Shown here piece after piece: positions 1 to 42,180 of a stretch of 42,180 nt of DNA. Source of the stretch: an uncultured Phycisphaera sp. (GTDB taxonomy: Bacteria; Planctomycetota; Phycisphaerae; Phycisphaerales; SM1A02); NCBI GenBank assembly GCA_937919685.1, contig CALFOM010000002.1, positions 1 to 42,180 of the forward strand. The letters are read 5' to 3'. Under the pieces are notes generated by a model. It made no database searches. It was not told the origin of the DNA and was given only the letters and a program-made list of their open reading frames with translations. Every line of letters starts with the position of its first letter. Position 1 is the first letter of the stretch. The translations under genes and the position numbers were made by a program.

Positions 1-34
1 GCTGATGCCGCTGATGCGATGATCGAAAGAAGAA

Positions 35-244
35 TCAGCGGCCCACCGATTCGGATTCCTCGGTTCCAGCTTCCCACGCTTCCCACGCTTCCCACGCTTC
101 CCACGCTTCGGCTTTTTCCTGAGCGATTCCGCATGACTCCAAGGTACCTCCGAAACTGAACCGGGGGTAGGAGAACTTCGTCAACTCACCGTTTTCGGAC
201 GGCATCATCGACTCCGGAGAGAGTCTCACCTCACTCCTGATCAA
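35..244 (-). CDS. possible small protein with AWE tripeptide repeats, downstream of rpoN
   Basis: A 69-codon open frame begins with TTG next to the rpoN stop; a GTG at 229 preceded by AGGAG is an alternative start. The product has no family I recognise. Its only striking part is a run of Ala-Trp-Glu triplets near residues 46-58, which is simply the translation of the 9-bp tandem repeat at 70-109. A non-repetitive first half (Phe/Tyr/Pro-containing) is compatible with a real gene, but in DNA this GC-rich such frames arise by chance. It could equally be non-coding trailer sequence of rpoN. Confidence 0.2.
   Translation of the reverse strand: MIRSEVRLSPESMMPSENGELTKFSYPRFSFGGTLESCGIAQEKAEAWEAWEAWEAWEAGTEESESVGR
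70..109. repeat. 9-bp tandem repeat, about 4.4 copies of CTTCCCACG
   Basis: Four exact copies of CTTCCCACG lie at 70-105, followed by CTTC. They sit just beyond the 3' end of rpoN. Read on the minus strand each copy gives GAAGCGTGG in register, coding Ala-Trp-Glu if translated. Perfect identity among copies suggests recent slippage expansion. Confidence 0.9.
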
Positions 245-245
245 C

Positions 246-1757
246 TCAACCGTGGATCTTCCGCCGCCGGGCCGGAGGGATTCCGAGTTGTTCGCGGTAC
301 TTGACCACAGTTCGCCGCGCGATCTCGACGCCCTTCTCCTTCAGCGCGTCGGCAAGTTTCTGGTCGCTCAATGGTTTCAATTTGTCCTCGGCCTCGACGA
401 TCTCCTGGAGGATCGCCTTGATCGCCTCCCAGCTCTTTTCGCCCCCCTCCTCCGACTCCCGCCCGCCCGAGAAAAACCGGCGAAGCGGGTACATCCCACG
501 TGGCGTCTGGATCCACTTCTCGCTGACTGCTCGACTGACCGTCGCCACGTGTACGCCCAGTTGATCCGCGACTTCCGTCATCGGAAGTGGTTTGAGAAAC
601 TGCGGCCCGTGATCGAAGAACTCTCGCTGGCGATCGAGCACGACCCGGACCACGCGAAGAAGTGTATTCGTGCGTTGGTTGACCGCGTCAATCAACCAGG
701 TGGCGTCTCGAACCGCCTGATCGATGAATCCTCGATCACCTTCGGCGAGGCTCTTGTCCTTCTTCATGCCCTCGACCTGCGGATTGATACGCAGTGGCGG
801 GACGACGCCGTCGGCCAAGGCCGCGACGTAGGTGTCGGTTTCCGATTCGTACTCGACCATGACGTCCGGAATCACCACCGAGGAATCCGCATTGACCAGT
901 TCCCGGCCGGGCCACAGGGTGAGACGGCGCATGATCGCCTTGGCTGTTTGCACGCGTTCCAGCGGCATCTCCGCATCCTTTGCGATCTTCGGAAGTCGAT
1001 TCTCGATGAGATCCTCGAAGTGTTCGCCGATGAGCACCGCGGCATCCGTCCATCCTCCGTCCTCGTCACCTTCGTGTTCGACGATCGCATCGATCTGCAG
1101 CAGGAGGGATTCCTGTTTCGATCGCGCCATGAGGCCGGGCGGATCGAGAATCCGCTGGAGTCGATCGAGGGTGCGTCCCAGCAGTTCCAGCGACCACTCC
1201 TCGATGTCGAGTTCCCGGCCCTGTTCAAAGATGGTGTCGAGATCGGTGTCGAGAAGCCCGTCGTCGTCGACGTATTCGATAAGTCGCCGCCCGGTCCGAG
1301 CCTGATTCTCTGGCGCATCGATGAAACGCCATTGTTCCTCAAGTTGCGCCGCGAGGCTCAGTCCTCGCCCCGCGGTGTTGGCCATCGCATCCATCTTGCG
1401 GTCGCGATCGCCAGCCGAGGCTGACGGCTTGCTGGCGCCGTAGTCGTCACCATCCCAAACGTCTCGATAGCGAGACTCCAACTCGGCCAGTCGATTGAAG
1501 TCCTCAGCGCCTTCGCCGGCGACGAACTCCCGCTCGGTATCGGCGACGTCGATCCCCCCACCATCCTCGCGGACGTCACCTTCGCCGGGTTCGACAAGTT
1601 CCAGTGCGACGTTCTTCTCGAGCTCCTGCTCGATCCGTTCCTGCAGCGCCGCCAACGGCAACTGGAGGATCTCCATCGACTGGATCATCCTCGGCGCCAG
1701 CTTCATGTGCTGGCCGAGCCCCATTTGCTGTCGAGTGTCGAATCGCATCACGTTCAT
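246..1757 (-). CDS. rpoN: RNA polymerase sigma-54 factor RpoN
   Basis: This is sigma-54, which directs core RNA polymerase to -24/-12 promoters and needs an AAA+ activator to open DNA. At 503 residues it is full length. Region I is at residues 1-50, rich in Gln and Leu (QQMGLGQHMKLAP, then SMEILQLPLAAL). It is followed by an acidic linker, the core-binding domain, a helix-turn-helix around 385-425 (VADQLGVHVATVSRAV), and the diagnostic RpoN box ARRTVVKYRE at about 480-489. The ATG at 1757 lacks a strong Shine-Dalgarno, but the N-terminus matches the family start. Its activator and kinase are encoded at 20336-22836 within the flagellar cluster, so flagellar transcription is the obvious target. 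Both flanks carry 9-bp tandem repeats. Confidence 0.97.
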   Translation of the reverse strand: MNVMRFDTRQQMGLGQHMKLAPRMIQSMEILQLPLAALQERIEQELEKNVALELVEPGEGDVREDGGGIDVADTEREFVAGEGAEDFNRLAELESRYRDVWDGDDYGASKPSASAGDRDRKMDAMANTAGRGLSLAAQLEEQWRFIDAPENQARTGRRLIEYVDDDGLLDTDLDTIFEQGRELDIEEWSLELLGRTLDRLQRILDPPGLMARSKQESLLLQIDAIVEHEGDEDGGWTDAAVLIGEHFEDLIENRLPKIAKDAEMPLERVQTAKAIMRRLTLWPGRELVNADSSVVIPDVMVEYESETDTYVAALADGVVPPLRINPQVEGMKKDKSLAEGDRGFIDQAVRDATWLIDAVNQRTNTLLRVVRVVLDRQREFFDHGPQFLKPLPMTEVADQLGVHVATVSRAVSEKWIQTPRGMYPLRRFFSGGRESEEGGEKSWEAIKAILQEIVEAEDKLKPLSDQKLADALKEKGVEIARRTVVKYREQLGIPPARRRKIHG

Positions 1758-1944
1758 GGCACGGGTCGTCCGGGATGGGGACGCATTCCGTTGGCATCCT
1801 GCCGGAGGGCTCCGCGGGGCGTCGATCCTTTGACACCCAACCGTCGCGGGCCATCCCTAGATTCAAACCGTGCCTTGGCATGGTATCGCCCCCGGGGTCT
1901 AGAACGTCGTCCGGTCGAGAACTCCCAGAGAACATTGCTTTTTC

Positions 1945-2005
1945 AGCTTCCATGTTTTTTATGTTTTTCATGTCTTCCATGTCTTCCATGTTTTTCATGT
2001 CTTCC
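1945..2005. repeat. degenerate 9-bp tandem repeat in the rpoN leader
   Basis: About six to seven consecutive 9-bp units of the form GTYTTYCAT on the plus strand (ATGRAARAC on the minus), with unit boundaries at 1954, 1963, 1972, 1981, 1990 and 1999. Two unit types alternate: GTTTTTCAT and GTCTTCCAT. It lies about 190-250 bp upstream of the rpoN start codon. Confidence 0.85.
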
Positions 2006-2054
2006 GGAAGTCCTGACCGTCATCGATGAAGGCTTCGGCCCCTCCTCTTCGAAC

Positions 2055-2073
2055 AAAAAGGCCTCAATAGGCC
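2055..2073 (-). terminator. probable intrinsic terminator of the dnaX-ebfC-recR operon
   Basis: On the minus strand GGCCT-ATTG-AGGCC forms a 5-bp stem with a 4-nt loop, followed directly by TTTTTG. It lies about 45 bp past the recR stop codon, in the right orientation. Confidence 0.6.
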
Positions 2074-2118
2074 CGGGAAGCCGGATGTGATGGAGGGTCG
2101 GAATGCCGATCGGAACTG

Positions 2119-2742
2119 CTACTCGATGGGCCGCCGCTCGGTGATGGCGTCGGACAATACGGCCCGGCTGGCGTACTCGATCTGGGATCCCGACGGGAGA
2201 CCGCGGGCAAGCCTGGTGGTCAAGACACCGAGTCGCCGCGCCTCCTCCGCAAGATGCAAGGCGGTGGTGTCCCCTTCCATATCCGGATTGAGCCCGAGAA
2301 CGATCTCCTGAACGGCGACGCCTCGGGCATTCCGGGCCGGATCACGGAGTCGTGAAAGTAGGTCGTCGACGGTCAGACCGTCCGGACCGATGCCGTCAAG
2401 CGGATCGAGCCGACCGAGTAGAACGTGGTAGATCCCGTGATGCATTCCCGTCTGCTCCAGACTGATCAGATCGCGAGGCTGCTCTACCACCAGCACCACC
2501 GAAGCGTCCCGCTCCGCATCACTGCAAATGGGACAGGGATCGACGTCCGTGAGATTCCAGCACACCGAACAATGCTTCACCGAGTCCTTCACCTGCGTGA
2601 TCGAACGGGCGAGACCAAGCGCTTCATCCCGACCACTCTTCATCACGAAGAATGCCAGTCGCTCGGCACTGCGCCGGCCGATGCCGGGCAATCGGGCGAA
2701 TTCATCGATCAGATTGGAGACGCTTTCTGGATAGACGGCCAT
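2119..2742 (-). CDS. recR: recombination mediator RecR
   Basis: RecR acts with RecO (and RecF) to load RecA onto SSB-coated gapped DNA in recombinational repair. The 207-residue length is normal. It has an N-terminal helix-hairpin-helix (LPGIGRRSAERLAF, about residues 18-31), a four-cysteine zinc finger (Cys58, Cys61, Cys70, Cys73) and a Toprim domain starting near residue 81 (VVLVVEQPRDL). The C-terminal Walker-like segment includes GLPSGSQIEYA. It is last in the dnaX-ebfC-recR order found in many bacteria, 47 bp after ebfC, and is followed by an intrinsic terminator. Confidence 0.96.
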   Translation of the reverse strand: MAVYPESVSNLIDEFARLPGIGRRSAERLAFFVMKSGRDEALGLARSITQVKDSVKHCSVCWNLTDVDPCPICSDAERDASVVLVVEQPRDLISLEQTGMHHGIYHVLLGRLDPLDGIGPDGLTVDDLLSRLRDPARNARGVAVQEIVLGLNPDMEGDTTALHLAEEARRLGVLTTRLARGLPSGSQIEYASRAVLSDAITERRPIE

Positions 2743-2789
2743 GAATGAAGTCTCACATTTCGAGGGATGCGGAAACGATCCTGGAGATC

Positions 2790-3164
2790 TCAGAGCAACC
2801 CGGGAATTCCCCCGGGCGGAAGGGGAATACCCAATTCGGCCGCGGCTTCCTTGAGGTGATCGCTGATCATCTGTTGAGCCCGTTCGAGGGCGGCATTGAC
2901 GGCGCTGGTGATGAGATCCTCGGCCATGCGCTGAGCGTTCCCATCGGCAACATCGACCAGAGTGGAGAGCATCGCCGGGTCGACCTTGACCGATCGGATC
3001 CGCATGCGGCCGTCCGCCACCGCGGTCACCGCCCCCCCGCCGGCATTGGCTTCCACCGTCATGTCGGCAAGTTCAGACCTCGCTCTATCCAGCCGTTGTC
3101 GGATCCGAGGAAGGTCCTTCATGAGACCGCCGAGACCGGCCATTCCCTTAAGTGCATCGAACAT
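2790..3164 (-). CDS. ebfC: YbaB/EbfC family nucleoid-associated protein
   Basis: A small DNA-binding protein of the YbaB/EbfC family, which forms dimers and affects nucleoid structure and gene expression. The 124-residue sequence has the family pattern: a Gly/Met-rich start (MFDALKGMAGLGGLMKDLP), a charged helix, a central beta segment with AGGGAVTAVADG and a C-terminal helix containing DLITSAVNAALERAQQM. Its ATG overlaps the dnaX stop codon (TGATG), so the two are probably translationally coupled. The dnaX-ebfC-recR order supports the call strongly. Confidence 0.93.
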   Translation of the reverse strand: MFDALKGMAGLGGLMKDLPRIRQRLDRARSELADMTVEANAGGGAVTAVADGRMRIRSVKVDPAMLSTLVDVADGNAQRMAEDLITSAVNAALERAQQMISDHLKEAAAELGIPLPPGGIPGLL

Positions 3165-4930
3165 CAGTCTTGCTTCTCCGATGATGCGGCGGTTTCGCCA
3201 CCAGTGGTGGATTCTTCAGTTCTACGTACCTGGACCACGTGGGCGTCGAAGAGATCGACGGCTTCGCGAACCAGGGGGTGATCGTTCACATCCGCGGCCA
3301 CGTCCAACGTCGTCGTCTTCATCGGCGCCGACTCCTTCACGAATTCGATCTCGATCCGACGACCGAACGCCGCGGAAGCGAGCTCTGCGAGACCTTGCGG
3401 CTTCTGGATCGTCCATCCGGCACTTGGTGACGCATCGATTCGCTTGCGGAGTCGAAGCCGGCCTCCCTCCAGTCGATCGAACTCAAAATCATCAAGCATG
3501 GCCCGTTGTTTCGGGGTCCCCGCCGCGGCCTGCAATGCGGCCCAAGGCCCGCGATCGTCCTTGATCGGCGAGGAGGAAGCGTCTGCCTCGACGATCTCCG
3601 ATTTGGGAGGCGTGGTTGCCGGCACCTTCTGGGAAACGGTTCGAGCTGGAATCGCGGCCGGAATCGGCACCGACTTCGGTTCGAGCGCCGGCGCGGACGG
3701 CCGTGGAGCGGATACCGCCGGAGCGACGGTTCGCCCTGACTCAGCGACCTTCAGGCTTTTTTTTTTCGAGGTCGAGGACGACGAAACCGCAACGTCGCCC
3801 GCCAGGAGCGAGGCAGCTCGAGCAAACCTCTCGGACAGCGCCATGCGGGTCACCGCCGCATCTAGAATCGCCCGTGGCGAGGCGCTCACGCGAACCCGCC
3901 CTCCTGCCGCGTCGCACAACGCGATCATGTGGACAAGTTGCTCTGCCTCAAACACCGCAGCTTCTTGGACGAGGGCGGCGGATTCCTCGCTTCCGGTACC
4001 GAGCAGCGCCGGGTCGTCGCCACAGACCCTCGCGGCCAGAAGCAGCCTGAATCGTTCCGCGATCCCGTCCAACGCTCGCTCGGGAGCAAGCCCTTCGGCG
4101 AGAAGTGCGGCCATCGCTCGCAGCGTTGCTGCAGGATCTCCGGCTCCGATCGCCGCCACCACATCCTTCACGATGTCCTCTGGGGGAACGCCGAGCACCC
4201 GCACGAGCAGCGCGGCATCGAGACGGCCGTCGGCCGCCGCCACCACTCTCTCAAGAATGCTCAGGCCATCGCGCATGGACCCGTTGGCGAGTCGGGCGAT
4301 GCGAAGTAGCACCGAATCATCGGCCTCGATCGATTCGCTACCCAGCACCACGGCCAGATGTTCCGCGATCCGACCGACCGAAATCGGTCGGAAGTCGAAT
4401 CGCTGGCATCGACTTTGAATGGTGGGGAGAACCTTGTGCGGCTCGGTCGTGCAGAGGATGAATTTCACATGTGATGGTGGTTCCTCCATGGTCTTCAGCA
4501 ACGCGTTGAACGCCGCGTTGGAGAGCATGTGAACCTCATCGATGATGTAGATCTTGAAGGGGCTTCTCGCCGGGCGGATGCTTGCGTTGGCGATCAGATC
4601 ACGAGCATCCTGCACGCCGTTGTTGCTTGCACCGTCGATCTCGACGACATCCATGTCCTCGCCGCGGAGAATCGCATCCTCCACCGCCACCCGCTCGGAC
4701 TGCTCCTCCGAGACGTTGAGGGCCCGCGCAAAGATGCGAGCCATCGACGTCTTGCCGACGCCTCGAGTCCCACAGAAGAGGTACGCATGCGCCGTCCGAC
4801 CGCGGTCGATCGCTCGCTCGAGCGTCTCCGCGATCGATTCCTGTCCCACGACCTCGGCGAAGGTCCTCGACCGATAGCGTCGAGCGAGAACCTGATAGCC
4901 GGTGGTGGTGTCTGAGGCGGTTTCGGACAT
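3164..4930 (-). CDS. dnaX: DNA polymerase III subunit tau (and probably gamma), clamp loader ATPase
   Basis: DnaX is the AAA+ motor of the clamp loader; the full-length tau form also links polymerase and helicase. The 588-residue protein has Walker A GTRGVGKT at 54-61, a Walker B region with IYIIDEVHML, sensor motif CTTEPHK and an SRC arginine-finger motif (QSRCQRFDFR). It then has domain III, a Ser/Pro/Lys-rich linker from about 380-480 and a C-terminal tau domain. Two oddities: the zinc-binding cysteines normally found between Walker A and Walker B are absent (LNVSEEQSERVAV replaces the Cys module), and the linker start is encoded by an uninterrupted A10 run at 3757-3766, with stops close by in both other frames. 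It lies downstream of the SRP RNA gene and overlaps ebfC. Confidence 0.96.
   Translation of the reverse strand: MSETASDTTTGYQVLARRYRSRTFAEVVGQESIAETLERAIDRGRTAHAYLFCGTRGVGKTSMARIFARALNVSEEQSERVAVEDAILRGEDMDVVEIDGASNNGVQDARDLIANASIRPARSPFKIYIIDEVHMLSNAAFNALLKTMEEPPSHVKFILCTTEPHKVLPTIQSRCQRFDFRPISVGRIAEHLAVVLGSESIEADDSVLLRIARLANGSMRDGLSILERVVAAADGRLDAALLVRVLGVPPEDIVKDVVAAIGAGDPAATLRAMAALLAEGLAPERALDGIAERFRLLLAARVCGDDPALLGTGSEESAALVQEAAVFEAEQLVHMIALCDAAGGRVRVSASPRAILDAAVTRMALSERFARAASLLAGDVAVSSSSTSKKKSLKVAESGRTVAPAVSAPRPSAPALEPKSVPIPAAIPARTVSQKVPATTPPKSEIVEADASSSPIKDDRGPWAALQAAAGTPKQRAMLDDFEFDRLEGGRLRLRKRIDASPSAGWTIQKPQGLAELASAAFGRRIEIEFVKESAPMKTTTLDVAADVNDHPLVREAVDLFDAHVVQVRRTEESTTGGETAASSEKQD
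3757..3766 (-). other. A10 homopolymer: candidate programmed slippage/frameshift site in dnaX
   Basis: On the coding strand ten consecutive A residues encode Lys389-Lys391 and the first base of Ser392. One extra A (or a -1 ribosomal shift) gives KPEGR then TGA, for a product of about 396 residues. One fewer A gives Ala then TGA, about 392 residues. Either product would end just after domain III, like gamma in bacteria that make it by slippage (Thermus) or frameshifting (E. coli). Confidence 0.7.
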
Positions 4931-5024
4931 CGAGCACCCTGTGGGTCAAGGGACCGAGGAAATGATGGAAAGACCTCACAGGGGAGGACCGCGAAGAAAA
5001 CACGGCGAATGAGGCCGTCGAGAT

Positions 5025-5148
5025 GGCGGGGCGGAGGACGGCCAGGCGACCGAAGACCCGAACGACGAAGCGTGTGGCTGCTGCCGTCAAGCCCTGACCA
5101 GGTTGGCGAGCCGTCCGTCCGACGGACCCGACCGTCCTCCGCGCCGCG
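5025..5148 (-). ncRNA. ffs: signal recognition particle RNA, small bacterial type
   Basis: The minus strand at 5076-5099 carries the SRP RNA domain IV core. GGTCAGG and AGCAGCC flank a 3-bp stem (GCT/GGC) capped by the tetraloop TGAC, one of the allowed URRC class. The segment before it (GCCAACCTGGTCAGG) and after it (AGCAGCCACACG) also matches the usual small SRP RNA. The ends are defined by a perfect 11-bp closing stem, 5031-5041 with 5132-5142, extended past one mismatch to 5026/5147. The RNA is about 120 nt, with no Alu domain apparent. It lies upstream of dnaX on the same strand, a classic location. It binds Ffh to target membrane and secreted proteins. Exact ends are inferred. Confidence 0.88.
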
Positions 5149-5167
5149 ATTCACGACCCGAAATGCC

Positions 5168-5173
5168 ATCGTA
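5168..5173 (-). promoter_or_regulatory. possible -10 element for the SRP RNA
   Basis: TACGAT on the minus strand lies about 20 nt before the folded SRP RNA 5' end. No good -35 match is visible at 16-18 bp, so the call rests on position and a single hexamer. Confidence 0.25.
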
Positions 5174-5217
5174 GCTCGTTTCCGGCCGAGCGGGCCGAGG
5201 AAGATGTCTCCGCCGCG

Positions 5218-5223
5218 TAGAAT
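5218..5223 (+). promoter_or_regulatory. possible -10 element directly before the PIN-TRAM gene
   Basis: TAGAAT ends 8 bp before the ATG at 5232. If used, transcription would begin at or within a base or two of the start codon, giving a leaderless mRNA. This would fit the absence of a Shine-Dalgarno. No -35 is recognisable. Confidence 0.3.
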
Positions 5224-5231
5224 CGTCGGCA

Positions 5232-6500
5232 ATGGAACCCAACCCCCCCACTCCCCAGCCCACTCCGGGGATCTCGACCCCGTCGGACCTTGAGGTGACC
5301 TCTTCCCGATCGCAGCGGCTCCTGCTCTTGGTGGTCCGGCTCCTCTTTCTTGTCCTGCTGGTCTCGATCTCGATGCTCACCATCGCGGGGAGGGCGAGTG
5401 GTCCGCAGGAATTCCAACTCCAGACTTTTCTCGGCGTGCTTCTTGCGAGCGCCGCGATCGGCACCATCGTCATCGTGCTCGACGCGATGACCCCGAACAA
5501 GCGGCTCTCCTCCGTGGTCGGCGTATACATGGGGATCTGCTTCGGACTCGTCGCGGCGGTCGCGATCAGTTTTCTCATCGACACCGTCGCCAACGCGATG
5601 GGTGGCGCCGAGGGAGAGTCGTCCGTGTACCTCGGGGTCTCCAAGGCCGTACTCGCACTGGTGATCTGCTACCTCTCCGTCTCCGTGGTATTGACCACGA
5701 AGGACGACTTCCGAATCGTTCTTCCCTACGTCGAATTCGCCCGACAGGTCCGGGGGATTCGCCCGATGCTCGTGGATACCGCCACCCTCGTCGATGGACG
5801 GATCGACAATCTCGGGCAGGCTGGTTTTATTGACGCACCGATCCTGATACCCGAATTCGTGCTCGAAGAACTGCAGACACTCTCGGACAGTCTCGACCGG
5901 CAGAAACGAATACGGGGTCGACGCGGTCTGGACATCGTCTCGAAGATGCAGCAGAACCCCTTCCTCGACGTTGCCATCGATTCGACCCGCCCTCCAGGCG
6001 TCGGTGTGGATGCGATGCTGGTCGAGATGGCCCGCGATCAGGACCTGCGGATCCTGACTTCCGATATCAACCTTCGGAAGATCGCCGAGATCAACGGGCT
6101 GACAGTGCTCAACATTAATGACGTCGCCCGATCTCTGCGGCACTCGTCGATTCCCGGCGACCTCATCGAAATCGAACTCGTCAAAGCCGGTGAGGAGAAT
6201 GAACAAGCGGTGGGGTATCTTCCGGACGGAACTATGGTCGTGGTGCAGGGTGGTGGCCAACTGCTCGGCCAGATCGTCAATGCCGTGGTGACGAACTCAC
6301 TACAGACCGCCGCCGGAAGAATGATCTTTGCCCGGGTCGGAGCCGCAGAAGACCCGGAGGAATCCAAACCTGCACCGCTGAGTTCCGTGGCGAGGGCCGC
6401 GACCAGCCAGCCGAAGTCCACGGGGCCGGGACCGAAAGCCGAGGGCCAACCCGAATCCGGCCGTGGCCGGTCGCCACGACGACAGAATCCTCGGTCGTGA
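5232..6500 (+). CDS. membrane-anchored PIN-TRAM domain protein (YacL type)
   Basis: The 422-residue protein has four hydrophobic segments near residues 29-52, 65-85, 93-117 and 134-155. A cytoplasmic PIN nuclease-like domain follows at about 178-300, then a TRAM domain near 305-370 (GDLIEIELVKAG, VVVQGGGQLLG) and a Pro/Arg-rich tail. PIN acidic residues appear intact: Asp182 (MLVDTATLVDGRI), Glu212, Asp260 and Asp278 (LTSDINL). This architecture is that of the YacL family, widespread and poorly characterised; an RNase role is plausible from the fold but not proven. It diverges from the SRP RNA/dnaX operon and converges on the sulfotransferase gene with a 27-bp gap. No clear ribosome-binding site precedes the ATG. 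Confidence 0.85.
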   Translation: MEPNPPTPQPTPGISTPSDLEVTSSRSQRLLLLVVRLLFLVLLVSISMLTIAGRASGPQEFQLQTFLGVLLASAAIGTIVIVLDAMTPNKRLSSVVGVYMGICFGLVAAVAISFLIDTVANAMGGAEGESSVYLGVSKAVLALVICYLSVSVVLTTKDDFRIVLPYVEFARQVRGIRPMLVDTATLVDGRIDNLGQAGFIDAPILIPEFVLEELQTLSDSLDRQKRIRGRRGLDIVSKMQQNPFLDVAIDSTRPPGVGVDAMLVEMARDQDLRILTSDINLRKIAEINGLTVLNINDVARSLRHSSIPGDLIEIELVKAGEENEQAVGYLPDGTMVVVQGGGQLLGQIVNAVVTNSLQTAAGRMIFARVGAAEDPEESKPAPLSSVARAATSQPKSTGPGPKAEGQPESGRGRSPRRQNPRS

Positions 6501-6527
6501 CCTTCCAACGAAGCCGAGCTATTCTTT

Positions 6528-8045
6528 TCAGTGGTCTCGGGCGAGACCGCGGTGAAGCGGGGCCATGCGATCACCGAACGCCGCCGCCCGATCAAGCGAC
6601 CCTCGTCCGATCGGCTGCCGCACTTGGTGGATCGAGAGCGTCGGCATGTACCGACGACCGCCGCGGCCCTGCTCTGAACGATGCGGTTCAAGACATCGAT
6701 CATCCCATTCAAGTCCGAGAAAGTCGATCAAGGACCGGATCGCCGGTTCGGGTTCCGTGACCAGATCCGAGTAATTCAGATCGAGCCAGGGGTTCGGAAT
6801 TCGATCTTTCATGGCGTCGGAAAATCGCTGATGACTCAGGATCATCCGACCGATCCAATCCAGCCGTGTCGCCCAAGGCATCCGGTCGTGAGGCAGGTTC
6901 TGACCGTAGATCGAGATCCCGACGTCGGCTGGCGCGCGGTCGATCCGAATCACCTGCGCTTTCGGAAACCAGGCGGCGATGATCGGTAGGAACTGCCAGT
7001 TCTGGAGATGCTTATTCACGATTCGCGCCGAGTGTCCGAACAGTCCGTTCTGCCGCTCGAGATAATCGCGACGGAGAGTTTCAAGGACCTCCGGCGTTGC
7101 GTCCCTGACGCCCCGATACGGTTCCTGCCCGATGCGGCCACGAGCGTCACGAAGCACCTCGCCGATCAACCCTGTCTCGCCAGCCCCGTGCGCCGAAGGA
7201 TGAACGCCGATGATCCGTTCCACGAGGGATGTTCCACTCCGGGGTAGTGACGCGATGAAGATCGGAATCTCACTCGCAGCGGCATCCGACATCTCATTCG
7301 GGAGGGACATCGGAGTCGTGGCCTCGATGATTGAGTCGAGCCGGCGGTCCCATTCGTCCGGATCGAAGTTGACCGGAAAGACGGCATGCCCGGCATCGAA
7401 GGAATCCATCGCTTCGTCGAAGCGAGCCAACTTCTCGAGCATCCTTCCTCGATGTAGAAGAAGTCGTCGGCGGACCGGCGGCTGCGTGGCCGTTGCATCA
7501 AGCAGCCGTTCCACCACCACCAGCGCGTCTTCACGTCTCCCAGCGAGCTCGAGGACGTTCGCGTAGGTCTCTCCCATTTCCGCATCGAGCCCTCGTTTCA
7601 CAACGGTCTCTTCAATGAACCGGATCGCTTGCTCCGTTGAGCCACCGCCTTCGTAGGCCTGCGCGAGCATCGCTTCAGCCCGACGGCTTCCCGGCATTCG
7701 CTTGAGTGCTTCGCGACACGACTCGACCATCTCGGGGTAGCGACCTCCGAGTTTGTGCATGACGGCCTGATCGAGGGGCATCATCGGATTGCGAGGGTCG
7801 ATTTTGTGCGCTCGATCAAGAATCTTCTGAGCCTCGAGAATGAGGCCGCTCCGCAGGATGATCAGGGCCTTGATCCGGAGCGCGTTCGGATCGCGAGGAT
7901 TCCGAGCGACCGCGGCATCGACCAGAGGAGCGGCCTCCGCGACTCGTCCGGCCTGGAAGAGCTCCGTGGCCCTTCGAAGTTCCGGACTCACTGGACCCAA
8001 GCGGATCCCGCCTCCGCCGGATGCTTTTCGTGGTTTCCTATTCAT
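6528..8045 (-). CDS. TPR-repeat sulfotransferase family protein
   Basis: Residues 20-240 form tetratricopeptide-like helical repeats (for example LFQAGRVAEAAPLVDAAV). Residues 260-490 form a sulfotransferase domain of the Sulfotransfer_1/3 type. The PAPS-binding 5'-phosphosulfate loop is visible as PRSGTSLVERI at 268-278. A later segment (IIAAWFPKAQVIRIDRAPADVG) resembles the 3'-phosphate-binding region. No signal peptide is present, so it is cytosolic; the acceptor is unknown. The TPR half may bind a protein substrate, as in other bacterial TPR-sulfotransferases. It follows flgE on the same strand after 172 bp, so a link to flagellar proteins is possible but unproven. Confidence 0.85.
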   Translation of the reverse strand: MNRKPRKASGGGGIRLGPVSPELRRATELFQAGRVAEAAPLVDAAVARNPRDPNALRIKALIILRSGLILEAQKILDRAHKIDPRNPMMPLDQAVMHKLGGRYPEMVESCREALKRMPGSRRAEAMLAQAYEGGGSTEQAIRFIEETVVKRGLDAEMGETYANVLELAGRREDALVVVERLLDATATQPPVRRRLLLHRGRMLEKLARFDEAMDSFDAGHAVFPVNFDPDEWDRRLDSIIEATTPMSLPNEMSDAAASEIPIFIASLPRSGTSLVERIIGVHPSAHGAGETGLIGEVLRDARGRIGQEPYRGVRDATPEVLETLRRDYLERQNGLFGHSARIVNKHLQNWQFLPIIAAWFPKAQVIRIDRAPADVGISIYGQNLPHDRMPWATRLDWIGRMILSHQRFSDAMKDRIPNPWLDLNYSDLVTEPEPAIRSLIDFLGLEWDDRCLEPHRSEQGRGGRRYMPTLSIHQVRQPIGRGSLDRAAAFGDRMAPLHRGLARDH

Positions 8046-8138
8046 GTCGTTCGCATGCTGCTCAAACCGCGGTGATTCCTATAGCCGGATTGCCCTCGAC
8101 GCTGCCCGTCCGGTGAGGGGAGGGGAGGATCATGCGAG

Positions 8139-8180
8139 ACCGCGGCCGAAGGCGTCCCCTCGGGCGCCCGCGACCGCGGT
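8139..8180. repeat. inverted repeat between flgE and the sulfotransferase gene
   Basis: Arms ACCGCGG (8139-8145) and CCGCGGT (8174-8180) pair perfectly, and the interior can pair further (GGCG with CGCC). The GC-rich hairpin would form at the end of the flagellar transcript. There is no U-tract, so it is not a standard intrinsic terminator. It could stabilise or attenuate read-through. Confidence 0.35.
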
Positions 8181-8217
8181 GGGCTCGCTTGCTGGAAGCT
8201 CTACGCGACGAACCGAT

Positions 8218-9978
8218 TCAGCGGCCGAGTGCGAGAAGCTGTGTCATCAGTTCATCGGTCGTTGTGATCACTCGGCTTGCGGCCGAATAGCCCGTCGATG
8301 CGAGAATCATGTCGATGAATTCTTGAGAGAGATCCACGTTCGAAAGCTCGAGAGCCCCGCCGACCACTCGGCCGGTCCCGAATTCGCGAGGCTTGGCGAC
8401 CAGCGCCGTACCAGAGTTGGGTCCGCTTCCGAAAAGGCTGCCACCCACGTCGACCAAGCCTTCCGGGTTGGCGAACTTGGCGAGCGCGACCTGCCCGATG
8501 GTCCGCGTGAGACCATTGGTGAAGGCTCCCGAGATGGCTCCATCCTCGCCGATCGAAAACGCTGCCAGCGTGCCGATCGGGGAACCGTCCTGGTAGACGG
8601 CTGCGAAGTTGCTCCCGCTGTCGGTGAAGCTGGTGATCGAGTCGGTGTTGCTGTCAAAGTCCATATTCACGGTCAGCGGCGTGGTGGCACCATTCGTGCG
8701 GACGATCGAGAAGCTCTGATTGCTCGATCCGGTAAAACGACCGTTCGAGTCGAAGCTGACTTCGCCGAGCGCGAGAAGCCGATCGTTTTCGCCGGACGCG
8801 TTTGACTCCGCGATGAATTCCCAGGTGGTTCCGCCACTCGGATTCGTCGCCTGGAGCACAAACGAAAGATCGATGGTGAGCGGCGTGCCGAGGGAGTCGT
8901 AGACCACGAAACTGGTCCGGACGCTCTCACCGTCGGCGTCTCCGGTCTTGGTCATGACCATCGGATTGCCGAGTCCGCCACCTGGTCCATTGACCGTGAT
9001 GTTTCCCGTCTCGATCTCCAGAGACTGCACTGTGCCTTCGTTGCCAACCACCACGATCTGCCCGTTGGCATTGATCTGAACCGATCCGCCGAGATCTGAA
9101 CTTCCGCCGATGGCCGACGAATCAGTGCCGAGGTATTCATCGAAGAAGGCGAGCAACTCACCAAAGGTGCTGCCAAAGGCATCCGCGCCTTCGACGGCGA
9201 AACCACTGATTGCGAAGGTCGCCGAACCGAGGTCCTTACCACCCTTTTCAATGCCGTCGATAGTGATCGAACGACCGGACTCCGAGCTGTCGAAGGCGAT
9301 GGTGAACCCACCCGCGCCATCGGAGACGTAGATGTCGGTGGTGAGCAGGTCGGTGGCGGCGGTGATCGGTGTGGTTCCCGCAGGGTCGGTGAAGAACGCC
9401 CGCGTCTCGTGGATGCTACCGGTGCTTGCGATCTCACCCGATGCGTTCATATTGCCGTTGAAGATGACGTTGTCGGTCTGCTCCGCGAGCGTCAGCGTGC
9501 CGACGGGGATGTTCAGTTCGACGAGATTTCCGTCGACCAAGTTGAACTGATCGTCGACGCCGAAGCCCATGACCTTGGCTCCGGACTGCGTCATGAGGTC
9601 GTTCTCGGGATTCCTGATGAACCCACCCGCTCTCGTATAGAAGCGGGAGCCAGACTGATTCACGATGAAGAATCCGTCGCCTTCGATCGCGAGATCCGTG
9701 GCGACGCCCGTCACGCCGATCGCGCCGTTGTTGAAGTTTCGCTGGGTACCACCGACGGTGACTCCGAGGCCGACCTGACCGGGATTCGATCCGCCGGTCG
9801 TGTCACCTGGCGCCGTGCCGAGGGAAAAATTCCGACTGAAAGTCGGTGCGAAGGACATCCGCGTCGATTTGAACGCGGTGGTGTTGACGTTCGCGATGTT
9901 GTTGCCGATCACGTCGAGGCGACGCGAGTTGCTGGTGAGACCGGAGAGACCGGTGAACAATGCCGTGGTCGATGCCAT
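8218..9978 (-). CDS. flgE: flagellar hook protein FlgE
   Basis: FlgE polymerises into the hook, the universal joint between rod and filament, and is exported by the flagellar type III system. The start at 9978 gives 586 residues. The N-terminal rod/hook signature reads TALFTGLSGLTSNSRRLDVIGNN, continuing into NIANVNTTAFKS, and the C-terminus has GYSAASRVITTTDELMTQLL, the D0 coiled-coil. The longer upstream frame (to 10407) lacks homology and overlaps the preceding gene. A central section rich in Gly, Asp, Ser and Thr forms the variable outer domains, larger than in E. coli FlgE (about 400 residues). It is last in the flagellar run, 28 bp after orf173. Confidence 0.95.
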   Translation of the reverse strand: MASTTALFTGLSGLTSNSRRLDVIGNNIANVNTTAFKSTRMSFAPTFSRNFSLGTAPGDTTGGSNPGQVGLGVTVGGTQRNFNNGAIGVTGVATDLAIEGDGFFIVNQSGSRFYTRAGGFIRNPENDLMTQSGAKVMGFGVDDQFNLVDGNLVELNIPVGTLTLAEQTDNVIFNGNMNASGEIASTGSIHETRAFFTDPAGTTPITAATDLLTTDIYVSDGAGGFTIAFDSSESGRSITIDGIEKGGKDLGSATFAISGFAVEGADAFGSTFGELLAFFDEYLGTDSSAIGGSSDLGGSVQINANGQIVVVGNEGTVQSLEIETGNITVNGPGGGLGNPMVMTKTGDADGESVRTSFVVYDSLGTPLTIDLSFVLQATNPSGGTTWEFIAESNASGENDRLLALGEVSFDSNGRFTGSSNQSFSIVRTNGATTPLTVNMDFDSNTDSITSFTDSGSNFAAVYQDGSPIGTLAAFSIGEDGAISGAFTNGLTRTIGQVALAKFANPEGLVDVGGSLFGSGPNSGTALVAKPREFGTGRVVGGALELSNVDLSQEFIDMILASTGYSAASRVITTTDELMTQLLALGR

Positions 9979-10006
9979 GTCGTAATCCTTTAACTCGCGA
10001 GACGGC

Positions 10007-10528
10007 TCAGGCCGCGTCGTCGCGTTGAATGGACGGTTCAGTTTTGGAATGAGCAGCGGCGAGGATCGCGTCGGCGATCCCAGCCGGAATGGTGACCGCG
10101 GACGGTCCCGTGACGATGTTGCGATTTTCGAAGTCGTCACTTCCCAGACGCACCGCGGCGTCGACGGGTAGCAACACACCCTCGGACTCGGCTTCATCGC
10201 CGAGTTCGCGTTCGATTCGACGATCCGATACCACGAGCAGGAGCGGACGGTCGCCGGCGATGACGAGTACCTGCTCGAAACCTGCCGCTTCCGCGGCATC
10301 CGCGATGCCTGGGAGCCGGTCCGCGAACCGGTCTTCGAGCGTGCGCTCGAGCCGGCTCTCGTCAATCTCCCGGCCACTGGAAAATTCGCCGTTCGCAGCG
10401 CGGTCAAGGAGTTCCTCGAATCCAGCCTGCTCGATCGACGTCCGCTCCTTCACCATCGACGAATCGATCCCCACGGGTCGGACCGCGGGTTCGAGTCGGC
10501 GGAGAAGTTGTCGAGGATCGAGGTTCAA
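10007..10528 (-). CDS. flagellar operon protein between flgD and flgE (TIGR02530-like position)
   Basis: The TTG at 10528, preceded by AAGGA six bases upstream, gives 173 residues starting MNLDPRQLLRRLEP. The frame is open further upstream, but that part overlaps flgD. A segment near residues 40-120 resembles the small 'flagellar operon protein' family that lies between flgD and flgE in Firmicutes (helical region, then VLVIAGDRPLLLVVSDRRI). I assign this mainly from position and that weak resemblance. The C-terminal part (FENRNIVTGPSAVTIP) is unfamiliar. No signal peptide or membrane segment. A hook-assembly accessory role is an inference. Confidence 0.55.
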   Translation of the reverse strand: MNLDPRQLLRRLEPAVRPVGIDSSMVKERTSIEQAGFEELLDRAANGEFSSGREIDESRLERTLEDRFADRLPGIADAAEAAGFEQVLVIAGDRPLLLVVSDRRIERELGDEAESEGVLLPVDAAVRLGSDDFENRNIVTGPSAVTIPAGIADAILAAAHSKTEPSIQRDDAA

Positions 10529-10553
10529 ATTCGTTTCCTTGCTCGGACGAGGA

Positions 10554-10973
10554 TCAGGGAAGCATCGAGGGGTCGACGATGACTTCGACGTTGTCCATCG
10601 GGAGCATCCAGCCACTGCTGAGTTCGAGCGAGACAGAGTCACCCTGGCGAACCACCGACAAGACCGTTCCGGCGACCGAGTCACCACTGGGAAGGATTCC
10701 CTGGACGGCCTTGCCCAGAAGGTTGCCGGCCGATGAAAGCTGGTTCTGGAAGACGATGTCTTCGAGTTTCTCCGTCATGGAGATGTCCGACTCGATCTGG
10801 CGGATCGAGTTCAACTGGTCGAGGAGCGCCGACGAGTCGTTGGGCTCGAACGGATCCTGCTGCTGCAGTTCCGTAAAAATGATCTGCATGAAGTCCTCGG
10901 AGGACATCTCGTTGAATCGGTTCACGCCCGATCCGGCGACCGTGCTCGAGGTTGCTGCTGGAATCGCACTCAT
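10554..10973 (-). CDS. flgD: flagellar hook assembly scaffold FlgD
   Basis: FlgD caps the growing hook and is needed for FlgE polymerisation. The 139-residue protein is of the short type, consisting of the conserved N-terminal part (EDFMQIIFTELQQQDPFEP, then LDQLNSIRQIES) and a short segment with LLGKAV and a hydrophobic beta tail (VVRQGDSVSLEL). The FlgD Ig/TUDOR domain found in longer homologues is reduced. ATG at 10973 has AGGAGG eight bases upstream. It follows fliK by 19 bp and precedes the TTG-started orf173 by 25 bp. Confidence 0.93.
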   Translation of the reverse strand: MSAIPAATSSTVAGSGVNRFNEMSSEDFMQIIFTELQQQDPFEPNDSSALLDQLNSIRQIESDISMTEKLEDIVFQNQLSSAGNLLGKAVQGILPSGDSVAGTVLSVVRQGDSVSLELSSGWMLPMDNVEVIVDPSMLP

Positions 10974-10992
10974 GGTTCGAACCTCCTAACGT

Positions 10993-12618
10993 TCATTGAT
11001 CCAAGGGAACCGAGATTGCACCGGAATCGGCGAGTACCTCGTTGAAGCGAGGCGTTCCCGCCTGCTCCCTGTCCGATTGTCGATCCGGGTCATGGTCACG
11101 CCGGCCTCGACTTCGTTCGCCGCCGGCATCCTGCCGATCGGACGATTCACTTCCGCTTCGGGCGTCCTGCCCCTCCCCGCGGTCACTCCGCGATGCGGAA
11201 GATTCAGCGGAGTTCTTGCCCGTGGGCTCGACGGCGAGTCGTTCGACCGCGAATCCACGATCCTCCAGAGCATGCCGAAGCACACCCAGGTTGTTTCGAA
11301 GCAAGGAGCGTGCCGTCTCCCCCGCCGCGGTGATCAGGACGTTGACGCGACCCGCTTTCATGTTCAATTGCATGCGAACTTGCCCGAGATTCGGCGGATC
11401 CAGACGCATGATCAGGGTTCCGCCCTTTTGCGCGGACAATGCTTGAAGCCCTCTGGCCACGCCGGCCGCGGTTCGCCGAGGGCCGATCTCGGCCTCTTCT
11501 GGCGCAAGCGACGCAGGCAGGGTCGGCAGAGACTGCGCGTCGAGGGATCCCTGAATCGACTTTGACCCTCCCAGGAATCGGCCGGCCGACGGGTCGAGGT
11601 TCGAGGGCTCCACGGCGATCTGTGATGGAGACGACGGTCGAACGCCGTTCTCGGCCTGGCGATCCCTCCGAAGAGAGGTATTGAGCTCTTCGGCGCGGGC
11701 GACCGCGGCAGTCCCACGACCCGCGGCTGCTCGACGCTCGGACGAAGGTGTCGAAGGCGTCGAAGGCGTCGAAGGTGTCGAAGGCGTCGAAGGCGTCAGA
11801 GGCGTCGAAGGCGTCCGAGGCGTCGAAGGCGTCCGGATCGAGCCCGAGACGAGGGTGACGTGGTTCGATTCAACGGACTGCATGCCCGCCGGAACCACGA
11901 CGCCGCCCTGCGGGCCTGATGCACTAGGTTCCAAGTGTGTGAAGGTGTTCGCCGTCGCCGTGGTGCCCGATGACCGGCCCATCGTCGCGGCCTCGCCACC
12001 GCGAGACGATCGAGGATCGGTGGATCCGCGTGACGGATCGAGGTCAGTCTCCAACTCTCGCGGATCAAAGGCCGAATGCCGAATAAACTCCGTCGATTCG
12101 ATACCGGCGTTATGGCCGGATCTTTTTGAGACGGGATGACCCGCTGATTCCGAATCAGCGGTCTTCGAGGTCTCGCCGTCGACGAGATCAAGACCCGAGA
12201 CCGTTCGTGTTTCCATGGGATTTTCAGAATTTCCGGCCGTCGAAAATCCTAAAGAACCGAGATCATGATCGATCGATCCGTTCATCGGCAACGCCGCATG
12301 CCAACCTTCGGCATTGCCCCGTTCATGGCCATGACCATCGCCGGCCAAGATCAGGATCATCTCATCGTCAGGTGTCCCGCTCGAGCCATCGACGTGCCAG
12401 TCCGAACGACCCGAAGCGTCGTCGTTGGAGTATTCGGATCGGGAATGAAGCGCATTTTCCGCGGCGCCAGAATCGCGCCCCTGGGACACCGACGGCTCCG
12501 ATGCGAAGGAAACTCTGGCCTCTTCGAGGCTCGAAGCGAACGGTGGTCCGTCAGCCCTGGAACCTGCTGGCTGGTGCCCCGGAGGCTGAATTCCGGGGAG
12601 AATCGGCGTTGACTGCAT
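10993..12618 (-). CDS. fliK: flagellar hook-length control protein FliK
   Basis: FliK is the secreted molecular ruler that sets hook length and switches export specificity. I chose the ATG at 12618 (541 residues) because GGAGG lies six bases upstream. The frame is open further, but within the preceding gene. The C-terminal Flg_hook domain is clear at about residues 380-470: GGTLIMRLDPPNLGQVRMQL, then ETARSLLRNNLGVLRHALEDRGF. The first 300 residues are low-complexity and hydrophilic, including a Thr-Pro-Ser repeat encoded by a 9-bp tandem array (11747-11836). The charged, disordered tail is also typical. Its first 68 bp overlap the end of the MotE-like gene. Confidence 0.9.
   Translation of the reverse strand: MQSTPILPGIQPPGHQPAGSRADGPPFASSLEEARVSFASEPSVSQGRDSGAAENALHSRSEYSNDDASGRSDWHVDGSSGTPDDEMILILAGDGHGHERGNAEGWHAALPMNGSIDHDLGSLGFSTAGNSENPMETRTVSGLDLVDGETSKTADSESAGHPVSKRSGHNAGIESTEFIRHSAFDPRELETDLDPSRGSTDPRSSRGGEAATMGRSSGTTATANTFTHLEPSASGPQGGVVVPAGMQSVESNHVTLVSGSIRTPSTPRTPSTPLTPSTPSTPSTPSTPSTPSSERRAAAGRGTAAVARAEELNTSLRRDRQAENGVRPSSPSQIAVEPSNLDPSAGRFLGGSKSIQGSLDAQSLPTLPASLAPEEAEIGPRRTAAGVARGLQALSAQKGGTLIMRLDPPNLGQVRMQLNMKAGRVNVLITAAGETARSLLRNNLGVLRHALEDRGFAVERLAVEPTGKNSAESSASRSDRGEGQDARSGSESSDRQDAGGERSRGRRDHDPDRQSDREQAGTPRFNEVLADSGAISVPLDQ
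11747..11836. repeat. 9-bp tandem repeat inside fliK (Thr-Pro-Ser repeats)
   Basis: Ten consecutive 9-bp units related to GGCGTCGAA on the plus strand; variants are GGTGTCGAA, GGCGTCAGA and GGCGTCCGA. On the coding strand they give Thr-Pro-Ser/Arg/Leu triplets. Copy number changes keep the reading frame, so the array could vary the length of FliK in 3-residue steps. Confidence 0.92.
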
Positions 12619-13312
12619 CGGCATCCTCCGGACCGTCTGCACCATTTGCAGTCCGGTCACGCAGTCTGAGCAGCAACTGGCCTGCCATTTCGGGCCGACC
12701 CCGATCGACGAAGCCTTCCAGAAGTTCCTGTCGCCGCTCTTCACCGAGCGTGGCGAGGACGTCCACCACGAGATCGTCCTTGTCTCGAGCGAGAAAGTTC
12801 TCGATCACCGCCAACGCCGCGTCGACGTCCATGGCCTCGAGATCCCCCACCATCACCTTGAAATCCGCATCCCGGGAGCGACGCTCGATCGCTTCGATCT
12901 GTGCCTCGCGACGCTTGACGTCGGCCTCCCGTGCCGCAAGCTCCGTTCGACGCCGGGCCGCCTGTTGATCGATCTCATCCACCAGGGTCGCGGCCTGTCG
13001 CTGCAGCCGGAGTTCGCCGAGTCTTTCGAGGTCGCGATACTGCTCCTGTGCATCGATCGCGCCTGCCGTCGAGAATGGCATCTGCCCCCAACGCTGCAAC
13101 TCCAACGCTTGCTCCGCCTCCATCGCCTCGACTTCTCGACGTTCGTTGACCAAGCGGGCGGCCTCGGAGGTCGGCACTTTGAAGACCTCCTGAACTGCGG
13201 CCAGCCGATCCTCGTCGAGACGACCAGTCCAACCGAGCCAGCCCGCGGCGAGACTGAGCGCCAGCAGATTCACCACGGCCAAGAAAGACACGATGTTCCA
13301 GATCGTTTTCAT
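12551..13312 (-). CDS. MotE/YlxF-like flagellar protein with MgtE-N-like C-terminus
   Basis: The 253-residue protein has one N-terminal membrane helix (about residues 5-27), then a long coiled coil (about 60-150, with LAAREADVKRREAQIEAIE). The C-terminal helical domain, about 155-225 (MVGDLEAMDVDAALAVIENF), resembles the MgtE-N/FliG-like fold seen in MotE. The position between fliJ and fliK is exactly that of ylxF/motE in other bacteria. MotE acts as a chaperone for the stator protein MotC in proteobacteria; here the role is inferred. The ATG at 13312 overlaps the fliJ stop (TGATG) and has GGAG upstream; a TTG one codon earlier is possible. Confidence 0.6.
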   Translation of the reverse strand: MKTIWNIVSFLAVVNLLALSLAAGWLGWTGRLDEDRLAAVQEVFKVPTSEAARLVNERREVEAMEAEQALELQRWGQMPFSTAGAIDAQEQYRDLERLGELRLQRQAATLVDEIDQQAARRRTELAAREADVKRREAQIEAIERRSRDADFKVMVGDLEAMDVDAALAVIENFLARDKDDLVVDVLATLGEERRQELLEGFVDRGRPEMAGQLLLRLRDRTANGADGPEDADAVNADSPRNSASGAPASRFQG

Positions 13313-13767
13313 CAACCGGTCTCCATCAGGCGTCGTGATCCGCGGATCACGGCGATTTCGTCGAGTTCAGCCTGTTCCCGGCGATCCTGTTCGCGACGCC
13401 AGTCTTCAAACCGACGTTCCTTGAGGATCTCCACCGCTCGACGATCCCGCGAAGCTTCGCGGAGTTCACCGAGCACGCCCTGCAGTCGGCGGTGAATCCC
13501 TGCCAGTTCCAGCACCAGCCGCTGGGCATCCCGCATTCCGGCGAGCGACGCATTGGCCTGGCCCCGCAACATGTTCGGATCAATCGAGCCCATCAGTCGG
13601 CCACGAAGCTGATCGCGAGACTCGCCGATTCTGGCCTGTCGCGCTCGCAGTCCGTCCTCCAGCCGCCTTCGCGACGCTTCCAACTCCGCCACGCGACACT
13701 GATGCCTCTCTTCGGCGCGAAGCTTGGCGTCCAGTACTGCTTGGAGTTTGAAGCGAAACTTGGCCAT
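13312..13767 (-). CDS. fliJ: flagellar export protein FliJ
   Basis: FliJ is the coiled-coil stalk of the flagellar type III export ATPase, resembling F1 gamma, and helps recycle chaperones. The 151-residue protein begins MAKFRFKLQAVLDAKLRAEE, the usual FliJ opening, and is almost entirely helical with heptad-like spacing. It is rich in Arg, Glu and Gln and has no membrane segment. ATG at 13767 has GAGGA six bases upstream. It lies between fliI and the MotE-like gene, overlapping the latter. Confidence 0.9.
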   Translation of the reverse strand: MAKFRFKLQAVLDAKLRAEERHQCRVAELEASRRRLEDGLRARQARIGESRDQLRGRLMGSIDPNMLRGQANASLAGMRDAQRLVLELAGIHRRLQGVLGELREASRDRRAVEILKERRFEDWRREQDRREQAELDEIAVIRGSRRLMETG

Positions 13768-13786
13768 CTTCGGTCCTCAAATCAGA

Positions 13787-15148
13787 TCAGGATCGTGCCG
13801 TCGCCCCGGAGGCGGCGAGACGGAGTTGTTCACTTTCCGCGGCGAGTTCGTAAAGCGCTTTGCAGGTGGCGGGAAAGCTTGAGCGGTCACCGCGATCCTG
13901 CCGGAGGAAAACGTCTAGTTTCGGCTTCAGTGCGATCGCGACGTCGGTCATCACGTTGGAACCGGCCGCGTAGGCGCCAATGTTGATGAGCTCTTCGCTT
14001 TCCCGATGTGCCGCGAGCAACTCCAAAACCCGGCGGCGTGCCACCTCGTGATTCCGCTCGCTGACCTGGTCAGCGAGCCGCGAGATCGACTCCAGGGGAT
14101 CGATCGCCGGGAAGTGACCGCGGGCAGCCAGCCGTCGGCTCATCACCACGTGGCCGTCGAGAATGCCGCGGGCGGCATCGGCCACCGGCTCGTTCATGTC
14201 GTCGCCTTCGACCAAGATGGTGTACACGCCGGTGATCGAGCCGCCACCTTCAAGACCGCCTGCCCGCTCTAGGAGTTGCGGCAGCAATGAGAAGACCGAC
14301 GGGGTATAGCCCTTGGTCGTCGGTTGTTCCCCGGCCGCGAGCCCGATCTGCCGCTGCGCCTGAGCGAACCGAGTGACGGAATCGACCATCAACATCACAT
14401 CCAGGCCGCGATCCCGAAAATGCTCTGCCGCGGTGATGGCCGCGGCCATGGCCCGAACCCGAAGGAGCGGGCTTTCGTCGCCGGTCGCGACCACGACCAC
14501 CGATCGAGCGAGCCCCTCACCCCCAAGGGCGTTGACGATGAACTCCTTAACCTCCCGCCCGCGTTCCCCGACGAGTGCGATCACGTTCACATCGGCGTCG
14601 GTTCCACGTGCAATGCTGGCCATCAACGTGCTCTTACCGACGCCGGCACCGGAGAAGATGCCGATCCGCTGCCCCTTGCCGAGGGTGAGGAGGCCATCCA
14701 ACGAGCGAACACCGGTGGCGAGTGGCTCCGAGATCATGCCTCGGGTCATCGGATTCACGATCGGCGGAAACAGTGGACGCGATGAGAGTCCCGAGAGCGG
14801 CGGCCCTCCGTCGATCGGTTGACCGAGTCCGTTAAGAACTCTTCCCAACCATGAGTCGCCGACCATCACAGAATCACTGACCCGCTCAAGCCTGACCCGA
14901 TCTCCGGGCGAGGTTCCGGTCGATCCACCCAGCAGCATGACGATGGCCCGCGTCTCGTCGAACCCGATCACTTCGCCCAGCACACTACGAGTTCCTCGGC
15001 TGCCTGATTCGATTCGAACCACGGAACCAATCGGCACTCGGAACCGACGAACCAGGACCGTCATCCCTCGCACGGAGTCGACGGTGCCGGCCACGCCTCG
15101 CGGCTCGAATCCCTCAAGCGTCTCGATGGATGGAGAAAGCAGAGTCAT
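13787..15148 (-). CDS. fliI: flagellum-specific export ATPase FliI
   Basis: FliI is the hexameric ATPase of the flagellar export apparatus and is related to F1 beta. The 453-residue protein has the domain linker motif SWLGRVLNGLGQPIDG (about 99-114), Walker A GAGVGKST at 167-174, Walker B around 250 (VMLMVDSVTRFAQAQR), and the family segment GEQPTTKGYTPSVFSLLPQL. Length and motifs are normal. Its ATG overlaps the fliH stop by four bases, supporting coupled synthesis of the FliH-FliI pair. Confidence 0.97.
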   Translation of the reverse strand: MTLLSPSIETLEGFEPRGVAGTVDSVRGMTVLVRRFRVPIGSVVRIESGSRGTRSVLGEVIGFDETRAIVMLLGGSTGTSPGDRVRLERVSDSVMVGDSWLGRVLNGLGQPIDGGPPLSGLSSRPLFPPIVNPMTRGMISEPLATGVRSLDGLLTLGKGQRIGIFSGAGVGKSTLMASIARGTDADVNVIALVGERGREVKEFIVNALGGEGLARSVVVVATGDESPLLRVRAMAAAITAAEHFRDRGLDVMLMVDSVTRFAQAQRQIGLAAGEQPTTKGYTPSVFSLLPQLLERAGGLEGGGSITGVYTILVEGDDMNEPVADAARGILDGHVVMSRRLAARGHFPAIDPLESISRLADQVSERNHEVARRRVLELLAAHRESEELINIGAYAAGSNVMTDVAIALKPKLDVFLRQDRGDRSSFPATCKALYELAAESEQLRLAASGATARS

Positions 15149-16104
15149 GACGACGGCTCCGAACTACGCTCTTCGCCACTCGGCTCATCAGGCGTCCGCG
15201 GGGCCGTCCAGTCGTCCAGAAGATCCGACTCGGACGAAGCATCACCAGCCTCGGGGTCATCCGACCGGACGTCGGCATCACTTGGCGTCGCGGCGACGCC
15301 GATCCTCGAGTGCTCGATCGAAGCCGGCCTCGTCTCGGAGACGGGCGGGACCGGCGGCGTTTCAGGCGATGCCGCAGGAGGGACTTCGAGTAACTCGGGG
15401 AAGAGGCCGCTGACGATCCTCGACATCTGTACATCGAGCCTTGCATCGATTTCGCCGTCGCCCGCCTTGACCACGCAACCTCCGCGGACAATGTCCGGAT
15501 CGGTCACGATTGAAACGTCTGCATCCTCCGAACCGCGGATCGTCGCCATGACCGCTGGAAGATGCTGCTCAACGACCGGAACGTCCTCCGGATTCAAGGT
15601 GATTCGGAGCGAGGTGGAACCGGCCAGCATCTCGATGGCTCCGGAAACCTGATTTTCGATGAGGCTTGGATCATGCGCGGGAAGTCGTCCAAGCACCCTC
15701 TCGGCGATCGCGAGGGACAGCCGAAGCAGATCGCGTCGAGCCTCTTCCCGAATCGCGTGGCGACTTGCCACCAGATCGACGAGGGCATCGTTCCAGCCAG
15801 TCGCGATCGATTCCAATCGCTCCCTCATCGATTCGATTGCGTCCTCGCGACCTTGCGACATCCCCGCGGCCAAACCTTCGGCACGACCGGCAGCCTCACC
15901 CTCCTTCAGTCCTTCAGTCCGACCGATTTCGGCGGCGGATTCGGTCAGCTCGGCCGCCTCGACTCGAGCACTCGCCAGGATGGACTCGGCTTCGTTTCTG
16001 GCGGTCTCGATCAAATCGACAGCCTCGCGTCGAACATCCCCAAGATTGAGAACGACCGCGGACCTGAGCAATTCGCGAGCATGGATTTTCTTAACGATCG
16101 GCAA
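15145..16104 (-). CDS. fliH: flagellar assembly protein FliH
   Basis: FliH binds FliI and anchors it to the C-ring, corresponding to the peripheral stalk of F-type ATPases. Translation starts with TTG at 16104, with GGAGG seven bases upstream. The 319-residue protein has an Ala/Glu-rich helical first half that includes GxxxG-like spacing (GRTEGLKEGEAAGRAEGLAA). It then has the FliH/V-ATPase E domain (about 120-240: RRDLLRLSLAIAERVLGRL, later LRITLNPEDVPVVEQHL). A C-terminal extension of about 75 acidic, Pro-rich residues is not part of the standard family and looks disordered. Placement between fliG and fliI confirms the call. Confidence 0.92.
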   Translation of the reverse strand: MPIVKKIHARELLRSAVVLNLGDVRREAVDLIETARNEAESILASARVEAAELTESAAEIGRTEGLKEGEAAGRAEGLAAGMSQGREDAIESMRERLESIATGWNDALVDLVASRHAIREEARRDLLRLSLAIAERVLGRLPAHDPSLIENQVSGAIEMLAGSTSLRITLNPEDVPVVEQHLPAVMATIRGSEDADVSIVTDPDIVRGGCVVKAGDGEIDARLDVQMSRIVSGLFPELLEVPPAASPETPPVPPVSETRPASIEHSRIGVAATPSDADVRSDDPEAGDASSESDLLDDWTAPRTPDEPSGEERSSEPSS

Positions 16105-16120
16105 CGAGGAACCTCCGGAT

Positions 16121-17161
16121 TCAGACGATCACATCGCCGCCACCACCACGACCTGCGATCACGATCTCGCCCGCATCCTCGAGTCGACGAACCGCGTCGA
16201 CGATCCGTTGCTGCGCGGCCTCCACATCGCTAACCCGGACAGGCCCCATGAACTCCATGTCGTCCTTGATCATCTCGGACGCACGACTCGACATGTTTCC
16301 GAGGATCTTCTCGGATAGTTCGGGTGAGGCCATCTTCAACGCCAGGCAGAGTTCGTCATTCTCGATCTCCTTGAGCATGCGCTGGATGCCCTTGTCGTCG
16401 ACGAGCTTGATGTCATCAAAGACGAACATCAGACGGCGGATTTCCTCGACCAGATCGGGATCCTCGGTCTCCACGCCCTCCATGATCGATCGCTCGGTGT
16501 TGCGGTCGCAGAGATTCAGAATCTCCGCCACCGTGTCGACCCCGCCGACTCGCTCCATGGAATGCATGATCATCGAACTGAGCCGCTGTTCCAGTCCACG
16601 CTCCACCTCTCGGATGATCTCGGGGTTGGTCTGCTCCATATTCGCGACCCGACGAACCACCTCGATCTGCCGTTCCTCGGGGAGGCCACCGAGGATCTCC
16701 GACGCCTTGTGATGGGGCAGGTGGCTGACGATCAAGGCGATGGTCTGAGGGTGTTCGTCCTGAATGAAGGTCAGCAGATTCTCGGTCTCGGCCTTCTGAA
16801 GAAAGGCGAAGGGTGATCGTTGGACTTGAGTCTGGATCTGCTGGATGACCCGATCGGCGACGCCGCCTTCGAGCGAGTCCTTGAGGAGGCGGGTCGCATA
16901 GTCAAGCCCTCCCTCCCGGGCCCAACCCTGAGCCATCGCCAGACCATAGAACTCGTTGATGATTCCCTCTCCGATGTTCGCGGGCACGTCACCCAACGAA
17001 GCAAGGGCGCGAGTGACATCCTCGACGGACTCCGTGGGGAGTTCGCGGAGAATCGCCCCCGCCGCGTCAGGGTCGAGCAACAGGAGCAGCACGGCGCTCT
17101 TGGCCACTCCGTCAAGCTCGGCGATGGTTTCTGGAAGTTTCTGACCCGGTCGAATCGTCAT
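16121..17161 (-). CDS. fliG: flagellar motor switch protein FliG
   Basis: FliG sits on the MS-ring, contacts the stator and generates torque. The 346-residue length is standard. Conserved features include KSAVLLLLLDPDAAGAIL at the N-terminus, the EHPQTIALIVSHL motif of the middle domain (about 133-146), then PEERQIEVVRRVANME. The C-terminal torque domain has MFVFDDIKLVDDKGIQRML and the charged helix KILGNMSSRASEMIKDDME. Note the family's functional Arg/Asp/Glu residues are retained in that helix. It follows fliF by 27 bp. Confidence 0.97.
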   Translation of the reverse strand: MTIRPGQKLPETIAELDGVAKSAVLLLLLDPDAAGAILRELPTESVEDVTRALASLGDVPANIGEGIINEFYGLAMAQGWAREGGLDYATRLLKDSLEGGVADRVIQQIQTQVQRSPFAFLQKAETENLLTFIQDEHPQTIALIVSHLPHHKASEILGGLPEERQIEVVRRVANMEQTNPEIIREVERGLEQRLSSMIMHSMERVGGVDTVAEILNLCDRNTERSIMEGVETEDPDLVEEIRRLMFVFDDIKLVDDKGIQRMLKEIENDELCLALKMASPELSEKILGNMSSRASEMIKDDMEFMGPVRVSDVEAAQQRIVDAVRRLEDAGEIVIAGRGGGGDVIV

Positions 17162-17188
17162 TCCTGGAAGGTCTCCGGCACTCTGAAA

Positions 17189-18952
17189 TCAGGCTTCCGT
17201 CCGCATCCAGCGACGCAGCAGCGTTGCCACTTCGGACGGATCCTTCTTGATGAGTTCGTTCAACTGATCGAGCATCTGCTTGCGACGCAGGTGGTCGTCA
17301 TCGATTTCGACGCCCACCATCGCGGGGGTTGCCTCGTCGGCCTCGCCGACGATCTCGGCGGAGCCGTCATCGAGCACCGGCGGAACGCCTGCGAGTTCCG
17401 CGGCAGTCGGAAGCACGTCGGTTTCTGAGGAACGCCGAACCATCATGAACATCATGGCCAGCGAAATCAGGGCGAGCCCGATCAGTCCCGCGTTCTTCAA
17501 TGCCCAACCGCTCTCGCCCTCAGCAAGTCCGGCGATCGTCTCGGTCACCGAACCGACGCCAGCGGTCTTTCCGGCTCCACGAACTGCGAAGGGCATGATC
17601 GCCACCTTGACCTCGCCGACGCTGCCGTCTCGAAGACTTGAGTTGTCGACGAGCGGCTCAAGCAGGGCCACGATTTCCGTTCTCAACTTCTCCTTGGCGA
17701 GCTCTAGATCCTCCGAAGTCACCTCGGCCGTTTCATCTTCGAGTTCTGAGCGAATCGCCGTCTTGACCTCCGCAAGGGAGAGCAGCACCGCCGCAGAGAA
17801 CTTGATCGGGTGATTTGCGTTCTGGACGATCTCGGTCTGGACGCCCGGAACGCCGACGACGTTCTCGATCTCTTCGGTCTCTCGCGTCGCGAGATCCCGA
17901 GAAGAGACCGGGTTGCCACCGATCGTCGCCACGCCGCCGAGCTGAGCTTGCGCCAGCCCGGAGTTCGAGCGGTATCCAGGCGTTCCGCCATTCGAAGAAC
18001 CACGCATCGGCGTTCGCGATTCGTCGGTCCGCTTGGACCGCTCCACTTTGACCGGCTTGCCGATCTGCGTCTTCTTCTCGTGGATATCCGCGGTAAGAAT
18101 CTGTGCATTGACGCTGATCTGAGCCTGCGGGAAGGCGCGGAGCACGAGGCGGTTGAGTCGTTCGCGGGCATCACGCTCGAAGGCCCGGACCTTGGAGAGA
18201 TAGTCGCCACCGATGCCGCCACCATCTTCGCCAAACGCAAAGGACCGTCCGCCGCTCCGTCCGTCGGTCACCGTGATGTTCTCAAGTTCGAGATCATTCT
18301 CGACGGTGATCGCGATCAATGCGATCGACTCCGCGAGGTTCCTGTCGAGTTCACCGGAAGTCATTCGGACCATGACGTTGGCACTGGGCGAGGGACCGTC
18401 GAGCACGAATGCTTTTCGTTTTCCGCCGGAGAAGGAGATGTTGACGGTGTCAACACCCTCGATCATCCGGATATTCTTCTCTGCTTGGGAGACGCGGTCA
18501 CGACGCCAGTTTTCCTGCATTTCGGATTCCGCCTGCCACCCACCCCCGCCGCCGCTGCTCACCACGTCGTCGTCGATGCTCGGTGCGTATCCCTTCTTCT
18601 CGAGAAACCCGGCGATCTCCGCCTTCTTCTTCGTCTCAACGAGGATCGAACCGGGCTGCCCGCTGTCGGCGACCTCGTGCCCTGACTCGCGAAGGCTCTC
18701 CATCGCCAAAAGTTTCTCCTCGACCCGCACCTTTACCGGGGACATGGAGGGCCCGGCCGCGTACTGCGAGACCAAGAAGAACCCCATGGCGATAATGATG
18801 GCGATCGAACCAATCAGCAGCCTGGCCGAAGGACCAAGCTCACCGAGCCGATGCGAAAGATGATTGATGGAATCTCGAAATCTCTGAACCACGGGGGAGG
18901 CCTCCATGCCAACCGTCGCGTACCGCGTGTATTCCGAGCCTCCGTGCCGCAT
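17189..18952 (-). CDS. fliF: flagellar MS-ring protein FliF
   Basis: FliF forms the MS-ring in the inner membrane, the base on which the rotor and export gate assemble. At 587 residues it has membrane helices near 43-65 (LLIGSIAIIIAMGFFLV) and near 495-515 (LIGLALISLAMMFMMV). Between them is a large periplasmic region with ring-building motifs (RVSQAEKNIRMIEGVDTVNIS). The cytoplasmic tail, ending EVATLLRRWMRTEA, binds FliG. I kept the ATG at 18952, which has AGGA six bases upstream; a downstream ATG at 18907 is possible and would remove 15 residues. The gene lies between fliE and fliG. Confidence 0.96.
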   Translation of the reverse strand: MRHGGSEYTRYATVGMEASPVVQRFRDSINHLSHRLGELGPSARLLIGSIAIIIAMGFFLVSQYAAGPSMSPVKVRVEEKLLAMESLRESGHEVADSGQPGSILVETKKKAEIAGFLEKKGYAPSIDDDVVSSGGGGGWQAESEMQENWRRDRVSQAEKNIRMIEGVDTVNISFSGGKRKAFVLDGPSPSANVMVRMTSGELDRNLAESIALIAITVENDLELENITVTDGRSGGRSFAFGEDGGGIGGDYLSKVRAFERDARERLNRLVLRAFPQAQISVNAQILTADIHEKKTQIGKPVKVERSKRTDESRTPMRGSSNGGTPGYRSNSGLAQAQLGGVATIGGNPVSSRDLATRETEEIENVVGVPGVQTEIVQNANHPIKFSAAVLLSLAEVKTAIRSELEDETAEVTSEDLELAKEKLRTEIVALLEPLVDNSSLRDGSVGEVKVAIMPFAVRGAGKTAGVGSVTETIAGLAEGESGWALKNAGLIGLALISLAMMFMMVRRSSETDVLPTAAELAGVPPVLDDGSAEIVGEADEATPAMVGVEIDDDHLRRKQMLDQLNELIKKDPSEVATLLRRWMRTEA

Positions 18953-19026
18953 TCGTCATCCTGACAAACGGTACGGGCCGGACTCTCTTTCACTGACCAG
19001 GAGTGGAATCCGGTCAGCGAGGAGAA

Positions 19027-19359
19027 TCACACACGAACATTCTTGACCTCGTCGTATGCATCGACGAGCTTGTTTCGAACCGCGAGGAGCATGCGGAATG
19101 CCGTATCCGCAGTCTCGGTCGCGACAATGACCTGATCGAGCGAGGCCTCACCGGCAACGGCATCGATCTTGACCTGCTCCGCGTTCTGCTGCAGCTTGTC
19201 GATTTCAGCGATCTGACTCATCAGATCGTTCTTGAAGTCCAATCCCCCTGTTCCGGACTTCCCGTTGGCGGGACCGCCGAGTCCGGAGAGCCCCTTCAAT
19301 CCTGTCGCCGAGGCGCCCTGGGCCGGGTTGTTCGAGATTAGTCCGAGTGGATCACTCAT
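19027..19359 (-). CDS. fliE: flagellar hook-basal body complex protein FliE
   Basis: FliE joins the MS-ring to the rod. The 110-residue product (start at 19359, MSDPLGLIS; a frame-compatible ATG three codons earlier is possible) has the family's C-terminal block. This includes QVKIDAVAGEASLDQVIVATETADTAF in part, then RNKLVDAYDEVKNVRV, ending in the typical Val-rich finish. The first 40 residues are Gly/Ser-rich linker. It lies between flgC and fliF, the normal flgB-flgC-fliE-fliF order. Confidence 0.93.
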   Translation of the reverse strand: MSDPLGLISNNPAQGASATGLKGLSGLGGPANGKSGTGGLDFKNDLMSQIAEIDKLQQNAEQVKIDAVAGEASLDQVIVATETADTAFRMLLAVRNKLVDAYDEVKNVRV

Positions 19360-19389
19360 GATTGGCATCCGTCAACAGGTTTCTGGTCA

Positions 19390-19773
19390 TCACGCAAGAA
19401 CGCGAAGACCTGCATCGATCATCGACCGTGTCGCCTCTACAGCCTGAATGTTGGCTTCATACGCTCGAAGCGCCTCGATCCCATCCACCATCGCCGTGGC
19501 GTAGTCCACCGCCGGGTAGTAGACGAATCCATCCTCCCGGGCCGCCGGGTTGTCAGGATCCCTGACCGGATTGAAGGTCGCGAGCCGATCGATTCCTGCC
19601 ACGTGGACCCCAAAGGGGTCTCCGGAGACTGGATCGCCAGAACCGAATCGAACTTTCATGACCTCAAATTCCGGGGTGCGTTGGTTCGCCAGGTTTGCCG
19701 TGATGGCATCCATGCGGACCCGTTGGGCCTGAAGGCCGGAACTTGAGATGTCGAAGACGCCGTAGATGCTCAT
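19390..19773 (-). CDS. flgC: flagellar basal-body rod protein FlgC
   Basis: FlgC is a proximal rod subunit. Starting at the ATG at 19773 (GGGAAA upstream) gives 127 residues and the canonical opening MSIYGVFDISSSGLQAQRV followed by ITANLANQRTPEF. The C-terminal rod motif is ALRAYEANIQAVEATRSMID. An in-frame ATG eight codons earlier is less likely because homologues start at the chosen site. It is short relative to the usual 134-150 residues, the difference lying in the central variable part. Confidence 0.93.
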   Translation of the reverse strand: MSIYGVFDISSSGLQAQRVRMDAITANLANQRTPEFEVMKVRFGSGDPVSGDPFGVHVAGIDRLATFNPVRDPDNPAAREDGFVYYPAVDYATAMVDGIEALRAYEANIQAVEATRSMIDAGLRVLA

Positions 19774-19809
19774 GGTTCGTTTCCCATCACCAGTCAACCC
19801 TCAGAAAGG

Positions 19810-20250
19810 TCAAGGCCGCTCACGAATCGCGGAACGAAGGAGGTCATGGGACTTCCGAAAGAGCTCGCTGGCGAATCGGAACGTCATCGCGTTCTCGCTC
19901 AACCCCTGCATGAGCTGTTCCAGATTCCGGTCATTCCCGTCGTGGTAGAGCAGATTGTCCTGGCCGGTCGAAGGACGCAGCTCGATTCCCGCGGCGGAGA
20001 AACGAATTCCCTTGCGATCCGCGAACACGCCGTCACCAGCCACGACATCACTGCCACCGCGTTGACTCCGGTCCCGGGCATCCTTCATCGCGGCTTGGAA
20101 CTCCGAAACCGGAACATCCCGAGATTGATAACCGGGCGTGTCGATGTTGGCGATGTTGTCCTGCAGGATCTCGTTGCGTTTCCAGGAGAACTGCATCAAT
20201 CGTTCGAGGTAGGGCGTCGCCCCCCATTGGCTGACTCCTTCGGCACTCAT
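19810..20250 (-). CDS. flgB: flagellar basal-body rod protein FlgB
   Basis: FlgB is a proximal rod subunit. The ATG at 20250 is preceded by GGAGG at seven bases and gives 146 residues. The rod signature is present (EILQDNIANIDTPGYQSRDV), as is the C-terminal segment (LMQGLSENAMTFRFASELF, then RKSHDLLRSAIRERP). The longer upstream frame to 20445 overlaps the regulator gene and lacks homology. It is the first structural gene of the flagellar run and has a sigma-54-type promoter candidate 40-55 bp upstream. Confidence 0.95.
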   Translation of the reverse strand: MSAEGVSQWGATPYLERLMQFSWKRNEILQDNIANIDTPGYQSRDVPVSEFQAAMKDARDRSQRGGSDVVAGDGVFADRKGIRFSAAGIELRPSTGQDNLLYHDGNDRNLEQLMQGLSENAMTFRFASELFRKSHDLLRSAIRERP

Positions 20251-20290
20251 CGATCGACCTCCGATCCACGCGCAGGTATTGCCCTGGCCG

Positions 20291-20305
20291 GCAGGAATGA
20301 CGCCA
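20291..20305 (-). promoter_or_regulatory. candidate sigma-54 (-24/-12) promoter for flgB operon
   Basis: Minus-strand TGGCGTCATTCCTGC has GG and GC exactly ten bases apart and matches TGGC...TGC of the consensus TGGCACG-N4-TTGC. The predicted start is near 20280, about 30 nt before the flgB ATG. A sigma-54 factor and an NtrC-type activator are encoded in this window, which supports it. Confidence 0.5.
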
Positions 20306-20335
20306 CTCGGGCCGCCAGATGTGCGCGTGGGCGGA

Positions 20336-21796
20336 TCAAAGATCGGCCTCCACGATCCGCTCTTCTTTCCACTTCTTGAGCTTGAGCCCGAGTGTTCGCA
20401 CGCCGATGCCGAGGGCGCGTGCTGACCGCTGCCGATGCCCGGCATTTCTCCGGAGGGTGGCCACGATCGTCTCGCGTTCGATGTCGGCGAGCGTGAGCTC
20501 CCCGTTGCACGCCAGCCAGACCTTTCCCGTCATCACGTCTGCAGGATCCGACTTCACCTCGGTGGTCGAGGACCGGAGTCCCATCTGAGCCCTGCCCATC
20601 GCGGCTGCCCCGCTCGAATCAGCCCCCAACCATGGGGCGATCAGGGATGCGGAGATCTCTTCGGTGGTCGCCAGAACGGCGGCACGCTCGCAGATGTTCT
20701 GCAGCTCCCGAACATTGCCGGGCCAGGCATACCCGCACAACGCCGCCACGGCATCGGCGGTCAGCCTTTTCGGCGAGCGACCTTCTCGAGCCGCGACCGA
20801 CTTGAAGAAGTAGGCCGACAAGGCCTCGATGTCTTCGGTCCGCTCCCGAAGCGGCGGCATCTCGATGGGGAGCACGTTAAGCCGGAAGAAGAGGTCGCTC
20901 CTGAACCGACCGGCGTCCACCTCGGATGAGAGATCACGATTTGTGGTCGCCACAAGCCGCACGTCGACAGTCTGGGTCGTACTCGAGCCCACCCGCTCAA
21001 ACGTCCGTTCCTGCAGGACTCGAAGCAGCTTCGCCTGAAGCTCGGGCGGAATCTCACTGATCTCGTCAAGAAGAAGCGTTCCTCCGTCGGCGAGTTCGAA
21101 ACGACCCTTGCGGAGCTTATCGGCCCCGGTGAAAGCGCCTTTCTCGTGGCCGAACAGTTCGCTTTCCAGCAGGCTTGCGGACAAGGCGGCACAGTTGATG
21201 GCGAGGAAGGGCGCATTCGCGCGCGGACTCGCGGCGTGAATCGCCTGGGCCGCAACCTCCTTACCGGTACCGCTTTCACCGCTGATCAGGACCGTTCCGT
21301 GACTGTCCGCAATTCTGGCGAGATGGTTGCGGAGGTCAGTCATCACCGGACCGGCTCCGACCATGTCGTGGCCGCCGGTCTCGCGACCGGCCGGAGCGGC
21401 CGCAGCACGAAGCATCTGATTTTCCTTGCGAAGCATGCCGTGTTCGATCGCTCGATCCACGGCGATCGCAAGTTCATCGCCGCTGAACGGCTTGGTCACG
21501 TAGTCGAATGCGCCTTCCCGCATGGCTTCAACGGCGGTGGCCACCGAGGCGTAGGCGGTCATGAGGATCACCGGCAGGTCCTCGTCGACCTTCCGAATCT
21601 CGGCGAGGAGCTCGATTCCGCTCATGCCGGGCATCTGCAGGTCCGTCACCACGGCATCCGGCTTCTTTTCCATGAGCTTCGCGACCGCCATCTCACCATT
21701 GGCCGCGCTGACCACCGCGTGACCTCGGCGACCGAGAATCGTCGCGACGCTGTCCCGCATCATTTCCTTGTCATCAACTACGAGAATCTTCGCCAT
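20336..21796 (-). CDS. sigma-54-dependent response regulator, NtrC/FlgR/FlrC type
   Basis: This 486-residue activator has a receiver domain (1-120) with phospho-acceptor Asp52 (TDLQMPG) and conserved Lys102 (TKPF). Its AAA+ sigma-54 interaction domain has Walker A GESGTGKE at 173-180 and the sigma-54 contact loop GAFTGA at 220-225, followed by [21 protein letters not shown] Fis-type helix-turn-helix lies at the C-terminus ([21 protein letters not shown]). The ATG at 21796 has GGAGG six bases upstream. It lies between its presumed kinase gene and flgB, so it very likely activates sigma-54 promoters of flagellar genes. Confidence 0.94.
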
Positions 21797-21843
21797 CCGT
21801 GGCCTCCGTCGCCTAAGGCGACTCGATTCGGTCAAAAGTGGTC

Positions 21844-22836
21844 TCAAGCCGCTCCGCGGCCTGAGTTGTCCCTGACCCGACGCCGCACGGCGCCGTCCAG
21901 GGACCTTCCATCATCATCATCATCAGCACCACCCAAGATCTCCTGTCGGGGATCAAGGGGAAGCGACAGACACATAATCGTTCCAGGGTCGCCGGCAGAG
22001 ACGTCGAGCCGTCCGCCATGAGCGTCGACGATTCGATGCACGATCGCCAGCCCGAGACCCGTTCCTTCGGCTCTCGTGGTGAAGAACGGATTGAACATCC
22101 GCTCGCGAACCTCTTCGGGAATGCCGGGGCCGGTATCGCGAATCTCGAAGACCACGTGCGGGACGATCCCCTGCTCCGGGTCTCGAAGTTCTCGACGGCA
22201 GAGACTCACCGTCAGACGGCGAGGACCATCCACCAGGGCCATGGCTTCGCAGGCGTTTCGAACCAGGTTCAAGAGCGACTGTTCCAGCAGCGCGGCATCC
22301 GCCATGATCTCGAGTTCTTCGTCCAGCGAGAGGTCGACATCGATGTCGTGGGCGTCCACGAGATCCTCCGCGTGCGCGACCGCGGCGACGACGACCTCGG
22401 ACGGCCGGACGCTCGCCGCCCTGACTTTCGTGTCGCGAGCGAACGATAAGACGTCGCCGACGATCGCATCCAGACGGGTCACCGATCTGGAAACTCGCCC
22501 GCAGAGTTCCAGTTCGCCCGGACGGTCAAACAGATCCTCGGTCAACGCCTCGAGATTGAGCGCGATCGCGCCAAGCGGATTCCGAATCTCATGCGCGATG
22601 CCGGCGGCCATTTCACCGAGGGCCGCAAGTTGCCGCGAGCGCCGGAGTCGACGGTGGGTCTCGTTGAGTTCGGTCTTCAGCGTCGCCACTTCGTCGCGAA
22701 GGGAGGAGTGGGTCGACTCCAATCGAGCCGTGACGTCGTTGAAGGAGCGAACAAGATCTGCAAAATCGTTCGCGTCCATCGGCGATGACGCTCCGGCGGG
22801 CCCGAGGACATCGGATGTCGTCTCGATGACACTCAT
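21844..22836 (-). CDS. soluble sensor histidine kinase of the flagellar two-component pair
   Basis: The 330-residue kinase has no membrane segment, which implies a cytoplasmic signal. Residues 20-70 form a coiled coil. The HisKA H-box is GIAHEIRNPLGA with His82. The HATPase domain has an N-box (NLVRNACEAM), G1 (DTGPGIPEEV), F-box (FNPFFTT) and G2 (GTGLGLAIV). It resembles FlgS/FlrB/AtoS-class kinases that work with NtrC-type partners. The ATG overlaps the preceding gene's stop by four bases, and the regulator starts 47 bp after. In other flagellar systems such kinases read the state of the basal body or export gate; here that is inference. Confidence 0.93.
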   Translation of the reverse strand: MSVIETTSDVLGPAGASSPMDANDFADLVRSFNDVTARLESTHSSLRDEVATLKTELNETHRRLRRSRQLAALGEMAAGIAHEIRNPLGAIALNLEALTEDLFDRPGELELCGRVSRSVTRLDAIVGDVLSFARDTKVRAASVRPSEVVVAAVAHAEDLVDAHDIDVDLSLDEELEIMADAALLEQSLLNLVRNACEAMALVDGPRRLTVSLCRRELRDPEQGIVPHVVFEIRDTGPGIPEEVRERMFNPFFTTRAEGTGLGLAIVHRIVDAHGGRLDVSAGDPGTIMCLSLPLDPRQEILGGADDDDDGRSLDGAVRRRVRDNSGRGAA

Positions 22837-23285
22837 CCTGCTCGCTCCGTGAGGTCGCGTCCGGAACTTCCGCCCGTCGTGCCGGCGCCCTGATAGGCCC
22901 GCCCGACCCGACTTCCCAAGGTCACTTTTTCGAGTTCGATCCGGGTCTCGTTACCGGCCGACTCCATTGCTTGGAGATCCGCGACATCTCGCGCCTCGAT
23001 CTCCGCGATCAGTCGCTCGGCTTGGTCGATCCGCTCCAGAACCGAGGCGTCTCCCGATCCAGCGGCGGCTCGGGCGGCATCCTCGAACGCCGCTGCATCC
23101 GCGACCAATGTCTCGAGAATCGTCGTACGCTCAGAGAGCAGACGCTCTATTGAACCGAACTGCCGCTGGCGGATCGCGACGGACAAACGATCAGAAATGA
23201 CCGCGATGGCGGCCAGTCTTTTGATACGGGTATCGATCAGGTGGCCGATGTCGCGATGATCTGTCTCGTCGATGGCACGATTCAT
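22833..23285 (-). CDS. small helical protein, possible FlgN/FliT-type export chaperone
   Basis: The 150-residue protein is mostly alpha-helical (VISDRLSVAIRQRQFGSIERLLSERTTILETL, abbreviated here as a heptad-rich stretch at about 30-60) and acidic. It ends in LGSRVGRAYQGAG and a Gly/Ser-rich tail. That pattern, with a helical bundle and a terminal segment around a conserved Tyr-Gly region, is reminiscent of FlgN and FliT chaperones, which are short and very divergent. I rely on shape and location: it overlaps both the TPR gene before it and the kinase gene after it by four bases. No catalytic motif is visible. Confidence 0.4.
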   Translation of the reverse strand: MNRAIDETDHRDIGHLIDTRIKRLAAIAVISDRLSVAIRQRQFGSIERLLSERTTILETLVADAAAFEDAARAAAGSGDASVLERIDQAERLIAEIEARDVADLQAMESAGNETRIELEKVTLGSRVGRAYQGAGTTGGSSGRDLTERAG

Positions 23286-25930
23286 CCCGCACCTCCCTCA
23301 CCGCCGGGCGGAAAGAGCTGGAGCCATCGATCGAGCGATCGGCTTCCACCGCCGATGAAGAGATCAGGGCCGTGATCAGTCATTCGATCGGAGGGCGCAT
23401 CCTTGAGCATCCCAGGCTCAAGGCCTAGACCGGGCTGGTCTCGACGCAGTTTCTCGATTCGCTGAAGTTTGATCCTCGCTCGCCTCGTCGCCTTTCCGGC
23501 GGTCTCCGCATCTCCAAGGCTCGAGGCAAGATTCGCGAGACAGACCAGCGCTTCAATTGCCACGGGCTCTTCGGCGAATCGCTGCTCGACTTCGCGGTAG
23601 ACCGCCATCGCCCGTCCCGATTCGCCCAGGCGTTCAAGCACCTCGCCACGCTGCAGCCCCGCGACGCGAAGAAGATGCCGCTGAATCGGGCTGAGCCGGG
23701 GGGATTCCGGGCCGTCAAACGCAAGAACCACGCCCTCGAATCGATCGAACGCCTGATTCAATGATCGGCGATAGGAGGCCTCAAGTTCCGCTCGATACCC
23801 CGGGGAGATCGGCGCGGCCTCGAGCCCGGGCGTCTGGTCATCGTCCAGAAGCCGACTGAGTTCCTTGGCCCGACTCGCCCAAGCAATGCCCGCCATGGCG
23901 GCACATTCGCCCCAACGCGGGTCGGTGGCGTACCGCTCGAGCCACGGTTCGAAGATCTCAACCGCTTCAAGCCATCGCGACTGCACCGTGAAGAGGCGTC
24001 CGAGGTGGAAGGTCGCATCTCGATAGTCCGATGATCGCGGGTCGACTTCGCGACCCTCCAGAAAATCCCGGAGCAGACTTTCCGCTTCAAGCTGGCCCCC
24101 CGAACCGGAACTCACCAAGAGCACACGGGCGAGGCCAACCTTGGCTTTCGTCCAGTAGTCGGACTTCTCATCAGGACGATCCGTGCCTTCCTGAAGCAGT
24201 CTTCGGTACCAAGATTCCGCATCGTCAAGCTTCAAAAGCCCATGAAGACCGACGGCAATCCGATACATCGCTTCAGGCCGATTCTTGTGATCCGCCCTGC
24301 TCTCGACGAAACGCTGGTACAGCGAAAGCGCCTGCTTCGGCCGCCCGCCCGTGTCGTAGAGCACGGCGGCTTGCCACAACAGGTTGTTCTCATAAGTCTT
24401 GGATGGCGTGAGAAGATCCAACTCAAGGACCGCATCTGCCGCGGCGATAAAATGCTCATTGGCCTCGACCCGAACAGCGAGTGGAATGGACTCATAGGGA
24501 ACGTCCCGCAGGTCAAGGCCTGAGAATTCCGGGCCGACCACCAGTTCCGCCGATCGTCGATGTGCCTCGGCGATGACGAGAAGCGCCCGCATTCGAACAT
24601 CCTCGTCCCTGCTGAATTCAAGTCCGAAAGTCGCGAACTCGCGGGCCAGTCGGATCATCGCCGATTGTTCCATCGAGTCGGCGGAGTCTTCGGCACGATC
24701 GACGGCCATCGCGGCGCCTCGCATCGCGGTCCGAACCGCCTGCTCCACCACCGAAGATACGAAATCCGGATGAGACGAGATGATCGAAGCCGCATCACGG
24801 AAGTGGCGGGCGGACGCGGCATGGTCTCCTCGCAGGATCGAGGCCTCCCCGAGGCCGACCTGGGCCTGCAACCGATGCCGGGCAGCAGGAGAAGCCAGCA
24901 TATCGATCGCTTCGAACCGCTTGACCGCGTCCGCGATCTCTCCCCTCGCCAGCAGCAGGCGTCCCAGCGAAATCCCCGCCTCAGCCGCCACGCCGGACGT
25001 CGTATGAAGACGGTCGATGGCGAACTCATATCGCTCCACCGCCGGGACCGGACGGCCCTCCGCGAGATACGCGTGGCCCAGTAGAACATGCAGTTCGGAC
25101 CAGTCGATCTCGGCGGCCGACTGCCCTTCGAGCTCGGCCTCGAGGCGTTGCATGTCGACGATAAGGCGTGGGACCAACCCGGCGATATTGCCCTCACGAA
25201 TTCGCACGCGGGCCCGGAAGCCGATCGCCCATGCCTCGAGGGCGATGCCCGGGCGCTCGGCAAGAAGGGACTCGACGCCCCCGAGCAATTCGACCCCATC
25301 GACGTCTCGATCGAGGTCCTCAAGCAATCGCAACTGAAGCAGGTGATGCCGGCGTCGCTTTGAATCCGTGGCGATCCCGAGGTCCTCGGAATCAAACAGC
25401 GTTCCGAAGCGATCCGACGCCTCCCCTGATCGGCCCGCGTTCATTTCGCAGACCGCCAGTCGGTAAGACTGCAACTCGCTCAGCTCGGCGCCGACCGTGA
25501 TCGCATCTGCATACGCATCCGCCACCTTGCCCGCCACGCCGGCGTCGGCATGTTCCAGCGGCGCATGGAATGCCGCCAGATAGTCGGCCCACAGAACGCG
25601 ATGTGGCACCACGAACTCTGGAATCGACCTTGCGGTTGTGGCGATGTCCAGCAGAGAGGCGGCAACAGCATCGAGATCTCCGGCCGCAAGTCTCTCCTGG
25701 GCGAATCGCAGGGACGACTCGGGATCGATGTCCGCCGCAACGCTCTGCGTCCGGTGCCAGACCGCGGCGAGAATCGCCAGCAGCGACATCGCGATCAGCG
25801 GGAACTGCCAAGCTCGACCCCGCACAGAAGATTCGACCGCAACCGGCACTTCCGCCGTCGAGGCTTCATCCCGAGGCGAGGCCGCGTCGGAAGAGGTGTC
25901 AATTTCTGCTTCTAAACGATCGTCTGGCAC
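23282..25930 (-). CDS. large TPR-repeat protein with one N-terminal membrane helix
   Basis: The 882-residue protein has a cytoplasmic acidic N-terminus, a membrane helix at about 41-58 (WQFPLIAMSLLAILAAVW), and then continuous helical repeats to about residue 830. Examples are LLARGEIADAVKRFEAIDM, SLYQRFVESRADHKNRPEAM and LGRLFTVQSRWLEAVEIFEPW, which are TPR-like. These are expected in the periplasm and to bind proteins. A short C-terminal region is unlike TPR (RSLDRWLQLFPPGG). I do not recognise a named family. It precedes the FlgN-like and kinase genes with 4-nt overlap, so a role in motility or assembly is possible but not shown. Confidence 0.75.
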   Translation of the reverse strand: MPDDRLEAEIDTSSDAASPRDEASTAEVPVAVESSVRGRAWQFPLIAMSLLAILAAVWHRTQSVAADIDPESSLRFAQERLAAGDLDAVAASLLDIATTARSIPEFVVPHRVLWADYLAAFHAPLEHADAGVAGKVADAYADAITVGAELSELQSYRLAVCEMNAGRSGEASDRFGTLFDSEDLGIATDSKRRRHHLLQLRLLEDLDRDVDGVELLGGVESLLAERPGIALEAWAIGFRARVRIREGNIAGLVPRLIVDMQRLEAELEGQSAAEIDWSELHVLLGHAYLAEGRPVPAVERYEFAIDRLHTTSGVAAEAGISLGRLLLARGEIADAVKRFEAIDMLASPAARHRLQAQVGLGEASILRGDHAASARHFRDAASIISSHPDFVSSVVEQAVRTAMRGAAMAVDRAEDSADSMEQSAMIRLAREFATFGLEFSRDEDVRMRALLVIAEAHRRSAELVVGPEFSGLDLRDVPYESIPLAVRVEANEHFIAAADAVLELDLLTPSKTYENNLLWQAAVLYDTGGRPKQALSLYQRFVESRADHKNRPEAMYRIAVGLHGLLKLDDAESWYRRLLQEGTDRPDEKSDYWTKAKVGLARVLLVSSGSGGQLEAESLLRDFLEGREVDPRSSDYRDATFHLGRLFTVQSRWLEAVEIFEPWLERYATDPRWGECAAMAGIAWASRAKELSRLLDDDQTPGLEAAPISPGYRAELEASYRRSLNQAFDRFEGVVLAFDGPESPRLSPIQRHLLRVAGLQRGEVLERLGESGRAMAVYREVEQRFAEEPVAIEALVCLANLASSLGDAETAGKATRRARIKLQRIEKLRRDQPGLGLEPGMLKDAPSDRMTDHGPDLFIGGGSRSLDRWLQLFPPGGEGGAG

Positions 25931-26094
25931 GAGATCCTCTCATTTCGCGCCCGAAACCCCTTGTGAGGGCCATCGCGACGCGCCGATCTGCGGCGACTCC
26001 ATTCGCCAGCGCAATATTCATCGGTCGCATGGTCGAGAATTCTCCAAACCTACCGACAATTCGCGCATCGACTGCGCTTTTTCGAGGTTCGGCC
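25931..26094. other. intergenic region before the TPR gene
   Basis: The 164-bp gap between the RDD gene and the TPR gene is the largest break in the minus-strand run from 29.3 to 20.3 kb, so a promoter for the TPR-kinase group is likely here. I cannot identify -35/-10 or -24/-12 elements. A short minus-strand frame (MNIALANGVAADRR) crosses into the TPR start and is unconvincing. Confidence 0.4.
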
Positions 26095-27807
26095 TCAATC
26101 TTCCGGCGAGGGCGTCGGTGGGTCATCCTCGGTCGACTCGATCGCGTCCGCCTCCGGCGACGCTCGAACAACCACGCAGGTGCGTGAGAGAAGTTCGGAC
26201 ATCCCACGAGCGAAGGGATCGATGAGGACGAGAAAACCGAGCGGCGGCAGCAGCAAGACCACGAGTTTCAAGGTCGCCCGCAATCCGCGTTGGACCACGC
26301 TCCCTCGCGAGCCATCGAGCGACGCGATCCGCCCGCCGACTACGGCCTTTCCGATCGACCGGGCGAACAGCACCTCGGCGATGCCGGCGATGGTCGCCGT
26401 GACGAAGACCGCAAACACCGCGGGAAGTGCAGTTTCGTGATCTCCGGCTCGAAAACTCTCGACAAACTGCCCGGGGTCGATCTCGAAGACCAGCACCGTG
26501 ATCATCGCCCCCGGAATGAAGTCGATGCAGAGTGCGGCGAGCCGACGGGGAATCGGGAGCGGCCGAAGCCCGGGTGCGGGCTCTTGGGGCGCCCGCTCGA
26601 TAAGGGGCCGGAGAAGGAGTGCCGCGACGAGCGACGAGACCATGGCGATCCCGGTCAACGGGTAATCAAGCAGCGAGAACTCCTCCGTCTCGTCGGCAGG
26701 CTCGACCGACGCCCCGATCGCCCCGCTCAGCGGATCGATCTGGAGGACCCGAATCTCATCGTCGTGCAGATCGAGGAGCCACGGCCCCATGGACGTGCCC
26801 ACCACCGCAAACGGCTCTTCAACCCGATCCGACGAAATCCGAGCCAATCGCAACACGGTCGGCGACTGATCGGCAACCAGCCGAATGTAGTCGAGCGCCA
26901 CGCCGCCTCCTGCGTCACGGTCTTCGCTGGCGATGACGATGCCGCCTTCCGACTCGATGATCCCGAATGGTCGCAGCCCCGATCCCAACGGGAGCAGGGA
27001 CGTGCTCCAGCCAGAGTCGATCGACTCCGAGAGGTTCCAAGAGATCCCGTCCGCCGTCCAGGCCACCAGCGATCGTGCCGCCCCGGACGCTCCGCCGGCG
27101 CCGACCACCGCGGCCACGGCATTCGCGAACCCGACTGGCATTTCCTTGACCGTCCAACGCCAACGCTCGGGTGACGCGATCAGGAAACCGGATCCCTGAC
27201 TCCGTTCCGAATCGTCCGACACAGAATCGGTTTCACCCTGTTCCGATGCCGACGGCAAGTCATCGCTCTGGCCTGATTTTCGATCCCGGGAAATGCCTCT
27301 CGCTGTCCGCTGCGAGGGGAGCGTGACCGCGAACGGTCCGTCCTCGGTCGCCGTGATTCCCGCGAGTACCGACTCCTTGGGGAGGATCGGAAGAATGTCG
27401 AATCGGCCGATCGGCTCCGCGAACCAGCGTTTGGCCGACGGCGTCATGGTCATTCGAAACGAGATGACCTCGCGTTGCTGTCGGACGGCGTCGAATGGCG
27501 GAAGGACGATCCAGCATCGATCTCCAGCGGCCGCGATCGCTTCGGGCTTCCGAGGAAGCCTCGCGACGGTATGGGCGACCGCGGGGCCGACCTCCGCGTC
27601 CAGATGCATGATTTCGTATCCCGCAGCAGCGGTCCCCCCCGGGCGCACCACGAAGACATGACGCCCGCCTGATGCCGCGAGCACCACCGACTCCGATTCA
27701 TCGGCTGCCGCCGCCGCGAAGACCGCTGCGGCGTGCAGCACCGCCATGGTGATCCATGCCGTGATGCACAAATTCCGGAACGGCCGTGGTGATTTCGATT
27801 CCATCAT
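26095..27807 (-). CDS. RDD-domain membrane protein with large extracytoplasmic N-terminal region
   Basis: The 570-residue protein starts with a signal/anchor segment at about 13-33 (ITMAVLHAAAVFAAAAA). A long soluble section of roughly 340 residues follows, with repeated short beta-like segments (for example LVAWTADGISWNLSES) that suggest a beta-propeller-like fold. A membrane helix lies near 378-396, and an RDD domain spans about 410-550 (RRLAALCIDFIPGAMI, then VGGRIASLDGSRGSVVQRGL). RDD proteins are widespread membrane proteins, a few linked to ion transport. The ATG overlaps the lipoprotein stop (ATGA), indicating coupling. No function is assigned. Confidence 0.7.
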   Translation of the reverse strand: MMESKSPRPFRNLCITAWITMAVLHAAAVFAAAAADESESVVLAASGGRHVFVVRPGGTAAAGYEIMHLDAEVGPAVAHTVARLPRKPEAIAAAGDRCWIVLPPFDAVRQQREVISFRMTMTPSAKRWFAEPIGRFDILPILPKESVLAGITATEDGPFAVTLPSQRTARGISRDRKSGQSDDLPSASEQGETDSVSDDSERSQGSGFLIASPERWRWTVKEMPVGFANAVAAVVGAGGASGAARSLVAWTADGISWNLSESIDSGWSTSLLPLGSGLRPFGIIESEGGIVIASEDRDAGGGVALDYIRLVADQSPTVLRLARISSDRVEEPFAVVGTSMGPWLLDLHDDEIRVLQIDPLSGAIGASVEPADETEEFSLLDYPLTGIAMVSSLVAALLLRPLIERAPQEPAPGLRPLPIPRRLAALCIDFIPGAMITVLVFEIDPGQFVESFRAGDHETALPAVFAVFVTATIAGIAEVLFARSIGKAVVGGRIASLDGSRGSVVQRGLRATLKLVVLLLPPLGFLVLIDPFARGMSELLSRTCVVVRASPEADAIESTEDDPPTPSPED

Positions 27808-28757
27808 TCTTTCTCCAATCCGCGAACGTCATCGATCTGCACCGGATTCGATCGCTCGATCTGGGCTTCGAGGTCGAAGAGGCGATCGCTGATCCGGCCG
27901 CCAGCAAGGGGCGCGTCGAAACTCATCACCAATCGCTCGCCACGATCACGCCGAATCTCGATTCGATGGGGCACCCTCGGCCACGCGCCCGGTGCCGAGC
28001 CGATTCGATCCACCGAGTCAACTTTGGTGAGCTCTGACCGAGCCACTTCGATCCCCGAATCGTCGAAGAGTCGGACCGACGCAGGACCGTCGATCGGCCG
28101 GAGAACCCGGATCTCCAAACTTCCCGGAAAGACCACCCGCTCCGTTCCAGTTCCCGTGGCGATTTCGCGGAGGGTGAAACGGAATCCGCCGCCGATACTC
28201 ACGAAGTCGTCGGGCGCGCCGACCGGAAAAGGCACGAATCCGATCATCGCCATGAGAATGGGTGGTGCCAGAAGTCGATCCGGCCCGCGGTCTGTCGCCG
28301 ATGACCCCACACTTCGAACCCGCAGCGTCACCTCATCGCCGGACTCGTCAAAGATCCACCAACGTGGACCGTTCCAAGCCGCCGAAACCAGCGTCGATCC
28401 GATCTTCGAGATCTTGATCGCGGCCTTGGAGACGCCGCCTCTCCAAATGCGATGATCCGCCTGCTCTCGTTGCATTTGATCCTGCTCGTCACGCATGTCG
28501 ATCGTGATCGTTCCCGCAGTGGTGAAGTGATCAAGAAGGCCCAGACGCTGGTTCTGGACTTCGATCAGTTCCGTCCATTCAGTCGCTGATCCAGGACGCG
28601 ACGTCCCTTCGTCTTCTGGAGCGGTCCGCGAGACGGCCTCGCAACCGGCGAAGATCAACACCCCGGCCAGCACCGCGAGCGCCAAGGCACCATGAGATCG
28701 GCCTTGATCAAGGAACGATGTGCACGACTCTGAAGATCGCCGGCCATCCGAAGCCAC
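27804..28757 (-). CDS. predicted lipoprotein of unknown function
   Basis: The 317-residue protein has a long n-region, then a hydrophobic core and lipobox IFAGC, so Cys39 would be lipidated and the mature protein membrane-attached. The rest is beta-rich with segments such as WWIFDESGDEVTLRVRS, ERVVFPGSLEIRVL and ERLVMSFDAPLAGG. This is loosely like periplasmic LolA/LolB-type barrels that carry lipid, but I cannot confirm that. It sits between orf183 (6-bp gap) and the RDD gene (4-nt overlap), so the three are probably one transcript. Confidence 0.65.
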   Translation of the reverse strand: MASDGRRSSESCTSFLDQGRSHGALALAVLAGVLIFAGCEAVSRTAPEDEGTSRPGSATEWTELIEVQNQRLGLLDHFTTAGTITIDMRDEQDQMQREQADHRIWRGGVSKAAIKISKIGSTLVSAAWNGPRWWIFDESGDEVTLRVRSVGSSATDRGPDRLLAPPILMAMIGFVPFPVGAPDDFVSIGGGFRFTLREIATGTGTERVVFPGSLEIRVLRPIDGPASVRLFDDSGIEVARSELTKVDSVDRIGSAPGAWPRVPHRIEIRRDRGERLVMSFDAPLAGGRISDRLFDLEAQIERSNPVQIDDVRGLEKE

Positions 28758-28763
28758 CTCGGC

Positions 28764-29315
28764 CTACCCCTCGTCCGCGAGAATGGTCGAAAGTTGTTCC
28801 GCGATGGCGTCCGCGTCCTCCTCGGAAAGACGAGGGTCGACCACCGGCCAGAGCGGTGCGTCATCACCTCCGCCAACTCGCTTCAGCACCCAGACCTCGT
28901 CATCACCCTCCCGGCGGCGATCGACCATTCGGAGCTTCCGTCGCCGGAGGAGAATCAGCCCAAGCACAAATCGAAAGGCCTGCCGGGCCGGATCTGACTC
29001 CGCCGCAAGTCGCTCGAAGAGATCGACGAGCGTGTCGTCATCCACGAACATCTGTCGCTTGGAGCTCGGATCAGGAACCTCCGTACGCCACCAGCAAAGC
29101 AGCCGTTCCCCGATTTTTTGAGCCGGGTCGGTCGACTCCCAGACTCCCAGATCGAAATCCAACCGCTCGAGAACCGGCCGATCGGGCCGTTCGTCGCCGA
29201 TCAGCGGACGTACCAGGGCCGCGACACAGGGCGAACCTACCTCGAGCGCGGCGCCGGATTCAGCGCATCTACCGGTCGATCGACCAATCACCAGACCCTT
29301 CAATATCGTGGACAT
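28764..29315 (-). CDS. uncharacterised protein, 183 residues
   Basis: The family is not one I can name. The N-terminal 40 residues include RCAESGAALEVGSPCVAAL, with two cysteines and a Ser-Gly pair that could form part of a metal site. A central helical region follows (DDTLVDLFERLAAESDPARQ, AFRFVLGLILLRRRKLRMV) and an acidic C-terminus. No signal peptide. It is the first gene of the minus-strand run and diverges from cdaA across 76 bp. It could be a planctomycete-restricted family; its neighbours are also uncharacterised. Confidence 0.55.
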   Translation of the reverse strand: MSTILKGLVIGRSTGRCAESGAALEVGSPCVAALVRPLIGDERPDRPVLERLDFDLGVWESTDPAQKIGERLLCWWRTEVPDPSSKRQMFVDDDTLVDLFERLAAESDPARQAFRFVLGLILLRRRKLRMVDRRREGDDEVWVLKRVGGGDDAPLWPVVDPRLSEEDADAIAEQLSTILADEG

Positions 29316-29372
29316 AGGCTCATCCTAGCCGACGGAGGTTCGGCCCGGACCGGATCCACACGTCGTCCTCGA

Positions 29373-29378
29373 TATACT
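29373..29378 (+). promoter_or_regulatory. possible -10 element of the cdaA operon
   Basis: TATACT lies 13 bp before the cdaA ATG, in the divergent intergenic gap. Transcription would start only a few bases upstream of the codon. There is no clear -35 hexamer, so this rests on one motif. Confidence 0.35.
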
Positions 29379-29391
29379 CAAGAGCAGACGC

Positions 29392-30228
29392 ATGACCATT
29401 CCTCGACTTCCTTCCTTCTTCGACATCTTCAGAGGCTACGAGCCCATCGAACTCGTGGTGGAGTTGTTGATCATCTGGCTCGTCGTCTGGATGATTCTTC
29501 GGTTTCTCCGCCGCTCCAGCGGCGCCGGCGTGATTCGAGGCTTCGCGGTGCTGCTGGTCGTGGTCGCGATCCTGCTCCGACTGACCGGCGACGCCAACGA
29601 CACCCTAGGCCGAATCCGCTTTCTTGGTGATCGGGTCGTCGGCCTTGTTGCCATCATGCTGGTCGTAGTCTTCCAACCCGAACTCCGTCAGGCGATGGTC
29701 ACCCTTGGCCGTGCCAAGATCTTCGGTCGAAGCCCCGCCGGGCAGGATCGGGTGATCACCGCCGTCTCCGAGGCTGTGGATTTTCTGGCGAAGAGCGAGT
29801 TCGGCGCCATCATCGTCTTCGAGCGATCGCTGGGACTGGAGTCACTACTCCGCAACTCGGTGCCGATCGATGCGACCGTCGACCCTCGGCTTTTGCAGGC
29901 GATCTTCTACCCCAACAATCCACTCCACGATCTCGCGGTGGTGATTCGGGCGGATCGGATCGTCGCGGCGAAAGTGCAACTTCCGCTCGCGCCCTCCGGC
30001 GTCGTTCCGAGCCAACTCGGCAGCAGACATCGCGCGGCGGTCGGCGTCACCCTCGACTCCGACTGCTTGGTGGTCGTCGTCAGCGAAGAGAACGGCCGAG
30101 TCCGGATCGCGGAGAACGGCAAACTCTCCCCACCCATCGCTCGAGATCGATTCGCCGATGAACTCGCCCGGCGTCTGTCGGTGGTCAAGGATCCCGTGCC
30201 TGTGAATGCGACCGAGGAGGCCAACTGA
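29392..30228 (+). CDS. cdaA: diadenylate cyclase CdaA (c-di-AMP synthase) with altered DGA motif
   Basis: CdaA makes cyclic di-AMP from ATP at the membrane. The 278-residue protein has three N-terminal membrane helices (about 20-38, 49-65, 81-97) and a DAC domain (about 105-255). Conserved parts include FGAIIVFERS, LLQAIFYPNNPLHD, the LGSRHRAA motif with RHR at 212-214, and VVSEENGRV at about 229-237. One catalytic motif differs: the usual Asp-Gly-Ala reads Asp180-Leu181-Ala182 (codons GAT CTC GCG). The catalytic Asp remains, but the Gly that lines the ATP pocket is replaced. Activity is therefore uncertain. It overlaps the downstream CdaR-like gene (TGATG), the usual cdaA-cdaR pair. Confidence 0.9.
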   Translation: MTIPRLPSFFDIFRGYEPIELVVELLIIWLVVWMILRFLRRSSGAGVIRGFAVLLVVVAILLRLTGDANDTLGRIRFLGDRVVGLVAIMLVVVFQPELRQAMVTLGRAKIFGRSPAGQDRVITAVSEAVDFLAKSEFGAIIVFERSLGLESLLRNSVPIDATVDPRLLQAIFYPNNPLHDLAVVIRADRIVAAKVQLPLAPSGVVPSQLGSRHRAAVGVTLDSDCLVVVVSEENGRVRIAENGKLSPPIARDRFADELARRLSVVKDPVPVNATEEAN

Positions 30229-31253
30229 TGGAATCGCGTCGCGAACGAATCGGCAATGTCGTCACGATCACGCTCGTGACCGTCCTGATCTGGATCTGGG
30301 CGGCCGGTGAGACCCGCGAGGACATTACTTCGTTCACGGACCTCCGACTGGTCGGACAGACCAAAGGCTCCGTGCAGATCGAGCCCGAGGAGCTCAACTC
30401 CGTCAGCTTCCAGATGCGAGGCCCGAAACGGGCCATTGACGCGATGGCCGCACGGTTTCGCGAGCCCGTCGAGATCCAGATCGGCACCCTGGGAATCCCC
30501 GCCGATCCGGGCGTCCATGAGATCGATCTCCTGTTGGTGGGCCAGTTGCTGGCCGAACAAGCAGATCTCCCGGTCACGTTCCTCTCGGCGGATCCGAAGG
30601 CCGTGCCGATCGTCATCAAGTCGCTGGTGACTCGGTCTATGGCCGTTCAGGTGATCCTGCCGGACGGCGTTCGCACCGCCGGTGGCGTCAACGTCGCACC
30701 ATCGGAAGCTGCCATCACCTTGCCCGAGTCGCTTGCGAATCTTCCCGATCTTTCGATCGACGCAACCGTGTCCGATCAGGATCTGGCGAACCTCACTCCG
30801 GGACGACTTCATGAAATCGAAGTGATGCTTAGTCTTCCTCCGAGTCTGCTCGAACACACCGAAGAGGTCACGATCACGCCGAGGAAGGTCGTCATCGGAA
30901 TCAAACTGGTCTCGACCGAGTCGACCTATCTGGTCCCCTCGATTCCCGTCCAGGTCGCTGGCCCTCCAGCCGATCTTGACCAGTACCTGGTGATCATCGA
31001 TCCTGCAGCGGCGTTTCTTCGAGACGTCACCCTCCGCGGGCCTGCGGATGCGATTGCAAGCATCGCCGATGGAAAGGTGAGTGTGATCGCTTTTCTGCAC
31101 CTCACCAGCGACGATCTAGCGCAGAGCATCACGGAGAAGGCTGTCTCGATGTGGCAACTCCCGCCCGGGGTCACGGTGTCGAGCATCGGTGACAATACGA
31201 CCGCGAATCCGATGGTTCCACTCACCATCGAAGATCGATCCTCGCAACCCTGA
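30228..31253 (+). CDS. cdaR: YbbR/CdaR-like regulator of the diadenylate cyclase
   Basis: CdaR proteins are membrane-anchored, with extracytoplasmic YbbR domains that modulate CdaA. The 341-residue product has an N-terminal membrane helix (about residues 9-26, VVTITLVTVLIWIWAAG) and beta-rich repeats of YbbR type (for example VSFQMRGPKRAIDAMAAR, VQVAGPPADLDQYLVII, VTLRGPADAIASIADG). The ATG overlaps the cdaA stop. It converges on tyrS with an 88-bp gap. Sequence similarity to YbbR repeats is modest, so the call rests on architecture plus position. Confidence 0.75.
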   Translation: MESRRERIGNVVTITLVTVLIWIWAAGETREDITSFTDLRLVGQTKGSVQIEPEELNSVSFQMRGPKRAIDAMAARFREPVEIQIGTLGIPADPGVHEIDLLLVGQLLAEQADLPVTFLSADPKAVPIVIKSLVTRSMAVQVILPDGVRTAGGVNVAPSEAAITLPESLANLPDLSIDATVSDQDLANLTPGRLHEIEVMLSLPPSLLEHTEEVTITPRKVVIGIKLVSTESTYLVPSIPVQVAGPPADLDQYLVIIDPAAAFLRDVTLRGPADAIASIADGKVSVIAFLHLTSDDLAQSITEKAVSMWQLPPGVTVSSIGDNTTANPMVPLTIEDRSSQP

Positions 31254-31341
31254 TTCAAATCTCAAGCGAGACGGCCAGGCGGACGGCGAAAGCGTCTGGG
31301 ACGAACATCCGGAATTCAAACTGACGAGACGGAACGGTTTC

Positions 31342-32685
31342 TCAATCGGTCCAGATGATCGCGGCCCAGTTCTTCCGACCTCTTCTGAGCAATGTGAATC
31401 CACCGTCCAGAAGATCTCCGCTCTCGAAGGGACGATCTTCCGCGACCGGTTCGCCGTTGACCCGCACCGCGCCCCCTTTGATGAATTCACGGACTTCCCG
31501 GTTGCTGGAGGCGAGGCCAAGGTCCTTCAACGCCGTACCGAGGGTCGGGCCTTCGTCGGCAAGGAGGCTTTTGCGGGAGATCGTTCGAGATGTGAGATCC
31601 TCCGCAATCGTCCGGAGGGTCGCTTCGTCTAGACCGCGGACCTGGCCGCTAAAAAGCGCGGCAGAAGCGGCTTTCGCCGACTCCACCGAGGCCGCCCCGT
31701 GAAGCATGCCGGTCACTTCGTCGGCAAGGCGACGTTGCGCCGCGCGTTCCTGCGGATGTTCTTGGTTTGCTGTCTCGAGCGACTCGACCTCGGCTTGATC
31801 TAGGAAGGTGAACCACTTCAGGAAATTGATCACGTCATCGTCGGCAGAGTTCAACCAGAACTGATGGAATCGGTACGGACTGGTTCGCTCGGCGGTGAGC
31901 CAGATCGCCCCCGCTTCGGATTTTCCAAACTTGCCGCCGTCGGCCTTGGTGACCAGCGGTGCTGTGATGCCGTAGGTCTCGGCGCCCTGGTCCACGGCGG
32001 ATCGCTCCAGCCGTCTGGTGAGGTCGATGCCCGCGACGATATTTCCATACTGGTCGCTTCCGCCCATCTGGATCGTCACCCCGCGGGTGCGATGGAGATG
32101 GAGAAAATCGTAGGCCTGAAGCACCTGATAGCTGAACTCGGTGTAACTGATCCCCTGCTCGCGTTCGTTGAGCCGCGAACTCACCGACTCCTTCTGCATC
32201 ATCACGTTGACCGAGAAGTGCTTTCCGATGTCCCGCAGCAGTTCGATGAACCCGATCCGTGAGAGCCATTCGAGATTGTCGACGATCTCCGCACGATTCC
32301 CACACTTGGTCGAGAAGTCGAGGACCCGCTCGAAGATCGGCCGCTGCGACTCGACGTTCGCCTGAACCTGCTCGGTGGTGAGAAGTGGTCGCTCAGCGCT
32401 CTTGCCCGACGGGTCGCCAATCATCCCGGTTCCCCCGCCCATCACCACGACCGGGTGATGCCCCGATCGCTGGAAGTGCGCCAGCAGCATGATCGGAATC
32501 AGATTGCCAATGGTGAGGCTGTCCGCCGTCGGATCGAAACCGACATAGGCGTATCGGGGTTGCTCGGCGAGATGAGCCGCGAGCTGTTCGGACGTTGCCT
32601 GATGAAGCAGACCACGCCATTCGAGTTCGTCGAGAAATTTTCTCAAGGCAGGCTCGCGGATCGAAAGAAAAGGAAGTCGCCTCAC
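31342..32685 (-). CDS. tyrS: tyrosyl-tRNA synthetase
   Basis: TyrS charges tRNA-Tyr. The protein is up to 447 residues, with GTG at 32685 as start; a TTG 14 codons in is a weak alternative. It has the class I Rossmann fold signature FDPTADSLTIGNL. The HIGH motif reads TIGN (58-61), and the KMSKS motif reads KFGKS (252-256) after VTKADGG. The tyrosine pocket segments QVLQAYDFLHL and MGGSDQYGNI are present, and a C-terminal S4 RNA-binding domain ends the protein (SNREVREFIKGGAVRVNG). It converges on cdaR. The first HIGH position (Thr rather than His) is worth noting. Confidence 0.95.
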   Translation of the reverse strand: MRRLPFLSIREPALRKFLDELEWRGLLHQATSEQLAAHLAEQPRYAYVGFDPTADSLTIGNLIPIMLLAHFQRSGHHPVVVMGGGTGMIGDPSGKSAERPLLTTEQVQANVESQRPIFERVLDFSTKCGNRAEIVDNLEWLSRIGFIELLRDIGKHFSVNVMMQKESVSSRLNEREQGISYTEFSYQVLQAYDFLHLHRTRGVTIQMGGSDQYGNIVAGIDLTRRLERSAVDQGAETYGITAPLVTKADGGKFGKSEAGAIWLTAERTSPYRFHQFWLNSADDDVINFLKWFTFLDQAEVESLETANQEHPQERAAQRRLADEVTGMLHGAASVESAKAASAALFSGQVRGLDEATLRTIAEDLTSRTISRKSLLADEGPTLGTALKDLGLASSNREVREFIKGGAVRVNGEPVAEDRPFESGDLLDGGFTLLRRGRKNWAAIIWTD

Positions 32686-32760
32686 GCAGGGCGGGAAGTC
32701 GGGCGATCGTCTTCATATCGTCGAAGGCCCCTCCTCGACTTGAACCGTCGTCCTCGGAGA

Positions 32761-33843
32761 TCAGGCTTTGGCGACCGACTCGGTCTTCGCCGCGATGTCG
32801 CTGATCATCGAATTCCATGCCGCGTCAAAGGAATCACGTCCCTCGATCTGCAACCGTTCGGCCAGGGCGTCAAGGTCGATCCCGGCGGAAGTGACGCTAC
32901 CGAGCACGAACTCGCAGTCCCCCCCGTCCATCGGGATGCCGCCGTCGACGGCGCCGTGATCACGAAACGCCAGAAGCGTCTTTTCGGGCATGGTATTGAC
33001 CGTTTCGGGTGCGGCCAGGGCGGTGATATAGAGCGTGTCAGGAAGCGATGGATCCTTGGTTCCGGTGCTGGCCAGCAGGAGACGCTGGGGCTTCGCACCG
33101 TGTTCCTTCAACTCGTTCCAACGCTCGCCGTTCACGAAGTCGTGGAATGCTTTGTAGGTCCGTTCGCCGATCGCGATGCCGACCGCGTTCTTGAGATCGC
33201 CCTGCAGCTCGTCGGCGGTCGCTTTATCCCAGCGGGAGACGAAGAGGCTCGCGACCGAACAGACGAAGGGATCCAATCCCGCCTCGATGCGACGCTCCAC
33301 GCCACGAGTGTAGGCTTCGGCCGCCGCGAGGTAGTGTTCGCGCGAGAAAAGCAACGTCACGTTGATCGGGATCCCTGCAAAGATGAGTTCCTCGATTGCG
33401 GGCAGTCCCTCTTGGGTCCCGGGCACCTTGATGAAGAGATTCTCGCGACCGGCCTTTGCATGGAGGTGCTTCGCCTGCGCGATGGTGTTCGTCGTGTCAT
33501 TGGCCAGAAGTGGCGAGACTTCGAGGCTGACCCAGCCGTCGACCCCACCGGTGGCCTCGTGAATCGGCTTGAAGAGATCCGCGGCCCTCTGGAGGTCCTG
33601 AATCGCCAACTCGAAAAAGAGCGATTCCGTATCCAGTCCTTTTCCGAGGAGTTCGCGAATCTGATCGTTGTAACTGTCCGAGCCGCCGATTGCCTGTTGG
33701 AAGATCGAGGGATTCGAGGTAAGACCCGTGACCGACAGGTCCGCGATGTAGCGTTCGAGCGTCCCGTCGTTGAGGAGGTCTCGAGTGATGTTGTCGAGCC
33801 AGAGGCTCTGGCCGAGGTCGTGGAGGTCGCGGGTGGCGGTCAT
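32761..33843 (-). CDS. tal: transaldolase
   Basis: Transaldolase moves a dihydroxyacetone group between sugar phosphates in the non-oxidative pentose phosphate pathway. The start at 33843 (GGGA upstream) gives 360 residues. The motif GLTSNPSIFQQAI (40-52) and the Schiff-base Lys139 in LFIKVPGTQEG are typical of the Tal family found in actinobacteria and cyanobacteria, the type often fused or adjacent to Pgi. The longer frame (to 34005) lacks homology and would run to within two bases of pgi. It diverges from pgi, an enzyme of the linked pathway, with 164 bp between. Confidence 0.95.
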   Translation of the reverse strand: MTATRDLHDLGQSLWLDNITRDLLNDGTLERYIADLSVTGLTSNPSIFQQAIGGSDSYNDQIRELLGKGLDTESLFFELAIQDLQRAADLFKPIHEATGGVDGWVSLEVSPLLANDTTNTIAQAKHLHAKAGRENLFIKVPGTQEGLPAIEELIFAGIPINVTLLFSREHYLAAAEAYTRGVERRIEAGLDPFVCSVASLFVSRWDKATADELQGDLKNAVGIAIGERTYKAFHDFVNGERWNELKEHGAKPQRLLLASTGTKDPSLPDTLYITALAAPETVNTMPEKTLLAFRDHGAVDGGIPMDGGDCEFVLGSVTSAGIDLDALAERLQIEGRDSFDAAWNSMISDIAAKTESVAKA

Positions 33844-33888
33844 CGGAAGGATCCCTGGAGTGGGGAAAGCGGAATGAATTCTCGCCGT

Positions 33889-33914
33889 CCAGAACGATCT
33901 GAACGCGGTTCTGG
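33889..33914. promoter_or_regulatory. inverted repeat in the tal-pgi divergent promoter region
   Basis: CCAGAAC (33889-33895) and GTTCTGG (33908-33914) form a perfect 7-bp inverted repeat with a 12-bp spacer, 45-70 bp upstream of tal and about 95 bp upstream of pgi. It has the size of a dimeric regulator's operator. There is no direct evidence for the regulator. Confidence 0.3.
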
Positions 33915-34007
33915 TAGTTTCGCCCTGCAGCGTATCAGGCATGACCGGGCTGTCCACTGACACCCGATGCGACTGGCCAGCGGATTCCTTCTGGAGAAGA
34001 ACCAACT

Positions 34008-35663
34008 ATGAGCGTCAGAAGCCTCATCGACCGACCTCGTCTTGATCAACTTCCCGAATGGAAGGCTCTGGCCCGTCATCGGAAGTCCATGGCGAAGACC
34101 TCCATCGCTGACCTCTTCGCCGCGGATCCTCGCCGCGGATCGAAATACTCCACCGAAGCCCTCGGCATCCACTTCGACTGGTCGAAGCACTTGGTCTCCA
34201 ACGAGACTATGAAGTTGCTTTTCGCTCTGGCGAAGGCGTCCGGCGTCGAAGGGCATCGCAAGGCGATGTTCAAGGGCGAAAAGATCAACATCACCGAAGA
34301 TCGGGCCGTGCTTCACACCGCCCTAAGAGCCCCCGCCGACGCCGTCATCAAGGTCGATGGCGAAAACGTGGTACCCGCAGTGCATGACGTGCTCCGACGG
34401 ATGGGGACCTTCTCGAACCAGATCCGGAGTGGAAAATGGAAGGGACACTCTGGCAAAGCGATCAAGAATATTGTCAATATCGGTATCGGCGGTTCCGATC
34501 TCGGCCCCGCCATGGCCTACGACGCGCTCCGTAAATACTCCAGTCGAGATCTGACGATCCGATTCGTGTCGAACGTCGATGCCAATGACTTCTACGAGAA
34601 GACCCTCGATCTCGACCCGACCGAGACGCTCTTCATCGTCTGCAGCAAGACGTTTACGACGCTCGAGACCATGACGAACGCGCATACCGCGCGAAAGTGG
34701 ATCCTCAAGGCCTTCGATGGAGATGCCGCCGCCAGCGCGAAGCACTTCGTCGCGGTCTCAACCAATGCCGACGAAGTTGCTAAGTTTGGCATCGACACCA
34801 AAAACATGTTCGGATTCTGGGATTGGGTCGGCGGACGATATTCGATGGACTCCGCGGTCGGCCTCAGCACCATGGTCGCGTTGGGCCCGAAGGGTTTCCG
34901 CGAACTCCTCGACGGCTTCCACGACATGGACGAACATTTTCGTTCCACGCCCATGACCCGGAACCTCCCGGTCATCCAAGCGTTGATCGGTCTGTGGTAC
35001 GCCGATTTCTGGGACGCCGGCACCGTCGCGATCCTTCCCTACGATCAGTACCTCGATCGCTTTAGCGCCTATCTCCAGCAACTCGAGATGGAATCCAACG
35101 GCAAGCACACCCGACTCAACGGGAAGCACGTGAAGTGGGGAACCTGCCCGGCAATCTGGGGACAGCCCGGCACCAACGGGCAGCACGCCTTCTATCAGAT
35201 GATCCATCAAGGCACCCGGCTGGTCCCCGCTGACTTCATCGTCTTCGCCGACCCCGTGAACAAGATCGGCGATCACCACGACAAGCTCGTCGCCAACGTA
35301 TTCGCCCAGACTGAAGCCCTCGCTTTCGGGAAGAGCGTGGCGGAGATCGAGGCCGAAGGCGTTCCGGCCTGGCTGGCCCCGCACAAGGAAATGGAAGGCA
35401 ACCGCCCGACCAGCACTTTCCTCTGCGACAAACTGACACCCCGAATGCTCGGCCGCCTCATCGCCCAGTACGAGCACAAGGTGTTCGTGCAAGGGTCAAT
35501 CTGGCAGATCAATTCCTTCGATCAGTGGGGCGTCGAGCTGGGGAAGAAGATGGCCCAGGCCATGATCCCGGAACTCAAGTCGAAGGACCGCCCGAAGCTC
35601 GCCCACGATTCGTCAACGAACACCCTGATTCGAAAGTACCGGGATCTTCGCGGTCGAAAGTGA
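34008..35663 (+). CDS. pgi: glucose-6-phosphate isomerase
   Basis: Pgi interconverts glucose-6-phosphate and fructose-6-phosphate. The 551-residue length matches the long E. coli-type enzymes. The sugar-phosphate loop is GIGGSDLGP at 159-167. Signature segments include [17 protein letters not shown] (about 271-287), [17 protein letters not shown] (about 380-396) and, near the C-terminus, [13 protein letters not shown] with the catalytic Lys. The ATG at 34008 has GGAGAAG seven bases upstream. It diverges from tal and ends 41 bp from the cysteine desulfurase on the other strand. Confidence 0.97.
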
Positions 35664-35704
35664 TTGCCAAGAGATCGGCGAATCGGCTATAGGGGGGGCG
35701 AAGA

Positions 35705-36865
35705 TCACGCGCCGGGGAGTTGCTGTGCCAGGATGTTGGCGACTTCGACCACCAACGGTATCGCCTCGTCGATCTCAGCCCGAGTCGTTGTTCGGGAGAT
35801 TGAAAATCGAACCGACCCGTGCGCGACGGGCTCCGGAATGCCCATGGCGAGCAGTACCGGAGACGGTTCGAGCGATCCGCTGGCACACGCGGCTCCAGCA
35901 CTGGCGAACACGCCTCGCTCCGAAAGAAGGAGCAGCAGCCCCTCCGCCGCCAATCTAGGAAATCCAAGGCTCGAAGTGGTCCAGAGCCGAGGAGCGTCGG
36001 CGCCGTTGATGACCACGTCGGGCCGTCCAGCGCGAACGCCTTGCTCAAGCACATCCCGCAAAGTTTCGGCCATGGTGATGCCGTCGCCCTTCAGCCATTC
36101 CACGGCCGCGGCGGCCGCGGCGCCCATGCCGACGATCGCCGGGACGTTCTCGGTACCCCCGCGGCGATCCCGTTCCTGCGAGCCACCAGTCATTTGCGGT
36201 TCGAGGCGCGTTCCGCGGGACACAAACATACCCCCCGCTCCCTTGGGCCCATGAAACTTGTGGGCGGCAAAGGAAAGGAGATCCACGTCGAGCGACGCGC
36301 AGTCGACGGGCATTCGCCCCACGGCCTGGACCGCATCGGTGTGAAATCGAACGCCATGCTCGCGACAAAGCCGGCCAATCTTCTCAACCGGCTGAATCAA
36401 GCCGGTCTCATTGTTGACCCACATCACGCTCACCAACGCCAACGACTCACCGTGTTCTTCGAGCAGCGATTCGAACGCCTCAAGATCGATCACCCCGTCA
36501 GGCCGATGCGTGACCCAGTGCACCGGGGTCCCTTTTTTCTCGAGCCTTTCCGCCGTGTCCCGGACCGCGGAGTGCTCGAGTCGACTGGTCGCGATCGCCG
36601 GCTTCGACGGTTGGGCCGCCATCGACCCGTGCAAGGCGAGATTCGCGGCTTCAGTACCTCCGGAGCAGAGAAGCAGATCTCGCGGTCGGCATCCAAGAAG
36701 GTGTGCGACAGATTCGCGTGCCAATTCGACACGGCGCCGAGCGGCCACGCCGGATCGATGCACACTCGATGGGTTGGCCCAGTCGTGCTCAAGGCAATGC
36801 GTCACGGCATCGATCACTTCGGGAAGCGGTGGTGTGGTCGCATTGTGATCGAGGTAAATCGTCAT
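35705..36865 (-). CDS. cysteine desulfurase, IscS/NifS family
   Basis: This PLP enzyme takes sulfur from cysteine for iron-sulfur clusters or tRNA thiolation. The 386-residue protein starts MTIYLDHNATTPPLPEV, the family's hallmark. PLP-binding Lys203 is in SFAAHKFHGPKGAGG. The catalytic Cys327 loop reads GAACASGSLEPS, matching the IscS/NifS group I type. Other conserved residues are the His of RLEHSAV (98) and the Asp/Gln of HTDAVQAVG. The ATG overlaps the stop of the small PQQ-repeat gene by four bases. No IscU or IscR is nearby, so the pathway (Isc, Nif or tRNA) cannot be set from context. Confidence 0.95.
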   Translation of the reverse strand: MTIYLDHNATTPPLPEVIDAVTHCLEHDWANPSSVHRSGVAARRRVELARESVAHLLGCRPRDLLLCSGGTEAANLALHGSMAAQPSKPAIATSRLEHSAVRDTAERLEKKGTPVHWVTHRPDGVIDLEAFESLLEEHGESLALVSVMWVNNETGLIQPVEKIGRLCREHGVRFHTDAVQAVGRMPVDCASLDVDLLSFAAHKFHGPKGAGGMFVSRGTRLEPQMTGGSQERDRRGGTENVPAIVGMGAAAAAAVEWLKGDGITMAETLRDVLEQGVRAGRPDVVINGADAPRLWTTSSLGFPRLAAEGLLLLLSERGVFASAGAACASGSLEPSPVLLAMGIPEPVAHGSVRFSISRTTTRAEIDEAIPLVVEVANILAQQLPGA

Positions 36866-37227
36866 CCTGCACTCGCAGCGGCAGCAGCGGCGGCGGCGGC
36901 AGCGGCAGCGGCAGCGGCGGCGGCACCCTGGCCTCCATCATTGCCCGCGATGATCGGATATCCCCCGCCGATGTCCTTGACCTCCGCCGACCAGACTTCG
37001 GCGCCGGTGAGCGGATCGAGACACCAGACCCGTTTGCTCGACGCAACGACCAGTCGATCTCCATCCCGCGCGATGGTCAGGAAACTCGAGGGGTTGAACC
37101 GGTTGAAGAAGCCCTTCAGAGCTTGCGGCTTCCAGATCCAAGCATCGGCTCCGTCGTAGCGGTCGAAAGCGGCAACCCCACCCTTGAAGGCAACAAAAAC
37201 GAAATCGGCAGGGTTCTTTGAACTCAT
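36862..37227 (-). CDS. small PQQ/WD-like repeat protein with C-terminal polyalanine
   Basis: The ATG at 37227 with AGGAGG four bases upstream gives 121 residues; the longer frame is a shadow. The first 90 residues hold a short PQQ-enzyme-type beta repeat (FVAFKGGVAAFDRYDGADAW, then VASSKRVWCLDPLTGAEVW). This is enough for about two blades, so it cannot form a closed propeller alone. The C-terminus, after a GNDGGQG spacer, is 17 alanines encoded by mixed GCN codons at 36874-36924 before a short SAG end. The stop overlaps the cysteine desulfurase start. It looks cytosolic, with no signal peptide. Function unknown. Confidence 0.65.
   Translation of the reverse strand: MSSKNPADFVFVAFKGGVAAFDRYDGADAWIWKPQALKGFFNRFNPSSFLTIARDGDRLVVASSKRVWCLDPLTGAEVWSAEVKDIGGGYPIIAGNDGGQGAAAAAAAAAAAAAAAAASAG
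36874..36924. repeat. GCN trinucleotide repeat encoding polyalanine
   Basis: Seventeen consecutive alanine codons of the PQQ-like gene on the minus strand (GCT, GCC and GCG mixed). They form a 51-bp triplet array that ends 9 bp before the overlap with the cysteine desulfurase start. Interruptions by codon variants mean it is not a perfect repeat. Confidence 0.9.
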
Positions 37228-37485
37228 GGTGCCTCCTGATAGGACGTGCGCCATCGTACCATTCCACGGGGATTCGGCCGGAACCCGACAGATGCCATCG
37301 GCCCTTTGCACCATGGTGATCATCCACGGCGGTCGTCGATCGACCGTCGCGATCAACCCGAGCGCACGCTCGGGATAAAAACCCTGTCGTCGCCGTCGGC
37401 ATCGATGGCATTTTCGGCGAATCAAAGACACCCGCAACCCGACCGCGGTTGTCCGGAGTAGGGTCTCGCCTAGAGGAGTTGAAAC
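37228..37485. other. intergenic region between the PQQ-like gene and ggt
   Basis: The 258-bp divergent gap must hold promoters for both flanking genes. At 37357-37374 CCCGAGCG-CA-CGCTCGGG is a palindrome, a possible operator. Its neighbouring A-run is on the wrong side for a plus-strand terminator. I see no clear -35/-10 pair. Confidence 0.45.
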
Positions 37486-39291
37486 ATGAGTCACACAACA
37501 TCCATCTTGATCGCCAGCCTCCCGCTGGCAGCCCTGATCCACGGCTGCACGTCATCGATCAGTGCCGCTCCCGGAGACCGTGGTTCGAAGGTGTCACCAG
37601 CGGTCGCAGCCGTGACAGATGCCCCTGCGACCGGAACCCGCGTCCGACACGCCAACGGTGCCGTGGCCGCCGACTCGAAGACCGCCAGCGAGGCTGGTGT
37701 TGAGATCCTCAGAGCGGGCGGAAATGCCGTCGACGCCGCGATCGCCACCTCGCTCACGCTCTCGGTGACTCGGCCCTACTCGTGTGGCATCGGAGGCGGT
37801 GGTTTCATGCTGATCTTCGTCGAGGCGACCGGTGAATCACGAGCACTCGATTTTCGCGAGACCTGCCCAAAACACGTCGGTCTTGATTTCTACGCAAAGC
37901 TCGCCGCCCCCGCGAGCGGATACGACCCGAGCCTCTACGGCGGTCGCGCCGTGGGGATCCCCGGCCAACTCCCGGGCATGATCGCCGCACATGAAGCGTT
38001 CGGAACGATGCCGCTGGAGGCCCTCGTCGCGCCGGCGGTTCGCGCCGCTCGCACTGGATTCGCGGTCGACGCCGACTATCTGGCCGCCGTCGAAAAGGTT
38101 CGGTCGCTCCGCAAGGCGCATCCGGACCTGCGGCCAACTTCCCGTTGGGTCTGGGACAACCTCTGTCACCGAGGGGCCATCGAGATCGGCGACATTATCC
38201 GGCAACCGGAGCTCGCCGAGTACCTCGAAAAATTCGGCCGCGAGGGCATCGCGGCGTGGTCCGGTCCCGATGGCATCGCCGCCTTGCTGACCGGCGTCGA
38301 TCGAGCGTTCGACGGCGTACTTCGACCCGAGGACATTCAAGACTACGAAGTCGTCTGGCGCACACCGCTGGTCGTAGAGAACGTCTTCGACGACTACGAA
38401 GCACTGCTCATGCCGCCCCCGAGCTCCGGCGGAATCGCCATTGCGCAGGTCCTGGCCATGATGGAACATCGATTACCCTCGGCCGGCGATCCTCTTCCCG
38501 GCAGCGCCGCGTATTCCCATCTCATGGCGGAGTCGATGCGGCACGCATTTGCCGATCGAGCCCGCCATCTGGCCGACGCGGACTTCGTCGATGTCCCCGT
38601 CGAACGCCTTCTCGATCGTGAGTCGATCAAACGCGCCGCCGATCGAATCGATTTCGAAGACGTGCTCGCGACCGATTCCTGCGGCGTGATCGGCGGCGGT
38701 CCAGCCGACGCGCTCAGAGACAGCGGAACCAGCCACTTCAGCGTGATCGATTCCCGAGGGATGACCGTCGCCTGCACGCTGACCATCAACGGCGCCTTCG
38801 GTTCACTGGTGGCCGTGCCGGAAATCGGCGTGATCCTCAACAATGAAATGAACGACTTCACGACGATTCCCGGCGAGTCAAATCTCTTCGGATTGAAGCA
38901 GTCAGATCGCAATCTCCCCGAGCCCGGGAAGCGACCGCTCTCCAGCATGTCGCCGACCATCCTTCTCAAGAACGGCAGAACCTCGGTCACTGCGGGAGCG
39001 AGCGGCGGACCCCGAATCATCACCGGCACAATCCAAGTGCTGCTTGCGGTTATTCACGGCGGAAAGAGCGGGCGAGACGCCGTGGACGCCCCGCGACTGC
39101 ATCACCAGTGGAAGCCGGAGATCCTCCGCCTCGAAGCCGGGCTCCTCGAACTTCGCCCCGACCTCGAAGCCACCGGGCACGTAGTCGAAGAGACGGGCGG
39201 GGTCGGCGTGGTGCAGGCGATCGTGGTGCACGAGGATGGACTGGAGCCGGCCAGCGACCCTCGAAAGGGTGGCTCCGCGGCCGGCTGGTGA
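37486..39291 (+). CDS. ggt: gamma-glutamyltransferase (glutathione hydrolase), predicted lipoprotein
   Basis: GGT cleaves gamma-glutamyl bonds, for example in glutathione, outside the cytoplasm. The 601-residue precursor self-cleaves at a catalytic Thr, here Thr415 in SGTSHFSVID. Other family segments are present: SCGIGGGGFMLI (about 99-110), the FRET motif of the substrate site (about 123-126), LMPPPSSGGIAI (308-319), LNNEMNDFT and PLSSMSPTI (485-493). The N-terminus SLPLAALIHGC is a lipobox with Cys21, so the enzyme is probably membrane-anchored in the periplasm. The ATG has GAGGAG seven bases upstream. All catalytic residues I can see are intact. Confidence 0.95.
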   Translation: MSHTTSILIASLPLAALIHGCTSSISAAPGDRGSKVSPAVAAVTDAPATGTRVRHANGAVAADSKTASEAGVEILRAGGNAVDAAIATSLTLSVTRPYSCGIGGGGFMLIFVEATGESRALDFRETCPKHVGLDFYAKLAAPASGYDPSLYGGRAVGIPGQLPGMIAAHEAFGTMPLEALVAPAVRAARTGFAVDADYLAAVEKVRSLRKAHPDLRPTSRWVWDNLCHRGAIEIGDIIRQPELAEYLEKFGREGIAAWSGPDGIAALLTGVDRAFDGVLRPEDIQDYEVVWRTPLVVENVFDDYEALLMPPPSSGGIAIAQVLAMMEHRLPSAGDPLPGSAAYSHLMAESMRHAFADRARHLADADFVDVPVERLLDRESIKRAADRIDFEDVLATDSCGVIGGGPADALRDSGTSHFSVIDSRGMTVACTLTINGAFGSLVAVPEIGVILNNEMNDFTTIPGESNLFGLKQSDRNLPEPGKRPLSSMSPTILLKNGRTSVTAGASGGPRIITGTIQVLLAVIHGGKSGRDAVDAPRLHHQWKPEILRLEAGLLELRPDLEATGHVVEETGGVGVVQAIVVHEDGLEPASDPRKGGSAAGW

Positions 39292-39408
39292 GATCTTGAT
39301 CCCGCCAGGAAACACTGATCCTTCGTCCTCGCCCGTCGGCGACGTATGCTCCCATCGGTCGTCATCAGAGATGTTTAGACTGGCGCCCCTGTGATCCCGG
39401 AGGTTCTC

Positions 39409-41562
39409 ATGCATCGATCAAACGGTGTTTCACGATGTTCGGTCAATTTCGTGGGGGCCACAGTTGTCACCCTGCTGGCGACCATCGCGACCGCCGGACC
39501 TGACCAACGAGACGACGAGAACAGTTATGACGCCTGGGCGGAGCTGTTCTCCGCCATGAACAGCGAGTGGGATACCTTCGGCAACAGGAGCTTTCTCACC
39601 CCTGCCGAGGAAGACCTGTACATCGAGTACACCTTCGGTCCGATCCGAGCGCCCAACGCGGCGGAGTCAGCGGTCTTCGAGAAAATCGACGCGATCGCGC
39701 CGCTGCTCCGGAATGCCGCCGGTGCACCAGAGTTCGCGGCACCGTTGGACCGAGAAGCCGGTTGGGGAATGCTCCTTCCCCACCTCTCGATGATGCGGCA
39801 ATCCACCCGCCTTGGCATCGCGCTCTCGCGTCGGGCGATCGCACTCGGCGAGCACGCCGAGGCGATCGACTGGCTCGGAACGCTCGCCACGTTTTCTGCC
39901 CACCCCGGCCAAGACGACGTCTTGATCAGTTCGCTGGTCGGTACGGCGATGTTCAGAACCACCGATCGAGCGATCGATGACTTTCTCACGATGGGCATGC
40001 TTGATCAGGCCGGCGCCCTCCAACTGCTTGAGAAACTCCAGGGCCTTGCCGGATCCGACGACCCCTTCCGATTCACCGCCGCGATCGAGGGAGAATGGGG
40101 ACTCCTCGACGGGACACTCGAAGGCTTCAGCGACGGACTCGGCGCCGATGAGATCGATGTGGTCAACATGATCGGGGGCGGTACCGAGAGGGAAATCCAA
40201 GCGATCCTCGCGGCCGGCAATGATCCGGGCCTCTCCAGAATTCGTGAGGAAGCCGACGTACTCTTCGGCCGCGTCTCCGCGGCCATGGCGGATCCCGATC
40301 GTGTTCGTGGCGTGGAGACGCTTCGGGAAATCGAGGCCGAACTGCAATCGGAGAGTACGAGTCCTCTGCTGAGGCTGGTCTTCCCCAGCCTCTCCCGCGC
40401 TGCGGAAGTTCGAATGAAGGCCGAACGTCAGTTGGAGGATCGAATCCGGGGCCTGGAAGCGGTCGCCTCTGGCCGGCTCACTCCAGGGGCGCTTCGCAAC
40501 GCCGCCATCGTCTGGCTCGACATGGGTCAAAAGATCACGGACCTTTCCGTTCCGGTGCAGATCGCCGGCGAAGAATTGCTCCACGATTGGACGCTTGGAG
40601 GTGATGCACCTGACCTTTCGGAGAGCGCTCGGAAACTCTGGGAAGACGGCGGCGGTCTGATCGGAACCGACATCCTCCAATCCGGGCTCGACGCCGCCAC
40701 GATTCCGAGCGCTGACTTCTCGATCGGAAATCGGAGCGAACCGTCGCTCGACCATGACCGGTTCTTAGTGTTTCTCAGAGCCGTTGAACGAAGCCTGCTG
40801 GCGGATGCGGTCATTCACCTGGAGCGAGCGAGGCTGGCGGAAGTCTCCGCCCTCGATTCGACCGAGGAGACGCGTTCCATCGTCCTTCGAGAACTTGAGA
40901 CCGCCGCTCAGGAGATCGCGGTGGTACTGTCGCTCGCCGCCGATCTCATCGCGGACCCAACGCTTACTCAGGTGGTGCTGGCCTCGGGAATGATCGAGGA
41001 CGTGTGGACCGTGTTGCAATCGGACGCCTCTCTTGGACTTCGGGAGAACGTCGGCCCGAGGCTCATCTTGGTTCAGGCCATGACCGGCGTGCCTCGGTCC
41101 AATGGACTCGATGTGGCGGAGGCCGCAACACGAGATACCGCCCGATTTGTGGCCCGCAAGACCAGAGGCGTGATGGCGGAGGCCGGCGAACGACTGACCG
41201 AGCAACTGGAAACGATGACCCCGGATCGACGGTTCATGCTCTTCTCTCGAGCCGAAGGACGAGTACGAATGAACCCCGACGAAAGGGCGACGTCGCAGGC
41301 GAAAGCGACGCTACTCGGATCCATCGCAATGTTATTTTCCATGCAGGCGGTTGAGGACACGCAGGCCTCCGCCAGTGGAGACTTCGATCAGATCTGGGCT
41401 CAGTGCCTGAAAAATCCGAGTGCCGCCGCCTCCATTCTCGGCCCACTTCAGCAGAACCTTCCGCTGGAGATCCGCGCCGCGGCGGAACGAGCCCTGGTGC
41501 AGATCGTCAACCTTGATCGATTCTGCCGGGCCCCGAGTCCGTTGGCTCCGATCGCACCCTAA
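39409..41562 (+). CDS. exported protein of unknown function, 717 residues
   Basis: The ATG at 39409 has GGAGG five bases upstream and gives 717 residues; a GTG six codons earlier is less likely. Residues 1-29 look like a signal peptide (VGATVVTLLATIATAG). The mature part is almost all helical and acidic, with many Asp/Glu and Ala/Leu segments (for example LLEKLQGLAGSDDPF, EEADVLFGRVSAAM). There is no clear repeat unit and no catalytic motif I recognise. It follows ggt by 117 bp on the same strand. It resembles the large, poorly conserved periplasmic proteins common in planctomycetes; function unknown. Confidence 0.75.
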   Translation: MHRSNGVSRCSVNFVGATVVTLLATIATAGPDQRDDENSYDAWAELFSAMNSEWDTFGNRSFLTPAEEDLYIEYTFGPIRAPNAAESAVFEKIDAIAPLLRNAAGAPEFAAPLDREAGWGMLLPHLSMMRQSTRLGIALSRRAIALGEHAEAIDWLGTLATFSAHPGQDDVLISSLVGTAMFRTTDRAIDDFLTMGMLDQAGALQLLEKLQGLAGSDDPFRFTAAIEGEWGLLDGTLEGFSDGLGADEIDVVNMIGGGTEREIQAILAAGNDPGLSRIREEADVLFGRVSAAMADPDRVRGVETLREIEAELQSESTSPLLRLVFPSLSRAAEVRMKAERQLEDRIRGLEAVASGRLTPGALRNAAIVWLDMGQKITDLSVPVQIAGEELLHDWTLGGDAPDLSESARKLWEDGGGLIGTDILQSGLDAATIPSADFSIGNRSEPSLDHDRFLVFLRAVERSLLADAVIHLERARLAEVSALDSTEETRSIVLRELETAAQEIAVVLSLAADLIADPTLTQVVLASGMIEDVWTVLQSDASLGLRENVGPRLILVQAMTGVPRSNGLDVAEAATRDTARFVARKTRGVMAEAGERLTEQLETMTPDRRFMLFSRAEGRVRMNPDERATSQAKATLLGSIAMLFSMQAVEDTQASASGDFDQIWAQCLKNPSAAASILGPLQQNLPLEIRAAAERALVQIVNLDRFCRAPSPLAPIAP

Positions 41563-41565
41563 ATC

Positions 41566-41583
41566 CCCATGTGGGTCTTTTTT
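41566..41583 (+). terminator. weak intrinsic terminator candidate
   Basis: CCC-ATGT-GGG followed by TCTTTTTT lies just after the stop of the 717-residue gene. The stem is only three to four base pairs, so this is weak, but the T-run is distinct in otherwise GC-rich DNA. Confidence 0.3.
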
Positions 41584-41633
41584 CACCCGAACCCTCTTCC
41601 CAACCCCTTGAGGTCGTCCGAGAACGCTGGTTC

Positions 41634-41721
41634 GAGGTGACCTCTCAGAAGACCCGAACTGGGGACGGAATCCAGCCGTTGAGATGACGAGGAGCCGGTG
41701 CTTTGGCCGGCCTCCCGGCTC
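41634..41721. repeat. inverted repeats in the leader of the last gene
   Basis: Two symmetric elements lie 58-146 bp upstream of the ATG at 41780: GAGGTGACCTC (41634-41644), a near-palindrome, and GAGCCGG (41692-41698) with CCGGCTC (41715-41721), a 7-bp stem with a 16-nt loop. They may be an operator and an mRNA hairpin. No known riboswitch core is visible. Confidence 0.35.
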
Positions 41722-41779
41722 GGACCGCTCGGCGGGTCAGCCTCTCTCCATCATTCGCCCGGAAAGAAAGGACTTCGAC

Positions 41780-42180
41780 ATGTGCGATCATGGCCCTTCT
41801 CATCACGCGCCACATCAGATCTCATCCCACCAGAATCGATCCACGGGAATCAAGGGTGAGGACGTGACGCCTGCCGAAGAAGCACCGATCGAAGATGAAA
41901 TGACCACCGACGTCGGTCACGGCCACCAGCCGATGGTCTCGATTCTCTGGAAGGACGCGGAGAGCCAGGGCGGCCCCGGCTGGGAGGACACCGAAGAGAT
42001 GTTCGAGTTCGCCCGGCGTCCGCTGATCACCGTGCACACGGTCGGGCTTCTCATCCATGCTGATGAAGAGCAGATCGCGATCACCGACACCATCACCAGT
42101 GATCAGATGGGCGGTGTCACCAAGATTCCTAGAGGCTGGATCGAGAAGATCCAGTACCTCCATCCGTCCGGTGATTTCGA
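41780..42180 (+). CDS. uncharacterised protein, 5' part only (runs off the window)
   Basis: From the ATG at 41780, preceded by AAAGGA seven bases upstream, the frame stays open for 133 codons to the window edge. The first 50 residues are His-rich (MCDHGPSHHAPHQISSHQ) and acidic, probably disordered. A beta-rich region follows, with VSILWKDAESQGG, RRPLITVHTVGLLIHADEEQ and GGVTKIPRGWIEKIQYL. That second half resembles small uncharacterised proteins with a conserved hydrophobic strand pattern and a PRG.IEKI.YL ending, but I cannot name the family. The opposite-strand frame here is a shadow. The C-terminus is not in the window. Confidence 0.6.
   Translation, partial: MCDHGPSHHAPHQISSHQNRSTGIKGEDVTPAEEAPIEDEMTTDVGHGHQPMVSILWKDAESQGGPGWEDTEEMFEFARRPLITVHTVGLLIHADEEQIAITDTITSDQMGGVTKIPRGWIEKIQYLHPSGDF

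Follow-up and report, generated by a model that had tools for sequence, protein, structure and literature searches.

A run of ten adenines in a planctomycete dnaX as a probable slip site, with changing counterparts among its relatives

Introduction

How does one gene supply a cell with two clamp-loader subunits, and how much of the answer can be read from the gene itself? These questions are raised by a stretch of DNA of 42,180 nucleotides from an uncultured Phycisphaera sp. (assembly GCA_937919685.1, contig CALFOM010000002.1, positions 1 to 42,180; the whole stretch is called the window below), in which dnaX, on the minus strand at 3164..4930, carries ten uninterrupted A residues where the protein passes from domain III into the tau linker. 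An earlier note on this DNA had proposed that the run is poised to slip and to yield a shortened, gamma-type subunit. Here, we have taken that proposal seriously and asked at what level such a slip would act and what the relatives have at the same place.

To our knowledge, how widely bacteria need gamma has received little attention outside E. coli, Thermus, and Caulobacter. Larsen et al. (2000) reportedly described transcriptional slippage at A9 in Thermus thermophilus dnaX. PMC5009743 and PMC1088944 describe that gene as slipping in transcription at A9, with near stops in both other frames; dnaX mRNAs of mixed run length and tau and gamma at ~1:1 would be the marks of slippage of this type. 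PMC5009743 also suggests that the presence of two tRNA-Lys (UUU and CUU) might explain why a gene slips in transcription instead of frameshifting. In E. coli dnaX, a -1 ribosomal frameshift takes place at A_AAA_AAG, with an SD and a hairpin (PMC5009743 and PMC3711429), and in Caulobacter, gamma is a proteolysis product of tau (PMC5009743). Antonov et al. 2013 (PMC3711429) collected two-ORF dnaX genes in which tau is made by recoding—17 genes from 12 genera, nine with A10—and took A10 in dnaX as a transcriptional slip site. Slippage in transcription, frameshifting on the ribosome, and the inverted form of dnaX thus all have published precedents. PMC1088944 calls the comparative recognition of slippage that gives a truncated product difficult, and no paper came up when the literature was searched for dnaX together with Phycisphaer-.

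Results

By profile, the window protein is an ordinary DnaX (TIGR02397 dnaX_nterm, 361 bits, cut-off 250), and most of its best matches on named contigs come from MAGs of Planctomycetota and Phycisphaerales, on which the planctomycete assignment rests. Standard decoding gives the tau form of 588 aa, with a calculated mass of 62.6 kDa, which comprises an ATPase domain (PF13177, 4382..4846; all dnaX coordinates are on the minus strand), an ATPase lid (PF22608, 4226..4369), domain III (PF12169, residues 241-366, 3833..4210), and the tau-only linker and C-terminal part (3167..3756). The run (3757..3766, T10 on the plus strand) fills codons 389-391 and the first base of 392 (AAA AAA AAA A), in the coding context TCG AAA AAA AAA AGC CTG; it starts 23 codons past the end of domain III, at the transition where the earlier note had placed it. 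A synonymous alternative to the run is AAGAAGAAA.

What would a slip at this place do? If a transcript lost one A (or gained two), direct reading gives GCC TGA (3751..3756) at once, and the predicted product would end in KKKA at 392 aa and 41.8 kDa; if it gained one A (or lost two), G CCT GAA GGT CGC TGA (3741..3756) would end the product in KKKKPEGR at 396 aa and 42.3 kDa. The two immediate stops and the product lengths of 392-396 residues that had been claimed are as stated, and the computed masses replace an earlier guess of ~43 kDa. Both products would retain the ATPase domain, the lid, and domain III, and the tau-only part would be absent from them. The standard frame stays open for 196 codons past the run, so the gene does not have the two-ORF arrangement. 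Off-frame stops equally close (-1 within 5 codons, +1 within 1) occur at 5 of the 558 codon positions of this dnaX.

The run is also a rare object. There is no A8 elsewhere in the window on either strand; the 3 A8 matches observed overlap and all come from the A10, against a mean of 0.22 in 100 dinucleotide shuffles, 2 of which got to 3. The bacterium's own assembly (3.45 Mb, 254 contigs, 97% complete) holds runs of A9 or longer in five places on both strands, and the dnaX run is its sole A10. Scanned against Rfam with its gathering thresholds, the window gave 0 matches.

The genus set consists of eight genomes, six of which have dnaX across the site; G002 has a weak match that is not a full dnaX, and the G005 contig stops at codon 327. 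(The missing part of the G005 gene was sought at that genome's sole A10, which is not dnaX.) All six loci carry exactly ten A, and the frame of the run is shared; the -1A stop comes one codon later (GGC TGA in L009) and the +1A stop after 4-5 codons; L007 has a one-codon insertion, and yet, its +1A stop is preserved. The earlier note had looked to related genes to keep the run and both stops while the flanking linker drifts, and this is what the six show: an AAG interruption was looked for and none was found in the genus, nor is there any scatter in run length among the six. Among the first 380 alignment columns, 301 have an unchanged amino acid, and at 237 of these the six loci differ in the third base; at five conserved Lys columns outside the run, AAG is used in 26 of 30 codons, while within the run, AAA is used in 18 of 18. 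Over codons 1-370, the AAG share of Lys codons is 32/37 in the genus and 989/1276 in 149 loci of the family. Four of the six genus genomes hold no A10 other than the dnaX run (G001 has one further place, and G004 has two A11). No SD-like motif lies upstream of the run in any of the six loci. The hairpin z, computed over 50 nt after the run, goes from -2.64 (L008) and -1.57 (L007) up to 0.03, and the window gene, at -0.47, has no excess; in the sister genus g8, the SD-like motif is present in both loci.

To see what the rest of the family does at this place, we searched 181 genomes, of which 156 gave a dnaX match at E <= 1e-40, and fetched the loci of 150, leaving out six genomes with weaker or split matches (G017, G040, G048, G108, G111, and G123). 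The site is covered by 140 loci, namely 139 of the 149 in the main set and L222, which was read separately; ten of the 150 stop short of it. Some family loci are near-identical relatives, so the counts are not of independent events. The main-set motif search was limited to codons 368-415, and a candidate slip motif lies at codons 377-406 in 137 of the 140 covering genes: A9 or A10 in 94, A7 in 39, and G_GGA_AA[AG] in the -1 heptamer register in 4, with none in the remaining 3. The GGGAAA[AG] heptamer is a candidate only, given as a raw count without chance comparison, and it includes L203 (GGGAAAG), which is counted though doubtful as a slip site, with a -1 stop only after 57 codons. All three genes without any sought motif belong to g37, where seven genes cover the site, so the short form would there be either dispensable or produced another way. 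That motifs of different kinds recur in 137 of 140 genes suggests that production of a short clamp-loader subunit is under selection in the family. Runs of at least nine A occur 93 times in the linker region of the 149 loci and once elsewhere (in 622 kb including flanks), and T9 occurs once. Two of the named contigs, L029 and L030, have slip sites identical to those of L189 and L169 in the family set.

The two levels of recoding make different demands: a two-way slip requires stops in both off frames and no register, whereas a -1 ribosomal shift requires one stop and a register. The codon phases of the 93 A9/A10 runs (35, 33, and 25 in phases 0, 1, and 2) keep no register; the A7 runs, although sought in any phase, are in phase 2, the A_AAA_AAA register, in 39 of 39 cases from 8 genera. 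In A9/A10 genes with tau in frame, the -1 stop comes within 17 codons and the +1 stop within 14 in 88 of 88, against 15% of control positions (the limits were taken from the data themselves, and the control consists of positions further down the same linkers, not a full codon-choice model). By genus means over 30 genera, both off frames are nearer a stop than the control (Wilcoxon p 4.7e-6 and 1.7e-6), the -1 frame in 29 of 30 and the +1 frame in 30 of 30. In contrast, A7 genes with tau in frame, from 3 genera only, are closer to a stop in the -1 frame alone, within 12 codons in 18 of 18; their +1 frame shows no constraint, with its first stop 5 to 212 codons away at a mean quantile of 0.52. 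The idea that stops in two frames suggest selection is strengthened by this comparison.

The stimulators sort in the same way. An SD-like motif 9-19 nt upstream of the run is present in 12 of 88 A9/A10 genes with tau in frame (control 15%), in 15 of 18 A7 genes with tau in frame, and in 18 of 21 inverted A7 genes (control 11-12%). At least half of the loci carry it in 8 of 10 ribosomal-type genera vs. 4 of 31 long-run genera; g43 (0/1) and g39 (1/3) are the ribosomal-type exceptions, and g8 is among the four. The mean hairpin z is -0.29 for the 93 long runs (control -0.07) vs. -1.52 for the 42 others (Mann–Whitney p 7e-6 by locus, kinship ignored). Genera g4, g29, and g44, with A7 in the -1 register, have the SD-like motif in 15 of 18 loci and a mean z of -1.21. 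Sites of the A7 and GGGAAA/G kinds usually have both stimulators. The statistical signature of a two-way slip is observed in the family, and the A9/A10 class has the pattern to be expected if slippage is transcriptional, as it is in Thermus. The window gene would stand on the two-way-slip side, except for the A_AAA_AAA inside its run.

We also tried tRNA-Lys(CUU) as a switch of mechanism and rejected it: in a pattern search (not a tRNA caller), it is not diagnostic across the family. The pattern is unmatched in A7 genera g29 (16/16 genomes) and g4 (4/4), matched in A7 genera g44 (3/3), g35 (7/9), and g42 (6/14), and unmatched in A10 genera g33 (3/3) and g41 (4/4). The window's own assembly has both tRNA-Lys, UUU and CUU, and resembles Thermus in this.

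In 28 family loci, the arrangement is inverted: the standard frame ends 0-13 codons from the slip site, and the -1 frame continues. In these genes (21 with A7, 5 with A9/A10, and 2 with GGGAAAA), the short form would be the default, and tau would need recoding. A tau-tail profile made from the in-frame genes recognizes 24 of the 28 tails in the -1 frame at E <= 7.6e-6 and 0 of 28 control tails in the +1 frame. Of the remaining loci, L180 gives E 3, and L195, L151, and L158 give no match; L151 and L158 are cut by contig ends, that of L158, which is counted as inverted, lying 6 codons after the run. In g5, three of four A9/A10 inverted genes fall in one clade, and any single A9/A10 inverted gene may be a length error of its assembly. 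In g35 (L171, L172, L180, L186, and L195), the codon next to A_AAA_AAA in the standard frame is TGA, so tau would depend on a -1 shift at this stop. Two of the inverted genes, L193 and L236, have G_GGA_AAA and no A run, very strong hairpins (mean z -4.05), and tails recognized as tau.

Beyond the family, we searched 149 genomes of the phylum, of which 139 had a match and 109 gave a locus that was read. Other families of the same class contributed eight loci, and each of the eight has a motif, A9/A10 in five (one of them inverted) and G_GGA_AAA in the three that belong to family f2. In f2 (L274, L275, and L276; same order), the site reads G_GGA_AAA GCC TGA, the standard frame ends one codon on, and 78 codons stay open in the -1 frame; the tau profile does not recognize these three tails (best E 0.23), which may be a shortened tau or something else, and the inverted status of f2 is putative. 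Outside the class, runs of A9 or longer are found in 10 of 101 planctomycete loci, within the region searched and with a few loci cut short. Named contigs with A9-A11 belong to Phycisphaerales, Planctomycetales, Pirellulales, and Gemmatales and also to some Opitutales, Flavobacteriales, and Bacteroidales, one spirochaete, and one clostridium. In family f15 (L337, L340, L354, L356, and L365), standard decoding stops at codon 394-402 and the tau tail lies in the -1 frame (5/5 by the tau profile, E 6e-10 to 1e-16); a run of A7 or longer was not found in these loci, and by eye, there is a C_CCC or C_CCG proline tetramer (C_CCC_TGA in L340) shortly 5' of the stop. This may be a -1 site of another kind, or reinitiation may serve instead.

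We counted changes on a tree made from DnaX alone, with 170 rows; several of its deep branches are weakly supported, so the counts are approximate. The fewest changes among long-run, ribosomal-type, and no site are 10 (156 rows counted), and those between tau in frame and inverted are also 10 (153 rows counted, f2 taken as inverted). Within the family only, they are 12 (A7 and GGGAAA kept apart) and 8 (default product). With the tree rooted on five chosen rows of other classes, two of which have A9, the A9/A10 site with tau in frame looks ancestral, as judged by eye without formal reconstruction.

Discussion

What, then, is the run for? We consider it probable, with good confidence, that the A10 is a programmed transcriptional slip site of the Thermus type, from which tau and a gamma-type subunit would both be obtained. 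RNA polymerase would realign the nascent A run on the template T run so that dnaX mRNAs of several run lengths would result; those with 10 or 10±3n A would give tau, and all other run lengths would meet a stop one to four codons on and give a subunit with the ATPase part and domain III and without the tau linker and tail. We infer slippage here, its transcriptional level, its ratio, and the use of the short protein. The likeness to Thermus lies in the unbroken A run, the single ORF for tau, and the near stops in both frames; the differences are that the run is A10 rather than A9, that the host is a planctomycete, and that slippage is here predicted from sequence.

Could the ribosome do the slipping instead, by a -1 shift on A_AAA_AAA or by sliding on poly-A, so that gamma arises in translation as it does from E. 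coli dnaX? The window gene is like that of E. coli in its two predicted products, the short one with the N-terminal part, and in the heptamer of X_XXY_YYZ type within its run, and because the A10 contains this heptamer in frame, ribosomal slipping keeps a small share of our belief. The stimulated A7 sites of g4, g29, and g44, the hairpins of L007 and L008 within the genus, and the SD-like motif of g8 speak for it as well. However, the SD-like motif and the hairpin of E. coli dnaX were not found in the window gene, the A9/A10 class at large lacks both stimulators and ignores codon phase, and its near +1 stops are of no need to a -1 shift. For these genes, we consider a ribosomal slip unlikely.

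One might also suppose that nothing is programmed and that the run is a basic patch of the linker (KKKS or KKKR) conserved as peptide. KKK is indeed present in 6/6 genus loci, and an A10 in any frame encodes at least two to three Lys; yet, Lys elsewhere is mostly AAG, which never occurs in the run in the genus, the phase of the run differs among genera, and off-frame stops are enriched, all of which makes the patch a very doubtful account. We give still less credence to the proposal that gamma is cut from tau, with the run incidental. Such proteolysis is known for Caulobacter (PMC5009743), but it would leave unexplained the run, its stops, and the ribosomal-type sites that relatives carry at this position. 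Equally hard to believe is an assembly error in the length of the homopolymer. The assemblies are drafts, and 10 of the 149 family contigs end at codons 347-423, around the slip site (L146, L153, L213, L221, L225, L234, L242, and L246, for example), vs. 5 elsewhere in dnaX, which is either assembly trouble or real variation in run length; however, a run length that differs from ten by anything but a multiple of three would close the tau frame, and six separate assemblies have exactly ten A.

If transcriptional slippage is the right reading of the window gene, it may be one state of a trait that has not stood still. We lean, with some reserve, toward the view that the gamma/tau pair is a conserved trait of the class whose mode turns over: an apparently ancestral A10 slip with tau in frame would have been replaced, more than once, by A_AAA_AAA or G_GGA_AAA sites for a ribosomal -1 shift, accompanied by an SD-like motif and a hairpin, and the default product would have flipped, with at least ten changes each, in site type and in default, on the DnaX tree. 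Our reserve is due to the unrecognized tails of f2 and the doubtful L203. Relatives g4, g29, and g44 resemble the E. coli type, but with A_AAA_AAA, and the 28 inverted genes have the same arrangement as the two-ORF genes of Antonov et al., from which the window gene differs in having tau in the standard frame. Nine of 17 genes in that set have A10, vs. the inverted family genes, most of which have A7. Conservation across a class with repeated switching was not found in the literature searched, which subscription papers mostly lie outside.

The wider use of the comparison is that run length, codon phase, and the identity of the off frames that hold stops separate the two levels of recoding with nothing but sequence in hand. 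Such a signature could recognize truncating slippage from genomes.

A neighboring feature deserves mention. The start of ybaB/ebfC (2790..3164, minus strand) overlaps the dnaX stop in TGATG at window positions 3162-3166, and recR (2119-2742) comes after ybaB; termination on slipped transcripts, ~590 nt upstream, could reduce ybaB-recR expression.
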